Below the pieces are notes generated by a model. The model saw only the letters and a program-made list of their open reading frames with translations, was not told the origin of the DNA and did no database searches. A DNA stretch of 64,000 nucleotides from contig NC_015844.1 of NCBI RefSeq assembly GCF_000973105.1, positions 3,220,501-3,284,500 of the forward strand. The letters are read 5' to 3'. Positions 1 to 64,000 of this stretch are shown in pieces (position 1 is the stretch's first letter; every line of letters begins with the position of its first letter). Source of the DNA: Zobellia galactanivorans (lineage in GTDB: Bacteria > Bacteroidota > Bacteroidia > Flavobacteriales > Flavobacteriaceae). The position numbers were made by a program, and so were the translations under genes.

Positions 1-3000
1 ATTTGCTATCGTTACCTCAAGGGCCGTGGAGCCCGATACACTAGAACCGTCCGTTGCCGTAGCAATAATGTTCGTATTGCCGTCGGATACCGCGGTAACC
101 AAACCTGTAGTCGCGTTGACCGTTGCCACGGACGTGTCACTGGAGGTCCAGGTCACCGTCCGATTGTCCGCGTCGATCGGAAGTACATCCGCGCTGAACT
201 GTTCCGTCTCATTATCCGGGATACTAGACCTGTCGCTCGAGACCGTTATGTTAGTGACCAACTTTGGGGAGGCCGTTACCTGAAGTGGGGCCGTACCCGT
301 TACGCCTGAACCATCGGTCGCCGTAGCAATAATGTTCGTATTGCCGTCGGATACCGCGGTGACCAGACCTGTAGTCGCGTTGACCGTTGCCACGGACGTG
401 TCACTGGAGGTCCAGCTTACCGCCCGATTGTCCGCGTCGATCGGAAGTACATCCGCGCTGAACTGTTCCGTCTCATTATCCGGGATACTAGACCTGTCGC
501 TCGAGACCGTTATGTTAGTGACCAACTTTGGGGAGGCCGTTACCTGAAGTGGGGCCGTACCCGTTACGCCTGAACCATCGGTCGCCGTAGCAATAATGTT
601 CGTATTGCCGTCGGATACCGCGGTGACCAGACCTGTAGTCGCGTTGACCGTTGCCACGGACGTGTCACTGGAGGTCCAGCTTACCGCCCGATTGTCCGCG
701 TCGATCGGAAGTACATCCGCGCTGAACTGTTCCGTCTCATTATCCAGGATACTAGACCTGTCGCTCGAGACCGTTATGTTAGTGACCAACTTTGGGGAGG
801 CCGTTACCTGAAGTGGGGCCGTACCCGTTACGCCTGAACCATCGGTCGCCGTAGCAATAATGTTCGTATTGCCGTCGGATACCGCGGTAACCAGACCTGT
901 AGTCGCGTTGACCGTTGCCACGGACGTGTCACTGGAGGTCCAGGTCACCGTCCGATTGTCCGCGTCGATCGGAAGTACATCCGCGCTGAACTGTTCCGTC
1001 TCATTATCCGGGATACTAGACCTGTCGCTCGAGACCGTTATGTTAGTGACCAACTTTGGGGAGGCCGTTACCTGAAGTGGGGCCGTACCCGTTACGCCTG
1101 AACCATCGGTCGCCGTAGCAATAATGTTCGTATTGCCGTCGGATACCGCGGTGACCAGACCTGTAGTCGCGTTGACCGTTGCCACGGACGTGTCACTGGA
1201 GGTCCAGCTTACCGCCCGATTGTCCGCGTCGATCGGAAGTACATCCGCACTGAACTGTTCCGTCTCATTATCCGGGATACTAGACCTGACGCTCGAGACC
1301 GTTATGCCCGTGACGGGCGCCTCCGTTTCCAAAATCGATACCGTAACGGTTGCAAAAGCGTCATTGCCCACGTTACCGTCGTTAATGGTATAACCGAACG
1401 TGGCATCCCCGGTATAATCACCGGAACTGGTGAATACGATTTCCTGTCCTTCGATTGTAAACGAACCTGCATTTATGGGCTGTACGCCAAGAACACCGGA
1501 TATTACCAGGTCGGAGTTTGGATTATCAACATCTGAATCGTTATCGATGACATTGATGCGTACGGTTTCTCCCAATTCTACTGCGGCTCTATCGTCATTG
1601 GCAACGGGGGGCTGGTTTGCGGCAACGTCAACGTTCACGGTCCAGACCTGTGGGTTACCGTTCTCGGCGGTCACCGTATAGTTCACGGGCTGGCTGAAAT
1701 CCTGTTGCGAGGCCGGACCGGGTTCAATATTGGCCCCAGTGGAAATATCCAATTGGGAGGGAACTACGTTCAGGTCCGTTCCGTTCGGTACGTTCACCGT
1801 TATGGTATGGTTCACATCGTTTATGGCCACACTGTTCTGAACGGGCAGCGCAAAACCCGTTATCGCGTTGTCACTTCCCGTTGGCTGGGATACGGTCACG
1901 TTCACCGTCCATACCTGCGGCGTTCCCGTCTCGGGGCTCACCGTATAGGTAACGGCCCCTGAGAAGTCCCGGACCTGGCCGATGGCCGGTGCTACGGTCG
2001 CCCCGGGGGAGATTTCCAGTACCTGGGGGGCGACGTTAAGATTTGTTCCGTCGGGTACGTTGACGGTTATCGTATGGTTCTCGGTATCGATGTCGGAACT
2101 GTTCTGCCCGGGAAGTCCAAAGGCCGTGATATCGGTATCCCCCGCAACGGGCAGTACCAGTACCTTGGCCGTTACCGTCCATACCTGTGCCGTGCCATTG
2201 CCCGATATGACCGTATATTCCACAGGGGAACTGAAGTCCCGTTCCTGTAGGAGCCCCGGCGTTACGGTGGCCCCTTCCGATACCGTCAACATGATAGGTG
2301 CCACGCTCAACGGTGTACCCTCTGGGACCGTTACCGAAACGGTATGTTCCTCCGTATCTATCGTTGCCGTCTCGATCTGCCCGTTCAGGGCGAAGGCCTC
2401 GATATCGTTCGCCGATTGTAGCGAGATGCCCGTAATCTCGATCTGTACACTGCCACTGATTTCCGGGTCGGAGACCGAGGTGGCCGTTATCGTGGCCGTT
2501 CCCGCGGAAAGACCGGTCAGAAGACCGTTCGCGTCTATAGTCGCTATCGCATCATCACTGGAGGACCAGACCACACTAGGGTCCGTTGCATTCTCGGGAA
2601 GAACGGTCGCTATCAATTGACGCTCCGCTCCGATGGCTCCGGAATCCTCTTGGGAAACCGTGATGCCCGTTACCGGGACCCTGTCCGGGGGGATCACCTC
2701 TACGGTGACCGTATCGCTGGCTTGGGGATTGGAAACGGAGGTTACGGTCACCTGCGCTGTACCCAACCCTACGGCGATACATACGTTGTTCCCGTCGATA
2801 AATACGATATCGGGATCACTGGACACCACCGTCACTTCCTGGTCGGTAGCATTGGGCGGGTCGAAGGTGAATGCAGGGGGTATCTCGTCCCCTAATTTCA
2901 TTTTGATCGTATCCTGGCTTACCAAGGCAATGGAAATGACATCGATAAACTCCACTACGTTGAAGTCCACACCGGCCTCGATCTCCTGTCCGTTGCTGTC

Positions 3001-3684
3001 GCGCAGGGTGAAGACCAGTTGCTGGGGGCCTACTTTCGAAGGCGTGAAGACAAGCGGATAGGTACCGGGGAGAATGGAACTGTACTCCCCGTTCGGCACA
3101 TAACCGTTCTCCTCTGATGCCTCAAGGCTTCCCGAACCTGAGCCGAACCCATACATGGCCTCATACTCAACGTCCTCTGCCGCATCTACAATTTCAAATA
3201 AAAGGGATAGGTCTATCGGCTTTTCCAGTTGGATCTCCGAGAGTTCGCTAGAAGCCTCCCAGACCGCAGGAACATCGCTCAGATTGTACATGACCTCGAT
3301 CTCATCTGAAAACCCAAAGTTGTCCGACCCTGTTATCTTTACCCTGTGCTCACCTGTTTCGCCGCCCATGTACACCAAGGGCACGGAAAGGCCCTCAGAT
3401 ACGGGCCACCCCTTCCCTGATTCCACGCGGTTGCCGTCCATATCTTTGAAATGGCCCTCGCCGTCGAGTATCTCATAGGTGATGGTATATTCGTAGTTCT
3501 CCAGTACCTCTTCCGGGACGATCGTAAAGGTGGTGGGCAGCCCCTGGTTTACATAGCCTTCTTCGGTGTGTTGCTCTACAAGCTGGAAATCTACCTCGGT
3601 AATAAGACCGACCTCTTTGGTACAGGCCAGTACTATTAAAAACAGACAACAACAGGAGGCTAGGATTTTAAGATACTTCTTCAT
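1..3684 (-). CDS. Large Ig-like repeat surface lipoprotein (3' end outside window)
   Basis: The frame is open from an ATG at 3684 to the left edge (1,228 codons), so the C-terminus is missing. A lipoprotein signal ends in V-L-A-C with Cys21. In order follow: an unassigned N-terminal region; two diverged bacterial Ig-like group 2 (BIG_2) domains at about residues 248-330 and 335-418; three DUF5018-like modules of about 88 residues, each with NGT and YTV..NG..QVWTV signatures (about 420-690); one cadherin/VCBS-like module beginning PPVANDD and ending TINDGNVGNDAF (about 690-785); then near-identical 88-residue BIG_2 repeats with the core WTSSDTSVATVNATTGLV. Inference: an outer-membrane-anchored adhesin or surface stalk. 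No catalytic domain is visible and the substrate is unknown. Start and frame are well supported; function is weakly supported. Confidence 0.85.
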   Translation of the reverse strand, partial: MKKYLKILASCCCLFLIVLACTKEVGLITEVDFQLVEQHTEEGYVNQGLPTTFTIVPEEVLENYEYTITYEILDGEGHFKDMDGNRVESGKGWPVSEGLSVPLVYMGGETGEHRVKITGSDNFGFSDEIEVMYNLSDVPAVWEASSELSEIQLEKPIDLSLLFEIVDAAEDVEYEAMYGFGSGSGSLEASEENGYVPNGEYSSILPGTYPLVFTPSKVGPQQLVFTLRDSNGQEIEAGVDFNVVEFIDVISIALVSQDTIKMKLGDEIPPAFTFDPPNATDQEVTVVSSDPDIVFIDGNNVCIAVGLGTAQVTVTSVSNPQASDTVTVEVIPPDRVPVTGITVSQEDSGAIGAERQLIATVLPENATDPSVVWSSSDDAIATIDANGLLTGLSAGTATITATSVSDPEISGSVQIEITGISLQSANDIEAFALNGQIETATIDTEEHTVSVTVPEGTPLSVAPIMLTVSEGATVTPGLLQERDFSSPVEYTVISGNGTAQVWTVTAKVLVLPVAGDTDITAFGLPGQNSSDIDTENHTITVNVPDGTNLNVAPQVLEISPGATVAPAIGQVRDFSGAVTYTVSPETGTPQVWTVNVTVSQPTGSDNAITGFALPVQNSVAINDVNHTITVNVPNGTDLNVVPSQLDISTGANIEPGPASQQDFSQPVNYTVTAENGNPQVWTVNVDVAANQPPVANDDRAAVELGETVRINVIDNDSDVDNPNSDLVISGVLGVQPINAGSFTIEGQEIVFTSSGDYTGDATFGYTINDGNVGNDAFATVTVSILETEAPVTGITVSSVRSSIPDNETEQFSADVLPIDADNRAVSWTSSDTSVATVNATTGLVTAVSDGNTNIIATATDGSGVTGTAPLQVTASPKLVTNITVSSDRSSIPDNETEQFSADVLPIDADNRTVTWTSSDTSVATVNATTGLVTAVSDGNTNIIATATDGSGVTGTAPLQVTASPKLVTNITVSSDRSSILDNETEQFSADVLPIDADNRAVSWTSSDTSVATVNATTGLVTAVSDGNTNIIATATDGSGVTGTAPLQVTASPKLVTNITVSSDRSSIPDNETEQFSADVLPIDADNRAVSWTSSDTSVATVNATTGLVTAVSDGNTNIIATATDGSGVTGTAPLQVTASPKLVTNITVSSDRSSIPDNETEQFSADVLPIDADNRTVTWTSSDTSVATVNATTGLVTAVSDGNTNIIATATDGSSVSGSTALEVTIAN
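53..1307 (-). repeat. 264-bp coding tandem repeat, about 4.75 copies
   Basis: The same 264-bp unit recurs with phase-identical landmarks near 68, 332, 596, 860 and 1124. Each unit encodes one 88-residue BIG_2 domain. Copies differ at only a few bases: two variants at the vTVTW/AVSW codons (copies 1 and 4 versus 2, 3 and 5), one G/A change in copy 3 and two changes in copy 5. Homology fades left of about 53 and right of about 1307, where the first repeat joins the cadherin-like module. Such identity implies recent amplification or gene conversion. Confidence 0.95.
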
Positions 3685-3959
3685 TTTCCAGTATGGGGAC
3701 TAACAATTCCTTTAAAACAAAACCATAATGGATAGACTCTTGTTTTATCAAGAAAGTCCTACAAGATATACAATCGGTTTAAATTAGATACGGTACATCC
3801 CTTTTTTTGTCAAAAGTCGAGATGAACTGCAATATTTTTCAGATAAGATGGAATTGGAAAACGTGGAGTTTTTTTTAAACAGTGGAATTTGAGATTATTT
3901 ATTAATTAACTCACTTGTACGGGATGTATTGGCCGTAAATATACCCCAGTGTTTCCGTG

Positions 3960-4478
3960 TCATAATTGCACTCTAAAAATATATACGGGGTTATTATGGT
4001 ATGTCGTAGTTTTCTCCAAATGCATGCCATTGTTAATAGCTACTTTTTGAGACGGTAGGTTATCTATATGGATTATGGATATTAAAGAAGGGGCCAACTG
4101 ATGCTTTGTAGCATGGGACTTGCACTGCAGGGCGGCCTCGGTAGCGTAGCCTTGTTGCCAGTATTTAGGGAGAATGGAGTAGCCTATTTCCAGTTCGTCA
4201 ATACCGTCTACGGTCTGTTTTAGCAGTCCGCACAGACCGATAAAGTCTCCGGTCGATCTTGAGATAAGGGCATTCATGCCGCCCAGTTGCTTTTCGTAGC
4301 GTTCAAAAATTCGGTCGAATTGTTGTTGGCAGGCCACGTTTGGGTCAGATGGTAATCCGTTCCAAAACTCGGAAGAACGTTTGTCTTGGTGAAAGGACAA
4401 CCAGGTTTCAAAATCGGAGGGACGTATTTTTCGGAATAGCAATCGCTCGGTCGTTTCCTTTTCCAAAAGTAAATCCAT
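3960..4478 (-). CDS. GNAT family N-acetyltransferase (RimJ/RimL-like)
   Basis: 172 residues, close to the usual length for Acetyltransf_3 proteins that move an acetyl group from acetyl-CoA to an amine. The N-terminus has the typical TERLLFRKIRPSD strand-loop; the pyrophosphate-binding segment Q-Q-G-Y-A-T-E-A lies near residues 108-115, after the EIGYSILPKYW strand. I chose the ATG at 4478; a TTG two codons upstream abuts the stop of the DUF192 gene (TGA at 4485-4487), so the two genes are translationally close and probably co-transcribed. The acceptor substrate cannot be told from the sequence. Confidence 0.85.
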   Translation of the reverse strand: MDLLLEKETTERLLFRKIRPSDFETWLSFHQDKRSSEFWNGLPSDPNVACQQQFDRIFERYEKQLGGMNALISRSTGDFIGLCGLLKQTVDGIDELEIGYSILPKYWQQGYATEAALQCKSHATKHQLAPSLISIIHIDNLPSQKVAINNGMHLEKTTTYHNNPVYIFRVQL

Positions 4479-4484
4479 TTGCAA

Positions 4485-4973
4485 TCATAATTTTTTGAAG
4501 GCAATACTGTCACCTGGCTGTATCCCGAAGTTTTGAACAAGACCGGCATTCAATTCAAGTACGTATTGTACCGCCCCTTGCGAAGGTAGGCTCGACTCGT
4601 TCAGAGGTTGGGCGTTTTCGTGATAATTGGCAATGGTCATGTCTTCCTTGATAAAAATGATGTCTAAAGGAAACTCGGTATTCTTCATATAGAACGAATG
4701 CCCGGACACTTCCGGAAAGATAAACAACATCCCGCGGTCGGCCTTCATGCTTTTGCGATACATTAAACCAGTTTGGGTTTCATATTCGCTCTCTGCGATT
4801 TCAATATCAAAGGAAGCAATCAAACTATCCGTTTTTTGCTTGAAAATAGAAAGTTCGCCTTCTTTTTTAAAGACTACAGGCTCTGCTTTGACAACTTTTT
4901 TCTTCTCTTCTTTGCAGGAATGAAAAACAAATACCGTTAAGATAAGGTACAAACTGATTTTAATGTGCTTCAT
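4485..4973 (-). CDS. DUF192 family lipoprotein
   Basis: 162 residues. A signal peptide ends in F-H-S-C (Cys20), so it is probably an outer-membrane or periplasmic lipoprotein. The remainder matches DUF192: E..TQTGLMYR, then GMLFIFPE.SGHSFYMKNT.FPLDIIFI, then a C-terminal VLELNAGL....IQPGDSIAF. The domain's biochemical role is not established. It sits between lgt, which would lipidate it, and a GNAT gene, in the same orientation. Confidence 0.88.
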   Translation of the reverse strand: MKHIKISLYLILTVFVFHSCKEEKKKVVKAEPVVFKKEGELSIFKQKTDSLIASFDIEIAESEYETQTGLMYRKSMKADRGMLFIFPEVSGHSFYMKNTEFPLDIIFIKEDMTIANYHENAQPLNESSLPSQGAVQYVLELNAGLVQNFGIQPGDSIAFKKL

Positions 4974-5071
4974 TTTGGTAGCGCTTAAATTCGATAGTTG
5001 GGGAAGGGGGCTATTTTGTTTTAGTATAGCCCTGATTCAATGTTTTTGGGTGTATGGATAATTAATATGGG

Positions 5072-6034
5072 TTACGATTTGCTGTTTATCGGTCGGAACA
5101 TAAAGTAGAGTCCGATAAAAATAAACGGAATACTCAACCACTGTCCGGTCGAAAGTAGCCCGAGGCTCTCTTCGAAACCACCCTGACTTTTCTTTACAAA
5201 TTCTACGAAGAAACGAATCGTCCAAAGCAAAACTAAAAACAGGCCAAAAAGATATCCTGAGCGATTTTTTTTATCGGTCTTCCAGTAAAGGTAATAGAGA
5301 AGGGTAAAAACAAAAATATAGGCCACCCCTTCATACAACTGTGCCGGGTGGCGGTATGGAATCTGCGCCAATTGTTCGGCAAATTTCGGATTGTTCTCCA
5401 GTGCGGCATAAGCGGCATTTACCGTTTTTTCCTGTGTAATCGCCAAGGCTTTGGAGGGGTGCATATCATCGGAATCGCGAATGAACTTTGTAGCGAAAAC
5501 AAAAGATTCATCGGTGATTTTTCCATTGATCTCTGAATTGAAAAAGTTGCCCAATCGTACACAAAAGGCACCAATGGCAAACGGTATGACCATACGGTCC
5601 AGTAGCCAAAGGGTTTTCATGTCGGGGAATTTCTTCTGGTAAAGATAGGTTCCGATCAGTACGCCTATAATGGCGCCATGACTCGCAAGGCCTGTAAAGC
5701 CGGTAAATTCATAACCGTTGATAAAACCGAAAAGCTGGCCCGAGGCATTCTCGCGAATAGGAAGAAGTATTTCGAGCAGGTGGTTTTGGTAATACGGCCA
5801 ATCGTAAAAAAATACGTGTCCAAGCCGCGCACCCAACATGGTGGCAAGAACCGTGTGGATAAAGAGCGAATCTAACTGCTCTACCGTTTTGTTCTCGTTG
5901 GTAAAAATGCGCTTCATGATATACCAACCTAAACCAAAGGCGGTAATCCAAAGTAAGTTGTAATATTTTATCTGTAACGGACCGAGGGTGAAAAGTGTTT
6001 CGTTCGGATTCCAAATGATACCTAAAAAGTACAT
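5072..6034 (-). CDS. lgt: Prolipoprotein diacylglyceryl transferase
   Basis: Inner-membrane enzyme that moves diacylglycerol from phosphatidylglycerol to the lipobox cysteine of prolipoproteins, needed by the many lipoproteins here. Multiple membrane segments are visible. Family signatures: the SHGAIIG segment carrying the essential His (about residue 119) and the R-L-G-N-F-F-N-S-E-I-N-G motif (Arg about 160, Asn about 163, Glu about 168, Gly about 171). I start at the ATG at 6034 (MYFLGIIWNP, typical of flavobacterial Lgt); the frame is open to a GTG at 6055. About 320 residues, slightly longer than the enterobacterial enzyme because of a loop near residues 190-220. Confidence 0.95.
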   Translation of the reverse strand: MYFLGIIWNPNETLFTLGPLQIKYYNLLWITAFGLGWYIMKRIFTNENKTVEQLDSLFIHTVLATMLGARLGHVFFYDWPYYQNHLLEILLPIRENASGQLFGFINGYEFTGFTGLASHGAIIGVLIGTYLYQKKFPDMKTLWLLDRMVIPFAIGAFCVRLGNFFNSEINGKITDESFVFATKFIRDSDDMHPSKALAITQEKTVNAAYAALENNPKFAEQLAQIPYRHPAQLYEGVAYIFVFTLLYYLYWKTDKKNRSGYLFGLFLVLLWTIRFFVEFVKKSQGGFEESLGLLSTGQWLSIPFIFIGLYFMFRPINSKS

Positions 6035-6171
6035 GAGAAGTAGTTTTAAGAGCACTAAGATAATAAAATAGACAGCCGATATGCCTTGCTGTCCTTAAAA
6101 TTGACGTCAAAGGAGGGAAAGCTCTCGGGGATTCTTCCCCCCTCAATTGCCCCTAGTTTATTTTTAAATTA

Positions 6172-6381
6172 TTAAGGTACTGGGTCATAGCCTTTTCCTC
6201 CCCAGGGGTTGCAGCTCAAAATTCGTTTAATGGCCAGCCATCCTCCTTTAAAAAGTCCGTGTTTTTTTAAGGCCTCGAGGGTATACTGTGAGCATGTTGG
6301 GGAGTAACGACAACTTGCAGGGGTGTATGGTGAGATGGCGACTTGATAGAACCTGACCAAAAAAACGAAAGGGGCTATCAT
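6172..6381 (-). CDS. yidD: Membrane protein insertion efficiency factor YidD
   Basis: 69 residues with the complete YidD signature: SRFYQ-like start ([25 protein letters not shown] is spread over residues 9-33) and the C-terminal [13 protein letters not shown]. YidD is a small amphipathic membrane-associated protein linked to YidC-dependent insertion. The frame is open upstream to 6480, but the ATG at 6381 gives the normal family length. It precedes lgt with a 137-bp gap, in the same orientation. Confidence 0.9.
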
Positions 6382-6477
6382 TATTTTTTTTTGGGATAAT
6401 GCCAAGACGATGGGTTTTAAGGATGTAAAAATACAACAATTTAACCAATACCCTTGTCCGGAAGTATGGAACGGGCC

Positions 6478-6510
6478 CAAAAAAAATCCGCATTTTTAAA
6501 TGCGGATTTT
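6478..6510 (-). terminator. Rho-independent terminator after DUF779 gene
   Basis: A 13-bp perfect stem (6483-6495 with 6498-6510, 2-nt loop) is followed on the minus strand by a run of eight T residues. It lies 27 bp past the stop of the DUF779 gene. Confidence 0.85.
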
Positions 6511-6536
6511 AGTGACACTGAATCGTGTTATGAATT

Positions 6537-6908
6537 TTATGCGTGGTGCACAGGTTGAAGGTCAAGGGTTTCCTGTTCTGAAAATAATCTTGACTTTACC
6601 ACAAAGCGCACACCTAAGGGGATTTCCAAAGAGAAACTGGCTCCCCTTCCTTCGGTGATATCAATGGTCAATTGCGTGTGTTTCCAATACTCGAACTGGT
6701 CTTTGGCCATGTAAAAGTCGCAATCGGCGATATTGCCAAGCCAAATATCGGTTTCGTTGAGTATGAGTTCACCTTCGCTAAAACACATGGGTGAAGACCC
6801 GTCGCAACATCCACCGCTTTGGTGGAACATGAGCTTACCATGGGTTTGCTTCAATTTTTCAATGACCTCTTTGGCTTCATCCGAAACTAAAACGCGTTGT
6901 GTTTTCAT
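6537..6908 (-). CDS. DUF779 protein, aldehyde dehydrogenase-associated
   Basis: 123 residues matching DUF779, found mostly beside acetaldehyde dehydrogenase genes. The conserved cysteine cluster SGGCCDGSSPMC holds Cys34, Cys35 and Cys42, suggesting metal binding or redox activity (inference). The start is 2 bp past the stop of the aldehyde dehydrogenase gene, so the two are clearly one operon, closed by a strong terminator. The protein's exact function is unknown. Confidence 0.9.
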   Translation of the reverse strand: MKTQRVLVSDEAKEVIEKLKQTHGKLMFHQSGGCCDGSSPMCFSEGELILNETDIWLGNIADCDFYMAKDQFEYWKHTQLTIDITEGRGASFSLEIPLGVRFVVKSRLFSEQETLDLQPVHHA

Positions 6909-6909
6909 C

Positions 6910-8430
6910 TTAAAAGAAGCCCATGGCCTTTTTGTCGTATGAAATCAACATGTTCTTGGTCTGTCTGTAGTGGGCCAACATCATTTTGTGGTTTTCCCTA
7001 CCGATACCCGATTTTTTGTATCCGCCAAAAGGAGCGTGTGCAGGATACAAGTGGTAGCAATTGACCCATACGCGTCCGGCTTGCACCGCCCTTGATATTT
7101 GATAGGCCTGATGGGTGTCACGTGTCCAGACTCCCGCGCCAAGGCCGTATAAGGTGTCATTGGCAATTTCTATGGCCTCTGCTTCATCTTTAAAAGTGGT
7201 GACACAAACAACGGGTCCGAAAATTTCCTCTTGAAACACCCGCATCTTGTTGTTGCCCTTGAGAATGGTAGGTTGAATGTAATAGCCGCCCTCAAGGCCT
7301 TCGTTATATGCGGCTTCGCCACCGGTCAATACCTCGCAGCCCTCGTCTTTGCCTATATTGATATAGTTCAATATTTTTTCGTACTGGTCGTTTGAGGCCT
7401 GTGCCCCCATCATGGTCGTTGGGTCTAAGGGGTGCCCTAGTTTAATGGCCTTGGTACGTTCGATGACCCTTTCCATAAAGCGGTCGTAAATGCTTTCTTG
7501 TACTAACATTCTAGAGGGGCAGGTACATACTTCCCCTTGGTTCAATGCGAACATTACCGCACCTTCCAAACATTTGTCGAAGAAATCGTCATCGGCATCG
7601 ATAATGCTTTCAAAGAAAATGTTAGGTGATTTCCCTCCAAGTTCCAAGGTAACGGGCGTGATGTTTTTAGAGGCGTACTGCATTATGAGCTGGCCTGTAG
7701 TGGTCTCTCCGGTGAATGCAATTTTGCTTATTCTTGGGCTTGAGGCCAAGGGTTTCCCTGCTTCGGCCCCAAAACCGTTCACTACGTTCAATACACCCGC
7801 GGGAAGGATGCCGTCAATAAGTTCCATTAAGATCATGATTCCTGCAGGGGTCTGTTCCGCAGGTTTCAAAACAACACAGTTACCTGCCGCCAAGGCCGGG
7901 GCCAACTTCCAGGTAGCCATAAGTAGGGGGAAGTTCCATGGGATAATCTGTCCTACCACACCTAGGGGTTCCGTAACGTTCAGGGCTACGGTGTTCGAAT
8001 CTAATTCGCTTACCGAACCTTCTTCGGCACGGATGACACCTGCAAAATAACGGAAGTGATCTATGGCCAAAGGAATATCGGCTGCAGTGGTTTCACGAAT
8101 AGCTTTACCGTTGTCCCAGGTTTCCGCTCTTGCAAGGGCTTCAAGGTTGCGCTCCATGACGTCGGCAATCTTTAATAGCATATTACTTCTTGTAGTGGCC
8201 GAAGAAGTGTTCCATTCGGGGGCGGCTTTCCATGCGGCATCGATGGCCAATTCAATATCTTCCGAAGTAGAGCGTGCTACTTTGGTGTATACCTTGCCGT
8301 CAACAGGCGAAAGGTTGTCAAAATACTCGCCTTTTACTGGTGCTGTCCATTTTCCGCCAATATAATTTTCATATTGGTCTTTGAACTTTGGCTTTTGAAG
8401 AAGATTGTGTTCAACTGTTTGTGTGCTCAT
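6910..8430 (-). CDS. NAD(P)-dependent aldehyde dehydrogenase (acetaldehyde dehydrogenase ExaC/AldB type)
   Basis: 506 residues, full length for the ALDH superfamily. The cofactor-binding stretch [19 protein letters not shown] is at about 162-180, the general base is Glu263 in LELGGKSP, and the nucleophile is Cys302 in NQGEVCTC. It oxidises an aldehyde to the acid; the link with DUF779 and a divergent AraC regulator points to acetaldehyde or another short-chain alcohol-derived aldehyde, as in ExaC/AcoD relatives (inference). Transcription probably starts in the 222-bp region shared with the regulator at 8653. Confidence 0.93.
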
Positions 8431-8652
8431 GGTTAAAGGAGTTAAGTTAATAAGTATATTCTTTATTATATACCTGTTTGTCAGATGTATATAAATAGTT
8501 TTCTAAATGTAGTGGAGTTGACGGCCAATTGTCTGACCAATTCTACCTTTGATGTGACGGATTCTATCATTCTTTGCTAAATTGGTATTTTGTAGCCTCT
8601 TATTTTGTATATTTCTTAGTGTTTAGTAAATAAATTTGATACTTGTTCTGTT
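8431..8652. promoter_or_regulatory. Divergent control region of aldehyde dehydrogenase and AraC regulator
   Basis: 222 bp, A+T-rich, between two divergent starts. A GTCAGA/GTCTGA half-site pair (TTTGTCAGATG near 8469-8479 and TTGTCTGACC near 8530-8539) is a candidate AraC-type binding arrangement. No clear TAnnTTTG box was fixed for the aldehyde dehydrogenase. The assignment rests mainly on context. Confidence 0.45.
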
Positions 8653-9570
8653 ATGTTGGGATTGTCGGATAAATTTCTTTCGAACCGAAAGCTGGAATCA
8701 TTGGTCGAAAACCAAACCTCGTATACGCTCAATAATGCCGCCTTACATGTGTTTGAGACACATCGGCAGGCCGAAAGGGTGTTGTTGAAGTTTGACCAGC
8801 CGGTTTTGGCGAGTATGGTCGAAGGGAAAAAAATAATGCATCTAAGGGATTATGAATCTTTCGATTTTTTGCCGGGGGAATCTTTGGTGCTTCCTTCAAA
8901 TGAGACCATGTGTATCGATTTTCCGGAAGCAATGCGTAAAAAACCTACCCGTTGCTTGGCCTTGGCCATTTCCGAAGATAAAATAAACAAGGTGTTGCAA
9001 CTGATGAACGAGAGCATGCCAAAGCATGATCGAAGCGAATGGGGCCTGATGGATTACAATTTCCATTTTGTAAATGACATGGGTATTTTTCAGATTTTAC
9101 AGCGGCTTCTGTTTTTGTTTACCGAAAATCACCCTTCCAAAGATTTTTTCGTTGACAATATGTTGCGTGAGCTGATCATACGCATATTACAGACCAATGA
9201 GCGTAAGATTTATTCAAATTCGACCTTGCAACTCAGTAGTAATAGTAGGTTGGCTACGGTCATACGTTATATAAGGGAGCATCTTCACGAGCCATTAAAC
9301 GTAGAGGATTTAAGTAGTAAGGCCTGCTTGAGTCCCTCTCACTTCTATAGGGTATTCAAGACCGAACTGGGCATTTCGCCTATAGAGTTTATCAATAACG
9401 AAAGGATTAAACTGGCAGTAGGCCTTCTACAAGACAAAAAGCGAAGCATTAAAAACGTTTATTTGGAATGTGGTTTTGAAAGCCGCTCGTATTTTAACCG
9501 CGTATTCAAGGCGCGACAGCATCTTTCGCCTAGTGATTACCAAGCAAAAGCACAGAGCGAACCATTGTAG
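8653..9570 (+). CDS. AraC family transcriptional regulator
   Basis: 305 residues. The N-terminal two-thirds resemble the AraC_N/cupin-like sensing region of regulators found next to aldehyde or alcohol dehydrogenases. The last 100 residues are the AraC DNA-binding domain, with both helix-turn-helix units visible: EPLNVEDLSSKACLSPSHFYRVFK and the second unit ending ECGFESRSYFNRVFKARQHLSPSDY. It is divergent from the aldehyde dehydrogenase and so is probably its aldehyde-responsive activator (inference). The stop is only 13 bp from the convergent cysS stop, with no clear terminator between them. Confidence 0.9.
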   Translation: MLGLSDKFLSNRKLESLVENQTSYTLNNAALHVFETHRQAERVLLKFDQPVLASMVEGKKIMHLRDYESFDFLPGESLVLPSNETMCIDFPEAMRKKPTRCLALAISEDKINKVLQLMNESMPKHDRSEWGLMDYNFHFVNDMGIFQILQRLLFLFTENHPSKDFFVDNMLRELIIRILQTNERKIYSNSTLQLSSNSRLATVIRYIREHLHEPLNVEDLSSKACLSPSHFYRVFKTELGISPIEFINNERIKLAVGLLQDKKRSIKNVYLECGFESRSYFNRVFKARQHLSPSDYQAKAQSEPL

Positions 9571-9583
9571 TGCCGTAAAAAAA

Positions 9584-11062
9584 TTAGAGGCTAAAAGTGG
9601 TACCTTCCTTACCGTCTTTTAGTTGGATGCCAAGTTCTGCCAATTGGTCACGGATTTTATCCGAGGTAGCAAAATCTTTATTTTCACGAGCTTCTTTTCG
9701 AAGTTCTATCAATAGTTCTACCACGCCGGAAAGCTTTCCGGCATCTTCGGTACTTCCTCCTTTTTGTTCCAATCCCAAGATATCGAAAACGAATGCGTTG
9801 AAGGTGTGGGCAAGGGTTTCCTTGTCGTTTGCCGTAATGCTTTCTTTTCCTTCCTTGATCAGGTTTACATGCTTGACCGCTTCAAAAAGGTTGGCGATAA
9901 GAATAGGTGTATTGAAATCGTCGTTCATGGCGTCGTAGCATTGCTGCTTCCACGTTTCTACGTCAAAATCACTACTTGATCCGGTTTCCAATCCTTCCAT
10001 GGCGGAAAGGGTGTCCATTAGGCGGTTGAATCCTTTTTCCGATGCTAAAAGGGCATCGTTGCTCAAGTCTAATATGCTGGTGTAATGCGCCTGCATCATA
10101 AAAAAGCGAACTACGGAAGGAGAAAAGGCCTTGCTAAGAATGTTGTTCTCACCGGTAAATATTTCACCGGGCAAAATATTGTTTCCTGTTGATTTGGCCA
10201 TTTTCTTGCCGTTCATGGTCAACATGTTGGCGTGCATCCAATATCGAACGGGCGAGTGGCCATAGCAGGCTTCCGCCTGTGCTATTTCACATTCGTGATG
10301 CGGAAATTTCAGGTCCATACCACCACCGTGAATATCAAAGGTCTCTCCTAAATACTTGGTGCTCATTGCCGTGCACTCGAGGTGCCAACCGGGGAAACCA
10401 TCTCCCCATGGCGAAGGCCAGCGCATGATGTGCTGTGGCTCGGCCTTTTTCCAGAGTGCGAAGTCTTGTGGACTCTTTTTCTCATCTTGACCGGCCAATT
10501 CACGGGTATTGGCAATCATATCTTCCAATTTCCGGCCGCTTAATTTGCCGTAATCGTGGTTTTCGTTGAACTTATTCACATCAAAGTAGACCGAGCCGTT
10601 TACCTCATAGGCAAGTCCTTTTTCAAGAATCTCCTTAATGATCTCTATCTGTTCGATGATATGCCCGGTGGCCGTTGGCTCTATACTGGGCGGTAAAAAA
10701 TTGAACTGTTCTAAAATATTGTGAAAATCTATGGTGTACCGTTGTACGACTTCCATAGGTTCCAACTGCTCTAACCTTGCTTTTTTTGCAATTTTATCTT
10801 CACCGTCTTCGGCATCGTCGACTAAGTGGCCGGCATCGGTTATATTACGTACATAGCGCACCTTGTACCCCAAATGTCTCAAGTACCTAAAGATCATATC
10901 GAACGACATAAAGGTACGGCAGTTGCCCAGGTGAACATTGCTGTAGACCGTTGGGCCGCAGACATACATGCCAATATGGCCTTCGTTCAAAGGTTTGAAA
11001 ATTTCTTTTTTACCGGAAAGGGAATTGTAAATCTTTAACGTTTGTTGCTGGTACAATTGCAT
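9584..11062 (-). CDS. cysS: Cysteinyl-tRNA synthetase
   Basis: 492 residues, a complete class I enzyme charging tRNA-Cys. The HIGH-type motif is HLGN at 44-47, just after Cys35 (a zinc ligand in CGPTVY). Further zinc ligands are Cys230 and the HHECE group near 255-259, and the KMSKS motif is KMAKS at 287-291. The ATG at 11062 lies 15 bp past the folE stop, so the genes are probably co-transcribed. Nothing unusual. Confidence 0.97.
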
Positions 11063-11077
11063 GTTAGGCTTGCGCTA

Positions 11078-11758
11078 TTAAAAAGTGGTATCCAGGTTAA
11101 GGTAGTCTAAAAATTCGCGGCGTACGGCTTCGTTTTTGAATTTGCCGCCGTATTCAGCGGTTACCGTACTACTTTCGATATCGCGTATGCCACGGGAATT
11201 CACACAAAGGTGCTTGGCGTCGATTACACAGGCAACATCTTCGGTTCCCAAAACATTTTGTAGCTCCCTAACGACCTGTATGGTCAATCGTTCCTGAACT
11301 TGCGGTCTTTTGGCAAAATAATCGACAACGCGGTTCATTTTAGAGAGGCCTACTACCGTTCCGTTGGAGATGTATGCGATATGTGCACGGCCTACTATGG
11401 GCAAAAGGTGATGCTCGCATGTAGAGTAGAGCGTTATGTTTTTCTCTACCAACATTTCACCGTATTTATACTTGTTGCTAAAAGTTGATGATTTAGGCTT
11501 TCGGTCGGGGTGAAGTCCGCCAAAAATTTCCTTTACGAACATCTTGGCAACTCGGTTCGGGGTGCCTTTGAGGCTGTCGTCATCAAGGTCTAGGCCCAAA
11601 GTCAGCATTACTTCTCGTATGCTTCCTTGTATTCTTTTGATCTTCTCATCATCGCTCAACACGAACGCGTCTTCACGTAGAGGTGTATCTTCCGATGCGG
11701 AAACGTGGTCGTTTCCCATATCTTCAAATTGCTTTTCCAAAGTACTGTCAATTTTCAT
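11078..11758 (-). CDS. folE: GTP cyclohydrolase I
   Basis: Converts GTP to dihydroneopterin triphosphate, the first step of folate synthesis. About 226 residues from the ATG at 11758; a TTG at 11791 would add 11 residues. Zinc ligands appear in YSTCEHHLLP and DAKHLCVNSRG. The catalytic block GRAHIAYISNGTVVGLSKMNRVVDYFAKRPQVQERLT is intact. The N-terminal 50 residues are a variable, acidic, probably disordered tail. Upstream of cysS; folP, acting later in the pathway, is at 28438. Confidence 0.96.
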   Translation of the reverse strand: MKIDSTLEKQFEDMGNDHVSASEDTPLREDAFVLSDDEKIKRIQGSIREVMLTLGLDLDDDSLKGTPNRVAKMFVKEIFGGLHPDRKPKSSTFSNKYKYGEMLVEKNITLYSTCEHHLLPIVGRAHIAYISNGTVVGLSKMNRVVDYFAKRPQVQERLTIQVVRELQNVLGTEDVACVIDAKHLCVNSRGIRDIESSTVTAEYGGKFKNEAVRREFLDYLNLDTTF

Positions 11759-11958
11759 CTGCTTATATCTATTGGCATTTCTAATGCCCAATTCGTCTTA
11801 AAAAGTTTCGATACATTACACTTCGTGCTAAGTAAAACGAGGTGCAAAGATATACATAATATGGCACTTTACGTTCTATATGTCCTGATACACAACATAA
11901 ATTGGTGTTAAGAAAATCAACAAGGTACTTTTATACTATTAAGGTATAACCTGTTGAA

Positions 11959-13761
11959 ATGAGTCGTTTTATCATCGTGTGGTCTTTGTTGTTCTTTTTG
12001 GGTACGAGCGTCGTAAGGGCACAAGTTTCCCCAGATTGTGGCAATGCCGTTCCTATTTGTAGCAATACTCCCGTCAATGGGGGGACCACTGGATTCGGGA
12101 TAGATGACTTTGATAGCGCGGCGACCAGTGGGTGCCTAGAGCAAACCTTGAGCGGGGCCATTGAATCGAATTCGGCCTGGTACCGATTTAGAACCGGGGC
12201 CTCCGGACAATTAGGGTTTGATATAGGGATCGATACACTTGAAGATTGGGATTTTGCCCTGTACAAATCCAATGACTGTAATAACTTAGGGGAGCCCATA
12301 CGATGTAATTTTTTCGACAATCAAGATGAAAATCGATTTGTAGGGGTAGGGGAGGATCCTACCGGCGATACCGAAAACGTACAGTATGAAGATTGGCTTG
12401 AGGTTACCGCAGGGGAGGACTACTACCTTATGATCAACAATTTCAGCAACAATAATTCGGGTTTTTCAATTCAGTTTTCAGGGCACATATTCGTTACAAA
12501 CCCTTATGACGCATTGGATTGTTCGATTATAAATAACCTTTTAGGGCCGCCACAATCGGTTTGTGAGGGTGATATCGTCGATTTAAACGCTACGACCTCA
12601 GGAGCGACTACCTATAATTGGTACGTAGATACGGGCAGCGGTTTTACCCAAATTGCAGGGGAGCACGATGCCGTGTACCGTGTTGATGCCTCGGCAACCT
12701 ATAGGGTGGAGGTCGTACGTCCGAGTGAAACGATTATTAGTGAAGTTCAGGTACATTTTTCCGAACGACCCGTTACCGGAGCGGTTTCCGATGATGCTTC
12801 TTGTTCGTCCCTATCCGTCTACGATTTGTCTCAAAAGGATGTGGAGGCCCTTGGAGGGCAGTCACCGGACGATTTTGTGGTGAGTTATCACGCTTCTTTC
12901 CCCGATGCGACGAACGGGGCAAATGCCTTGCCCAAACAATACGAGGTGCCAACGGGTTCCCAAACGATATATGTGCGACTCACATCTGTGGGGAATTCAA
13001 AGTGTTTTGATGTGACGGAGCAATTTGAACTGGTCAATTTACAGACCCCCGACATCGATTTTCCATCGGAAGTATTTTTGTGTCAGTCCAATACCGGGGT
13101 CGTTATCGGTCCGTCCTCGCCGAATGTCAATTATAGCTATTTCTGGAGTACGGGGGAGACTACACCGAATCTTACGGTTTCCGAAGCGGGCGAATATAAA
13201 CTTACTGTCACCCATACGCAATCGGGCTTGAGTTGCAGTCGGGCCCAAAATGTAACGGTTTATATCTCACGGCCGCCACAAATTACCGGAATTGAAATCA
13301 ACGATCTTCAAAATGATAATACGGTTACGGTCTTGGTCGATACATCGGACGATTATGAATATCGATTGGACGAAGGGGCGTATCAGATGGGCAACACTTT
13401 TTATCAAGTGAGCCCGGGCATGCATACGGTAAGTGTGAATGACCCCAAAGGATGTGGGGCCGTAAGTGAGCAAATTGTGGTTGTGGGCTTTCCTAAATTT
13501 TTTACCCCGAACGGAGACGGAGTCAACGATATCTGGGGTATTGTCGGGGTTGAAACATTGAATTCGCCATCAATCTCTATTTTTGACCGCATGGGCAAAC
13601 TCTTGGCCCAGTTGGAACCGTCAAATCCTGAATGGGACGGTTATTGGCAAGGTAGGCCCTTGCCCGAATCCGATTATTGGTTTAAACTTACCTATGTTGA
13701 TGCTAGGGGGCAGACAGTAATGGCCAAGTATATCAACAACCATTTTTCATTGAAACGCTAG
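11959..13761 (+). CDS. T9SS type B sorting domain protein, Ig-like
   Basis: 600 residues. A signal peptide ends about residue 22 (VRAQ). An N-terminal domain (about 25-180) begins DCGNAVPICSN and includes SAWYRFRTGASGQLGFDI and a DYYLMINNFS strand, resembling a beta-sandwich adhesion domain. Ig/PKD-like modules follow to about 500. The last 85 residues are the gliding-motility type B C-terminal domain: FPKFFTPNGDGVNDIWGI, IFDRMGKLLAQL, WDGYWQGRPLPESDYWFKLTY, and a final FSLKR. Known for the family: export across the outer membrane by T9SS. It is paralogous to the next gene; the ligand is unknown. Confidence 0.9.
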   Translation: MSRFIIVWSLLFFLGTSVVRAQVSPDCGNAVPICSNTPVNGGTTGFGIDDFDSAATSGCLEQTLSGAIESNSAWYRFRTGASGQLGFDIGIDTLEDWDFALYKSNDCNNLGEPIRCNFFDNQDENRFVGVGEDPTGDTENVQYEDWLEVTAGEDYYLMINNFSNNNSGFSIQFSGHIFVTNPYDALDCSIINNLLGPPQSVCEGDIVDLNATTSGATTYNWYVDTGSGFTQIAGEHDAVYRVDASATYRVEVVRPSETIISEVQVHFSERPVTGAVSDDASCSSLSVYDLSQKDVEALGGQSPDDFVVSYHASFPDATNGANALPKQYEVPTGSQTIYVRLTSVGNSKCFDVTEQFELVNLQTPDIDFPSEVFLCQSNTGVVIGPSSPNVNYSYFWSTGETTPNLTVSEAGEYKLTVTHTQSGLSCSRAQNVTVYISRPPQITGIEINDLQNDNTVTVLVDTSDDYEYRLDEGAYQMGNTFYQVSPGMHTVSVNDPKGCGAVSEQIVVVGFPKFFTPNGDGVNDIWGIVGVETLNSPSISIFDRMGKLLAQLEPSNPEWDGYWQGRPLPESDYWFKLTYVDARGQTVMAKYINNHFSLKR

Positions 13762-13881
13762 CCATATTTTTTTTGGGGGGCAAGTGGCATTTTATCGATA
13801 AACTACCTGTTTTTTCTGTTTAAACATACTAAAATCAATGTTCCTGAGTTATCTAATTATATTGTTTTAGCCCCTTTACCT

Positions 13882-15306
13882 ATGCGCTTTTTACTATCAG
13901 TACTCTGTGTTGCGTTCTTTTATGCCACAGAAATTCAAGCACAAAATTCAGCTGACTGCAGAACCGCTATTCCTGTATGTGCCGACGCCCCAATTATGGG
14001 GTATGCCGATGGCACCGGAGCTATAGATGATTTTGATCCGGAGGTCATTACCGAAACCGGATGTCTTGAAAAAGGAAGTATTAGCGAAGCCAATATCGAA
14101 CATAATACCTCGTGGTTTGTCTTTAGGGCAGGTACCGATGGCCAAGTGGGTTTTGATATTGAGGCGCTGCCGGTCAATGGTTCGGGATCGCCTACGGCCG
14201 AATGGGATTTTGCCGTTTATGGGCCCGATGTCGATTGTGCCGATATTACTACCGGAGCGGTCGACCCTATTCGTTGTAATTACGAAGTGAACAATACCCG
14301 ATTTACAGGATTGGGCGTCAACCCTGAAAACGGACAGCAAGGGGTGCCTTCTACCACCCAAAACCTGAATACCTACGATGAGTACTTAGATGTGAGGGCA
14401 GGTGAGATGTACTATATCTTGATCAATAATTTCAATACCAATTTTGATGGCGACCCAGAGCCTTTTATGCTCACCTTTACGGGGAGCTCGGTACAGGCCG
14501 ATAAGGATACGGCTTTGGATTGTACCTTGCGTGATGAGTTTTTGGGCTTGGATATCATCGCTTGTGAAGGTGATCCGGATATTACCTTGAGTATGTTGAA
14601 TTCCCCGGCAGGTCCCGACTTTACCAATGTAGCCTGGTCTGTTGACTATGATGACGATGGTACGGTAGACGCACCTTTGGGCTCGGGTCCGTCGGCGACC
14701 GAGATAAACGTGCCAAGTCCGAATTCAGGAAGGTACTTTGTCGATATTACAACCACTGCGGGAGGTCATATTTATGATGATATTCTGATTACTTTCTACG
14801 GAATACCCGTGCTTGATCGTGTTGAAACATTGAACTCGAACCTATCGTTAGATCCCGACATGAACAATATCGAGATTTTTGTTGATGGTGATGGTGATTA
14901 TGAATATTCCATTAATGAGGGTGAATTTCAAGATGATCCGGTTTTTAACGATGTTCCGCCTGGAGTAAATACCGTGGTAATCAACGATAAGAACGGATGT
15001 GGTACTAGTGAACCTACCGAGTTTTTGGTGATAGGTTATCCCAAATTTTTTACTCCGAACAATGACGGGGCCAACGATACCTGGAATATTAAGGGAATAG
15101 AAGAGTTGGCTGATCCAATGGTGTTCATTTTTGATCGTTTTGGTAAGCTCTTGGCTCAGTTGGATACCAATTCGGAATGGGACGGGACACTGAACGGAAG
15201 ACCTTTGCCATCGTCTACATATTGGTTCAGGCTCGAATATTCAGAATCGGAAAACGGTATGGAAGTAGCTAAATTGACCAAGTCTTATTTTGCCCTAAAA
15301 CGATAA
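13882..15306 (+). CDS. T9SS type B sorting domain protein, shorter paralogue
   Basis: 474 residues. A signal peptide ends about IQAQ, then a domain beginning DCRTAIPVCADAP that is clearly homologous to the N-terminal domain of the preceding protein (same IDDFD, GCLE, VGFDI and YYILINNF landmarks). It has fewer Ig-like modules and the same C-terminal type B sorting domain (YPKFFTPNNDGANDTWNI to FALKR). Inference: a tandem duplicate that lost middle modules. It lies 120 bp downstream of its partner and is followed by a small hairpin at 15305-15330. Confidence 0.9.
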   Translation: MRFLLSVLCVAFFYATEIQAQNSADCRTAIPVCADAPIMGYADGTGAIDDFDPEVITETGCLEKGSISEANIEHNTSWFVFRAGTDGQVGFDIEALPVNGSGSPTAEWDFAVYGPDVDCADITTGAVDPIRCNYEVNNTRFTGLGVNPENGQQGVPSTTQNLNTYDEYLDVRAGEMYYILINNFNTNFDGDPEPFMLTFTGSSVQADKDTALDCTLRDEFLGLDIIACEGDPDITLSMLNSPAGPDFTNVAWSVDYDDDGTVDAPLGSGPSATEINVPSPNSGRYFVDITTTAGGHIYDDILITFYGIPVLDRVETLNSNLSLDPDMNNIEIFVDGDGDYEYSINEGEFQDDPVFNDVPPGVNTVVINDKNGCGTSEPTEFLVIGYPKFFTPNNDGANDTWNIKGIEELADPMVFIFDRFGKLLAQLDTNSEWDGTLNGRPLPSSTYWFRLEYSESENGMEVAKLTKSYFALKR

Positions 15307-15330
15307 AAGTCCGACATAGGCCGGACTTTC
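15305..15330. terminator. Short bidirectional hairpin between convergent genes
   Basis: An 8-bp stem (15306-15313 with 15322-15329) begins within 2 bp of the upstream stop codon. The T-tract is only three residues, so termination is plausible but weak. Confidence 0.5.
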
Positions 15331-15353
15331 AAATCGATATAGAAATACTTTCC

Positions 15354-16871
15354 TTAGAAATTCAGGGTGTAGCCCAAGGTAACGTTTGTATTTACGTTGT
15401 TTAACAATGCAGCAGTATTGATTCCGGTATCGAAAAAGTACTGCAATCTATCTTGTTCGGTTCGACTAATGGCCAAATCTAATCGGCTTCTTCTAAAGCT
15501 GTATCCTAGTCCTCCTGAGATTCCTGTAAGATCACCTATAATGTCACCACTTTCGTAAGGGCTTTGTTCATAGCGGTATCCGGCCCTAAGGCTTACGCGC
15601 TGAATTCGGTATTCGCCACCGACCCTAATGGTTGAAACGGCGCCTAAGGTTTCGGAAATATAAGTGTTCTCATTGGCGAAACCTGCGTCGCTGGTAGGTC
15701 TTAGTTGGGCATTCGACATATCTTGGTATCCATAATCAAAGCTTATAAGTCCGCTTTTACCAAATACGGCGGAAATACTTCCGGTAAGTTTTCCGGGGGT
15801 CTTGATCTGGTAATCGAATATATTGATGTAATTCAGGTTGAAAAATTGAAAACTGCTCTCCTTATTGGGGAAATTTGAATCTATTCCCTGAGAGAAATTG
15901 TCCGTCAGACGATACCAGGTAGGGGATTGATAGCTGGCTCCTACCCGTAGGAAATCGTTGACCTTGGCAATAGCTCCCAAACTTAGGGAAAAGCCGGAAC
16001 CTTCGGTTACGAGTAGGTTGTCAAAATCGATGTACCTAGCTGTGCCACTTCCTCTTTCATTGAAAGTTTCGCTGTACCTGTTCAATCTTTCGTAACGGAG
16101 GGTGTGAAAATTCAATGAGGCTCCAAAGTAAAGGTTGTCGCCGTATTGCGTTGCTCCGTTTACGGTGAACTTGCTATTGTATCCTGTGATATCTTGACGG
16201 AAATCGTGGTTGACATCGTCATAATCGGCATTTGAAAAATAGCTGGTGTTGTCTTCGGTATCGGAAACCGGTTCGATAATACCTGCTTGAAAACCTAAAA
16301 ATGCCTGTTGGCCTGCAAAGTTGAGTCCGTTCGTGGCGCCTATGGCTAAATAAGCATCACCGAGGGTTTCGTTTGCTTTTAACTTTAGGGGGGCCAATTC
16401 AATGCCTTCGGCGAAATCTAGGAAGTAATTGTCAACACCTTGGTTGCTTCTTCCTTGGGTAACCGAACGGGAATCAAAATTTTGAACCAAGTCATAGTTA
16501 AGGGCCAAGGTCAGTTTTTTCCAAGGGCTGTCGGCATCCGTAGACTTAAATACAAAAGCCCCGCCGATTTGGTTGATGTCGAAATTATTGGAAGATGTTG
16601 AATTTAAGCTACCGTTGAGGTCAGAATCGATTTTATTGGAATAATTCGTTCCCGATACGGAGAATAGGCCATTGTTGAAGACGGCACTACCTGCGGGGTT
16701 GATATTGAGGGCCGATAAATCGCCTCCCAGTGATCCGAAAGCGCCTCCCATGGCTTGAAATCGGGCCGAACCCTGAATGTTTTCGGAACTGTAACGTAAG
16801 ACGTCGTCAATATTTTGGGCGCTTGCGACAACACATGCCAACAGCCCTATGAATGTTATGTATTTTCTCAT
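15354..16871 (-). CDS. FadL/OMPP1-type outer-membrane transport protein
   Basis: 505 residues from the ATG at 16871 (the frame continues to a TTG at 16880). A signal peptide (about 1-19, VVASAQ) is followed by an N-terminal segment with FQAMGGAFGSLGGDLSALNINPAGSAVF spread over residues 40-70, typical of FadL/TodX barrels: an AMGGA...D.SA...NPAG hatch. The rest alternates beta strands and ends in aromatic LGYTLNF, a barrel C-terminus. FadL-like proteins admit hydrophobic compounds; the substrate here is unknown. It is 39 bp downstream of the low-complexity lipoprotein gene and probably in its operon. Confidence 0.85.
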   Translation of the reverse strand: MRKYITFIGLLACVVASAQNIDDVLRYSSENIQGSARFQAMGGAFGSLGGDLSALNINPAGSAVFNNGLFSVSGTNYSNKIDSDLNGSLNSTSSNNFDINQIGGAFVFKSTDADSPWKKLTLALNYDLVQNFDSRSVTQGRSNQGVDNYFLDFAEGIELAPLKLKANETLGDAYLAIGATNGLNFAGQQAFLGFQAGIIEPVSDTEDNTSYFSNADYDDVNHDFRQDITGYNSKFTVNGATQYGDNLYFGASLNFHTLRYERLNRYSETFNERGSGTARYIDFDNLLVTEGSGFSLSLGAIAKVNDFLRVGASYQSPTWYRLTDNFSQGIDSNFPNKESSFQFFNLNYINIFDYQIKTPGKLTGSISAVFGKSGLISFDYGYQDMSNAQLRPTSDAGFANENTYISETLGAVSTIRVGGEYRIQRVSLRAGYRYEQSPYESGDIIGDLTGISGGLGYSFRRSRLDLAISRTEQDRLQYFFDTGINTAALLNNVNTNVTLGYTLNF

Positions 16872-16910
16872 TCCTAGCAAATTTAGAGTAAGTTTATTCT
16901 GATTTTGGAC

Positions 16911-18134
16911 TTAGTTTCTACGACTTGAAGATGATCTAGAGCTTGATCCGGAAGAAGATCTTGTACTTCCTGAACTTCTCGAAGAGCTGCTAGAGCTTCT
17001 GTAGGTTCCGCTGCTCGAGCTGCTTCTACTTGAGCCTGACGACCTATATGTACTGGTTCTGGGCGTTGAGCTGCTTTTGTAGGTACTGCCACTGCTCGAT
17101 CTTGTACCCGAACTCCTGCTGTAGGTAGAGGTACGGGGAGTAGTAGAGCTGCTACGTTTGTAAGTGCTGCTTCTAGATGAAGAATTGTACGTAGGGGTAG
17201 CCCTGGTGCTTCGGCTCGTTCTGTACGAACGGTTTTGGTCGACGCCTACGCTTCTTCTTGAAGCTGCTGACGATCGGCTGCTGCTATAGCTTCTAGAAGT
17301 GCCTGTTGCCGAGCTTCGGCTTGTCCTGCTAGAGGAACCATTGGCAGAGTATCTAGGTGTAGCCCTACTGCTTCGGCTTGTCGCCGCGGTTCTTGTATAT
17401 CTTGCACTGTTTCCTGAAATGGCATTGGTATTGCTGTAGTAACCTCTTCTGCCGCGGTTGTACGCGTAGTGTCGGTTTCTGTACGAATAATTGTTGTATC
17501 CACTATAGTATCCGTAAGGAGGACACCAAGTGCCATAGCCGCCCCATCGGTAACCGTAATAGCCGCCGTAGAATCCGCCATATCCATATCCGTAACCTCC
17601 GTAACCTCCCCATCCCCAAGGGCTGTATCGGTTTCTCCAAGGGTTGTAATAACCGCCATAACCATAGTAGCCGCCCCATCCGATCCATGGCGAAGCCCAT
17701 CCGTATCCGGCGTAACCCCATCCACTGTCGTAAATGTTGATGTTTACACTGGTCGCATTGTCACCCCATCCTGCATAACCTGCATAATCATTGTCGTTTT
17801 TGTAATAATCGGTCAACTGGCCTTGTGAAATACTGTCTTGGGCCGATTCACTGGAATAAGAGTCGATGTCGGTGAAAATTTCACCTTCGAGCATTTGATC
17901 GAATTGGTCGGCCTGCTGTCCGAAATATTCGGAATATACATTGTCCTCATTCTGTTCTTCTTGCTGTTGTGGCCTAGATTGGCGCTCTACGCTGACTTGG
18001 GTGTCACTGGAATAAATTCCGTCATTGTCATAGTACGAGGCCGATTGGTACGACCCGCAAGATGCTGCAACAATGCCGATTACGGTACAAAGTGCAATGT
18101 GATGGATTTTACTGCGGGATGGTAAATGTATCAT
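16911..18134 (-). CDS. Low-complexity Gly/Tyr/Trp- and Ser/Arg-rich lipoprotein
   Basis: 407 residues, function unknown. A lipoprotein signal ends VAASC (Cys26). Residues 30-120 are acidic and Gln-rich with a DQFDQMLEGEIFTDIDSY segment. Residues 120-225 are dominated by Gly, Tyr and Trp. Residues 235-407 are almost only Ser, Arg, Thr and Tyr and strongly basic, ending SSRRN. The in-frame length, clean start and lipobox support a real gene despite long overlapping open frames on both strands. Its neighbours are an outer-membrane FadL-like protein downstream and divergent proS. Inference: an outer-surface or periplasmic protein whose tail binds polyanions or forms a gel-like layer. Confidence 0.8.
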   Translation of the reverse strand: MIHLPSRSKIHHIALCTVIGIVAASCGSYQSASYYDNDGIYSSDTQVSVERQSRPQQQEEQNEDNVYSEYFGQQADQFDQMLEGEIFTDIDSYSSESAQDSISQGQLTDYYKNDNDYAGYAGWGDNATSVNINIYDSGWGYAGYGWASPWIGWGGYYGYGGYYNPWRNRYSPWGWGGYGGYGYGYGGFYGGYYGYRWGGYGTWCPPYGYYSGYNNYSYRNRHYAYNRGRRGYYSNTNAISGNSARYTRTAATSRSSRATPRYSANGSSSRTSRSSATGTSRSYSSSRSSAASRRSVGVDQNRSYRTSRSTRATPTYNSSSRSSTYKRSSSTTPRTSTYSRSSGTRSSSGSTYKSSSTPRTSTYRSSGSSRSSSSSGTYRSSSSSSRSSGSTRSSSGSSSRSSSSRRN

Positions 18135-18230
18135 GGGTGCAATTTTTTATTGTTGAACATAGTAAAAATAAGTAGTTTTACCCAATTATTTTGCTAACAT
18201 AAGCACAAGTTTTGTGCCAAACTAAATATA

Positions 18231-19706
18231 ATGGGTAAGAATTTGACAAAGCGCAGCGAGGATTATTCCAAATGGTATAACGAGCTCGTAGTGAAGGCCG
18301 ACTTGGCCGAAAATTCAGGTGTTCGTGGTTGTATGGTAATCAAACCTTACGGTTTTGCCATTTGGGAGAAGATGCAGGCCGCTCTAGATAAGATGTTCAA
18401 GGAGACGGGGCATGAAAATGCTTATTTTCCGCTGTTCATACCCAAGTCGTACTTGAGTAAGGAAGCGAGCCACGTTGAAGGTTTTGCCAAAGAATGCGCC
18501 GTAGTGACCCACTACCGCTTGAAGAATGCCGAGGACGGTAGCGGTATTATAGTAGATCCCGATGCCAAATTGGAAGAGGAGCTTATTGTAAGGCCTACTT
18601 CTGAAACCATTATTTGGGATACGTATAGACGATGGATACAATCGTATCGAGACCTTCCCTTGTTGATCAACCAGTGGGCCAATGTGGTACGTTGGGAAAT
18701 GCGTACGCGTTTGTTTCTTAGAACTGCCGAATTTTTATGGCAAGAAGGGCATACTGCGCACGCTACCGAGGCCGAAGCAATAGAGGAGGCCGAAAAAATG
18801 ATGCGGGTCTATGCCGAATTTGCCGAAGAACATATGGCCATGCCGGTCATTCAAGGGGTGAAAACGGAAAGCGAGCGTTTTGCGGGAGCTATAGAGACCT
18901 ACTGTATCGAGGCTTTGATGCAAGATGGAAAGGCATTGCAGGCCGGTACCTCTCACTTTTTAGGACAGAATTTTGCCAAAGCCTTCGATGTTAAGTTCGC
19001 TAATAAGGAAGGGAAGCAAGAACATGTTTGGGCTACGTCATGGGGAGTTTCTACCAGATTGGTAGGGGCCTTGATCATGAGCCATAGTGATGATAACGGT
19101 TTGGTCTTGCCTCCAAAATTGGCTCCTATACAAGTGGTTATCGTTCCTATTTACAAGGGAATGGAGCAATTGGATGCCATTTCTGAAAAGGTCGCTCCCT
19201 TGGTAAAAGAATTAAGGGCCAAAGGCATTTCGGTAAAATTCGATAATAGGGATACCCATAAGCCTGGCTTTAAATTCAATGAATATGAATTGAAAGGGGT
19301 TCCGGTTCGTTTGGCCATAGGGAAGCGTGATCTAGAGAACGGTACCTACGAGGTGGCCCGAAGGGATACGTTGACGAAAGAAATCGTTCCTATGGACGAT
19401 GTTGTGGCTAAAATTGAATTTCTCTTAGAGGATATTCAAAAGAACATATATCAAAAAGCACATTCCTTTAGGGAGGATAATATTACCGAAGTCGATACCT
19501 ACGAGGAGTTTAAGAAGGTCTTGGAGGAAAAAGGAGGATTCATTTCCGCGCATTGGGACGGAACCAACGAAACCGAGGAGAAAATAAAAGAAGAGACCAA
19601 GGCAACTATTAGATGTATCCCCTTAGGTACTGAAAACAAAGAGGGAAAGTGCATGGTGACGGGAAAATTATCGTCAAAAAGAGTACTTTTTGCTAAAGCA
19701 TATTAA
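18231..19706 (+). CDS. proS: Prolyl-tRNA synthetase, archaeal/eukaryote-like class (ProS type 3)
   Basis: 491 residues. A class II synthetase lacking the bacterial-type editing insertion. Visible: motif 2 region [26 protein letters not shown] (about 150-180), motif 3 region [22 protein letters not shown] (about 265-288), an anticodon-binding domain starting [12 protein letters not shown], and the C-terminal domain with IPLG...GKCMVTGK near the end. This is the usual ProRS class in Flavobacteriaceae. The downstream region carries two tRNA-Glu genes rather than tRNA-Pro. Confidence 0.96.
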
Positions 19707-19723
19707 AAAAATTATGTTAGCTA

Positions 19724-19753
19724 TTGCGTTAGTTAAAAATAATTGTATTTTTG
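19724..19753 (+). promoter_or_regulatory. Promoter of tRNA-Glu/rpsT unit
   Basis: TATTTTTG at 19746-19753 is an exact match to the Bacteroidota -7 box TAnnTTTG. A TTG at 19724-19726, 19 nt upstream, fits the -33 position. Transcription would begin roughly 15 bp before the first tRNA. Confidence 0.65.
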
Positions 19754-19776
19754 CATCCGCAATTGCGTAAGGCAAT

Positions 19777-19848
19777 GGCCCGTTCGTCTAGGGGTTAGGA
19801 CGCCAGGTTTTCATCCTGGTAACAGGGGTTCGATTCCCCTACGGGCTA
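19777..19848 (+). tRNA. tRNA-Glu (anticodon TTC), copy 1
   Basis: 72 nt with a 7-bp acceptor stem (GGCCCGT with ACGGGCT), discriminator A and anticodon stem CCAGG/CCTGG around a 7-nt loop whose centre reads TTC. The T-arm is GGGG TTCGATT CCCC. CCA is not encoded. Identical to the second copy. Confidence 0.97.
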
Positions 19849-19932
19849 CAAAATACAAATGAACGATAGATAAACCCCTAATAAGGGTTTGTAAAGTCTA
19901 AAGTTCAGGGTCGTATTTAGAGAGTATGTATT

Positions 19933-20004
19933 GGCCCGTTCGTCTAGGGGTTAGGACGCCAGGTTTTCATCCTGGTAACAGGGGTTCGATTCCCCTACGG
20001 GCTA
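19933..20004 (+). tRNA. tRNA-Glu (anticodon TTC), copy 2
   Basis: Base-for-base identical to copy 1 across all 72 nt, with an 84-nt spacer holding a small AAACCC/GGGTTT hairpin. There is no separate strong promoter in the spacer, so the two are probably co-transcribed. Confidence 0.97.
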
Positions 20005-20066
20005 CAAAAGGTTCGATGAGGATTGGGGAAGAGGAATTTTAAAAAATTATAACAAGTTAGAAAAAG

Positions 20067-20318
20067 ATGGCAAATCACAAGTCAGCATTAAAAAGAATCA
20101 GAAGAAACGAAGCAGTACGTCTTCGTAATCGCTATCAGCACAAAACTACACGTAACGCAATCAAAAAATTGCGTGGTGAAGAAAGTAAAAAGGAAGCTGA
20201 AGCTTTGTTGCCTAGCGTTGTTAGTATGATCGATAGATTGGCGAAACGCAATATCATTCATGATAACAAGGCGGCTAACTTAAAAAGTAAATTGGCCAAG
20301 CACGTAGCTGCTTTGTAA
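20067..20318 (+). CDS. rpsT: 30S ribosomal protein S20
   Basis: 83 residues, highly basic and helical, beginning [22 protein letters not shown] and ending KLAKHVAAL, the S20 pattern. It binds 16S rRNA early in 30S assembly. It follows the tRNA-Glu pair by 62 bp and ends in a strong hairpin terminator. Confidence 0.97.
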
Positions 20319-20334
20319 GATTTAAAACTTATTA

Positions 20335-20374
20335 AAAAAGCCCTGTCGTAAAACTTACGACAGGGCTTTTTTTG
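20335..20374 (+). terminator. Rho-independent terminator after rpsT
   Basis: A 12-bp perfect stem (20340-20351 with 20355-20366, loop AAC) is followed by eight T residues. An A-run on the other side means it could also serve the convergent gene at 20397. Confidence 0.95.
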
Positions 20375-20396
20375 TTTCTATGTATCGCGCTTTGCC

Positions 20397-21083
20397 CTAT
20401 TTGGACATTCTCCGTTTCATTCTTAGAAAACCGATAACAAAGAATAGGTAGCTTATAATGATCAACGACCAATGGATCCTTCTGATAATTGGTGGGGTCG
20501 GTGTTTCATGAATTGTATGAATATACCTTATGACTTTGATAGGAAGGTAGCCAGCGTAAAAAATGAATAGCCCACTGCTTAACCAAAATAAAAGATTCTC
20601 TTTTGTTTTAAAAAGTAAATCGATGGTGAAAAACTTTTTTAAATACATTAAAGTACTGTAAACGAGTATAATTCCCCCGAAAACATAGGCGTATACTTGC
20701 GGCAATTTAATGAAGTTGTCGACGAATGCATTTATCAGGCAGACAACTAAAAAGAAAATACCTCCATAATATATATTCCTTTTGTGTTTGGGGTCATCAA
20801 TATAGAACCTGAATACATAGTAGAAATATAGAAAAAACACCAACATGTAGGTGTTGTATATAAGCCATTTATAATTGCGATAGGTCTCGATTGAAATTAG
20901 ACTGAACTCCTCCTGATAATTGTTTAAAAGATAACTTAGCAGTTCATTTAGAAAAGTGTAAATAAAAATAATAGGTAGATACGTAAGCTTTGATTCGTAA
21001 TATTTAGGATACTTAAACAATGCCAAGCCTACAGTAGCCGCGTAAATGGGAATGAGCGAGTTCAGTAAAATAAAATCTATCAA
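20397..21083 (-). CDS. Polytopic membrane protein, about seven segments, unknown function
   Basis: 228 residues, mostly hydrophobic with about seven likely membrane segments and a basic C-terminus (RMKRRMSK). Start codon TTG at 21083 (MIDFILLNSLIP). No motif tells its function; 7-TM proteins of this look are common in Flavobacteriaceae, sometimes near signalling genes. It lies 32 bp downstream of the lipoprotein gene at 21116 and may be co-transcribed with it. Confidence 0.7.
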   Translation of the reverse strand: MIDFILLNSLIPIYAATVGLALFKYPKYYESKLTYLPIIFIYTFLNELLSYLLNNYQEEFSLISIETYRNYKWLIYNTYMLVFFLYFYYVFRFYIDDPKHKRNIYYGGIFFLVVCLINAFVDNFIKLPQVYAYVFGGIILVYSTLMYLKKFFTIDLLFKTKENLLFWLSSGLFIFYAGYLPIKVIRYIHTIHETPTPPIIRRIHWSLIIISYLFFVIGFLRMKRRMSK

Positions 21084-21115
21084 AGGGCAGTTTTTTTAAA
21101 GAATACATCGAAATA

Positions 21116-21877
21116 TTAGTACGAGTGGCCTTCGTTTTTTGTGGTGCTTCGCTCTGCATAGAAAGGTGCGCTTGAAGCGGTGAAAAAACCGGGTAAAAAC
21201 GAAGCTTCGTTTTTTGTGTTAGGTGTTTGTTCTGTGCTTTTTCGCGGCCCTATAGGGTTGAATTCATTGTCTAAAAGCACTACTTCCCGTTTGCCATCGG
21301 TGCCGTCTACGGTAAAGAACATATGGTCGCCTCCATTTTTGTTGATGGTGGGAGACATCATGATCGTATTTTGCCTGGGGTGTACTACGGGTTTGCCATC
21401 ATTGTATTTTTTTTCATCCGCGTAATTGGCAAAATAGAACCTTAGTGTGGTCAATTCTTCACCTGAGAGTTTGGCTTCGTTCTCGATGTAGGCCAAGTAT
21501 GCTTTTAGGTCCTTGTAATCGTAAGATACGTAACGGGCCGCTTTGAACTTTCCGGGTTTGGAATCGTCGCTGCTGCTTTCCGTTGCGGCATTTTGTGCCT
21601 GTGCTTTCCCTTTGGAAGGCTTTTTGGGGTCTTTGTCTTTTTCTTCCATTGCCCATTCGTAGTTTTCTATGAGGCCTACGCGTCTGCTTTTGTAGTTTTC
21701 GTAGAGTTTGTGGGCTTTGGTGGGAAGGATGATTCCGTTGTTGTAATTGTCGTTTAAAACGGTCTCACAAGGGCAATCGGGGCAGGGTTGTGCTTTTTCG
21801 TCTAGCCGGCATCCCGTAAAAATCAAGAAAAGAAGGAATGTGGCGCAGGTAAGCGCGGCTTGTTTTGAATTTTTCAT
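21116..21877 (-). CDS. Hypothetical lipoprotein with Cys-rich N-terminus
   Basis: 253 residues. A signal peptide ends LIFTGC (Cys23) and is followed by an unusual CPDCPCE cluster at about residues 32-38. A charged, Lys/Ser/Gln-rich linker (about 80-110) precedes a compact region (about 110-205) with DYKDLKAYLAYIENEAKLSGEELTTLRFYFANY and MMSPTINKNG..HMFFTVDG. The C-terminus is polar. I do not recognise the family. Being 32 bp upstream of the membrane protein suggests a functional pair. Confidence 0.7.
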   Translation of the reverse strand: MKNSKQAALTCATFLLFLIFTGCRLDEKAQPCPDCPCETVLNDNYNNGIILPTKAHKLYENYKSRRVGLIENYEWAMEEKDKDPKKPSKGKAQAQNAATESSSDDSKPGKFKAARYVSYDYKDLKAYLAYIENEAKLSGEELTTLRFYFANYADEKKYNDGKPVVHPRQNTIMMSPTINKNGGDHMFFTVDGTDGKREVVLLDNEFNPIGPRKSTEQTPNTKNEASFLPGFFTASSAPFYAERSTTKNEGHSY

Positions 21878-22067
21878 AATGTAAGTTTTTTAAGTTCTAC
21901 TTTTTTACATAAAATTCGGGGGAAGAAAATTTTTGCGCTATAAAGATATCCGAAAAAACGGATAATTGGACCGTCCTTTATGGAAATCCGTAATCTTTGA
22001 ACTGTTAATAGGTGGGAAAAGTAGTAATTTTTGCTTTTTTTTAGGGAAATGCAGGGGGGGCGTAATC

Positions 22068-22110
22068 AAAAAAAATCCCGAATCCCAGATTGTAGACTGG
22101 AATTCGGGAT
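22068..22110 (-). terminator. Rho-independent terminator after rho
   Basis: A 9-bp perfect core stem (22075-22083 with 22102-22110), extended through a mismatch toward the loop, is followed on the minus strand by seven T residues. Confidence 0.85.
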
Positions 22111-22147
22111 GCTGTAAATTTGATATCTTACTTAAATCAATAAAAAC

Positions 22148-23821
22148 TTATTGATTCATAGTCAGTAAAAACTCTTCGTTGTTTTTGGTCTGTTTGATGC
22201 GTTGCTCAATAAATTCCATGGCTTCAACAGGATTCATGTCCGCCAAGTATTTTCTTAGGATCCACATACGCTGAATAGTGCTTTCGTCCAATAACAGGTC
22301 GTCGCGTCTTGTACTTGAAGAGGTAAGGTCGATGGCAGGGAAAATCCTTCTGTTTGATATCTTACGATCCAATTGAAGTTCCATGTTACCTGTTCCTTTA
22401 AATTCTTCAAAAATCACCTCGTCCATTTTTGAACCGGTCTCCGTAAGGGCGGTCGCGATGATAGAGAGTGAGCCACCGTTTTCAATGTTTCGGGCAGCTC
22501 CAAAGAAGCGTTTAGGCTTGTGAAGGGCATTCGCGTCTACACCACCACTCAAAACTTTACCGGAAGCAGGTTGTACCGTATTGTAGGCCCTGGCCAAACG
22601 GGTAATGGAATCTAAAAGAATAACGACATCATGGCCGCATTCTACGAGACGCTTCGCTTTTTCCAGAACAATGTTCGCTACGCGTACATGTTCGGTAGCT
22701 TCTTTGTCAAAGGTGGAAGCAACGACTTCGCCACGTACGTTGCGTTGCATGTCAGTTACCTCTTCGGGGCGTTCGTCTATCAATAAGATGATTTGGTATA
22801 CCTCTGGGTGGTTGGCGGCAATTGCATTGGCAATCGCTTTCAATAGCATGGTCTTACCCGTTTTTGGTTGGGATACGATCATACCTCTTTGTCCCTTTCC
22901 GATAGGGGAGAATAAATCTATGATTCTGGTAGAGATATTACTTTGTCTGTCCGCCAAGTTGAATTTTTCCTGAGGGAAAAGTGGGGTCAAGTGCTCAAAA
23001 GAAACCCGGTCTCTCACCACTTGGGGGTCGATTCCGTTAATTTTGTTGACTTTGATCAAGGGGAAATATTTTTCACCTTCTTTAGGAGGTCTTACATTTC
23101 CTAAAACGGTATCCCCTGTTTTAAGTCCGAATAACCTGATCTGTGATTGCGATACATAGATATCATCGGGAGATGATAGGTAGTTGTAGTCTGAAGAGCG
23201 TAAAAACCCGTAACCGTCTTGCATGATATCTAGAACCCCTTCGCTTTCTATAATGCTGTCAAATTCAAATTCGGGTTCTTTGTACCTGTTTTTTAGGTCC
23301 TTGTCAAAATTACTTTTGTCATAGGTCGTTTTTTGATGACGTTGGTTCTTGTTGCTATTGGGATTGTTGGAGTTACCGCTGGGGGTATTTTGATTCTTGT
23401 GCTGTGGGTTGCCCTTAGCTTCCCTTTTTGCAGGGCCGGAATTGGTCTTTACCGGTCTTGGGCGAGGTTTTTTGACTTCGGAAGGTGGTACCGTTGACGC
23501 TGGTGCCGCTTCCGTAGTTTCCTGTTTTTCCGGTTTTTCCGAGGTTTCTGCCTTTTCCTTTTTATCGGGAGCGGAAGCTTTGGTTGTTGGTTTCTTGGTT
23601 TCGGTTGCCGTTCTTGGTTTACGTGCTCTAGGTTTGGGTTTTTCCTCTGTTTTTGGAGCAGTTACTTCTGCTACAACTTTAGGATTGGCTGCTTGTACAT
23701 CTAAGATTTGATAAACAAGGTCCAGTTTTTTTAAGGTTTTGAACTTTGGCACGTTAAGGCCTTTGGCAATTTCCTGCAATTCAGGCAGTTTTTTTGCTTT
23801 TAAATCTGAAATTTCAAACAT
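22148..23821 (-). CDS. rho: Transcription termination factor Rho with disordered insertion
   Basis: 557 residues, longer than E. coli Rho (419). The N-terminal Rho_N helix region is at 1-45. About 50-180 is a low-complexity stretch rich in Lys, Pro, Thr, Glu, then Asn/Gln. The RNA-binding cold-shock-like domain ([14 protein letters not shown]) is at about 195-260 and the ATPase carries Walker A SQPKTGKT at 317-324. The Q-loop/R-loop regions and [11 protein letters not shown] are intact. Known: Bacteroidota Rho proteins carry such intrinsically disordered insertions, linked in Bacteroides to condensate formation. A strong terminator follows the gene. Confidence 0.96.
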
Positions 23822-24014
23822 TAAGTAGGATATAAATTATACGTCTCTTGTATTGATAAGAAGTGAATTGTTATCTGAGTATTACGAGGGAAAGATTTCC
23901 CAATAGGTAAGTGTAATAACTAATAATCTCACAATATTACGAATTATTTTGCTTGTGACATCGATTTTTTTCAAAAAGACGTGTATTTTTGTAGAGTAAA
24001 ATGGAGTTTAGGCA

Positions 24015-24425
24015 ATGATTCAAAGAATACAAACAGTTTATTTGCTCATAGTTGTATTGGTGGCGGGAGTACTGCCGTTCTGGGTGAATCTCTGGTCTGA
24101 TGCGGAAGGAAACGAGATTTTTGCGAGCAATGAAATCTTTATTTCGCTTACATTTTATATTTCGTCATTATTGGCGCTTATTGCCATAGTGATGTTCAAA
24201 AACAGGAAAAATCAATTTGTGATGAACAGATTGAACATGATATTGAATCTTTTTTTACTAGGATTTTTCGTTTACCGGTCGCTAAATTTATCCGGAGAGA
24301 TCTCGGTCTCGGAGAAGGGTATTGGGATGCTGATTCCTATTATTTCTATCGTTTTTCTGGTCCTTGCCAATAGGGCTATCAAGAAGGATGAGGATCTTGT
24401 AAAATCTGTTGATCGTCTACGATAA
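24015..24425 (+). CDS. DUF4293 four-helix membrane protein
   Basis: 136 residues with four predicted membrane helices, the first at MIQRIQTVYLLIVVLVAGVLPF. This matches DUF4293, a Bacteroidota family of unknown function that is regularly next to and divergent from rho, as here. A TATTTTTG box at 23984-23991 lies 23 bp before the ATG and probably forms its promoter. Confidence 0.87.
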   Translation: MIQRIQTVYLLIVVLVAGVLPFWVNLWSDAEGNEIFASNEIFISLTFYISSLLALIAIVMFKNRKNQFVMNRLNMILNLFLLGFFVYRSLNLSGEISVSEKGIGMLIPIISIVFLVLANRAIKKDEDLVKSVDRLR

Positions 24426-24453
24426 ACCTAACATCTTAGTAGTATTAGTGCGT

Positions 24454-24484
24454 AAAACCCGGAGTAGTTACCGGGTTTTTTTAT
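24454..24484. terminator. Bidirectional terminator between DUF4293 and phosphodiesterase genes
   Basis: A 9-bp perfect stem (24454-24462 with 24471-24479) ends in seven T residues on the plus strand; the minus side reads into a shorter T-run. It separates convergent genes. Confidence 0.85.
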
Positions 24485-24979
24485 TTATCGTTTTCCGAGT
24501 TCTACAACTTCTAGGTCCTTTATATCCATTCCGTCGATAACAAACCGTAACATGGTACGCACCTGGTGAAAGCCGTGTTTGCCACAGGCCCCCGGGTTCA
24601 TATGGAGTACGCCAAGCTTTTGGTCCATCATGACCTTAAGGATATGCGAATGTCCACAAATGAACAGTTTGGGAGGGTTGGCCTTGATGATGTCACGGGT
24701 CCTGCCATTGTATTTTGGAGGGTAGCCGCCGATGTGGGTCATAAGTACTTCTACGCCTTCGCAGAAAAAACGGTCGTTCAGTGGAAATTCCTTTTGAATG
24801 ATATGGTCGTCAATATTTCCGTAAACGGCTCTTAGGGGTTTAATACTTCGCAAGGTGTCGGTTACCTTTAAACTGCCAATATCGCCTGCGTGCCATATTT
24901 CATCCGCCTGACGGGCATATTTTAATATGGTGTCGTCTATATGTGAATGGGTGTCGGAAAGCAATAGAATTTTGGTCAT
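24485..24979 (-). CDS. YfcE/MJ0936-type metallophosphodiesterase
   Basis: 164 residues, normal for the small calcineurin-like family. Metal-binding motifs are in order: LSDTHSH (7-13), HAGDIG (about 30-35), GNID (about 54), TH and GHSH (about 109). It acts in the cytosol on phosphodiesters; the natural substrate is unknown. It stands alone, converging on the DUF4293 gene. Confidence 0.92.
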   Translation of the reverse strand: MTKILLLSDTHSHIDDTILKYARQADEIWHAGDIGSLKVTDTLRSIKPLRAVYGNIDDHIIQKEFPLNDRFFCEGVEVLMTHIGGYPPKYNGRTRDIIKANPPKLFICGHSHILKVMMDQKLGVLHMNPGACGKHGFHQVRTMLRFVIDGMDIKDLEVVELGKR

Positions 24980-25093
24980 ATGGTCTTGTGAAAATTAGGG
25001 AAAATGGCTTCGGCCTTATCAATATTTTTAGGGGCATTGTTCTGTTTGGTCAAAGAGAAGTATCTTTGAGGCTCACAAAATTAAAGGTTTCGG

Positions 25094-25846
25094 TTGAGAT
25101 ATTTCGTTGAATTTTCATACTTGGGCAGGGACTATCACGGTTGGCAGAACCAGCCGAATGCCATAACGGTGCAAGAGGTTCTTGAAAAAGCATTTTCTAC
25201 CCTGTTGCGAGAGCCTGTGGCCTTGGTCGGTGCCGGACGGACCGATGCAGGGGTGCACGCCAAGCAAATGTACGCCCATTTTGATGTTGAGGGGATTGAA
25301 GACCTGCAACGCCTGGTGTATCGGTTGAACGCTTTTCTTCCCGAAGCTATTGCCGTACACGATGTTTTTGAGGTGCCCGCCAATTCACACGCCCGTTTTG
25401 ATGCCGAGGAACGAAGCTATGAGTATTGGGTGGTGCAGGAGAAGAACCCCTTTTATACCGACTTTGCACACTACGTAAAACATCGGTTGGATATAGATCG
25501 TATGAACCGAGCGGCCGAACTTCTCTTGCAGTTTGAAGATTTTGAATGCTTTTCAAAATCGAATACCGATGTAAAAACCTATTTGTGCGATGTTAAAAAA
25601 GCGGTCTGGGAAATGAAGGATGACCGGCTCGTCTTTACCATAACCGCCGACCGTTTTTTGAGAAATATGGTGCGCGCGGTCGTGGGGACGCTCCTGGAAG
25701 TAGGGATGGAGAAAATAGGCCCAAGCGATGTTAAATCAATCATAAATAGCAAGAACAGAAGTAATGCCGGCCCATCGGTACCGGCAAAAGGGCTATATTT
25801 GACCTCTGTTTTATACCCCAAAAAGATTACGAAAAAGCATGGATAA
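25094..25846 (+). CDS. truA: tRNA pseudouridine(38-40) synthase
   Basis: 250 residues. The catalytic Asp is Asp51 in GAGRTDAGVHA. Conserved RSY-type segment ERSYEYWV and the C-terminal F..ADRFLRNMVRAVVGTLLEVG block are intact. The start is TTG at 25094 (MRYFVEFSYLGRDYHGWQ); no better in-frame ATG matches the family N-terminus. The last 8 bp overlap the ABC transporter start, implying translational coupling. Confidence 0.95.
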   Translation: MRYFVEFSYLGRDYHGWQNQPNAITVQEVLEKAFSTLLREPVALVGAGRTDAGVHAKQMYAHFDVEGIEDLQRLVYRLNAFLPEAIAVHDVFEVPANSHARFDAEERSYEYWVVQEKNPFYTDFAHYVKHRLDIDRMNRAAELLLQFEDFECFSKSNTDVKTYLCDVKKAVWEMKDDRLVFTITADRFLRNMVRAVVGTLLEVGMEKIGPSDVKSIINSKNRSNAGPSVPAKGLYLTSVLYPKKITKKHG

Positions 25847-27605
25847 AAATTCGGGAAAAGCATTTGATATTCGATTGTTCAGACGCTTATTGGCGCATAC
25901 CCGACCTTATCGGTTGACCTTTTACGGGGTGGCCCTTGCGGCTATTTTGCTTTCTGCATTTGCGGTAATGACACCGATCATCGTGCAAAAGATTGTCGAT
26001 GATGCCATTAAGGTGGGCGATCAAGAAAAATTACTGTGGCTGACCATCGCTATGGGCGTTGTCTTGCTCGGCCAGGTAAGCTGCCAACTTGCCTTTAACT
26101 ATTATGCCAACTGGCTGGGCGAATCGGTCATCAAAGATATTCGGATCAACCTTTTCAAACATATGTTGGGGTTTCGGATGAAGTATTTCGATAGCTCTTC
26201 CCTAGGGGTCTTGGTTACCCGTGCCGTTGCCGATATGCAGCGGATCGGGGAGATTTTTAGCCAAGGATTTTTTGTGATCGTTGCCGATTTGTTGAAAATG
26301 TTGGTGGCCGCGGTGGTAATGCTGATAATGAACTGGAGGCTGGCCCTCATAGTTTTTGCCATCTTGCCCTTGATCCTTTATGCGACACGTCTGTTTCAGA
26401 AGGCCATGAAGGTGGCGTTCGCCGAAGTAAGATTACAGGTTTCCAACCTCAATTCTTTTGTGCAGGAGCGGATTACGGGTATGAAAATCGTTCAGCTCTT
26501 TACCCGTGAAAAAATCGAAAGCGAGAAATTTAGGATTATCAATGAAAAACATAAAAATGCGTGGTTGAAGACCGTTTGGTACAACTCTATCTTTTTCCCG
26601 ATTGCGGAAATCGTTTCGTCTATAGCAGTGGGACTCATTGTTTGGTACGGGGGGCTTCAAAATGTATCTAACCTTTCCAAGGAAGAACTCGGTACTTTGT
26701 TCGCCTTTATTCTGCTGATCGATATGCTTTTCCGTCCGTTGCGGCAAATCGCCGATAAGTTCAATACCTTACAAATGGGTATGGTGGCGGCCAATAGGGT
26801 GTTCAAGATATTGGATACCCAAAGCAATATTCAAGATGTCGGTACCATTGTAAAAGACGATGTACGTGGCAATATTAAGTTTGAAAATGTCCATTTCGGA
26901 TATTTGGAGGATGAGGAGGTTTTACACGGTATTTCCTTTGAGGTCGAAGTAGGGGAAACAGTGGCCATTGTGGGGGCCACTGGGGCCGGAAAATCTACAA
27001 TCATCAACCTGTTGAATCGCTTTTATGAAATCAACTCCGGAACGATCCGGATAGACGGAATCGATATAAAGGACTTTAGTCTTGCTTCCTTGAGAGGGAA
27101 AATTGCGGTCGTGCTTCAAGATGTGTTCCTGTTTGCGGATACAATAGAAAACAATATATCGCTTAAGAACGAATCGATCGGCCTTGACCGTATAGTAGCG
27201 GCGGCCAAACAAATCGGGGTAGACGAATTTATAAGCAGTCTTCCGGGCGGTTATAACTATAACGTAAAGGAAAGGGGTACCATGTTATCGAGCGGGCAAC
27301 GCCAATTGATAGCCTTTTTGCGTGCCTATGTAAGCAATCCTAGTATTTTGGTTTTGGACGAAGCCACTTCTTCGGTAGACACCTATTCAGAGCAATTGAT
27401 ACAAAGGGCTACGGAAAAAATAACCGAGGGAAGGACTTCGATCATTATTGCACACCGTTTGGCCACAATCAAAAAGGCCGATAAGATAATTGTGATGGAT
27501 GAGGGGAGGATTGTAGAAACGGGCACGCACAAACAATTGCTGAAGAAGGGCGGATACTATAAAAACCTTTACGAAGCCCAGTTTCTTGCCGAAGAAGTGG
27601 CCTAG
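25839..27605 (+). CDS. ABC exporter, fused membrane-ATPase half-transporter (MsbA/LmrA type)
   Basis: 588 residues. Six membrane helices (about 20-310) with ABC_membrane features, then the nucleotide-binding domain: Walker A GATGAGKST (about 380), Q-loop VVLQDVFLF, signature LSSGQRQ, Walker B ILVLDEATS and switch His in IIAHRLATI. It works as a homodimer or with an unlinked partner. The cargo could be lipid or drug; genes of this type commonly follow truA in Flavobacteriaceae. Its stop abuts the convergent cdaA stop with no intervening base. Confidence 0.93.
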   Translation: MDKNSGKAFDIRLFRRLLAHTRPYRLTFYGVALAAILLSAFAVMTPIIVQKIVDDAIKVGDQEKLLWLTIAMGVVLLGQVSCQLAFNYYANWLGESVIKDIRINLFKHMLGFRMKYFDSSSLGVLVTRAVADMQRIGEIFSQGFFVIVADLLKMLVAAVVMLIMNWRLALIVFAILPLILYATRLFQKAMKVAFAEVRLQVSNLNSFVQERITGMKIVQLFTREKIESEKFRIINEKHKNAWLKTVWYNSIFFPIAEIVSSIAVGLIVWYGGLQNVSNLSKEELGTLFAFILLIDMLFRPLRQIADKFNTLQMGMVAANRVFKILDTQSNIQDVGTIVKDDVRGNIKFENVHFGYLEDEEVLHGISFEVEVGETVAIVGATGAGKSTIINLLNRFYEINSGTIRIDGIDIKDFSLASLRGKIAVVLQDVFLFADTIENNISLKNESIGLDRIVAAAKQIGVDEFISSLPGGYNYNVKERGTMLSSGQRQLIAFLRAYVSNPSILVLDEATSSVDTYSEQLIQRATEKITEGRTSIIIAHRLATIKKADKIIVMDEGRIVETGTHKQLLKKGGYYKNLYEAQFLAEEVA

Positions 27606-28394
27606 TTATTCTATCAGGTCGTCTTTAATGATTCCGATAAGTTCGTCTATACTGCCGTAATCGGTGAATTTCCCATTCTTTATATAAGATATGTTCCCGG
27701 TCTCTTCACTTACGACCAGGGCCAAGGCATCGGTTTTTTCGGTAATCCCGACAGCGGCCCTATGGCGAAGACCGAAACGAAGCGGAATGTTTCTTTCGTT
27801 CGAGACCGGAAGGATAACGCGGGTGGCTACGATATAGTTGTTCTCAATGACCGCGGCACCATCGTGGAGCGGACTGTTCTTGTAAAAGATGCTCTCTAGA
27901 ATGGGCTTGTTCACTTCTATGTACATTTTGTCTCCTGACGATCGTACAAAATCGAGGGAGTTGTTCCGTTCTATAATGATCAAGGCCCCTGTTTTCGTTG
28001 AGCTCATTTTTTTACATGCGGAAAGAATGGCATCGACATCTACGCTAACGCTGGCACCGTCTTGGCGTAAAAATTTAAAATGTTTGATGAAGTTTCGCTT
28101 GTTGGCAAAATTGGTCGAACCGATCATCAAAAGAAATTTCCGTATCTCTTGCTGGAACACGATGATCAAGGCGATCAATCCTACTTGCATGAAGGCACCG
28201 ACCATGCTGCTGATCATTTCCATGCCGAGAAGTTCGGTGAGTTTCCAAAAACCCCAAACGATAACGATGCCAATAAAAATATTGATGGCTACGGAGCCCC
28301 GTACCAACTTGTAGATGTAGTACAACAGTACCGCTACCAGAAAAATATCGAGAACGTCGGTAACCTTAAATTCTAAAAAATCTAGAAAATCCAA
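27606..28394 (-). CDS. cdaA: Diadenylate cyclase CdaA
   Basis: 262 residues. Three N-terminal membrane helices (about 1-80) are followed by the DisA_N (DAC) domain. The active-site motifs are HDGAAVI and the GLRHRAAVG (RHR) motif, so it is predicted to make c-di-AMP from two ATP, a messenger controlling osmolyte and envelope homeostasis. It follows folP by 43 bp on the same strand. Its 3' end touches the ABC exporter's 3' end, so no room exists for a dedicated terminator. Confidence 0.94.
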   Translation of the reverse strand: MDFLDFLEFKVTDVLDIFLVAVLLYYIYKLVRGSVAINIFIGIVIVWGFWKLTELLGMEMISSMVGAFMQVGLIALIIVFQQEIRKFLLMIGSTNFANKRNFIKHFKFLRQDGASVSVDVDAILSACKKMSSTKTGALIIIERNNSLDFVRSSGDKMYIEVNKPILESIFYKNSPLHDGAAVIENNYIVATRVILPVSNERNIPLRFGLRHRAAVGITEKTDALALVVSEETGNISYIKNGKFTDYGSIDELIGIIKDDLIE

Positions 28395-28437
28395 TATCGG
28401 AGGTGTTTTTGTAAAATTAGCAAAATCCCTTAAATTT

Positions 28438-29265
28438 TTATTCAGGTTTTAATCGTTCTGCAAGTTTAACACATTCATAGGCTTCTTTAACGTCATGAAC
28501 CCTTAAAATATTGGCTCCGCCCATTAATGAGGCCATATGAAGGGCGGTTGTACCATTGAGTGCGTTTTTTGCGTCGGTTTCAAGTACTTTATAAATCATC
28601 GACTTTCTGCTGATCCCTATTAATAATGGGTGTTCTAGAGTCTGGAAAAGATCAAGCTTTTGAAGTATTTCGTAATTCTGTGATAGGGTTTTGGCAAAAC
28701 CGAAACCGGGATCGATAATAAGGTCGATCATGCCCAAGGCCTTTGCGGCGGCAATTCGTTCCGAAAAATAGGCAATGATATCGACCAAAAGATTGTCGTA
28801 TGCCGTTTGTTGTTGCATGGTCTGCGGATTGCCCCTCATGTGCATCATGATGTAGGGGGCGTGGTACTCCGCTACCGTTTGTAGCATATTGGGGTCGAGC
28901 TTGCCTGCCGAAATGTCGTTTATGATGGCCGCACCGGCATTGAGACATGCTGATGCCACCTTGCTCCTGAACGTGTCTATCGACAAGATAATATCAGGAA
29001 AGTGGTCTAGCAAGAGTCGGGTCAGCGGAAGCATGCGTTTGAGTTCCTCCTCTTCGGTTACGTAATCTGCCCCGGGGCGCGAACTGTAACCGCCGACATC
29101 GATGAAGGTGGCGCCATCGTTCAGCATCTTTTCGGTCTGCTTTAGAATGGCGTTCTTATCGCGATATTTTCCGCCGTCATAAAATGAATCGGGCGTATGG
29201 TTTAGAATGCCCATTACTTTTGGGGTAGAGAGGTCGATTAAGCGGCCTTTGCAATTTAGGGTCAT
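28438..29265 (-). CDS. folP: Dihydropteroate synthase
   Basis: 275 residues. Signature segments: GILNHTPDSFYDGG (about 19-32), DVGGYSSRPGA (about 57-67), DTFRS, NDISAG, and LIDPGFGFAKT, with ISRKS near 212. It joins p-aminobenzoate to dihydropterin pyrophosphate in folate synthesis. The likely operon partner is cdaA, a pairing common in Bacteroidota. Confidence 0.95.
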   Translation of the reverse strand: MTLNCKGRLIDLSTPKVMGILNHTPDSFYDGGKYRDKNAILKQTEKMLNDGATFIDVGGYSSRPGADYVTEEEELKRMLPLTRLLLDHFPDIILSIDTFRSKVASACLNAGAAIINDISAGKLDPNMLQTVAEYHAPYIMMHMRGNPQTMQQQTAYDNLLVDIIAYFSERIAAAKALGMIDLIIDPGFGFAKTLSQNYEILQKLDLFQTLEHPLLIGISRKSMIYKVLETDAKNALNGTTALHMASLMGGANILRVHDVKEAYECVKLAERLKPE

Positions 29266-29371
29266 ATATGATAAAGTTGAAGCGGTATCCCTTGATTAAC
29301 CAAGTTTAAAACACGAACTTTGAACAATTCAAAATTTTGAGTGAAATTTACGCAAATTAGAAAGGATAGCC

Positions 29372-29920
29372 ATGCAAAAGACTTCCGAACAATATGACGG
29401 GGTAATTCAAATCTGTAGAGACCTCTTTGAAAAGAAAATGAAAGATTACGGTAGTGCTTGGCGTATCTTAAGATTACCTTCCTTGACCGACCAGATTTTT
29501 ATTAAGGCACAGCGCATCCGAAGCCTTCAAGAAAATGAAGTGCGCAAAGTTGATGAAGGCGAACGCTCAGAGTTCATCGGTATTATCAACTATTCGATTA
29601 TGGCCCTGATTCAATTGGAAAAGGGAGTGGTAGACCAGCCCGATCTCACTACCGAAGAGGCGGTGGCCCTTTTTGATAAGCATGCCAGTGTCACCAAGAC
29701 CTTGATGGAAAACAAAAACCACGATTATGGAGAGGCTTGGCGTGATATGAGGGTGAGTTCATTGACCGATCTTATTTTACAAAAATTATTGCGCGTAAAG
29801 CAGATAGAGGACAATAAGGGGGAAACCTTGGTGAGCGAAGGCATTGATGCCAATTACCAAGATATGGTCAATTATGCTGTTTTTGCCATGATTCATCTCG
29901 ACGAAAATACAAAAGGATAG
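29372..29920 (+). CDS. DUF1599 protein, internally duplicated
   Basis: 182 residues containing two copies of a roughly 80-residue helical module: the first has DYGSAWRILRLPSLTDQIFIKAQRI, the second DYGEAWRDMRVSSLTDLILQKLLRV. This matches DUF1599; the role is not firmly known and relation to nucleotide metabolism is only inference. It starts a plus-strand run and its stop is 1 bp before the start of the DoxX-like gene, so they are almost surely co-translated. Confidence 0.88.
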   Translation: MQKTSEQYDGVIQICRDLFEKKMKDYGSAWRILRLPSLTDQIFIKAQRIRSLQENEVRKVDEGERSEFIGIINYSIMALIQLEKGVVDQPDLTTEEAVALFDKHASVTKTLMENKNHDYGEAWRDMRVSSLTDLILQKLLRVKQIEDNKGETLVSEGIDANYQDMVNYAVFAMIHLDENTKG

Positions 29921-29921
29921 T

Positions 29922-31019
29922 ATGAAATATATAGTGGGCCTTAGCCGAATACTTGTTGGTGTCTTATTTATCATCAGTGGTTTTATCAAGTTGAACGATC
30001 CCGTAGGTTTCTCTTTTAAGCTAGAGGAATACTTTAGTCAGGGGGTTTTGGATCTTCCGTTCTTTGAGCCGCATGCTTTGGCCATTTCTATTTTTGTAGT
30101 AATCTTTGAAGTACTGTTGGGGGTTATGCTCTTGGTCGGCTTTAGGGTAAAATTTACGGTGTGGAGTTTACTGCTTATGATTATCGGCTTTACCTTTCTT
30201 ACCTTTTATTCGGCTTATTTCAACAAGGTTACCGATTGCGGTTGTTTCGGCGACGCCATTAAACTGACACCATGGGAGTCGTTTTCCAAAGATATTGTTC
30301 TTTTGGTGCTTATCGTGGTTCTTTTTGTAGGTAGAAAATATATAAAACCGATTTTTGGCGCCAATACCTTGCGCGTGGTTACCTTGACGTCGGTAGTCAT
30401 CTGTGGCTTGTACTGTAATTATGTACTCAACCACTTGCCTGTCGTTGATTTTAGGCCCTATAAGATCGGGGCCAACATTGTTGAGGGGATGACGGTGCCC
30501 GAAGATGCCCCAAAGGCTATTTATGACTATGCCTGGCGTTTTAAGGTCAATGGCGAAGACAAGGTAATCGTTACGCAAGGCGAATATCCGCAGGTCGATG
30601 GTGATTTTGTTGATGTGGAGACTACAGAGGTACAGGCCGGTTACGAGCCGCCGATCCACGATTTTACCATAGAACAAGCAGGCGTTAATTACGCCGATTC
30701 CTTATTGCAAGAACCTAAATTGGTCATGGTTATAGCCTACGATCTAAAAAAGACCAATGAGGATATGTATTCGGAAGTAAAGAAAGTGACCGATAAGGCG
30801 ATCAAGAAGGGCTACCACGTTATTGGTATGTCGGCCTCTAACGATCAGCAGACGGGTAAATTGATTAAAGACCATAAGTTGAATTTCGAATTTTATTTTA
30901 CCGACGAGACCGCCCTAAAGACGATCGTACGCTCCAATCCGGCGGTGTTGGTCGTTAATAAGGGGACCATTGAACAAAAAGTACATTATAATGATTTGGA
31001 TGAACTGGTTTTTGAATAA
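29922..31019 (+). CDS. DoxX/MauE-like membrane protein with thioredoxin-fold tail (BT_3928 family)
   Basis: 365 residues. The N-terminal part has four membrane helices of the DoxX/MauE type, including the ISGFIKLNDPVGFSFKLEEYF motif and a CGCFGDAI turn (Cys near 105-107). A periplasmic segment is followed by a C-terminal thioredoxin-like domain (about 255-365) without a CxxC pair. BT_3928 proteins are common in Bacteroidota beside tpiA, as here; function is unproven. It may use the CGC cysteines in redox exchange (inference). Confidence 0.85.
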   Translation: MKYIVGLSRILVGVLFIISGFIKLNDPVGFSFKLEEYFSQGVLDLPFFEPHALAISIFVVIFEVLLGVMLLVGFRVKFTVWSLLLMIIGFTFLTFYSAYFNKVTDCGCFGDAIKLTPWESFSKDIVLLVLIVVLFVGRKYIKPIFGANTLRVVTLTSVVICGLYCNYVLNHLPVVDFRPYKIGANIVEGMTVPEDAPKAIYDYAWRFKVNGEDKVIVTQGEYPQVDGDFVDVETTEVQAGYEPPIHDFTIEQAGVNYADSLLQEPKLVMVIAYDLKKTNEDMYSEVKKVTDKAIKKGYHVIGMSASNDQQTGKLIKDHKLNFEFYFTDETALKTIVRSNPAVLVVNKGTIEQKVHYNDLDELVFE

Positions 31020-31071
31020 TTTGCGAAGCCTATAAATTCAAATTGAACGCATATAACATAAACACATAGAA

Positions 31072-31821
31072 ATGAGAAGCAAAATAGTTGCAGGAAACTG
31101 GAAAATGAATAAAAACTTGGCAGAGACAGAGGCGTTGTTGACCGAACTGGCCGCCAAATTGCCCGATACGCAAGCCGAGGTTATGGTTGCCCCTACCTTT
31201 GTTAACTTGGCAGCTGCCGTACGTACTTTAGATTCGTCCGTTATAGAGGTGATCGCGCAGAATATGCATTTTGCCGAAAGTGGTGCCTATACGGGAGAGA
31301 TTTCTGCTGACATGTTGTTGAATATCGGCATTGATACCGTTATTATAGGACATTCTGAAAGAAGGGCCTATTTTGGTGAAACAGATGAAATATTGGCCAA
31401 AAAAGTAAAGGCAGCTTTGGCAAAGAATATGCGAGTGATGTTTTGTTTTGGTGAAGAGCTTGATGATAGAAAGTCCGATAACCACTTCAAGGTGGTCGAA
31501 AGTCAATTGAAAAATGCACTTTTCTCTTTGGAGGCTTCCGATTGGGGGAAAATTGTATTGGCTTACGAACCGGTTTGGGCCATCGGTACCGGAGAAACCG
31601 CTTCTCCTGAACAAGCGCAGGAAATGCATGCCTTTATTCGCAAGACCATTACCGAAGCCTATGATGCTTCAATTGCCAACAATGTTTCTATTTTATACGG
31701 AGGTAGTGTAAAACCTGCCAATGCGGTAGAGATTTTCGGAAAACCGGATGTTGATGGTGGACTTATCGGAGGCGCTTCTTTGGTAGCTGATGATTTTGTA
31801 GCTATAATCAAGGCTATTTAG
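31072..31821 (+). CDS. tpiA: Triosephosphate isomerase
   Basis: 249 residues, full length. Catalytic residues are visible: Asn/Lys in AGNWKMN, His in IIGHSERR, Glu in AYEPVWAIGTG, and the phosphate-binding SILYGGSVKP loop with GGLIGGASL. It interconverts dihydroxyacetone phosphate and glyceraldehyde 3-phosphate in glycolysis. It is third in the DUF1599-DoxX-tpiA run. Confidence 0.97.
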   Translation: MRSKIVAGNWKMNKNLAETEALLTELAAKLPDTQAEVMVAPTFVNLAAAVRTLDSSVIEVIAQNMHFAESGAYTGEISADMLLNIGIDTVIIGHSERRAYFGETDEILAKKVKAALAKNMRVMFCFGEELDDRKSDNHFKVVESQLKNALFSLEASDWGKIVLAYEPVWAIGTGETASPEQAQEMHAFIRKTITEAYDASIANNVSILYGGSVKPANAVEIFGKPDVDGGLIGGASLVADDFVAIIKAI

Positions 31822-31847
31822 GTCTTTAAGAAACCAATGATTTTATA

Positions 31848-31876
31848 AACCCTTTCCCTAAAAACGGAAAGGGTTG
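31848..31876 (+). terminator. Hairpin after tpiA
   Basis: A 10-bp stem (31848-31857 with 31866-31875, 8-nt loop) follows tpiA. The tract after it is GTTGTTCATTT, not a proper T-run, so termination strength is uncertain. Confidence 0.5.
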
Positions 31877-31982
31877 TTCATTTCATACTGAATATTGATC
31901 CTTTGTAAAAAGAGGGTATACGGTGGTTTTTTGTAAATGAACGCCAGTAAATACGACCAACAACGAATAAAAAGACAACAAG

Positions 31983-32819
31983 ATGTCGAACACTATATAT
32001 ATTGAATATAATTTTTCGGTAAGCCCTTTGCAGCCCGGCTCCGATATTTTGATTGCCGAACTGGGCGAAGCAGGCTTTGAAAGTTTTGTTGAGAACGAAG
32101 AAGGGGTGTTGGCCTATATCCAAAAGGAAGATTGGAACGAGAATATTTTGGAAACGGTTGAAATCTTGGACAATTCGATTTTTGAAGTCGGTTTTTCTAT
32201 AAAGGAAATAGAACAGGAGAACTGGAACGCGACTTGGGAGAAGAATTTTGAAGCGATTCAAGTGGCCGACCAATGTGTGGTGAGAGCGCCTTTTCACGAG
32301 AAGCCCGATGTAGCGTTCGATATTGTGATAGAGCCCAAAATGAGCTTTGGCACAGGGCATCATGAGACCACTTATATGATGCTTCAATTTGTCTTGGAAA
32401 ATGATTTCGAGGGTAAGGACGTTCTTGATATGGGTAGTGGAACCGGCGTATTGGCTATCTTGGCGGCTCTAAAAAAGGCGGCCCATATCGATGCTATCGA
32501 TATCGATAATTGGTGCTATTTGAACGCCAAGGAAAATGTGGAACGGAACAACTGTAGCCATATCTCGGTTTTCGAAGGGGATTCGTCCTTGTTGGGAGAG
32601 CGGAAATACAATGTTATCTTGGCCAATATCAATAGAAATATACTGCTGGCCGATATACCGGTGTATGCACAAAACTTAAGGGAAAATGGAGCCCTTTTCT
32701 TAAGTGGTTTCTATGAAGAGGATATTCCCTTGATTTCGGAAACCTGTCTAAAAGCAGGGTTAAAGTTTGAAAAAAATCTGCAAAAAAATAATTGGGTTGC
32801 CGTAAAATATGTATTTTAG
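31983..32819 (+). CDS. prmA: Ribosomal protein L11 methyltransferase
   Basis: 278 residues. The N-terminal substrate-recognition region is followed by a SAM-binding methyltransferase domain with motif I VLDMGSGTGVLAILAA, EPKMSFGTGHHETT just upstream, and NILLADIP around motif IV (ANINRN). It trimethylates L11. It is 29 bp upstream of clpS. Confidence 0.93.
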   Translation: MSNTIYIEYNFSVSPLQPGSDILIAELGEAGFESFVENEEGVLAYIQKEDWNENILETVEILDNSIFEVGFSIKEIEQENWNATWEKNFEAIQVADQCVVRAPFHEKPDVAFDIVIEPKMSFGTGHHETTYMMLQFVLENDFEGKDVLDMGSGTGVLAILAALKKAAHIDAIDIDNWCYLNAKENVERNNCSHISVFEGDSSLLGERKYNVILANINRNILLADIPVYAQNLRENGALFLSGFYEEDIPLISETCLKAGLKFEKNLQKNNWVAVKYVF

Positions 32820-32848
32820 AAGAGGTATACTATTTTAAATTGATCACT

Positions 32849-33124
32849 ATGAGTTTCAAAGAAAAAGTATCGGAAGAACTACTACTAGAGGAAGAGGTAG
32901 TAAAACAAAACGAAATTGTTCTTTTCAATGATGAGGTCAATACTTTTGACCATGTCATTGAGACCTTGGTAGATGTATGCGATCATACGCCCGTTCAGGC
33001 AGAGCAATGCTCGCTTATCGTACACTACAAGGGCAAATGTACCGTTAAAACAGGCGAGTATAAAGACCTAGAGCCCCGTTGCAGCAAATTGTTGGAAGCG
33101 GGCCTTAGTGCAGAAATCGTATAG
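32849..33124 (+). CDS. clpS: ATP-dependent Clp protease adaptor ClpS
   Basis: 91 residues from the ATG at 32849; an upstream in-frame extension to 32792 would overlap prmA and has no family match. The core VLFNDEVNTFDHVIETLVDVCDH is the N-degron-binding signature, and the C-terminal half includes VHYKGKCTVKTGEYKDLEP. ClpS hands N-end-rule substrates to ClpA or ClpC. Confidence 0.92.
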   Translation: MSFKEKVSEELLLEEEVVKQNEIVLFNDEVNTFDHVIETLVDVCDHTPVQAEQCSLIVHYKGKCTVKTGEYKDLEPRCSKLLEAGLSAEIV

Positions 33125-33144
33125 TTAAAGTAAAGGTATAAGGG

Positions 33145-33558
33145 TCAGTGCGGTAGCTTGTTCTTGAGCAATCCATACACAAAAGTGCCCAATACGGCCG
33201 CTGCTATGACTATAAGCATGCTGTAGACTCCGGTTCCTAAAAGAATGTACATTGGTCCGGGACAAGCTCCTGCCAGCGCCCATCCTAACCCAAAAATACT
33301 ACCTCCCAAAATATAACGGATAAAACTCTTGTCTTTGGGCATGAGTTTTATTTCGTTTCCCTCTATACTTTTTACCTTGAATTTTTTGAGGGCCCAAATG
33401 GAAATTATGCCCAGTACTACGGCAGACCCTATGATTCCGTACATGTGAAACGATTGAAATTTGAACATTTCATATATGCGATACCATGATACGGCTTCGG
33501 ACTTGACAAGTACGATACCAAAGAATATGCCTACGAATAAGAATTTTATAAATTTCAT
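33145..33558 (-). CDS. YeeE/YedE-like (DUF6691) membrane transporter subunit
   Basis: 137 residues and about four membrane helices. The conserved GLGWALAGACPGPMYILLGTG motif lies near residues 90-110, with the Cys typical of the YeeE/YedE sulfur-compound transporter family. The ATG at 33558 is used; the frame is open upstream but that part overlaps the partner gene. The partner's stop overlaps this start by one base (TAATG), a strong sign of coupled translation. Confidence 0.87.
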   Translation of the reverse strand: MKFIKFLFVGIFFGIVLVKSEAVSWYRIYEMFKFQSFHMYGIIGSAVVLGIISIWALKKFKVKSIEGNEIKLMPKDKSFIRYILGGSIFGLGWALAGACPGPMYILLGTGVYSMLIVIAAAVLGTFVYGLLKNKLPH

Positions 33559-34118
33559 TATGCAAAGATTAAGGGTAGTATTAGGTGTGTCATTAAAAGT
33601 CCGCCTATAAAGAATCCGATAACGGCTATCAATGAAGGTAGTTGTAGGTTGCTCAGGCCTGTAATGGCGTGGCCGGAAGTACAGCCACCGGCATAGCGTG
33701 TGCCGAAACCGACTAGAAAACCTGCAATGATCAATATGGCCAGGCCTTTGATCGATAGGGCATTGTCCCAATCATAGATTTCTCCCGGCAGCAATGTGCT
33801 TCCTGCATCGTTAAAGCCCAATTTCTGTAGGTCTTTGATGGTTTCCGGATTGAGGTCGATGGCCGAGCCGAAGGAAAGGAAGTTTACGGCTATGAATCCC
33901 CCGATAATCGCACCTAGTACAACGGTCAGGTTCCATCTTTGGGCCTTCCAATCGAATCTAAAGAAGTCCGAATACTTTCCGGCACCCCCTATGCTGCATA
34001 GGGTCCTTAGATTTGATGACATGCCAAAAGTCTTCCCGAAATAAATCAGAAAGATCATTACGAAAGTAATCAAAGGCCCTGAAACGTACCAAGGCCATGG
34101 TTGAAGTATGCTGTCCAT
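33558..34118 (-). CDS. YeeE/YedE family membrane protein
   Basis: 186 residues. The signature GFLVGFGTRYAGGCTSGHAITGLSNLQLPSLIAV carries the family Cys in GGCTSGH. The two short proteins resemble the two halves of full-length thiosulfate transporters (TsuA-like) and are known as split pairs in many marine bacteria. Uptake or handling of thiosulfate or sulfide is inferred. The promoter would lie between 34119 and the insertion sequence, whose left end is 98 bp upstream of the start. Confidence 0.88.
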   Translation of the reverse strand: MDSILQPWPWYVSGPLITFVMIFLIYFGKTFGMSSNLRTLCSIGGAGKYSDFFRFDWKAQRWNLTVVLGAIIGGFIAVNFLSFGSAIDLNPETIKDLQKLGFNDAGSTLLPGEIYDWDNALSIKGLAILIIAGFLVGFGTRYAGGCTSGHAITGLSNLQLPSLIAVIGFFIGGLLMTHLILPLIFA

Positions 34119-34207
34119 GTAGAAAAAATTTATGCAAAGGTAGGGCGAAAGAGATTAGGGAAATGTAATCGGAGTTACAAAACATGTTGGAAATAAAAAT
34201 GAAGGGC

Positions 34208-34215
34208 GTTTTGTT
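34208..34215 (+). repeat. 8-bp target-site duplication, left copy
   Basis: GTTTTGTT directly abuts the left terminal repeat and is repeated exactly at the right end (35632-35639). Eight bases is the usual target duplication of ISL3-family elements. Confidence 0.85.
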
Positions 34216-34237
34216 GGATCAAGCTCAAAAGTTGTGT
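34216..34237 (+). repeat. Left terminal inverted repeat of the IS
   Basis: 22 bp starting GGATCA and ending GTTGTGT, paired with the right end. Confidence 0.85.
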
Positions 34238-34282
34238 GTGAATTGAAATAGGAGTTCGATATTTGCAGTAAAACGAACAGCA

Positions 34283-34636
34283 TTGGAATTATCTATCGAC
34301 CTATTAAAGCTTATACTGCCGGAACTTTTACTAACCCACTTTAAACTAGTTTCCCATGAAACTGAAGATGGTATGCTTCATTTATATTTTGAAGAAAAAG
34401 AGGATACCCCTAAAGAGGAAAAACACCGCATTTTAATAGGCCATGGATTTCATAAGGAGATCGTCGTCCAGGACTTTCCATTGCGGGGAAAGTCGGTCTT
34501 TCTCCACATTAAGCGCCGCCGTTGGCTGGACAAGGCCACGGGGCAAGCCGTGCAAAGAGATTGGGAGTTGGTGGCCCAGGGAACTCGTATGACCGTAGAG
34601 TTCGCTGCTTTTTTAAAAGTACTTGGTCAGTACTAA
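34283..34636 (+). CDS. ISAon1-type transposase N-terminal region protein
   Basis: 117 residues starting at a TTG. It contains a helix-rich start (ELSIDLLKLILPELLLTHFKL) and a strand segment ending KRRRWLDKATGQAVQRDWELVAQGTRMT. This matches the separate N-terminal ORF of ISAon1-like elements. Its last 14 bp overlap the next ORF, which lies in the +1 frame. Confidence 0.85.
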   Translation: MELSIDLLKLILPELLLTHFKLVSHETEDGMLHLYFEEKEDTPKEEKHRILIGHGFHKEIVVQDFPLRGKSVFLHIKRRRWLDKATGQAVQRDWELVAQGTRMTVEFAAFLKVLGQY

Positions 34637-35609
34637 AGCAAATGACTGTCATACCATCGGCCAATTCTATGGGGTAAACGGCAAAAAACTACAGCGACAG
34701 TTTAGGGATTATCTAAGCGATTTCAGGCAGTGGAAGGAGAAATCCCATGCCAAGCAATGGCTTATATTCCCCGAAAACATAGGGCCTAATCTGTCCATTG
34801 ACGAAACAGCACTCTCCAAAGGAGAACTCTACACCATAATCACCAATAAAAAAGCCAAGGGCAAGAAAGGGTCCATAGTGGCCATATTCTCCGGTACCAA
34901 GGTGGGGCCGATTATAGAGCAGCTGTTAAAGATATCGGCCAAGAAAAGGGCCATGGTCAAAGAAATCACTCTGGATATGGCCAACTCCATGAAGACCATC
35001 GCCAAGACCTGCTTCCCAAAGGCGATACAGGTAACGGACAGGTTCCATGTGCAAAAACTGGCACTGGAGGCCCTTCAGGACATCCGAATCAAACACCGAT
35101 GGGAGGCCATAGACCAAGAGAACCAACAGATTAAAGAGGCCAGGGCAAAGAACGGGACATTCGTCCCAAAAGAGTTTAGCAATGGGGATACCAGAAAACA
35201 ACTCTTAGCCAGAAGTAGGTACCTACTTTACAAATCACCAAACAATTGGACGCAGAACCAAGCCGAAAGAAGTAAAATATTGTTCGCCCAATATCCCGAT
35301 ATAAAGGTCGCCTTCGATCTTGTGCAGGGGCTCAGGAACATATTCAATACAGCAGCTTCTATACAATCTGCATATACAAAGCTGGCACATTGGTACAAAG
35401 ATGTACAGAACACAGGCTTTAGGGCCTTCAATACCATTGCCAATACGATATCACTCAATTATAGGTCGATCCTAAACTATTTTATAAATAGAAGTACGAA
35501 TGCTTCTGCGGAATCCTTCAACGCAAAAATTAAAGCGTTCAGGGCACAGTTCAGAGGGGTGAAAAATGTAGAATTCTTCCTTTACAGATTGACGACAATT
35601 TTTGCATAA
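34623..35609 (+). CDS. ISAon1-type ISL3 family DDE transposase
   Basis: 328 residues. Candidate catalytic acids are Asp60 in LSIDETALSKGELY, Asp118 in ITLDMANSM or Asp139 in VTDRFHVQKL, and Glu297 in NASAESFNAKIKAFR. This spacing is that of the DDE_Tnp_ISL3 domain. No internal stop or deletion is visible, so the element may be active. It begins at a TTG inside the upstream ORF's end; the frame is open only from 34617, so it may be made by reinitiation or by +1 frameshifting at T6A4 around 34609-34618. Confidence 0.9.
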   Translation: MVSTKANDCHTIGQFYGVNGKKLQRQFRDYLSDFRQWKEKSHAKQWLIFPENIGPNLSIDETALSKGELYTIITNKKAKGKKGSIVAIFSGTKVGPIIEQLLKISAKKRAMVKEITLDMANSMKTIAKTCFPKAIQVTDRFHVQKLALEALQDIRIKHRWEAIDQENQQIKEARAKNGTFVPKEFSNGDTRKQLLARSRYLLYKSPNNWTQNQAERSKILFAQYPDIKVAFDLVQGLRNIFNTAASIQSAYTKLAHWYKDVQNTGFRAFNTIANTISLNYRSILNYFINRSTNASAESFNAKIKAFRAQFRGVKNVEFFLYRLTTIFA

Positions 35610-35631
35610 ACACAACAATTGGTCATGATCC
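35610..35631 (-). repeat. Right terminal inverted repeat of the IS
   Basis: Begins immediately after the transposase stop codon; reads GGATCA...GTTGTGT on the minus strand, matching the left end at 17 of 22 positions. Confidence 0.85.
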
Positions 35632-35639
35632 GTTTTGTT
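35632..35639 (+). repeat. 8-bp target-site duplication, right copy
   Basis: GTTTTGTT, identical to 34208-34215 and directly outside the right inverted repeat. Confidence 0.85.
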
Positions 35640-35671
35640 TTTAGGAAAAGGATAAAAAGGAAATCGGAAAT

Positions 35672-35707
35672 AAAAAACCCCTTGAAACATCCATTTCAAG
35701 GGGTTTT
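35672..35707 (-). terminator. Terminator after tRNA-Arg
   Basis: A 10-bp perfect stem (35678-35687 with 35694-35703), followed on the minus strand by six T residues, 5 bp beyond the tRNA 3' end. Confidence 0.9.
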
Positions 35708-35711
35708 GATG

Positions 35712-35785
35712 TGATCCTGACAAGATTCGAACTTGTAACCTTCTGATTCGTAGTCAGATGCGCTATCCAGTTGCGCCACAGGACC
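35712..35785 (-). tRNA. tRNA-Arg (anticodon ACG)
   Basis: 74 nt on the minus strand. Acceptor stem GGTCCTG pairs with CAGGATC (one G-T pair), discriminator A, anticodon stem TCTGA/TCAGA with loop CTACGAA, so the anticodon is ACG. The T-arm contains TTCGAAT. CCA is not encoded. It has its own promoter and terminator. Confidence 0.96.
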
Positions 35786-35866
35786 AATTAAGGTGCTTTT
35801 GTTAGGATGTTTCGAACGGAAACAAAAAAGAAACTCGTTTAAACCAGTTTTTTACCTAACGGGGTG

Positions 35867-35897
35867 CAAATATATTTCTTTTTACATTTACGGCAAA
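35867..35897 (-). promoter_or_regulatory. Consensus Bacteroidota promoter for tRNA-Arg
   Basis: On the minus strand TTTG (35897-35894), a 19-nt spacer, then TATATTTG (35874-35867): an exact fit to TTTG-N19-TAnnTTTG. Expected transcription start near 35860, about 75 nt before the tRNA. Confidence 0.85.
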
Positions 35898-35915
35898 ATA
35901 TAAGTTACTTATTAA

Positions 35916-36428
35916 ATGGATTTAAAAACCTTTATTAGGGATATTGAGGATTTTCCGCGGCAGGGTGTAGTCTTTAAAGATATAACACCACTGTTGGCAA
36001 ATGCCAAGGCCATACGGTATACGCTTGATCGTCTGGTGGAAATGGTGGGAGTGCATGGTGTAGATAAGGTGGTAGGTATGGAAAGCCGGGGCTTTTTCTT
36101 CGGACCTCTTTTGGCCCAACGACTAAACGCGGGTTTTGTTCCTGTTCGTAAACCGAATAAACTGCCATCGGAAAAAATTAGCCAAACCTATGATTTGGAA
36201 TATGGTACCGATACCTTGGATATGCACAGCGATGCGATCTTGGCGGGGGAAAAGGTCTTGGTGCACGACGATGTTCTCGCTACAGGCGGTACGGCAAAGG
36301 CTACCTGTAACTTGGTCGAACGTTTGGGAGGTGAAATCGTTCAATGTAATTTTTTGATCGAACTCGATTTTTTAAAGGGAAGGGATAAATTAGGGGAAAC
36401 CCCTGTAAAAGCCCTTTTGAATTATTGA
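35916..36428 (+). CDS. apt: Adenine phosphoribosyltransferase
   Basis: 170 residues, the usual length. The PRPP-binding motif VLVHDDVLATGGTAKA is at about 110-125 and the N-terminal FPRQGVVFKDITPLL is typical of APRT. It salvages adenine to AMP. Its stop codon overlaps the end of a convergent 51-residue ORF by 7 bp. Confidence 0.95.
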   Translation: MDLKTFIRDIEDFPRQGVVFKDITPLLANAKAIRYTLDRLVEMVGVHGVDKVVGMESRGFFFGPLLAQRLNAGFVPVRKPNKLPSEKISQTYDLEYGTDTLDMHSDAILAGEKVLVHDDVLATGGTAKATCNLVERLGGEIVQCNFLIELDFLKGRDKLGETPVKALLNY

Positions 36429-36577
36429 CCCAAGGCACGGATGGTCACAAAATAACGCCACCCGATTACAGCCATCTGAAATTTTGAAGCTTTTGAAAGG
36501 TCAAGTTGCTTTTTAGAAAAGGAAGGCAGAAGTAATCGGTTTACTCGGGCAAGTAACTTGAAAAACGATTGTTTCAT
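36422..36577 (-). CDS. Small basic conserved-type protein, 51 residues
   Basis: An ORF from ATG at 36577 to TAA at 36422, too short for most ORF filters. It starts MKQSFFKLLARVNRLLLP, continues with S-K-K-Q-L-D-L-S-K-A-S-K-F and ends GWRYFVTIRALGQ. I recall similar short basic proteins in Flavobacteriaceae, sometimes mislabelled SsrA-binding protein; it is not a full SmpB. It overlaps the 3' end of apt by 7 bp on the opposite strand. Function unknown. Confidence 0.7.
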   Translation of the reverse strand: MKQSFFKLLARVNRLLLPSFSKKQLDLSKASKFQMAVIGWRYFVTIRALGQ

Positions 36578-36616
36578 GGTTGGGTTCTTTGGAAATACTA
36601 ACTTATTGATTTAAAA

Positions 36617-36647
36617 GTAAAAGACCGCTATTTAGCGGTCTTTTTTG
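36617..36647. terminator. Hairpin terminator
   Basis: A 10-bp perfect stem (36621-36630 with 36633-36642, 2-nt loop) followed by six T residues on the plus strand. On the plus strand it lies after apt; on the minus strand it follows a 20-codon ORF. Confidence 0.75.
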
Positions 36648-36671
36648 TTGTATAGGCCTATATGATTCAAC

Positions 36672-36734
36672 TTACGATACTATCGTGATCAGCGATACTA
36701 AGAGTAATAACAGAAGTTTTGCAAGTGTAATCAT
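36672..36734 (-). CDS. Possible 20-residue hydrophobic peptide
   Basis: ATG at 36734 to TAA at 36672. The product is a single hydrophobic helix: MITLAK, six Leu in a row, then VSLITIVS. A terminator-like hairpin follows 25 bp later on the same strand. It stands in a gene-poor stretch, so it could be a small membrane peptide, or chance. No homology can be claimed. Confidence 0.35.
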   Translation of the reverse strand: MITLAKLLLLLLVSLITIVS

Positions 36735-37132
36735 AATTAGGGGGTTTTAGGTTAATAGATAGTTGATAATAATCGATTATCCAATCAAGATAATTAAAAG
36801 AAATATTCGTTTCCAAGCGAAATGATGAGAATTATTCAATTTAAATACGATTTTATAAGTGAAAAGACGGATTAAGTTTATAATTTAAAAATATTGTCTT
36901 CATTTGTGTTATTTATTGAAGTTAAAAAAGGTTTATATTATATCAATAAGTAACATTTTAAGAGGCTTTTTCAAGACGATTTTCTTTTTTAAGCATAATT
37001 TTGCGCGAAAATGATGTTTTTTGGCGCAATTCATTTTCAAGGGGTACTTTTTTCTCGTGGCTAAGGCCTTATAAAGACACCATTTAATTAAAATCTTGGC
37101 ATATCTTTGCTTTAATTCCCTGAAACCGATAC
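36735..37132. other. A+T-rich intergenic region upstream of CaCA antiporter
   Basis: About 400 bp with no ORF I can support. It holds a 12-bp palindrome (ATAATCGATTAT at 36769-36780) and TATCTTTG at 37102-37109, a good -7 box 23 bp before the antiporter ATG; no matching -33 element was found. Confidence 0.5.
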
Positions 37133-38071
37133 ATGCAGAATTTTATTTTTATTGTTCTTGGCCTGATACTTTTGATAGCAGGTGGTAACTGGCTTTTAAA
37201 ATCGGCTGTAGCCCTTTCCTTAAGATTGAGTATTCCGAAAATTGTTATCGGTATGACGGTAGTATCCTTTGCTACCTCGGCGCCTGAACTGATTGTAAGT
37301 GTAAAGGCCGCTCTTGATGGGTTTCCCGATTTGGCTTTGGGGAATGTGGTGGGATCCAATATAGCGAACCTGGGCTTGGTACTGGCCGTTACCGTTCTTA
37401 TGGGCTCGATAGATGTTCGAAGAACCTTTTATACTACCGATTGGCCGGTTATGATGGCCGCTTCATTGCTTTTCTTTGCTTTTATTTTCTTTGACGGGGA
37501 ACTGCAACAGTATGAAGGGGGGATTATGGTCGTAGCCTTATTCCTGTTTTTGGTGTATTTACTCCGTTTTCAAAAGCAGGCGGTGGAAGATGAGGCCCCT
37601 GAAGATGATTTGCCTTTGCCTTTGTATAAGTTGGTGCTCTTTTTGGGGCTAGGGGGTACGGCCCTCTGGGGTGGTTCTGAGCTCCTTATTAACGGTGCGG
37701 TGGGTACGGCCAAGATATTTGGTGTAAGCGAGCGGATCATTGCCGTTACCGTGGTTTCTATAGGGACCAGTATTCCTGAATTGGCTGCTTCCGTAATAGC
37801 GGTAATTAAGAAGGAAAAAGCCATTTCCTTGGGGAATCTTATCGGGTCGAATATTTTCAACTTATTGGCGGTTTTAGGGATTACCTCTATAATAACCCCG
37901 ATTAAAGTGGTCGATGAGCGTTTGTTGAGCAACGATATTTTTTGGATGTTGGGCATTTCCTTTCTGATTCTTCCTTTGGTATTCTTTCCTAAGGGGCTAC
38001 GCTTGGGTTGGCGCGATGGCTTGATTCTTCTGACCTGTTACGTGGTCTTTGTGTATCTGACCGTTGCCTAG
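37133..38071 (+). CDS. CaCA family Na+/Ca2+ antiporter (YrbG-like)
   Basis: 312 residues with about ten membrane helices and two inverted alpha repeats: GMTVVSFATSAPELIVSVKAAL with ALGNVVGSNIANLGL (about 40-85), and AVTVVSIGTSIPELAASVIAVI with SLGNLIGSNIFNLLAVLG (about 200-250). A short cytosolic acidic loop (EDEAPEDDLPLP) joins the halves. It exchanges Ca2+ for Na+ or K+ across the inner membrane; the ion preference cannot be read from sequence. Confidence 0.93.
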   Translation: MQNFIFIVLGLILLIAGGNWLLKSAVALSLRLSIPKIVIGMTVVSFATSAPELIVSVKAALDGFPDLALGNVVGSNIANLGLVLAVTVLMGSIDVRRTFYTTDWPVMMAASLLFFAFIFFDGELQQYEGGIMVVALFLFLVYLLRFQKQAVEDEAPEDDLPLPLYKLVLFLGLGGTALWGGSELLINGAVGTAKIFGVSERIIAVTVVSIGTSIPELAASVIAVIKKEKAISLGNLIGSNIFNLLAVLGITSIITPIKVVDERLLSNDIFWMLGISFLILPLVFFPKGLRLGWRDGLILLTCYVVFVYLTVA

Positions 38072-38333
38072 GGTGCATCGGTACGGAGTTTTTATGGTCT
38101 TCTATTTTTTTATTCCTTCATTTAGACGGGGCCGACTTTCTAGGTTTGGAAGGAAACGGGCTTTGGTGCTTCCTGTGTTGTTTAAGCCGATTTGATGGCT
38201 TTGGTCCGCGAATATGGATGCAAGGTGTTATCCTGTGTAAGTTAAAGGAAGAAGGATGACTAGCTGGGCTTGTAGGGGTTTTTCGTGTAGTGTGTCCTTG
38301 GTAGGAAGCTAAAACGTAATCTAGATGTAAAGA
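38072..38333. other. Intergenic, no supported gene
   Basis: About 260 bp, with 327 bp in total between the antiporter and glnA stops. Only short, unconvincing ORFs are present and I see no RNA gene. It ends in the bidirectional terminator at 38334. Confidence 0.5.
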
Positions 38334-38366
38334 AAAACGCTCGAACCTATGGGTTCGAGCGTTTTA
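38334..38366. terminator. Strong bidirectional terminator
   Basis: A 14-bp perfect stem (38334-38347 with 38352-38365, loop TATG) with A/T tails on both sides, 33 bp past the glnA stop. Confidence 0.9.
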
Positions 38367-38398
38367 CATTATATTAACAACAAAAAAATCAGATCGAA

Positions 38399-39415
38399 TT
38401 AAATATCGGCAGATTTAACCGTTTTAACGATTCTTCCGGCGATTTTGTATGGGTCACCGTTAGAAGCTGGTCTTCTGTCTTCCAACCATCCTTTCCATCC
38501 ACTCTCAACAGTAGCGATAGGAATACGGATAGAAGCACCACGGTCAGAAATTCCGTAGCTGAAATCGTGGATCGATGCGGTTTCGTGAAGACCGGTCAAA
38601 CGTTGGTCGTTGAACTCACCGTAAACGGCAATGTGTTCTTTTACTACAGGTCTGAAAGCCTCGCATATTTTTTCGTAAACCTCTTTTGAACCTGCAGTCC
38701 TTAAAGTAGTGTTAGAGAAGTTGGCGTGCATACCCGAACCATTCCAGTCCATGTCTTTTCCTAATGGTTTTGGGTGGTATTCGATATAGTAACCATATTG
38801 TTCCGATAGTCTATCTAAAAGGTATCTGGCAACCCAAAGTTCGTCACCGGCCAATTTGGCTCCTTTGGCGAACAATTGAAATTCCCACTGGCCACAGGCA
38901 ACCTCTTGGTTGATTCCTTCAAAGTTAAGTCCGGCAGCGATACATAAATCGGCGTGCTCTTCGACCAATAGACGGCCATGTGTATTTTTACCTCCAACCG
39001 AACAGTAGTAAAGGCCTTGTGGGGCAGGGTAGCCTCCAACAGGGAAACCTAAAGGTAGTTGGGTATGGGTGTCCATTATAAAGTATTCTTGCTCAAAACC
39101 GAACCAGAAATCATTATCATCGTCATCGATAGTAGCTCTTCCGTTAGATTCATGAGGTGTTCCATCGGCATTAAGTACTTCGGTCATTACCAAAAAACCA
39201 TCTTTTCTTGCGGGGTCAGGGAAGATGGCAACAGGCTTTAACAAACAATCCGAATCGCCGCCGACTGCCTGTCTTGTTGAACTTCCGTCAAAAGACCACA
39301 TAGGGCAATCTTCCAATTTACCACTAAAGTCGTTTACGACCTTAGTCTTGCTACGCATGTTTTGCGTTGGGAAATATCCATCCAACCAGATGTATTCTAA
39401 TTTAGTTTTGCTCAT
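38399..39415 (-). CDS. glnA: Glutamine synthetase, GSII (eukaryote-like) type
   Basis: 338 residues, far shorter than the GSI dodecamer subunit (about 470), matching the GSII length. Features: an N-terminal beta-grasp region with KTKVVNDFSGKLEDCPMWSFDGSST; FGFEQEYFIMD with metal-binding Glu; GINQEVACGQWEFQ; the ATP/glutamate segment DWNGSGMHANFSN; and the RGASIRIP and EDRRPASNGDPY motifs. It forms glutamine from glutamate, ammonium and ATP. Divergent from GSIII, with shared upstream motifs. Confidence 0.94.
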   Translation of the reverse strand: MSKTKLEYIWLDGYFPTQNMRSKTKVVNDFSGKLEDCPMWSFDGSSTRQAVGGDSDCLLKPVAIFPDPARKDGFLVMTEVLNADGTPHESNGRATIDDDDNDFWFGFEQEYFIMDTHTQLPLGFPVGGYPAPQGLYYCSVGGKNTHGRLLVEEHADLCIAAGLNFEGINQEVACGQWEFQLFAKGAKLAGDELWVARYLLDRLSEQYGYYIEYHPKPLGKDMDWNGSGMHANFSNTTLRTAGSKEVYEKICEAFRPVVKEHIAVYGEFNDQRLTGLHETASIHDFSYGISDRGASIRIPIATVESGWKGWLEDRRPASNGDPYKIAGRIVKTVKSADI

Positions 39416-39449
39416 AATTACGGTAGTTAATTTTACGTTTAAAGACGAA

Positions 39450-39457
39450 CAAAAATA
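39450..39457 (-). promoter_or_regulatory. glnA -7 box
   Basis: Minus strand TATTTTTG, exact TAnnTTTG, ending 35 bp before the glnA ATG. A TTAG 19 nt upstream (39477-39480) fits an imperfect -33 element, which coincides with the putative operator. Confidence 0.7.
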
Positions 39458-39469
39458 TGTTTTTTACTC

Positions 39470-39495
39470 AATTATACTAATTTTTAGGGGGGTAA
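39470..39495. promoter_or_regulatory. Putative nitrogen operator, promoter-proximal site (glnA)
   Basis: AATTATAC at 39470-39477, a 10-nt A+T-rich spacer, then GGGGGTAA at 39488-39495. It resembles glnK site II (AATTATACCCCC...GGGGGTAT). Its centre is about 29 bp upstream of the centre of the glnA -7 box, as for glnK site I. The left arm lacks the C-run, so this site is degenerate. Confidence 0.4.
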
Positions 39496-39522
39496 ATATC
39501 AAAAAATTGAGTATAATTTAGG

Positions 39523-39546
39523 ATAGCCCTATTTTTTGAGGGGTAT
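39523..39546. promoter_or_regulatory. Putative nitrogen operator, promoter-distal site (glnA/glnN)
   Basis: ATAGCCC-N10-GGGGTAT, a 24-bp near-palindrome matching glnK site II (ATACCCCC-N9-GGGGGTAT). Centre about 81 bp from the glnA -7 box centre, versus 82.5 bp at glnK. It could also serve the divergent glnN. Confidence 0.5.
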
Positions 39547-39626
39547 TTTGTGGTAAGTTGATTATTTTATCTTTTTATTATTAATTCGTTAATTGCTATT
39601 TTAGCCGAAATTTTTAAGTATATACT

Positions 39627-41813
39627 ATGTCGAGACAGCGATTTGATGCAATGACCGAAAGCCGGAAAAGAGAGCGTGTAGGTGTTGAAGAAAAAGGGCG
39701 ACGTTCCGAGCTTTTTGGAAACAATGTTTTTAATAAGGAGCGCATGCTACAGTACCTTACCAAAGATGCTTTGGAAAGCGTGCAGGGGGCAATTTTCTCG
39801 GGATCTAAAATAGATAGAAAGATAGCTGACCAGGTGGCCGAGGCCATGAAGACCTGGGCTATAGAAATGGGGGCTACGCATTATACCCATTGGTTTCAAC
39901 CGCTTACGGGGGCGACTGCCGAAAAGCACGATGCCTTTTTTGATCTAATGTCGGATGGAAGGGCCTTGGAGAAATTTGGGGGTGGCCAATTGGTGCAACA
40001 GGAGCCTGATGCCTCAAGCTTTCCAAGTGGTGGAATTCGCAACACTTTTGAAGCTCGTGGCTATACCGCATGGGACCCTACCAGTCCGGCTTTTGTTTAC
40101 GATACGACACTTTGTATACCCACGATATTTGTTTCGTATACCGGTGAAGCCTTAGATAATAAGGCGCCACTTTTGCGCGCCCTTAATGCCATAGATGAGG
40201 CGGCAACTGCCGTAGCAAAATATTTTGATAAAACCGTGGTCAAGGTAAACGCTACCTTGGGCTGGGAGCAAGAATATTTCTTGGTCGATAAGGCATTGGC
40301 CCATTCACGTAGCGATATAAGTCTGACGGGGAGAACCTTGGTAGGGCATTCGGCCGCAAAGGGACAACAACTTGATGACCATTATTTTGGGGTAATACCC
40401 TTGAGGGCCATTAATTTTATGAAGGAACTCGAGCTGGAATGTATGCGCCTGGGTATTCCTGTTAAAACAAGGCATAACGAAGTGGCGCCGAACCAATTTG
40501 AATTGGCCCCTGTTTTTGAAGAGGCTAATTTGGCGGTAGATCATAACTTGCTCTTGATGGATGTCATGGACCGCATTGCGGATAGGCACAACCTTAAAGT
40601 GCTCTTTCATGAAAAACCCTTTGCCGGCATCAATGGTTCGGGTAAGCATAATAACTGGTCGTTGGCGACCGATACGGGCGTGAATTTGTTGAGTCCGGGG
40701 TCTACGCCCATGAAGAACCTTCAGTTTTTGACCTTCTTTATCAATACCATTAAGGCGGTAGATACCTATGAGGAGCTGTTGCGTTCGTCTATAGCTTCGG
40801 CCAGCAATGACCATAGGTTGGGCGCCAATGAAGCGCCTCCGGCAATCTTGTCGATATTCGTTGGTAAGCAGTTGGGTAATGTGTTGGATGAATTGGAGGG
40901 TGTTTCCAAAGGAAAGTTGTCCCCTGAGGAAAAAACTGAGCTCAAATTGAACGTAGTGGGTAAAATACCCGAAATTCTACTTGATAATACGGATCGCAAC
41001 CGGACTTCCCCCTTTGCCTTTACCGGAAACAAATTTGAAATGCGGGGCGTAGGTTCAAAAACGAACTGTGCCAAACCGATGACCATTTTGAACACTATAG
41101 TGGCCAAGCAGCTGCGGGAGTTTAAAAAAGAGGTAGATGCACTTGTCGATAAAAAGAGCCTTAAAAAGGATGAGGCCGTATTCAATGTTTTGCGGGAGTA
41201 TATCAAGACTTCAAAACGTATTCGTTTTGATGGTGATGGTTATAGCGAAGATTGGCAAAAAGAAGCGGAACGCAGAAAACTCAGCAACAATAAAACCACT
41301 CCGGCCGCCCTTCAGGTGCTGACCTCAAAGCAAAGCTTGGAACTCTTTGCCTCTATGGGGGTGATGAGCGAAAAAGAGGTCACCGCAAGGCAAGAGGTAG
41401 AGCTTGAAGCCTATATCTTGCATATACAGATAGAGGGTAGGGTGTTGAACGAATTGGTCTATAGCCATATTATCCCATCGGTAATAGAATATCAGAACAT
41501 CTTGATCAAGAATGTATTGGGGCTCAAGGAGATCTATGGGGCTGCCCATCGAAAACTGACCGATGGTCAATCGGGTATTATAGAGCAGATCGCCGAGCAT
41601 ATTACCGAACTTAAAAAACAGGTAGATGCGATGACGGATGCCCGTAGAAAAGCCAATAAATTGACCGATACCCAAAAAAAGGCCTTTGCGTACAGTGACG
41701 ATGTCAAGCCGTATTTTGAAAAAATAAGAATGCATTGTGATAAGCTGGAAATGCTTGTGGATAACCGTTATTGGCCCTTGGTCAAGTATCGGGAGTTGTT
41801 GTCTATCAAGTAG
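39627..41813 (+). CDS. glnN: Glutamine synthetase type III
   Basis: 728 residues, the normal size for GSIII, which forms double-ringed dodecamers. Diagnostic segments: the N-terminal FNKERMLQYLTKDAL, GWEQEYFLVDKALAHSRSDI, RHNEVAPNQFELAPVFEEANLAVDHN, the NGSGKHNNWSL catalytic loop and NRTSPFAFTGNKFEMRGVGS. It makes glutamine. Divergent from the GSII gene across 211 bp; having both types suggests division of labour with nitrogen supply (inference). Confidence 0.96.
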   Translation: MSRQRFDAMTESRKRERVGVEEKGRRSELFGNNVFNKERMLQYLTKDALESVQGAIFSGSKIDRKIADQVAEAMKTWAIEMGATHYTHWFQPLTGATAEKHDAFFDLMSDGRALEKFGGGQLVQQEPDASSFPSGGIRNTFEARGYTAWDPTSPAFVYDTTLCIPTIFVSYTGEALDNKAPLLRALNAIDEAATAVAKYFDKTVVKVNATLGWEQEYFLVDKALAHSRSDISLTGRTLVGHSAAKGQQLDDHYFGVIPLRAINFMKELELECMRLGIPVKTRHNEVAPNQFELAPVFEEANLAVDHNLLLMDVMDRIADRHNLKVLFHEKPFAGINGSGKHNNWSLATDTGVNLLSPGSTPMKNLQFLTFFINTIKAVDTYEELLRSSIASASNDHRLGANEAPPAILSIFVGKQLGNVLDELEGVSKGKLSPEEKTELKLNVVGKIPEILLDNTDRNRTSPFAFTGNKFEMRGVGSKTNCAKPMTILNTIVAKQLREFKKEVDALVDKKSLKKDEAVFNVLREYIKTSKRIRFDGDGYSEDWQKEAERRKLSNNKTTPAALQVLTSKQSLELFASMGVMSEKEVTARQEVELEAYILHIQIEGRVLNELVYSHIIPSVIEYQNILIKNVLGLKEIYGAAHRKLTDGQSGIIEQIAEHITELKKQVDAMTDARRKANKLTDTQKKAFAYSDDVKPYFEKIRMHCDKLEMLVDNRYWPLVKYRELLSIK

Positions 41814-41932
41814 TGATGGTTTGTATGTTGGCTTGCCCGTAAATTAGGTAAAAGACCTTATTACTGGTCAAAGTGATGTAAGGCAGTGGTGAAAAGGTAT
41901 ACTAAGTAAAGAATATCTAAAATATTCTATAG

Positions 41933-42781
41933 ATGCATAGTACCTTAAAAAAATATCTTTTCACCCTGCTTTTTTTGTTTTCTGTTTCTCTTTTCTCCCA
42001 AGGAGCGTGGACAAAGGCAAAAAACAAAGCCTACGTTCAGTTATCGTATTATAACATAGCTGCTTATTCGGGTGTTTACGGAAACCCCGATTATAGGACC
42101 GAGCGAAAAATCACCGATAACACCCTTCAACTTTTTGGGGAATACGGTATTTCCGATAAGACGACGGTGCTCTTGAGTCTGCCGATTAAAATGATCAAAG
42201 CTGGCGATGTGGTGTCATCTACAGCTGGTGTGCCCATTACTTCTGATGGTTCTGAAACGGCCTTGGGTAATTTGGTCCTTGGTGTAAAACATCAACTTTA
42301 TAATAAGAAGTGGGTGATTTCCGGACAGCTTAATTTTGAGGCCAATACCGGAAGCTATTTTGAGGCATCCGGACTTAGAAGTGGTTATGATACATTTACA
42401 TTATCTCCAAAACTGAATATTGGTAGAGGTTATGATAATTTCTTTGTTCAGGCATCTACAGGTGTTGATATTCGTTTTAATGACTATAGTTCAAATTTTA
42501 GAGCTAGCGCTGAAGCTGGTGTAAAACCCATAAAACGACTTTGGATCATTGGTTTTCTTGACTTTTCAACTTCTTTTGAAAACGGAGAGGTTATACTTCC
42601 GGCAGCTAATTTGGCCACAGGGTTGTATCTTAATGATCAAGCATATGTTGCTTATGGCATAAAGGGTATAGTTGAAATTACCGAAAAGTTTGGAGTGCTA
42701 GCTAACTACACTTCGGCAATTTCAGGAACTAATGTGCCTAAAAGAGCGGTTTTGGGCGGAGGGATTTATCACAAATTTTAA
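41933..42781 (+). CDS. Outer-membrane beta-barrel protein of unknown function
   Basis: 282 residues. A signal peptide (LFLFSVSLFSQ, cleavage near residue 23) is followed by alternating amphipathic strands and an aromatic C-terminal strand (GGGIYHKF), as in outer-membrane barrels. It resembles the loosely defined transporter or phenol-degradation MetA-like barrel group, but I see no decisive motif. It stands alone between glnN and purM. Confidence 0.75.
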   Translation: MHSTLKKYLFTLLFLFSVSLFSQGAWTKAKNKAYVQLSYYNIAAYSGVYGNPDYRTERKITDNTLQLFGEYGISDKTTVLLSLPIKMIKAGDVVSSTAGVPITSDGSETALGNLVLGVKHQLYNKKWVISGQLNFEANTGSYFEASGLRSGYDTFTLSPKLNIGRGYDNFFVQASTGVDIRFNDYSSNFRASAEAGVKPIKRLWIIGFLDFSTSFENGEVILPAANLATGLYLNDQAYVAYGIKGIVEITEKFGVLANYTSAISGTNVPKRAVLGGGIYHKF

Positions 42782-42865
42782 TCTACTTGAGAACTTTTAG
42801 AAAGTTTTTTTTGTCAAGCGATGATTATTCGGTGAATACCTTATTTTTGCCAAAAAGCCGTAATA

Positions 42866-44047
42866 ATGAGTTCATCTACCAGTGAAAGATACAGTCAAAG
42901 AGGTGTTTCTGCCTCAAAAGAAGATGTGCACAATGCTATAAAGAATATTGATAAGGGACTCTTTCCAAAAGCGTTCTGTAAGATTGTGCCAGATTATTTA
43001 ACGAATGATGAGGATTATTGCTTGGTAATGCATGCAGATGGTGCCGGAACAAAATCTTCGTTGGCCTATATGTACTGGAAGGAAACGGGAGATCTATCCG
43101 TTTGGAAAGGTATTGCCCAAGATGCACTTATTATGAACATAGATGATCTTATCTGTGTGGGTGCTACTGATAATATTATGCTTTCTTCCACTATTGGGAG
43201 AAATAAAAACTTGATTCCCGGTGAAGTAATATCGGAAATCATCAATGGTACCGAAGAGCTTATTGGCGATTTGGCCCAGCATGGTCTTACTATTCGGTCT
43301 ACCGGAGGTGAAACTGCCGATGTGGGTGATTTGGTGCGTACCATTATTGTAGATTCAACGGTTACTGCGCGTTTAAAGAAGAAAGATGTTATAGATAATG
43401 CCAATATAAAGGCCGGTGACGTTATCGTAGGTTTGGCTTCTTTCGGCCAGGCTTCCTATGAGAAGGAATATAATGGCGGTATGGGCAGTAATGGCCTTAC
43501 TTCGGCTAGGCACGACGTTTTTTCCAAATATCTCGCCGAGAAATATCCTGAGAGTTTTGACGCTTCCGTACCTGATGATTTGGTATATTCCGGCAATGTC
43601 AAGTTAACCGATAAGGTAGATGAAAATGTGCCCTTGGATGCGGGTAAACTGGTGTTATCGCCAACCCGGACCTACGCGCCCATCGTAAAGAAAATATTAA
43701 GTAAATACACTTCCCAAGATATTCATGGTATGGTGCATTGTAGTGGTGGTGCGCAAACCAAGATTTTACATTTTATCGATGAACTACATGTTATAAAAGA
43801 TAATCTTTTTCCGGTTCCACCGCTGTTTAAATTGATTCAAGAACAATCCGGTACCGACTGGAAAGAGATGTATCAGGTCTTCAACTGTGGACATCGTCTT
43901 GAAATCTATACCGATGAATCGGTGGCCGATGATCTTATCGCTATTTCCAAGGGTTTTGGGGTAGATGCACAAATCGTTGGAAGGGTCGAGGCGCATTCCG
44001 CTAAAAAACTGACCATCGAGAGTCCTTATGGCAAGTTTGTATATTAG
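42866..44047 (+). CDS. purM: Phosphoribosylformylglycinamidine cyclo-ligase (AIR synthase)
   Basis: 393 residues, longer than the E. coli enzyme (345), as usual for Bacteroidota. Conserved blocks: MHADGAGTKSSLAYMYW near residue 53, MNIDDLICVGATDNIML near 92, RSTGGETADVGDLV near 148, and the C-terminal FNCGHRLEIYTDE (NxGHR-type). It closes the imidazole ring in purine synthesis. TATTTTTG at 42842-42849 lies 16 bp before the ATG and is a likely -7 box. Confidence 0.94.
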   Translation: MSSSTSERYSQRGVSASKEDVHNAIKNIDKGLFPKAFCKIVPDYLTNDEDYCLVMHADGAGTKSSLAYMYWKETGDLSVWKGIAQDALIMNIDDLICVGATDNIMLSSTIGRNKNLIPGEVISEIINGTEELIGDLAQHGLTIRSTGGETADVGDLVRTIIVDSTVTARLKKKDVIDNANIKAGDVIVGLASFGQASYEKEYNGGMGSNGLTSARHDVFSKYLAEKYPESFDASVPDDLVYSGNVKLTDKVDENVPLDAGKLVLSPTRTYAPIVKKILSKYTSQDIHGMVHCSGGAQTKILHFIDELHVIKDNLFPVPPLFKLIQEQSGTDWKEMYQVFNCGHRLEIYTDESVADDLIAISKGFGVDAQIVGRVEAHSAKKLTIESPYGKFVY

Positions 44048-44097
44048 GGTATACGAATCGTTTCAATCTGCCGTTTTCTATAGTAAACAATTGTATT

Positions 44098-44547
44098 ATG
44101 GAAAGAAAGCAGTTTTTGAAAAGTCTAGGGGCTAGTGCGGCCTTTGCTATCGCTTTTCCATGTCTTCATGCTTGTTCTACGGATAGCGAAGATGAAGACG
44201 GCGGTAATGTCCCGGTACCTACCGGAGTAGATTTCACCATTGACTTAAGTGCCCCGGAAAATGCGAAACTTGCCGAAAAAGGCGGATTCGTATTGAGAAA
44301 TTTGGTGGTCGTTGTGCAGAATTTAGAAGGTGAATATGTGGCGGCGAGCCAGGTTTGTAGCCATCAAGGCTATGAGGAGGTGCTTTTTGCCGATGTAGAC
44401 GGAGGAATATTTTATTGTGACGTACACGGGTCGCGTTTTGAACAAGACGGAACACCGATATACGAAAAAGTGGAAGGGGTGACCTCGAAGCCATTGAAAA
44501 TTTTTAAGACCGAGCTGAACGATAATATGCTACGCGTATTTGAATAA
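44098..44547 (+). CDS. Rieske [2Fe-2S] lipoprotein
   Basis: 149 residues. The N-terminus ERKQFLKSLGAS resembles a Tat motif with an RK pair, followed by a hydrophobic stretch and lipobox L-H-A-C (Cys26). The Rieske ligands are all present: Cys87 and His89 in CSHQG, Cys107 and His110 in CDVHGS. An exported, lipid-anchored electron carrier is therefore predicted; the partner is unknown. It is the first of three plus-strand genes (Rieske, thioredoxin-like, ApbE) with gaps of 28 and 0 bp. Confidence 0.9.
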   Translation: MERKQFLKSLGASAAFAIAFPCLHACSTDSEDEDGGNVPVPTGVDFTIDLSAPENAKLAEKGGFVLRNLVVVVQNLEGEYVAASQVCSHQGYEEVLFADVDGGIFYCDVHGSRFEQDGTPIYEKVEGVTSKPLKIFKTELNDNMLRVFE

Positions 44548-44575
44548 GTGGCACTGATTTTGTTTTAGACCTAAT

Positions 44576-45007
44576 ATGAAAAAGATAATAGTTTTGTTTT
44601 TTGTTGCTCTGGCTAGTTCCCTTTCTGCCCAAGATTGGCAGGAAGATTATACGCAGGCCTTGGCTTTGTCAAAAGAGGACAACAAGAAAATGGTATTGGT
44701 TTTTGCGGGCTCCGATTGGTGTGCACCTTGCATAAAACTGGATAAGACTATCTGGCAATCGGACGAGTTTAAAAAATTCGCCCAAACCGACCTGATACTT
44801 TATAAGGCCGATTTTCCAAGGAAAAAAGCAAATCAACTTAGCGCTGAACTCAGTGCGAAAAATAAAGAGTTGGCCGAAAAGTTCAATCCACGGGGGCACT
44901 TTCCCTTAGTGGTTCTTCTATCGGAAAAAGAAGAGGTCTTAGGGCAGACCGGCTATCTAAAACTCTCTCCAAAAGAATATGTTGCGCATTTAAAATCCAT
45001 GTTATAA
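44576..45007 (+). CDS. Exported thioredoxin-family protein
   Basis: 143 residues. A signal peptide (cleavage about ALASSLSAQ, residue 19) then a thioredoxin fold with the active pair Cys49-Ala-Pro-Cys52 in GSDWCAPCIKLD and a downstream cis-Pro in GHFPLVVL. It resembles DsbD-gamma/thioredoxin_7 proteins that reduce periplasmic disulfides. The next gene's GTG start follows its stop with no gap, so the two are translationally coupled. Confidence 0.9.
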   Translation: MKKIIVLFFVALASSLSAQDWQEDYTQALALSKEDNKKMVLVFAGSDWCAPCIKLDKTIWQSDEFKKFAQTDLILYKADFPRKKANQLSAELSAKNKELAEKFNPRGHFPLVVLLSEKEEVLGQTGYLKLSPKEYVAHLKSML

Positions 45008-45997
45008 GTGAGGGCGGTATTATATGTACTTTCTTTTTTTTTCTTCTCTATTGGTTTTTCCCAAGATAAGAAATTGGTAACCGTGCACAGGGCGATGGAG
45101 CTTATGGGCTCTCGGTTTGATATTACGGTGGTATCCGCCAACGAAGACTTGGGGTATATCAATATAGACGAGGCTACCGCCGAAATCCAGCGTATTGAAA
45201 ATATGATTTCTTCTTGGAAACCTGATTCGGAAACCTCTTTGATAAATGCCAATGCGGGAATTAAACCGGTCAAGGTAAGTGCCGAAATGTTTATGCTGAT
45301 AGAACGGGCCAAGAAACTTTCGGAAATTACCGATGGGGCCTTCGATATTTCCTTTGCCTCTATGGATGAAATATGGAGTTTTGACGGCTCTATGGTTCGA
45401 ATGCCCAGTAAGAAGGAAATTGAAAATTCGGTAAAAAGAGTCGGCTATGAAAAAATTATCCTAGATCCGGCCGAAAAAACGGTCTTTCTGGCCGAAAAAG
45501 GCATGAAAATTTCTTTTGGGGCCATAGGGAAAGGCTATGCGGCCGATAAGGCCAAAGAGCTTTTGGTTTCAAAGCAGGTGTTAGGGGGTATTATAAATGC
45601 GGCTGGCGACCTTACTACTTGGGGAACGAAGGCTACGGGGGAAAAATGGCTTATTGGTATAGCCAATCCGCTGAGCGAAGAGAAAATCTTCTCCTGGTTG
45701 CCTATCGTTGAGTCGTCTGTGGCCACTTCTGGGAACTATGAAAAATATGTTGTTTTTAACGGGGTGAAGTATTCGCATATCATCGATCCTAGAACCGGAT
45801 ATCCTTCAACGGGAATCAATAGTGTATCCATATTTGCCAAAAGCGCCGAAATTTGTGATGCCTTGGCTACCGCTGTCTATATACTGGGCAAAAAAGAGGG
45901 GCTTGCCCTTATCAACCAATTGGGGGATACCGAGGCTATTTTGGTAGACGACGCCAATAAAGTGCATAAAAGCAGCGGTATATTGTTGAACAACTAG
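45008..45997 (+). CDS. apbE: FAD:protein FMN transferase (ApbE)
   Basis: 329 residues starting at GTG. It has a signal peptide (IGFSQ) and so acts in the periplasm. Family motifs: MGSRFDITVV; DGAFDISFASM; KISFGAIGKGYAADKA; INAAGDLTTWG; GIANPL; and the C-terminal ATSGNYEKY...HIIDPRTGYPS. ApbE attaches FMN to Thr/Ser of exported flavoproteins. No obvious target (NqrC/RnfG-like) is in this window, so the substrate is elsewhere. Confidence 0.95.
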   Translation: MRAVLYVLSFFFFSIGFSQDKKLVTVHRAMELMGSRFDITVVSANEDLGYINIDEATAEIQRIENMISSWKPDSETSLINANAGIKPVKVSAEMFMLIERAKKLSEITDGAFDISFASMDEIWSFDGSMVRMPSKKEIENSVKRVGYEKIILDPAEKTVFLAEKGMKISFGAIGKGYAADKAKELLVSKQVLGGIINAAGDLTTWGTKATGEKWLIGIANPLSEEKIFSWLPIVESSVATSGNYEKYVVFNGVKYSHIIDPRTGYPSTGINSVSIFAKSAEICDALATAVYILGKKEGLALINQLGDTEAILVDDANKVHKSSGILLNN

Positions 45998-46092
45998 GCC
46001 TAAGGGCTTATTCCTCTTTTTACCGAAAACCTTAGGGATATCAATAAATGTGCAAATTTGTCGTAAATTCGCGGCACAAGTGATGTAAGATA

Positions 46093-47169
46093 ATGATAGA
46101 TAAACTCAATATAGTTAAGCAGCGTTTTGATGAGGTTTCCGACCTTATTATCCAGCCCGATATTATTTCGGACCAGAAACGTTATGTGGAATTGACCAAA
46201 GAATACTCCGATTTAAAAGAGCTTGTGGCGAAACGTGAACAGTACGTTGAGCTTATGGATAATATTCAGGAGGCAGATGAAATTATAGCGGATGGCAGTG
46301 ACGCCGAAATGGTGGAAATGGCCAAAATGCAGTTGGAGGAAGCTAAAGGAGCCCTTCCGCAATTGGAGGAGGAAATCAAGTTGATGCTTATTCCCAAGGA
46401 TCCGGAAGATGCCAAAGATGTCGTAGTCGAGATTCGGGCCGGAACAGGTGGTGATGAAGCCAGTATTTTTGCAGGGGACCTGTTTCGCATGTATACCAAA
46501 TATTGTGAGAGCAAAGGTTGGAAGACCAATGTTATCGATTTGAGCGAAGGTACCAGTGGGGGCTATAAGGAAATCCAATTTGAAGTAACGGGCAAGGATG
46601 TCTATGGAACTTTAAAATTTGAGGCGGGGGTACACCGAGTGCAACGTGTGCCGCAGACCGAGACCCAAGGTAGGGTGCATACCAGTGCGGCTACCGTTAT
46701 GGTGCTTCCGGAAGCCGAGGATTTTGATGTGCAAATCGACCCCAAAGACGTTCGAATAGATTTTTTCTGTTCTTCAGGACCTGGTGGGCAGTCTGTAAAC
46801 ACTACGTATTCAGCGGTGCGTTTAACGCATATTCCCACCGGATTGGTGGCGCAATGTCAAGACCAGAAATCACAGCACAAGAACAAAGACAAGGCCTTTA
46901 GGGTGTTGCGATCACGTTTGTACGATATGGAACTTGCCAAAAAACAGGAAGAAGATGCTGCAAAGCGAAATTCCCAGGTAAGTAGTGGTGACCGTTCGGC
47001 AAAGATTAGAACCTATAACTATCCACAAGGACGGGTTACCGATCACCGTATCGGGCTTACCTTGTACGATTTACAGAACATTATTGATGGCGATATCCAA
47101 AAGATAATCGATGAGTTGAGTTTTGTAGAAAATACCGAAAAACTAAAAGAAGCTTCCGAGATTTTCTAG
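46093..47169 (+). CDS. prfA: Peptide chain release factor 1
   Basis: 358 residues, standard length. The catalytic GGQ is in [20 protein letters not shown], about residue 233. RF1 ends translation at UAA and UAG. Conserved [20 protein letters not shown] and [15 protein letters not shown] blocks are intact. Followed 45 bp later by pyrF in the same direction. Confidence 0.97.
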
Positions 47170-47214
47170 CCGACCTAAATTTTCAAGAATCTTAATTATA
47201 GCCGTAGCGATACT

Positions 47215-48024
47215 ATGACTACAGAACAACTTGTTGCCCAGATTTATAAGAAAAAATCCTTCCTCTGCATTGGTCTAGATACCGATTTGGAAAAGGTGCC
47301 GTCGCATCTGCTGGAAGAGGAAGACCCTATATTCGCCTTTAATAAGGCGATAATTGACGCGACACACGATATTTGTGTCTCGTACAAGCCGAACATTGCA
47401 TTTTATGAGGCTTATGGTATCAAGGGCTGGCAAGCCTTGGAGAAGACTATCCGCTACCTTAATGAAAATTTCCCCGAGCAATTTACAATTGCCGATGCCA
47501 AACGGGGGGATATAGGAAACACCTCTACGCGTTACGCTAAGGCTTTTTTAGAGGACTTACAGTTTGATTCGGTGACCATAGCCCCGTATATGGGAAAAGA
47601 CTCTGTAGAGCCGTTTTTGGCCTTTAAGGACAAGCATACCATATTGTTGGCCCTCACTTCGAATGTGGGTGCCTTTGATTTTCAAACTAAATTGGTGGAT
47701 GGTAAGGAATTGTACAAGACCGTTCTTGAGACCTCAAAGTCCTATGAGAATTCCGAAAACTTAATGTATGTGGTCGGTGCCACCAAGGCGGAATACCTGA
47801 AGGAGATACGACAAATCGTACCTGATAGTTTTTTGCTGGTTCCCGGAGTGGGAGCACAGGGGGGTAGTCTAAAGGATGTCTGTGAAAATGGAATGAACGA
47901 TAAGGTAGGCCTTCTTATAAATTCTTCGCGAGGTATCATATACGCCTCGGCAGAATCGGATTTTGCTGACGCGGCAAGGCACAAAGCCTTAGAGTTACAA
48001 CGTCAAATGGCCGAACTGCTATAG
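47215..48024 (+). CDS. pyrF: Orotidine 5'-phosphate decarboxylase (type 2)
   Basis: 269 residues, the longer type 2 form. The catalytic motif is [19 protein letters not shown] (about 98-116), with [10 protein letters not shown] near 207 and SSRGIIYAS near 238. It decarboxylates OMP to UMP in pyrimidine synthesis. A convergent small gene begins 12 bp past the stop. Confidence 0.96.
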
Positions 48025-48036
48025 TTTCAGTTGAAA

Positions 48037-48234
48037 CTACTTGATCATATTCTCTAAAACTTTTTGAATCTTAAGGGCTTTTTGCTCAAAAAATTCTACC
48101 AATTTGGCATCGGTATATTTCATGTCGCTTGCCTTGCTCAAAAAAGTTTGATACTGGTACTCTAAAAGAGAAATCGCGTTTCTATTTGAAGTGATTGGGG
48201 TAACTGTTCCTACTTTGCAATACTGATTTTCCAT
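48037..48234 (-). CDS. Small hypothetical protein, 65 residues
   Basis: MENQYCKVGTVTPITSNRN followed by a largely helical, Lys-rich stretch (LEYQYQTFLSKASDMKYTDAKLVEFFEQKALKIQKVLENMIK spread over residues 24-65). It has one Cys and no signal peptide or membrane segment. Convergent with pyrF. I do not recognise it; small soluble helical proteins of this look recur in Flavobacteriaceae. Confidence 0.6.
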   Translation of the reverse strand: MENQYCKVGTVTPITSNRNAISLLEYQYQTFLSKASDMKYTDAKLVEFFEQKALKIQKVLENMIK

Positions 48235-48620
48235 AATCTTATAATCCTTTACAACAAATATACGGACGGAAATCGTCTTTGGATGTCGATAATCGCTGTA
48301 TATAGCAAAAATTAAGATGAATTGATGATTTATTTACAATTACTCAATGTGCTCGCTGAGAATCTTGTGGTGTACTTGTTAATAACTCTGATTTTCTTGT
48401 GGTTTTAACAAATTGTTTTTTGTTAAAATGATGTAGTATTACCGATCTTTTGATTGTTTTGTATCGCATTGATAATCAGATTCTTGTTTTTTGTTCCCTT
48501 TTGTTGCGTTTTTCGTTTTTTTAAGGGCGGTGTGGATTATATTTCGGGCCGTGCCTAATATTGGATCAAAAGATTTAATACATTGCAAAGTTTCCTAATT
48601 GGAAAAATCGAGAGAACACT
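48235..48620. other. A+T-rich divergent intergenic region with perfect inverted repeat
   Basis: 386 bp between divergent genes with no supported ORF. It contains a perfect 10-bp inverted repeat TTTTAACAAA (48403-48412) and TTTGTTAAAA (48419-48428) with a 6-nt centre, and GTTAATAAC at 48378-48386. Regulatory or structural role unknown. Confidence 0.5.
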
Positions 48621-49412
48621 TTGTTAAATTACGTTACATATCTGCATCAAGAGTCTGATTCTTGGGTGACCTTCGTACATGGTGCCGGAGGCAGCTCTTC
48701 CATTTGGTACAAACAGTTAAGGGAGTTTAAGAAACACTTTAATATTTTACTGTTGGACCTTAGGGGGCATGGTGATTCAAAACCGAGTCTAAAGGACGCC
48801 TTCGACGATAAATACACCTTTGATTATATTACAGAGGATATTTTAGAGGTGTTGGACTATCTGAAAATTCAAAAATCACATTTTATCGGTATTTCCCTGG
48901 GTACGGTGCTTATAAGAAATTTGGCCGAGAAACATCCCGATCGTGTGGAAAGCATGGTTTTGGGTGGGGCTATTATCCGGTTGGATATGCGATTTAGGAT
49001 TTTAATGGGCTTTGGAGGGCTTTTTAAGTCCTTGGTACCTTATATATGGCTCTATAAATTATTTACGTTTGCCATCATGCCGGATGGAAACCATAAAGAG
49101 TCGCGCTTACTTTTTGTGAGGGAGGCCAAGCGAATGTATCAGAAGGAATTTGTAAGATGGTACAAGATGGGTTCGCAAATCAATAGGCTCTTGCGTTTCT
49201 TCAGGGCAGGGGATGTTGATATTCCTACACTTTATGTGATGGGGGGTGAAGATTATCTTTTTCTACCTTCTGTCAAGAAAATGGTCCAAAAACAATCTCA
49301 GTCGAGCTTGTTGACCATTGAGCATTGCGGGCACGTAGTGAACGTAGAACAGCCGCAACTCTTCAATCGCTTTGTTATTGACTTTGTTTCCGATGTCAAT
49401 AGGGGGTATTAG
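48621..49412 (+). CDS. Alpha/beta hydrolase
   Basis: 263 residues, starting at TTG (MLNYVTYLHQ). The oxyanion motif is FVHGAGGSSSIW (18-29), the nucleophile elbow is GISLG with Ser92, an Asp in the GGEDYLF turn (about 209) and His in CGHVVNVEQP (about 239) complete the triad. It resembles lipase/esterase or dehalogenase-like small hydrolases. No signal peptide. Substrate unknown. Confidence 0.85.
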   Translation: MLNYVTYLHQESDSWVTFVHGAGGSSSIWYKQLREFKKHFNILLLDLRGHGDSKPSLKDAFDDKYTFDYITEDILEVLDYLKIQKSHFIGISLGTVLIRNLAEKHPDRVESMVLGGAIIRLDMRFRILMGFGGLFKSLVPYIWLYKLFTFAIMPDGNHKESRLLFVREAKRMYQKEFVRWYKMGSQINRLLRFFRAGDVDIPTLYVMGGEDYLFLPSVKKMVQKQSQSSLLTIEHCGHVVNVEQPQLFNRFVIDFVSDVNRGY

Positions 49413-49482
49413 ATTCTAAATTGTCAAGAAATCCATTATTTTTTGAAATCGGGGGCGATGTTCTTTTCTGTGGAAAAGGCAC

Positions 49483-49509
49483 AAAAAAACCGGTGCTCCC
49501 ACCGGTTTT
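49483..49509 (-). terminator. Terminator
   Basis: A 9-bp stem (49486-49494 with 49501-49509) with seven T residues following on the minus strand, so it probably serves the DUF4197 gene 160 bp upstream. The plus-strand tail has four T residues. Confidence 0.7.
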
Positions 49510-49671
49510 AAACTAACTAACTCAAAAATTACTAACTCAAAATATTCAATATTTTAATCTTAAACCTATGGTGTTCGATCAAAGGTCGCGGATAAGTTGT
49601 CTTTGAAGACTTCTTATGAGTTTAACGGGTTAATTTTCAAGTTATTGTAAGGTTTGTGCTAAATATTTTTT

Positions 49672-50376
49672 TTAATCCTGAAGGCTAAAAACACGCTTTA
49701 AAAGATCGGTTGTACGCGAAGCGGCATTGTTTCTTATTTCTTTTTCCTCGACCGCGATCATGGTGTAAACGCCCTTGAGTGCTTCTTGGGTAACATAGTC
49801 GGTCAAATCAGGGTTTACCTTCTTTGTAAGGGGTATGCTATTGTATTTTGAGATGAGGTTGCTCCATACCTTATCGGCACCTACTTTGTCGAAAGAATTT
49901 TTGATGACGGGGTTGAATTTGGCGTAGAGTTGGGTTTGTGTGGCCGAGGTGAGGTATTGGGTGGCGGCATCGTCACTACCTAATAAAATGTTCTTGGCGT
50001 CATTGAAGGTGATACCTTTTACCGCATCGACAAAAATAGGGGTAGCTTCACCTACGGCATCTTCAGCGGCCCTATTGATTACCTTTAAGCCTTCGTCGGC
50101 CAAATTTCCAAGTCCGATATCGCGAAGGGTCTTATCTACTTTTTGAAGTTCCTCGGGTAAAAGAATCTTTACGGCTTCGTTTTTTAGGAAGCCGTCTTCT
50201 TGTGTGAGCTTGCTCACTTGGCTTTTGATCCCTTTGTCAAGGGCTTGTCGTAGGCCGGCGGCAATTTGGTCATTGCCGAGGGCGGTTTGTCCTTGGGGCA
50301 ATTGGTCTATAACTTGTTGAAGCTCGCCACAGGCCGTTAGGTTCAATGCGAGAAATAAGAGAAATATTTTTTTCAT
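49672..50376 (-). CDS. DUF4197 lipoprotein
   Basis: 234 residues. The signal peptide ends ALNLTAC (Cys16). The rest matches DUF4197, a helical domain of about 200 residues: AAGLRQALDKGI, EDGFLKNEAVKILLPEEL, DAKNILLGSDDAATQYL, and DYVTQEALKGVYTMIAVEEKEIR. Function unknown; secreted or periplasmic. Alone, transcribed toward the terminator at 49483. Confidence 0.9.
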   Translation of the reverse strand: MKKIFLLFLALNLTACGELQQVIDQLPQGQTALGNDQIAAGLRQALDKGIKSQVSKLTQEDGFLKNEAVKILLPEELQKVDKTLRDIGLGNLADEGLKVINRAAEDAVGEATPIFVDAVKGITFNDAKNILLGSDDAATQYLTSATQTQLYAKFNPVIKNSFDKVGADKVWSNLISKYNSIPLTKKVNPDLTDYVTQEALKGVYTMIAVEEKEIRNNAASRTTDLLKRVFSLQD

Positions 50377-50461
50377 AGCTGCTTTTTTATCTATTAGGAA
50401 AATAAAAGTGTGGCCTACCCAAATGGGTACGCCTTTACTTTCTTTTATGGTTCGAATTATA

Positions 50462-51313
50462 TTACGAAAAAATGACGGTCTTATTGTTGTAGACCATGGT
50501 CTTTCTTAGAATATGTAGTTTAACGGCCCTTGAAAGCACGATTTTTTCAAGATCACGGCCCTTGGCGATAAAGTCTTTGATGCTATGGGCGTGGGTTACC
50601 GTAGTAACGTCTTGTTCTATGATCGGGCCCGCATCGAGTTCTTCGGTAACGTAATGGCTGGTGGCCCCAATGATCTTGACACCGCGTTTAAAGGCTGCGT
50701 GATAGGGTTTGGCTCCCGCAAATGCCGGAAGAAACGAGTGGTGGATATTGATAATACGATTGGGGAAGTTACTAATGATTTTCGGACTTACAATTTGCAT
50801 ATACCTCGCCAAAACAATAAAGTCTACGCCGTGTTTCTTGAGTAGTTCCAATTGTTTCGTCTCCGCTTCGGCTTTGGTGTCCTTGGTTACGGGTATGTGG
50901 TAGAACGGAATGTCAAATTGTTCGGCAATAGGCTTAAGGTCGGGGTGGTTGCTGATAATGAAAGGAATCTCCACCTCGAGCTCACTAGAGTTGAACCGGC
51001 TTAAAAGGTCGTATAAACAGTGATTGTATTTTGATACGAAAATGGCCATCTTGGGCTTTATGCCGGCTTCATGCAAGCTCCATTGCATGTTGTATCGGTC
51101 GGCTAGTTCTTTTTGGAATTCCTTCTTGAACGTTTCTTTGGAAAACGTCGAAAGGTCAAAGTCACTGTCTAGACGCATAAAGAAAACATTTGCTTCTTTG
51201 TCGACATGTTGGTCTAAATATATGATGTTGCCATGGTGCTGATGTATGAAATTCGTGACAGCACTTATGATTCCCGCTTGATCGGGACAATGGATAAGAA
51301 TGGTCGTTTTCAA
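50462..51313 (-). CDS. purU: Formyltetrahydrofolate deformylase
   Basis: 283 residues. An N-terminal ACT domain (ILIHCPDQAGIISAVTNFIHQHHGNI, 4-29) is followed by a formyltransferase-fold domain with the catalytic Asn/His/Asp set: NIHHSFLPAFAGAKPYH and ATSHYVTEELDAGPIIEQ. It hydrolyses 10-formyl-THF to formate and THF, feeding purine synthesis. No operon partner is visible. Confidence 0.94.
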   Translation of the reverse strand: MKTTILIHCPDQAGIISAVTNFIHQHHGNIIYLDQHVDKEANVFFMRLDSDFDLSTFSKETFKKEFQKELADRYNMQWSLHEAGIKPKMAIFVSKYNHCLYDLLSRFNSSELEVEIPFIISNHPDLKPIAEQFDIPFYHIPVTKDTKAEAETKQLELLKKHGVDFIVLARYMQIVSPKIISNFPNRIINIHHSFLPAFAGAKPYHAAFKRGVKIIGATSHYVTEELDAGPIIEQDVTTVTHAHSIKDFIAKGRDLEKIVLSRAVKLHILRKTMVYNNKTVIFS

Positions 51314-51401
51314 AATCGATAGTTTAAAAATTCAAAATTAGAACTTTAAACTAACAATTTTAGTATAATTCGGGTTTTAAAACAAAATGGGGTACAGGGA
51401 C

Positions 51402-51815
51402 TTAATTCCAGTAATTGGAGCCTCCATCGGGAAATGAACTTCGCCACTTTTTAAACGAACGTCTAAAGCTTTTGATTTCTTTTCGCAGTAGATTAAGGTA
51501 TTCTTTTTCCTTTACACCATCTTTTTCAAGACCGGTACAATACGAATTAATGTTTCGTATCATGATATTGATAAAGCTGGCGCTCCTCATCCGTTCGATA
51601 TGGCAACCGCTTATTTCGGCCAAGGCAATCTTCTTAGGTATCAGAATGGCATCGGTCAATAGTGAATCGGCAATGCTATCCCTATGGCTATTAGATTGGT
51701 AGAGTTTTAGAAGGTCTTTGTTCAAAGAAACATACGAAGCAATTTCCCTACTCATATGGCAGAGCTCTAGCGCTTTTTTATAGACGGGTATGTCGCGAAG
51801 ATTCTTGTAAGACAT
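51402..51815 (-). CDS. Four-helix-bundle-like hypothetical protein
   Basis: 137 residues, wholly alpha-helical with strong amphipathic pattern (IPVYKKALELCHMSREIASYV; RDSIADSLLTDAILIPKKIALAE; SASFINIMIRNINSYCTGL; YLNLLRKEIKSFRRSFKKW). It is reminiscent of the bAvd/23S-intervening-sequence four-helix proteins, though no retroelement or 23S gene is near. Divergent from the Lrp gene at 51942. Function unknown. Confidence 0.65.
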   Translation of the reverse strand: MSYKNLRDIPVYKKALELCHMSREIASYVSLNKDLLKLYQSNSHRDSIADSLLTDAILIPKKIALAEISGCHIERMRSASFINIMIRNINSYCTGLEKDGVKEKEYLNLLRKEIKSFRRSFKKWRSSFPDGGSNYWN

Positions 51816-51941
51816 TTTTCTTTTACTAGCAATTTTGTTTCATAAAGTTACGGCCAGTTTCGAACTTTTATCTTTAGAATCGAAAGCGATTTCATATATT
51901 AGCTTTAGATTATAAGGTTTTTATAACTTTTAGACACGAAA

Positions 51942-52388
51942 ATGAATATAGATGATTTAAACTGGAAAATACTCAAATGTCTTCAGGCAAATGCGCGTGA
52001 AACCTTTGCCGATATCGGAAGGAAAGTCGGCTTAACGGCACCGGCAGTGGCGGAGCGAATCAAGAAGATGGAAGACCTGGGAATTATAGAGGGATATATT
52101 ACTAAAGTGTCACATGCAAAGACGGGACATCATTTAAAGGCCATTATTACCCTTAGGGCCTTTATGGGGAAATTAAAACCCTTTTTAGAGATGGTGAAGA
52201 CCTATAAAGAGGTGGTGAACTGCTACAGGATTACGGGTAACGAGAACATTGTAATGGAGGTAGTGCTGAAAGATCAGTTTCATTTGGAACGCTTTATCGA
52301 TAAGCTGATTCAGTATGGGGAAACACGTACCCATATTATCCTTTCCAATGTGGTGTCAAGTGCGCCTATCGGGAAGAACACTTTTTAA
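51942..52388 (+). CDS. Lrp/AsnC family transcriptional regulator
   Basis: 148 residues. The N-terminal helix-turn-helix (NIDDLNWKILKCLQANARETFADIGRKVGLTAPAVAERIKKMEDLGIIEGY, residues 1-52) is followed by an AsnC_trans_reg ligand-binding domain (VSHAKTGHHLKAIITL to the end). It binds an amino acid or related effector; the target could be the divergent gene at 51402 (inference). Confidence 0.93.
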   Translation: MNIDDLNWKILKCLQANARETFADIGRKVGLTAPAVAERIKKMEDLGIIEGYITKVSHAKTGHHLKAIITLRAFMGKLKPFLEMVKTYKEVVNCYRITGNENIVMEVVLKDQFHLERFIDKLIQYGETRTHIILSNVVSSAPIGKNTF

Positions 52389-52494
52389 AAATGTAACCTA
52401 TTTTTTGGCAATTGGTCTTTAATTCGTGGTGTGGGCTATTTAAGAGTTCCTTATATTTAGCTTTCCGTTTTTTCGGAAGGACACACTGTACGAA

Positions 52495-54564
52495 ATGAAA
52501 CAATTGGGATTCTTGGCAATGCTGCTGTCTTCTTTTGGGCTATGGGCCCAAATACGCGTCGATGATACCACATATTCGGTGGAAGAATTGGTTCGTGATA
52601 TCTTGGTGGATAGTAATTGTGCGGAAACATCCAATTATAGTTCAAAAACCGGGTCTGCGGAAGGTTTGAACGGTATTGGCTATTTTCAGGCCAATGGCAC
52701 CGATTTTCCGTACGAGGAAGGTATTGTTCTTAGTACGGGGCGTGCCAAATTGGCCGAAGGCCCAAATGTCGATATCCATGATTCTGGTAGCGAAACGTGG
52801 GCCGGTGACGACGATTTACGGGCCATTACTAATTCTGACGCACTTTATAACGCCTCTTACATTCAATTTGATTTTGTTCCGTATGCGGACCGTATCACTT
52901 TCAATTTCCTGTTTGCTTCCGAAGAATACCAAGAGAACTTTCAATGTGTTTTTGGCGATGTCTTCGCTTTTATCTTGACCGACTCAAAAGGGGTCTCCAA
53001 AAATTTGGCGGTTATTCCGAATAGTGAACTTCCCGTTAGGGTAACCACGATAAGACCAGGGGTAAATGAGGAATGCTTGCCGCGTAATCTTGAATACTTT
53101 GATAAGATAAACGATGAAAATTCGGCTATATCTTTTCATGGGCAGACCAAAAGCTTTACGGCTGAATCAAAAGTGGTGCCCGGCGATGCTTATAATATAA
53201 AACTGGTGATTGCCGATAACCGCGATTCGCAGGTAGATTCGGCAGTATTTCTGGAGGCGGGAAGTTTTACTTTAGGGGCTGATCTAGGTGAAAATAGAAC
53301 GGTGGAAGATGGTAATCCAATGTGTATTGGAGAGACGATAGTTTTGGATGCGACCGCTCAAGGTGTAAGTGATTATAGGTGGTATAAAGATGAAGTTGAG
53401 CGGGTCGAATGGGCCGGGTTGTCCAAGGTTGATGTTGCCGAAAGTGGGAAGTTTAGTGTAGATGTGGGGTTTTCCACATCTTGCGTCGCCAACGGAGGCT
53501 TGACACTTGAGTTTATTCTACCGCCTCAAATCATGTCGCCCCCTGTTTCTTTGAATTTTTGTGATGTCGATGCCACGGGTAAGCAGGTCGTTGACCTTAC
53601 TGTTAATTCTGAACTCATATTGGGAGGGCAAGACCCTAAAATTTATCAGGTTACCTACTACTTGTCGGAAGAAGATGCACGGGCTTTTAAAAATGCTATA
53701 GGGAATCCGACCGCGTATGAATTGAGCAATGCTTCCGAAACGGTCTTTGTTCGAATATCGTCAGGAAATAGTTGTTACGAAATTGCAACGTTTGAATTGA
53801 AATTATTGGGAATTGATTTCCGGTCTGAGCTTCAAGAGGAATATGTCTTGTGTTTGGGGGCTGACGGGGAAACCCTTGAACCCTTGCCGGTTTTGGATAC
53901 GGGGTTATCCACATCGGTATACAGCTTTGCTTGGTATAGAGGGGAGTTGTCCCCTGAAAACAAGATTGCCGATGCTAGCGATGCTTCTTTTACGGCAAGC
54001 GAAGCGGGTACTTATATTGTGCAACTTCAAAATATGGAGTTGGGGTGTGAATTTTCTTTGGCTGCCCGGGTGTTTGTTTCTCCTCGTGCGAAAGTGTTTG
54101 AAATTGATTTTGTTTCGGATCCCTTCGCCGAGAATACCACAATCGATATTGTGGCTGAAGGAGATGGGAATTATCTCTACAGTGTAGATGGCCTTGATTT
54201 TACCTCCGTTAATAGGTTCGAGGGCTTGTCGGCGGGGGAGCATACGGCGTACATAACCGATGCGTACAAGTGTAGCGTGCTTTCAAAAAAGTTTATGGTC
54301 GTTGATTTTCCGAGGTTCTTTAGCCCCAATGGTGATGGGGTCAATGATACATGGTCTATTATAAATGTTCCCCAAATGGAAAACCCCGAGGTGACGATTT
54401 ATAATCAATACGGTATGCTGATGCGTCAATTGAGCGGGAATCTTGCATGGGACGGTACGTTCAACGGTGGTGCTGCCCCTTCGAATGATTATTGGTTCAG
54501 GATAGAATATACCAAAGATGGGGAGCGAAAGGAGTTTAAGAGCCATTTCTCCCTAAAAAGATAA
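52495..54564 (+). CDS. T9SS type B sorting protein with choice-of-anchor L domain
   Basis: 689 residues. A signal peptide (about 1-19, LLSSFGLWAQ) is followed by a choice-of-anchor L domain (about 40-260) with FPYEEGIVLSTGRAKLAEGPN, DLRAITN and ITFNFLFASEEYQENF. Two or three Ig/PKD-like modules with WYKDE and WYRGELS follow, and the C-terminus (about 600-689) is the type B sorting domain: FPRFFSPNGDGVNDTWSI, NQYGMLMRQL, WDGTFNGGAAPSNDYWFRI, FSLKR. A surface or secreted adhesin is inferred. Confidence 0.92.
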   Translation: MKQLGFLAMLLSSFGLWAQIRVDDTTYSVEELVRDILVDSNCAETSNYSSKTGSAEGLNGIGYFQANGTDFPYEEGIVLSTGRAKLAEGPNVDIHDSGSETWAGDDDLRAITNSDALYNASYIQFDFVPYADRITFNFLFASEEYQENFQCVFGDVFAFILTDSKGVSKNLAVIPNSELPVRVTTIRPGVNEECLPRNLEYFDKINDENSAISFHGQTKSFTAESKVVPGDAYNIKLVIADNRDSQVDSAVFLEAGSFTLGADLGENRTVEDGNPMCIGETIVLDATAQGVSDYRWYKDEVERVEWAGLSKVDVAESGKFSVDVGFSTSCVANGGLTLEFILPPQIMSPPVSLNFCDVDATGKQVVDLTVNSELILGGQDPKIYQVTYYLSEEDARAFKNAIGNPTAYELSNASETVFVRISSGNSCYEIATFELKLLGIDFRSELQEEYVLCLGADGETLEPLPVLDTGLSTSVYSFAWYRGELSPENKIADASDASFTASEAGTYIVQLQNMELGCEFSLAARVFVSPRAKVFEIDFVSDPFAENTTIDIVAEGDGNYLYSVDGLDFTSVNRFEGLSAGEHTAYITDAYKCSVLSKKFMVVDFPRFFSPNGDGVNDTWSIINVPQMENPEVTIYNQYGMLMRQLSGNLAWDGTFNGGAAPSNDYWFRIEYTKDGERKEFKSHFSLKR

Positions 54565-54669
54565 TCGCTGCCTTGTATATGTCCGTGTTATACCTGTAAT
54601 TTTTTGTGATTTTTAATAAAAACACAAACTTTCTGTAGGAGAACGCTCGCTAATTATTAATTTTAATTT

Positions 54670-55494
54670 ATGGATTTGGATAAAATTAATGAGTACGCTC
54701 AAATCGCAATAGATAAGGCGGTTTTCTATATACCTCGAATTTTCTTGGCCGGAATTATTTTATGGATCGGCTTTAAGGTGGCCGCGAAAGTGGTCGACCT
54801 CGTAAGAAAAGCGTTGGAACGAACGGGTTTCTCGGAAACCTTGCGTCCCTTTTTGTCATCGATAGTGGGGGTGCTTTTAAAGGGAACGGTTCTATTTGTT
54901 ATAGCGACGGTGCTCGGTGCAGACCTTACGGGACTTTTTGCGATACTGGCCGCGGCAGCATTTGCCGTGGGTATGGCCTTACAGGGTAGCTTGGGAAATT
55001 TTGCCTCGGGCATCTTGATTTTGACGTTAAAGCCGTTTAAGGTAAACGATTGGATCCAGGTAGAGGATAAGTTCGGTAGGGTAGTGGAAATTGGTATTTT
55101 TAGTACCGATGTGCTGACGCCGGGCAATAAAATATTGATCATTCCCAATTCAATGATTACCGAATCGGTGGTGACCAATTATTCGGAAAAGGGTATGATC
55201 AGGTTGGAACTTGAGGTTACCATGCCTTATGAAGAAAGCTTTCCCAAGGTAAGGGAGGTGTTGGCAAGCTCGCTAAAGGAAGTTTCAAAAATTCTTCCCC
55301 AGCCCGAACCTGAAATCGGTATTTTAGATTTTGATTCGCACAACGTGCGATTAATTGTAAGGCCATACGTGTTGCCCGATGACTTTTGGGAGGTAACGTT
55401 TAATGCCAATAAAGCTATCAAGAAGGCCTTTAGCAGCAATGGTGTTAAAGTGGCTTACTCCGAAGGAGTGGAGATAGGTAAGATAGGCGAGTAG
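54670..55494 (+). CDS. Small-conductance mechanosensitive channel (MscS)
   Basis: 274 residues, typical of the compact MscS type. Three membrane helices lie in 15-125; the pore-lining TM3 has the Ala/Gly-rich GLFAILAAAAFAVGMALQGSLGNFASG pattern. The beta domain follows with FKVNDWIQVEDKFGRVVEIGIF and a C-terminal alpha/beta region. It opens under membrane tension to release solutes. Not in an obvious operon. Confidence 0.94.
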   Translation: MDLDKINEYAQIAIDKAVFYIPRIFLAGIILWIGFKVAAKVVDLVRKALERTGFSETLRPFLSSIVGVLLKGTVLFVIATVLGADLTGLFAILAAAAFAVGMALQGSLGNFASGILILTLKPFKVNDWIQVEDKFGRVVEIGIFSTDVLTPGNKILIIPNSMITESVVTNYSEKGMIRLELEVTMPYEESFPKVREVLASSLKEVSKILPQPEPEIGILDFDSHNVRLIVRPYVLPDDFWEVTFNANKAIKKAFSSNGVKVAYSEGVEIGKIGE

Positions 55495-55573
55495 GTGTAT
55501 TGTGGTGCATGGAGCTTGGCATATCGGATGAATGCCGTTATTTTTTGGCTAGATTTTTGATGATTCTATTTTT

Positions 55574-56986
55574 ATGAAGAGAATACTACTGTTATTGGCT
55601 TTTGGGGTCGTTTTTACCTGTGTGGGCCAGAATATCAAATTGAAAAAAGGGGTGGTAATTGATTCTATCGCGGTCAACGATACGATAGCGGAAACCTTTG
55701 CCCTCTATTTGCCCAAGTCATTTGAACTTTCGAAACCTTGGCCGGTGATCTTCGTTTTCGATATGAACGGTAGGGGCAGACAGGCCTTGGCAATGTTCAG
55801 CGAGGCGGCCGAGGAACAGGGTTACGTTCTTGCTGCTTCCAACAATATTAGCGATACCTTGTCCATTTCTAAAAATATAGTGACCGCGAGCAGAATGTTC
55901 AGCACGGTGAACGCTATGTTGCCCATTCATAAAGATCGTGTCTATACGGGCGGTTTTGATGTGGGAGGCCGTTTTTCCACCTTGGTGCCCACTTTTGTCA
56001 AGGGGGTAGACGGGGTCGTTGCCTGTGGGGCTTCAATCGCCAATGTAGAGGTGCTTACGAGTAGAAATCCCTTTCATTTTATTGGAATTGTAGGTGATGA
56101 GGATTTTAGGTACCCGCAAATGTTGAAGGTTGAAAAGATTTTGAACCGGTTGAAGTTTCCCAATCAGTTGTTGGTTTTTGACGGGGGGCATGAGTGGCCC
56201 GACAGTAAGGAGCTTAGCGCTGCCCTTAAAATGTTGACCCTAGTGGCTATGGCAAAAGGCAATGTGGAAAAAGATCAGGCCTTTATTGATGAAAACTATG
56301 TCTCTGATTTTGTAAAGGTCAATAGGTTGTACACGGCCAATAGGCCCTTGTTGGCGGATAATCTTTTAGAGGAAATGACCGAGTTGTACCAGCCTTACCT
56401 CGCTTTGGATTCTATAAAGGCAAGTAGGAAAATTTTGCGTAAAAGTCGATTGTTCAAGAACCAAAATAGAACCCAGAATGCACTGCTTTTAAAAGAGGGT
56501 TTGATAAAGGAAGATTATAATTATTACTTGGAGGAAGATATTCTGACCTATAATTATAACAATTTGGGGTGGTGGAAGTATCAAATGGAGGAATTGCAGA
56601 AGTTTCAGGGAAGTTCAGAGGTGCTGCAGCAAAAAATGGGGAAACGTTTGGAGGGCTATGTCAAAGCCTTGGTTTCTGATAATATAGATGTAGTAAGTGT
56701 CGAAGATCCCGTAGATGGCGAGGCTCTCAATTTTTTATGGATGTTAAAGACCATCGTAGAGCCTGAAAATTATGAGAGCTACCTCAAGGTTATATCCTAT
56801 GCGGCTAAAACCGATGACTATGGCACGGCGCTCTTTTATCTGGAGGAGTTGTTGAAGAAAGGTTATGCCGATCGTAGCAAGCTCTATTCCCTTGAAAATA
56901 CGGCTTTACTCCGTATAACACCGGAGTTTAATGAACTGGTGGAAAAATATCTTAAAAGCGCACGCTATAACATTATTGAAGAGTAG
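55574..56986 (+). CDS. Secreted alpha/beta-hydrolase-fold protein lacking the nucleophile serine
   Basis: 470 residues. A signal peptide (VVFTCVGQ) is followed by an esterase-like domain (about 25-245) with PVIFVFDMNGRG and VYTGGFDVGGRFSTLVP. The nucleophile elbow reads G-F-D-V-G, with Asp129 where related enzymes have Ser. A later His in FDGGHEWPD (about 206) is conserved. The C-terminal half (about 250-470) is helical, perhaps TPR-like. Either an inactive pseudo-hydrolase or one using Asp, as haloalkane dehalogenases do; I cannot decide. Confidence 0.7.
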   Translation: MKRILLLLAFGVVFTCVGQNIKLKKGVVIDSIAVNDTIAETFALYLPKSFELSKPWPVIFVFDMNGRGRQALAMFSEAAEEQGYVLAASNNISDTLSISKNIVTASRMFSTVNAMLPIHKDRVYTGGFDVGGRFSTLVPTFVKGVDGVVACGASIANVEVLTSRNPFHFIGIVGDEDFRYPQMLKVEKILNRLKFPNQLLVFDGGHEWPDSKELSAALKMLTLVAMAKGNVEKDQAFIDENYVSDFVKVNRLYTANRPLLADNLLEEMTELYQPYLALDSIKASRKILRKSRLFKNQNRTQNALLLKEGLIKEDYNYYLEEDILTYNYNNLGWWKYQMEELQKFQGSSEVLQQKMGKRLEGYVKALVSDNIDVVSVEDPVDGEALNFLWMLKTIVEPENYESYLKVISYAAKTDDYGTALFYLEELLKKGYADRSKLYSLENTALLRITPEFNELVEKYLKSARYNIIEE

Positions 56987-56991
56987 AGGGG

Positions 56992-57729
56992 TCAGTCTAT
57001 TATGAGGTGTGGGGTTTTCTCAAGATTCCAATCTATTACTAAACCTTTTGCCAGGGCGTCGGCAACTTCTTTTCCGTATAGGTACTGGCACAAATAGAGA
57101 GCGGCTTCAAAACTTTTGGCGCCTCCTGCAGAAGTAATGTATTTTCCATCGTGAACGAAGAGAACGCTATCGGCGACCTTTAAATCAGGAAACATTTTTT
57201 TGTAGGCTTTGATATCACTGGGGAATGTCGTTGAGGTTTTTCCTTTGAGCACACCAGCTTTGGCCAAAACAAAAGCGCCATCGCAATGACTGGTCATAAA
57301 TAGGGCCGAGCGATCTGTTTTTTGCACAAAATCGAGCATTACGGTATCTTTTAGGTCCATATCCAAATGGTGTTCTGCGCTTGGTATTACTAGAATGTCT
57401 ATTGGGGGCAATTCGTCTTTGGTGTAGTCAAAATCGGGTAATAGGCGTATGCCTTCAAAAGTGGTAATGGGGTTTAAGGTGTTGGCTATGGTAAAGGTAT
57501 TCATGGCCTTGATGTTTTTTCTGAATTTGGTATGCTGAAAAATATCTAAGGGAGCTGTTAGTTCGGTATTGAAGGTGCCGTCCATGATAAGGAAGGCTAC
57601 GTTATAACGATGGGGTAAAATTTCGGGTGAAATTCTTTTCGAATCTGCTTTTGGTCCGGCTTTTTCTTTTGGTGAGGTGCACGAACAGAATACGATTAGT
57701 GCCAGTAAGATAGGATAAAGTGGCTTCAT
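56992..57729 (-). CDS. DJ-1/PfpI family lipoprotein
   Basis: 245 residues from the ATG at 57729 (a TTG at 57750 is also in frame). The signal peptide ends F-C-S-C (Cys17). The DJ-1/PfpI domain has AFLIMDGTFNTELTAPLDIFQHTKF, like the amidase-type part of GATase1-like AraC regulators, and the nucleophile Cys149 in TSHCDGAFVLAKAG. No DNA-binding domain is attached. Being exported is unusual for this family. The catalytic role (amidase, glyoxalase or sensor) is unknown. Confidence 0.83.
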   Translation of the reverse strand: MKPLYPILLALIVFCSCTSPKEKAGPKADSKRISPEILPHRYNVAFLIMDGTFNTELTAPLDIFQHTKFRKNIKAMNTFTIANTLNPITTFEGIRLLPDFDYTKDELPPIDILVIPSAEHHLDMDLKDTVMLDFVQKTDRSALFMTSHCDGAFVLAKAGVLKGKTSTTFPSDIKAYKKMFPDLKVADSVLFVHDGKYITSAGGAKSFEAALYLCQYLYGKEVADALAKGLVIDWNLEKTPHLIID

Positions 57730-57813
57730 TTTAATTTTTTTAAGCTGCAATGTACAATCGGTTCAATTAGGTTAATCACTTATTGTTGTATTTTTGTTGC
57801 AAAAATTGACTAT

Positions 57814-58464
57814 ATGCGAATTCTAGTTTTGATTCTTCTCTTTGGGGTTTTTGGGTGTAAGACCGATAAAAAGTATCACGATACATCGGAAGAAAGCGAA
57901 GTATTGGTAGAGGTAGATGCGCTTCAGGCTATTTTGGATTATCAGAAAGAAATGAACGAAGAATTTAAAAACCCTGAAACGTCGCCCTTACCCGACCGTT
58001 ATCGAAAGGATTTTGAGGCTTTGGATTTCTTTGCTCCCGATACCAATTATATTGTAACGGCCAAGTTTGTCCGTACTCCCGAAGCATTGCCCTTTATGAT
58101 GCCCAGTACTACAGGTGATGCCTCGGAGGAGACCGTTTATGGTATCGCCCATTTTACCTTAAATGGAAAGAACAGGCAGCTGGAGGTGTATCAAAACAAG
58201 GAATTGATGCAGCAAGAGAAGTATGGGGATTATTTGTTTTTGCCGTTTACCGATAATACCAATGGAAGGGAAACTTATACAGGCGGGCGGTATATCGATT
58301 TGACCATACCTGATGGTGATACTATAGTTATTGATTTCAATAAGGCCTATAATCCGTATTGTGCCTATAATAAAAAGTTCTCTTGCCCTATTGTACCCAG
58401 TGTGAATAATTTGGATACCGAGATTCGTGCCGGGGTAAAAGCTTTTGAACCTCATAAAAAATAA
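57814..58464 (+). CDS. DUF1684 lipoprotein
   Basis: 216 residues. The signal ends V-F-G-C (Cys15). The DUF1684 core is well preserved: LDFFAPDTNYIVTAKF, HFTLNGKNRQLEVYQ, YLFLPFTDNTNGRETYTGGRYIDL and DFNKAYNPYCAYNKKFSCPIVPSVN. The Tyr- and Cys-containing C-terminal signature suggests an enzyme or metal site, unproven. TATTTTTG at 57789-57796, 17 bp before the ATG, is a probable -7 box. Confidence 0.92.
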   Translation: MRILVLILLFGVFGCKTDKKYHDTSEESEVLVEVDALQAILDYQKEMNEEFKNPETSPLPDRYRKDFEALDFFAPDTNYIVTAKFVRTPEALPFMMPSTTGDASEETVYGIAHFTLNGKNRQLEVYQNKELMQQEKYGDYLFLPFTDNTNGRETYTGGRYIDLTIPDGDTIVIDFNKAYNPYCAYNKKFSCPIVPSVNNLDTEIRAGVKAFEPHKK

Positions 58465-58493
58465 AGACCCCAACGTTAAACGTCGGGGCCTTT
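58453..58493 (-). terminator. Terminator of glnK-amt-porin operon
   Basis: On the minus strand a stem of about 13 bp (58463-58475 with 58481-58493, including G-U pairs) is followed by TTTATTTTTT. On the plus strand the same stem has A-C mismatches, so it works best for the minus strand. Confidence 0.8.
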
Positions 58494-58541
58494 ACTTGAA
58501 TTAGCTTTAAATTATAAACACTTAACCATTATAATTCTTTT

Positions 58542-59609
58542 TTAGAAAGAGTAGACCGCAGCCAACACAAAAGAAGAAAGACCTCCAATTGGGTTTCCAT
58601 CATTGTCAATGAATACTTCTTCTGAAGCACTGTCTAATCTTAATTCCGGCTTGATGATCAGGTCACCAATAGTTGCGCTACCGGTAAGGGTTACAGCAAA
58701 TACACTTGCGTCACCATCAGCATCTGATCCACCAACTGCTCCAAAGGAATCGGTTTCAGCAAAATACTCACCTCTTAGACCTATTGAGAAAGTGTCGGAA
58801 GTGGCCAACTGTGGGTAAACAGCCAAACCTGCAAAGCTACCAACACCGTCATCTTCGTCACCATCAAAATAAGCAGCGTTCAGTCCTAGGAAGAAAGTAT
58901 CGGAAAGGTCAAAACCACCTGTGAAATCTACTTCGTAAGAACCGTTATCAATAAGAAGGTTCAAGTATTGACCACTGTAGCCTAACTGAGCACCCCAAGC
59001 ATATTGTCCTGTTGGGTTGAACTCTGTAAGGTCAGTTGGGTTCATTACCGCTAACATTAAGCTGAAATCATCAGATAAAGCAAAATCAGCTTTTAGTCCC
59101 GTGTGTGAAAACGGACCGTATGAGAACAAGTAAGATGTGCTGTAGTTAAAGTTGGCAACCGGAGAGATAACCTCGTAACCTAAGAAGGTATTAAAGTTAC
59201 CAAAGGTTAATGTTACGGCATCACTTACGTTCCAGTAAGCATACAACTGGTTAACGATGTTTCCGGTAGAAGAATACATTGGAGAAGCAAAAATGGCATC
59301 CGTTCCTCTTGGGCCAAAAACCAAATCGGCAACAAAACCTACTTTTTCACCTTCGTAAGCACCAATAACATTGGCCATACCTAAGGCAAATCCTGGTAGG
59401 TTAGCGAATGAGCTTCCTGGAGCTTGGGCATCTTCTCCGTTAGGTGCATTTAAATTTGCTCTATAATAGGCATCAACAGAACCACTGAAAGAAAATTTTG
59501 GCTTTGATTCTTCTTCTTCCTCCTGTGCAACAACAGCAGTTGCAGAGAAAAGCATCAATGCTAGGAAAAATAGATTTTTTACGTATTTTGTATTTGTAAT
59601 CGCTTTCAT
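58542..59609 (-). CDS. Outer-membrane porin-like beta-barrel, third gene of glnK-amt operon
   Basis: 355 residues. A signal peptide (FSATAVVAQ) is followed by a short Glu-rich linker, the SFSGSVDAYYRANLN first strand and a series of antiparallel strands ending VLAAVYSF. This is the pattern of Bacteroidota outer-membrane porins often found beside amt. It lies 114 bp downstream of amt on the same strand. Passage of ammonium or other nitrogen compounds is inferred from position only. Confidence 0.85.
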   Translation of the reverse strand: MKAITNTKYVKNLFFLALMLFSATAVVAQEEEEESKPKFSFSGSVDAYYRANLNAPNGEDAQAPGSSFANLPGFALGMANVIGAYEGEKVGFVADLVFGPRGTDAIFASPMYSSTGNIVNQLYAYWNVSDAVTLTFGNFNTFLGYEVISPVANFNYSTSYLFSYGPFSHTGLKADFALSDDFSLMLAVMNPTDLTEFNPTGQYAWGAQLGYSGQYLNLLIDNGSYEVDFTGGFDLSDTFFLGLNAAYFDGDEDDGVGSFAGLAVYPQLATSDTFSIGLRGEYFAETDSFGAVGGSDADGDASVFAVTLTGSATIGDLIIKPELRLDSASEEVFIDNDGNPIGGLSSFVLAAVYSF

Positions 59610-59681
59610 TTGAATTTAATTTAGTTATCCCTGTTGTAGGATGATTAGTTGGAATCTGTAAAGATTTTGAAAGGGTTATAT

Positions 59682-59709
59682 AACGGAGCGTTTGGCAGAA
59701 CGCTCCGTT
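59682..59709 (-). terminator. Intergenic hairpin between amt and porin
   Basis: An 11-bp perfect stem (59682-59692 with 59699-59709, 6-nt loop). The minus-strand tail is ATATAACC, not a T-run, so it may be a partial terminator or an mRNA-processing/stability element setting the amt:porin ratio. Confidence 0.6.
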
Positions 59710-59723
59710 TCTAATTAATATGC

Positions 59724-60956
59724 TTATTCGTTTATGAAATCTGGGTAGGCGTCCATTCCATGTTCGTGAATGTCAAGGCCTTCAATCTCTTCTTCCTTGC
59801 TCACTCTCAGTCCCATTATCGACTTCAAGGCTCCTAAGATGATAAATGTGCATACGACACAGAAGACACCTATGATCAACACGCCATATAGCTGCGTCAT
59901 GAATTGTTCGCCTCCGGCTTTGGCTCCGAAGATACCTACTGCCAATGTTCCCCAGATACCACATACCAAGTGAACGGCAACGGCACCTACAGGGTCGTCT
60001 AGTTTTAATTTGTCAACCAAGGAAACGGCAAGAACAATTAGTAGGCCGGCTAAGAACCCGATGGCTACGGCTTCGTTGGGGGACATTAGGTCGGCCCCTG
60101 CCGTGATACCTACAAGACCACCAAGAATACCATTAAGGAACATGGTCAAATCGAGGTTCTTGTATAATATGGTAGATAAGATCATGGCTCCGAAGCCACC
60201 TGCTGCTGCTGCTAAACTTGTGGTAACCAATACTAAGGAAGTCAATTCTGGGTCGGCGGATAGTACAGAGCCACCGTTAAAACCAAACCATCCTAACCAA
60301 AGGATAAGTACACCTGCCGTTGCCATAGGTATGCTATGGCCCGGTATGGCCTTGGGCTTACCGTTTTCATCGAATTTACCGATACGTGATCCTAGTAAGA
60401 AGATAGCGACCAATGCGGCCCAGCCTCCTACAGAGTGAACTAATGTAGAACCTGCGAAATCATAGAAACCCCATGAATCCAAGAAACCACCGCCCCATTT
60501 CCAGGCGCCTACTATAGGATATACAAATCCTACGTAAATCACGGTAAAAATCATAAAGGCACCGATTTTAATACGTTCCGCAACGGCACCGGATACTATG
60601 GTTGCTGCCGTAGCTGCGAACATACCCTGAAATAAGAAGTCTGTCCACCAAGTGTAACCGCCATCGGCGTATTCTGGGGTCATTCCGTTTTCTGGGGCGG
60701 CAATACCGAAGCCGGCGAATCCGAATATACCTGAGGATCCTTCTTCGAAACCGGGGTACATCATATTAAAGCCCCATGCGTAGTAAAGTAAAAGTCCACC
60801 TGTAATAATAAAGATGTTCTTAAATAATATGTTTATTGTATTTTTTTGTCTGGTAAGACCGATTTCTAAAAAGGAAAACCCGGTGTGCATGAAGAATACC
60901 AAGGCGGTAGCCAACATCATCCAAACGTTATTTGCTGTAAATAATCCTGCGTCCAT
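59724..60956 (-). CDS. amt: Ammonium transporter
   Basis: 410 residues with eleven membrane helices. The pore His pair is present: His in GSTLVHSVGGWAAL and His in VAVHLVCGIWGTLAVG. Family signatures DFLFQGMFAATAATIVSGAVAERIK and LGWFGFNGGS are intact. It brings ammonium across the inner membrane. 27 bp downstream of glnK, whose product would plug the channel when nitrogen is ample. Confidence 0.97.
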   Translation of the reverse strand: MDAGLFTANNVWMMLATALVFFMHTGFSFLEIGLTRQKNTINILFKNIFIITGGLLLYYAWGFNMMYPGFEEGSSGIFGFAGFGIAAPENGMTPEYADGGYTWWTDFLFQGMFAATAATIVSGAVAERIKIGAFMIFTVIYVGFVYPIVGAWKWGGGFLDSWGFYDFAGSTLVHSVGGWAALVAIFLLGSRIGKFDENGKPKAIPGHSIPMATAGVLILWLGWFGFNGGSVLSADPELTSLVLVTTSLAAAAGGFGAMILSTILYKNLDLTMFLNGILGGLVGITAGADLMSPNEAVAIGFLAGLLIVLAVSLVDKLKLDDPVGAVAVHLVCGIWGTLAVGIFGAKAGGEQFMTQLYGVLIIGVFCVVCTFIILGALKSIMGLRVSKEEEIEGLDIHEHGMDAYPDFINE

Positions 60957-60983
60957 TTTTTTAAAGTTTAGTTATTGGTGTTT

Positions 60984-61322
60984 TTAGTTGATTCCGGCTT
61001 GCCCGCTTTCTTTGGTCCTTATTCTATAAGCATCAATGATTTCTGAAACAAAGATTTTTCCATCACCGACATTGCCGGTGTAGGCTGCTTCAAGAATGGT
61101 GTCGACAGTACGCTGCACAAACTCATCCGATACTACTATAGAAAGATACCTTCGTTGAATGTCGCTCGTGCTATAAGAGATTCCCCTATACACGTGACCT
61201 TGCTTTTCGTTTCCGACTCCGGTTACATCCCAGTAACTGAAGAAGTTGACCTCTATTTGATGCAACGCCTTCTTGACGTCGTCAAACTTCGATTTTCTAA
61301 TGATTGCCTCGATTTGTTTCAT
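60984..61322 (-). CDS. glnK: Nitrogen regulatory protein PII (GlnK/GlnB)
   Basis: 112 residues, a complete PII subunit. IEAIIRKSKFDDVKKALHQIEV is the N-terminal strand-helix; the T-loop region is GHVYRGISYSTSDIQRRYL, with Tyr at the position of the uridylylated Tyr51. The B-loop is TGNVGDGKIFV. Linked to amt, so GlnK by context. Upstream lie two G5-TAT palindromes and a consensus -7 box. Confidence 0.95.
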   Translation of the reverse strand: MKQIEAIIRKSKFDDVKKALHQIEVNFFSYWDVTGVGNEKQGHVYRGISYSTSDIQRRYLSIVVSDEFVQRTVDTILEAAYTGNVGDGKIFVSEIIDAYRIRTKESGQAGIN

Positions 61323-61345
61323 AATAGTTGTATTAATTAGAGAAA

Positions 61346-61353
61346 CAAATGTA
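61346..61353 (-). promoter_or_regulatory. glnK-amt -7 box
   Basis: Minus strand TACATTTG, exact TAnnTTTG, ending 23 bp before the glnK ATG. The -33 region falls inside the palindrome at 61366-61390. Confidence 0.7.
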
Positions 61354-61365
61354 TGTTAAAAGAAT

Positions 61366-61390
61366 TAACACCCATAAAATTTGGGGGTAT
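61366..61390. promoter_or_regulatory. Putative nitrogen operator, site I (glnK)
   Basis: TAACACCC-N9-GGGGGTAT, 25 bp, an imperfect palindrome whose 9-nt spacer (ATAAAATTT) differs from site II at one position. It overlaps the expected -33 element. Confidence 0.55.
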
Positions 61391-61419
61391 ATGTATTAAT
61401 TTTTATGTTTATAGGAATT

Positions 61420-61444
61420 ATACCCCCTTAAAATTTGGGGGTAT
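61420..61444. promoter_or_regulatory. Putative nitrogen operator, site II (glnK)
   Basis: ATACCCCC-N9-GGGGGTAT, 25 bp, with perfect 8-bp arms. Shares the 15-mer AAAATTTGGGGGTAT exactly with site I. Its centre is 54 bp from that of site I, about five helical turns. Confidence 0.65.
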
Positions 61445-61614
61445 TGAATTAAAAACAATCAAAAATGCATATTTAGCCATCTGATTTACGATTTTTTGAA
61501 GGAATATTTAGAAAAATCGATAAAATCTACCAGATAGGTTAATAATAACAGTTTGCTTGCTTAAAACTTTAGGTTTTTAGTAAAGAGGGGTGTGTTTGGT
61601 TGAAAAAACCTTAA

Positions 61615-61986
61615 TTATATAAGTTTTGATAACCAAAGGCCGAGTGCGACCGCTAGAATTCCAATTACTATGCTGGAAATCAGGTAAATGAAGAAAAAGG
61701 TCAGCTCGCCTGAGTTTAAAAGCGAGTGTTTTTCAAATGCAAATGTGGAAAAAGTGGTAAAGCCTCCGCAGAAACCCGTAGCGAATAAGAGGGTTTGGTT
61801 CGGGGTCAAATAGTTGGTCTTAAGGGAGAGTCCTAGAATGAAGCCGATCAATAGGCAGCCGAGAACATTGACCAAAAAAGTACCTAAAAAGAAATGTTGA
61901 AAGTAATTGTTGAGTGATTTGGAAACTAGATAGCGAAGTATGCTACCTATGCCACCACCAAAGAATACGAGTAACAATTGTTTCAT
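61615..61986 (-). CDS. crcB: Fluoride channel CrcB/Fluc
   Basis: 123 residues and four membrane helices, the normal single-domain Fluc. Signatures: GGGIGSILRYLVS near the N-terminus, GTFLVNVLGCLLIGF (pore Asn) and GFCGGFTTFSTFAFE with the central-Na+ and Phe-box residues. It exports fluoride as a dual-topology dimer. No obvious fluoride riboswitch is seen upstream. Confidence 0.95.
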   Translation of the reverse strand: MKQLLLVFFGGGIGSILRYLVSKSLNNYFQHFFLGTFLVNVLGCLLIGFILGLSLKTNYLTPNQTLLFATGFCGGFTTFSTFAFEKHSLLNSGELTFFFIYLISSIVIGILAVALGLWLSKLI

Positions 61987-62042
61987 CGGTGCAAATTACG
62001 TAAATAATTTATCAGATGAACAGTACCCGTTCGAGTTATTGG

Positions 62043-62222
62043 TTAAACCGCTTTCTTGAATTTGGAAGACAGACTGTTTAAAGGGTATACTTTAGAAGAC
62101 ACATCTTTTGATGTGTTTTCCTCAGTTTTTTTACCTCCGCTGGATACGCTGTTTAAACTGAATACCATAAACAATGCGTTAGCTCCTACTAATATTAAAA
62201 GTATTGTAAAAAAAGTCATCAT
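62043..62222 (-). CDS. 59-residue single-span membrane protein
   Basis: ATG at 62222 (or the adjacent ATG at 62219) to TAA at 62043. One membrane helix at the N-terminus (MMTFFTILLILVGANALFMVF), then a polar tail with SVSSGGKKTEENTSKD and a basic end KFKKAV. AAAGGGGG lies 6 bp before the ATG, an unusually good Shine-Dalgarno for this phylum, and a TAATTTTG -7 box is at 62249-62256. Function unknown. Confidence 0.7.
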   Translation of the reverse strand: MMTFFTILLILVGANALFMVFSLNSVSSGGKKTEENTSKDVSSKVYPLNSLSSKFKKAV

Positions 62223-62248
62223 AATTTACCCCCTTTGAATACATAACG

Positions 62249-62281
62249 CAAAATTACGCCATTTGTTATATTATACGCAAA
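62249..62281 (-). promoter_or_regulatory. Promoter of the 59-residue membrane protein
   Basis: Minus strand TTTG (62281-62278), a 21-nt spacer, then TAATTTTG (62256-62249); transcription would start about 20 bp before the ATG. Confidence 0.55.
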
Positions 62282-62336
62282 CAAACGGTTTTTGGTCGTT
62301 AAAAATCGCACTTTTAACGGAGTGGTAGTATTTGTC

Positions 62337-62525
62337 TTAATTTTTAAGGAAATGCTTAAGAAAGAGTAGGATAATTATGAAGGTTATAAATAAAACACCT
62401 ACCCATATTACGCCTTTGTAGTTCTTTGCGTGTAATTTTTTGTCTTTTTTGTAAGCTAAAAAGATGATTATGATAAAACTAATCGCAAATAGCGCGGCAA
62501 AAACGATTTGTCCGGTAGAGAACAT
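62337..62525 (-). CDS. 62-residue two-span membrane protein
   Basis: Two membrane helices (TGQIVFAALFAISFIIIIFLAY and VIWVGVLFITFIIILLFL) separated by a Lys-rich loop (KKDKKLHAKNYK), with a basic C-terminus. Small proteins of this form are common in Flavobacteriaceae; function unknown. Its upstream region has TAATTTTG (minus strand, 62549-62542), inside the same 12-mer as the promoter at 62249. Confidence 0.75.
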   Translation of the reverse strand: MFSTGQIVFAALFAISFIIIIFLAYKKDKKLHAKNYKGVIWVGVLFITFIIILLFLKHFLKN

Positions 62526-62594
62526 ATTCTTTATTTTTGGGCAAAATTACGCTATTATTGGCAGAAACTATTTTTTAAATCAACACAACTATAG

Positions 62595-62981
62595 ATGAAA
62601 AACAAAATAAGTGCCGTCGAACTTTTTCACACTTCTTTCGGACTGGGGGTATCGAAAACCATGCGGGCCGATTTGGGAGAGAAAAAAAACCTGCTCAGGT
62701 TCAATTTAATGGACGAGGAGAACAAAGAATATTTGGAGGCTGCCAATGATAACGATCTGGTAGAAGTTGCCGATGCATTGGGCGATATGCTCTACATCCT
62801 CTGTGGTACCATTATAGAACATGGTATGCAGCATAAGATCGAAGAGGTGTTCAATGAAATACAGCGCAGCAATATGAGTAAGCTGGGGGCCGATGGAAAG
62901 CCTATTTACCGTGAAGATGGTAAAGTGCTCAAAGGGCCGAACTATTTTAAGCCCAATATCTCCAAAATACTTGAAAACTAA
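62595..62981 (+). CDS. MazG-like nucleoside triphosphate pyrophosphohydrolase
   Basis: 128 residues, all-alpha. The metal-binding pattern EENKEYLEAAN..DLVEVADALGDMLYILCGT (ExxxE...ExxD, residues about 38-72) is that of the MazG/PRA-PH superfamily. The C-terminal NMSKLGADGKPIYREDGKVLKGPNYFKP segment is typical of the single-domain bacterial and phage group. It probably hydrolyses (d)NTPs to monophosphate and pyrophosphate. Followed by a hairpin terminator. Confidence 0.87.
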   Translation: MKNKISAVELFHTSFGLGVSKTMRADLGEKKNLLRFNLMDEENKEYLEAANDNDLVEVADALGDMLYILCGTIIEHGMQHKIEEVFNEIQRSNMSKLGADGKPIYREDGKVLKGPNYFKPNISKILEN

Positions 62982-63000
62982 ACTTAAAGGATTTTAAAGT

Positions 63001-63042
63001 ATAAAAAAACGGTCGCCATTTTTATGGTCGACCGTTTTTTAT
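63001..63042. terminator. Bidirectional terminator between mazG-like gene and ilvE
   Basis: Stem ACGGTCG/CGACCGT, extended by A/T pairs and by CCA/TGG across a one-base bulge, with T-runs of six or more on both strands. Confidence 0.8.
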
Positions 63043-63084
63043 GTATCCTCATAGTGATAGGTGTCCGTAAAAAAGTCCTGCTTT

Positions 63085-64000
63085 TTACAGGCCTACCCTC
63101 CATCCGAAGGGGTCTTCGGCACGGTTATACTGAATATCGGTAATGTCTTTCTTTATTTGCGAAGCGAAGCTTGATTCAAGCTCGGGCAAGTCATAATCGA
63201 CTCCTTTGTATCCGAATCCTGAAATTGGGGAAACGACCGCTGCGGTACCTGCACCGAACATTTCCTTGAGTCTTCCGTTTTTGGCGGCTTCGATAACCTC
63301 GGTAACGGTAATTTTCCGAACTTCTGTCTTTATGCCTTTCTTCTCGGCAAGTTGAAGGATGCTTTTTCGTGTAATACCATCTAATATACGGTCACTGGTA
63401 GGGCCGGTGATTAGGGTATCGTCAATGCGGATAAAAATATTCATCGCACCGGCTTCTTCAATGTATTCGTGGTTGTGGTCGTCTGTCCAAACAACTTGAC
63501 TGTACCCTTTGGCTACGGCCAATTGGGTAGGATAGAACTGACCCGCATAGTTGCCGCCAGTCTTGGCATAACCGACTCCGCCATTGGCTGAACGGGAGTA
63601 CTTTTCCTCAATAAGTACCTTGACCTTTCCTGAGAAATATGAACCGGATGGCGCAAGGCAGATGATAAATTTATAGGCATCGGCAGGAGAGGCGTGAAAG
63701 CCATTTCCCGAAGCGAAAATAAAAGGTCTGATGTACATAGAACTTCCTTCGGTCTGTGGAATCCATTGGTTGTCCACTTCCAATAAAGTCTTTAGTCCTT
63801 CCATAAAAAACTCTTCTGGCAACTCGGGTATGGCCATACGTTTTGCCGAGATGTTCAATCTTTTAAAGTTTTCCAAGGGTCTAAAGAGCCATGTTTTGTT
63901 GTTGTCGTCCTTGTAGGCTTTCATGCCTTCAAAGATAGACTGCCCGTAATGAAATATCTTTGCCGACGGGTCAAGGCTGATGGGCTGATATGGGATTACC
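63085..64000 (-). CDS. ilvE: Branched-chain amino acid aminotransferase (5' end outside window)
   Basis: The frame is open to the right edge (305 codons); an internal ATG at 63924 is not the start because the preceding SAKIFHYGQSIFEGMKAY is conserved in the family. The PLP lysine lies in GYAKTGGNYAGQ. Other blocks: RPFIFASG, EEAGAMNIF, DGITRKSIL and MFGAGTAAVVSPI (the phosphate cup). It is the large (about 350-residue) class IV form, acting on Leu, Ile and Val. About 50 N-terminal residues are missing. Confidence 0.95.
   Translation of the reverse strand, partial: VIPYQPISLDPSAKIFHYGQSIFEGMKAYKDDNNKTWLFRPLENFKRLNISAKRMAIPELPEEFFMEGLKTLLEVDNQWIPQTEGSSMYIRPFIFASGNGFHASPADAYKFIICLAPSGSYFSGKVKVLIEEKYSRSANGGVGYAKTGGNYAGQFYPTQLAVAKGYSQVVWTDDHNHEYIEEAGAMNIFIRIDDTLITGPTSDRILDGITRKSILQLAEKKGIKTEVRKITVTEVIEAAKNGRLKEMFGAGTAAVVSPISGFGYKGVDYDLPELESSFASQIKKDITDIQYNRAEDPFGWRVGL

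Follow-up and report, generated by a model that had tools for sequence, protein, structure and literature searches.

Several operators in front of bacterial nitrogen genes are well described. In cyanobacteria, the NtcA site (Crp family) is a palindrome of consensus GTA-N8-TAC found before glnA, amt and glnB-type genes, where it overlaps the -35 region and is followed by a -10-like element. In Bacillota, GlnR and TnrA (MerR family) recognize the consensus TGTNA-N7-TNACA. Two further kinds of sites come close in width or half-site sequence to the one described here, which are the type 1 sites of IscR (Rrf2 family; ATASYYGACT...) and the lux-box/NarL-type sites of the GerE family (ACCTG-N10-CAGGT, with half-sites TACYYMT).

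The operator reported here was found in a 64,000-nucleotide stretch of Zobellia galactanivorans (the window), where two palindromes precede glnK and amt. Like NtcA promoters, this locus has a palindrome at the -35/-33 region ahead of nitrogen genes, but the sequence is TACCC..GGGTA instead of GTA-N8-TAC, and two sites about 53 bp apart are present at many genes. The aligned consensus, ACCC(C)-AT-rich-(G)GGGT, is unlike GTA-N8-TAC, and an NtcA-type site was rejected. The likeness to GlnR/TnrA lies in short palindromes, often two per promoter, before glutamine synthetase and ammonium-transport genes, while the sequence is another one and the pairs here have a fixed five-turn spacing; this type was also rejected, as the aligned consensus differs from TGTNA-N7-TNACA. 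IscR type 1 sites share the 25-bp palindrome with ATACC..GGTAT ends, but Rrf2 proteins had no match in five operator-bearing genomes. Lux-box/NarL-type sites resemble it as 20-bp palindromes, as wide as ACCTG-N10-CAGGT, and in their half-sites (TACYYMT), but no single GerE type was found in all of the small operator-bearing genomes, which are incomplete. A NtrC/sigma-54 regulon was rejected because 64 aligned loci have no GG or GC columns (-24/-12) downstream of the proximal site, where only a TA..TTT element is strong.

In one library of open-access papers, we found neither a description of the paired operator nor a well-described transcriptional regulator of ammonium uptake or assimilation in Bacteroidota. 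The first-pass annotation had stated that Bacteroidota lack a well-described NtrC-type control of these genes, and the papers listed there neither speak against this nor establish it. The operator and its regulon are of a known kind, with a sequence and an architecture that are undescribed there and a regulator that is probably undescribed.

Position and make-up of the paired palindromes

In the window, glnK (60984..61322, minus strand; Pfam P-II, E 3.8e-23) is followed by amt (59724..60956, minus; Pfam Ammonium_transp, E 8.5e-118) and then by a gene for an outer-membrane porin (58542..59609, minus; Pfam BBP2, E 7e-68), a conserved neighbour and the partner of amt in relatives. The nearest gene upstream of the palindromes is crcB (61986..61615). 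Each palindrome is a 25-bp element. The distal one, ATACCCCC-N9-GGGGGTAT (61420..61444), has perfect 8-base arms, whose columns are conserved in the 64 aligned loci; the proximal one, TAACACCC-N9-GGGGGTAT (61366..61390), occupies the place of the -33 element. Both lie exactly where the first-pass annotation had put them (61366-61390 and 61420-61444), with centres at 61378 and 61432, 54 bp apart as it had said. The string common to both turned out to be 16 bases long, not 15, and the symmetry it had read in both holds at all 8 outer positions of the distal palindrome and at only 5 of 8 in the proximal one. Between the two lies ATAAAAAT (61399..61406, minus), which is weakly conserved in relatives. 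A candidate -7 promoter element of the TAnnTTTG type, TACATTTG (minus strand, 61353-61346), comes after the proximal palindrome and before the glnK ATG; as the first-pass annotation had said, the proximal palindrome covers the place expected for a -33 element.

Among 20,000 first-order Markov simulations of the 292-bp intergenic region, 15 contained a comparable pair, defined as two sites 50-56 bp apart with at least 8/10 matches in the arms. Across the window, pairs whose summed arm score reaches 16/20 at a spacing of 51-55 bp are found at only two places, before glnK and between the glutamine synthetase genes GSII and GSIII. In the 5.52-Mb genome, a single contig, a strict pair pattern (ACCC..GGGT, 30-37 bp, ACCC, with AT-rich spacers) and a slightly looser one each match only before glnK. 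Single palindromes with up to 3 mismatches have 5 matches in the window vs 1.98 expected (5 of 100 shuffles reach 5), and 207 forward matches in the whole genome vs 209 in the control. Since the single degenerate palindrome is common by itself, the weight rests on the pair and on its conservation. Five single-site matches in the own genome, inspected with their genes, were taken for chance; one of the five is a double match near 1397783 whose first site falls inside a purH-type open frame.

It is extremely improbable that the palindromes form RNA hairpins instead of an operator, for example the terminator of the upstream crcB or a leader structure. Some single ACCCC..GGGGT matches elsewhere do resemble terminators behind genes, with flanking A/T runs, but the sites here precede the candidate promoter element and would therefore be outside the glnK transcript; furthermore, a search of 61300-61640 gave no terminator-like site, no Rfam family reached the gathering score in 38000-64000, and the fixed-spacing pair also stands between divergent gene starts.

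The second place in the window lies between the divergent genes of a GSII-type glutamine synthetase (38399..39415, minus; Pfam Gln-synt_N and Gln-synt_C) and a GSIII glutamine synthetase of glnN type (39627..41813, plus; Pfam GSIII_N, E 1.4e-77), with sites centred near 39483 and 39534. The site nearer GSII, TTTACCCCCCTAAAAATTAGTATAAT on the minus strand (39471..39496), has one degenerate arm (7/10), and the other, TACCCCTCAAAAAATAGGGCTA on the minus strand (39524..39545), scores 9/10. The candidate -7 element of GSII, TATTTTTG (39450..39457, minus), follows the centre of this nearer site by 26.5 bp, so that GSII shows the canonical geometry, though one arm is weak. Two genomes of one genus in the family (G127 and G248, genus g127; loci L212 and L213) contain GSII and GSIII with no evident pair between them, possibly a lineage loss.

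Conservation and promoter geometry in Flavobacteriaceae

Of 149 genomes of the Flavobacteriaceae-type family, 104 contain a GlnK relative. We examined 90 glnK loci, made up of 30 chosen by program (own genome and one congener included) and 60 added from the stronger remaining matches; the weak matches and six of the last strong matches were left aside. As the threshold, a pair had to consist of two sites with at least 8/10 matches in the arms and a spacing of 50.5-55.5 bp. Such a pair was present in 60 of the 90 loci, own genome included (24 of 30 program-chosen, 36 of 60 added), against 1 of 90 in the reversed-text control; the other 30 loci had no pair at this threshold. Pair and TAnnTTT[GA] element together, the latter 24-28 bp past the proximal centre, occur in 51 of the 90, while in 7 of the 60 pair-bearing loci the tested orientation has no TAnnTTT[GA] at a distance of 18-40 bp. 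The strict pattern matches 95 of the 149 family genomes, and 8 of 149 when read backwards. Conservation of the palindromes before glnK/amt in relatives, which had been set beforehand as the test of the proposal, was thus observed, with a fixed spacing.

Among named records, the pair was found in 14 of 37 Flavobacteriaceae-like glnK loci. Pair-bearing records include Maribacter, Robiginitalea, Croceitalea, Salegentibacter, Christiangramia, Psychroserpens, Winogradskyella, Aquimarina, Confluentibacter and Leeuwenhoekiella; Flagellimonas/Allomuricauda records among these loci had no pair at the threshold used. More distant named glnK loci had it in 3 of 43, which was taken for chance.

In its general form, the operator consists of two palindromes, ACCC(C)...GGG(G)T, each about 19-22 bp long, whose centres are mostly 52-54 bp apart, that is five helical turns. 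The geometry was measured on 73 oriented occurrences; 40 pattern-selected loci are among them, and only occurrences with TAnnTTT[GA] at 18-40 bp were counted. The centre spacing is mostly 52.5-53 bp (55 of 73), the -7 element lies 25-26.5 bp from the proximal centre in 59 of 73, and TAnnTTT[GA] is found 24-28 bp past that centre in 69 of 73. In an alignment of 69 occurrences from 64 loci on the proximal centre, the CCC and GGG cores are conserved in both palindromes, each with about 2 bits or more, and the inner-arm gap is 31-34 bp with a mode of 33. Besides the arms, only the TA..TTT element and a weaker ATAAAAAT between the sites stand out in the 64 loci; the latter recurs at the same offset with about 0.3-0.8 bit per column over the AT-rich background. 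The spacers differ between sites (proximal TaTTTTTT vs distal taAAaTTT). Compensatory arm changes are weak: at the distal site two flanking positions exceed shuffles (16 and 37 of 1000), and at the proximal site no position has symmetric compensatory changes beyond shuffles. The expected -33 place, where TTG was sought 15-26 nt upstream of the -7 element, is taken by the GGG of a palindrome arm in 58 of 64 loci and contains TTG in 9 of 64.

Target genes of the paired operator

To see which genes follow the pairs, target proteins were assigned by Pfam for representatives, and by similarity to those or by N-terminal reading for the others. In 27 of 30 program-chosen pair loci, the start of an ammonium-assimilation gene lies within 450 bp downstream; the genes that start near pairs are glnK, amt, porin-amt, gltB, GSII, GSIII and ald. 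Away from glnK, 39 of 40 hand-picked pair loci have such a start within 450 bp (the exception is L169), several chance-looking places having been passed over in the picking. Strict single sites were also searched in 60 genomes, and it turned out that 9 of 19 fetched places away from known pairs are at assimilation genes (gltB 1, GSIII or GSII/GSIII 6, ald 2). The remaining 10 of 19 are not at gltB, GS or ald and are mostly terminator-like, and none of the 19 places lies ahead of an evident regulator, where autoregulation would be expected. Divergent porin-amt and gltB genes commonly have a single operator pair between them (L114-L118 and others), which may serve both directions.

What defines membership of a nitrogen-assimilation regulon, a shared operator ahead of uptake and assimilation genes, was thus found. 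The first-pass annotation had proposed control of ammonium uptake; pairs do front glnK and amt, but this description is too narrow, because the same operator stands before gltB, two glutamine synthetases and the alanine dehydrogenase gene ald, which makes ammonium uptake only part of the regulon. Since the pair recurs at a fixed distance before nitrogen-assimilation genes, the palindromes are very probably binding sites of a nitrogen regulator. Judged from these comparisons of sequences, the pair is almost certainly a real regulatory operator of a nitrogen-assimilation regulon.

Occurrence beyond the family

The strict pair was found in 31 of 395 class genomes, of which 24 lie outside the family (of 381 genomes), vs 21 with a control match, so that outside the family the strict pattern itself is not above background. 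Among the outside-family loci available, 4 of 23 are at a GSIII start, from four families (L186, L189, L198, L199), one overlaps the start of a distant amt, and 18 of 23 have no such gene.

GSIII is present in 122 of 129 class genomes sampled. We looked at 30 GSIII loci, three of them from the own family and at least three without an upstream stretch, and 10 of the 30 carry GGGGT-N31..36-ACCCC, in which the inner half-sites keep their usual 32-33 bp gap. As controls, reversed text and swapped order each gave 0, and five other spacing windows together gave 3. In 8 of these 10 loci, those having a recognised -7 element, it comes 13-18 bp after the half-site. This is about two helical turns closer outside the family than in Flavobacteriaceae. 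The loci with the nearer element upstream of GSIII are L216, L218, L222, L223, L226, L228, L231 and L236.

By eye, the promoters of four Bacteroides/Parabacteroides/Phocaeicola-type operons are without the motif, and Alistipes- and Tangfeifania-type promoters have ACCC/GGGG sites. With sites in Alistipes-/Prolixibacteraceae-type loci and their apparent absence, by eye, from Bacteroides-type ones, gain and loss of the operator become testable. In Bacteroidales-type loci (L348-L390), glnK-amt is often clustered with dapF, an aminotransferase gene, a porin-like gene, GSIII, gltB and asnB.

Candidate regulator proteins

It is very likely that one common regulator acts on all pair-bearing genes. 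On the assumption of one regulator for all, we used small operator-bearing genomes to rule out protein families. Rrf2 regulators were rejected as the common binder, as there is no match in G046, G052, G137, G139 and G099, which all bear the pair (completeness 99, 90, 98, 86 and 95%, respectively). The window has its own Lrp/AsnC regulator between the GS genes and glnK (51942-52388, plus), whose orthologue (59-81% identity outside the own genome) was found in 12 of 29 other genomes searched. It is missing from eight operator-bearing genomes (G043, G052, G137, G139, G099, G008, G025, G109), where the best Lrp match has only about 27-32% identity. Rrf2 proteins and the Lrp of the window are therefore excluded as the common regulator. 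In addition, G337 has a pair at GSIII, and a search at E 0.001 gave no match of Lrp type in this genome, which hints that Lrp proteins as a whole are not the regulator. For GerE proteins, G052 has only one sub-cut-off match, in a 571-aa frame, G099 is without the response-regulator type of about 215 aa and G137 without the type of about 947 aa. The gaps in these genomes, which are 86-99% complete, weaken this observation, and a regulator of LuxR/NarL (GerE) type seems unlikely.

The neighbourhood of the target genes was also searched. Many relatives have a conserved block of ilvE, mazG, crcB, glnK, amt, porin, an esterase-like gene, Lrp and purU, and in 14 of 37 named loci the Lrp gene of the window lies in this block together with glnK. 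By N-terminal reading, no regulator stands out beside GSIII in 30 class loci; the same is true beside amt among the matches listed for 20 class loci, and beside glnK in 43 more distant named loci, for clusters present in at least 3 loci. A Lrp/AsnC gene recurs near ald or glnK in 5 loci. A gene pair for a BlaI-type repressor and a M56 peptidase recurs near GSII in 15 loci among L142-L181, and the same pair is near glutamine synthetase or amt in three more distant loci among L348-L390.

Proposed mechanism

On sequence grounds, we consider the pair to be probably a tandem operator of a nitrogen-assimilation regulon, read by homodimers on the same face of the helix, with an activator as the most likely regulator. 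The first-pass annotation had proposed a dimeric binder, which the symmetric arms fit. The palindromic arms suggest a homodimer, and the spacing near five turns would place two dimers on one face, so that one homodimeric regulator would bind both sites. The proximal dimer would then be in contact with RNA polymerase as a class II-type activator, and the distal dimer, some five turns farther upstream, would add to activation. The targets are the ammonium-assimilation set, for which reason the signal would most likely be cellular nitrogen status, and a response to it is likely.

As for the sign of regulation, the fact that the proximal site stands in for the -33 element points to an activator, and activation is probable. 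An operator covering the -33 region also fits a repressor, which would sit over this region, loop or cooperate via the distal site and be released under nitrogen scarcity. The overlap of the proximal site with the -33 place agrees with this, as do the other Bacteroidia, where the left half-site is 13-18 bp before the -7 element, within the core promoter, a typical position for repressors. But the -33 TTG is absent in 55 of 64 Flavobacteriaceae loci, and a promoter without it looks weak without help, whereas a repressed promoter would be expected to retain its -33 element; we regard repression as unlikely.

Expression in Prevotella ruminicola bears on activation as well. In a study of this species (PMC5552732), the corresponding genes were highest with non-limiting ammonium, which does not agree with simple activation by nitrogen starvation. 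The comparison is tempered by the Bacteroides/Prevotella-type promoters, few and judged by eye, which are without the motif. The words ‘motif’ and ‘promoter’ do not occur in the text of PMC5552732.

The two palindromes might also bind two different proteins, or a regulator together with a DNA-bending protein at ATAAAAAT, or each might have a separate job at divergent genes. This would suit the one pair between two gene starts at divergent GSII/GSIII and porin-amt/gltB, the different proximal and distal spacers and the weakly conserved AT element between the sites, but both sites have the same arms, the same conserved columns and the same fixed spacing, and we find such a division of labour quite improbable. 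The homodimeric activator bound at both sites is the reading that we prefer.

Conclusion

Tentatively, the tandem pair with its five-turn spacing may belong to a dedicated nitrogen-assimilation regulon in Flavobacteriaceae and, by descent, in much of Bacteroidia, read by an undescribed, unlinked activator (not Rrf2, not the linked Lrp and probably not LuxR) that replaces the -33 element. Bacteroides and Prevotella would have dropped the operator, and other families would have kept it at GSIII in a rearranged form, whose promoter lies about two turns nearer. For a family that is prominent in the sea and in other habitats, the analysis provides a precise cis-element, a target list and a promoter geometry. 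The paired operator can serve as DNA bait for the regulator, predicts which genes should move together, and indicates the bases to mutate.
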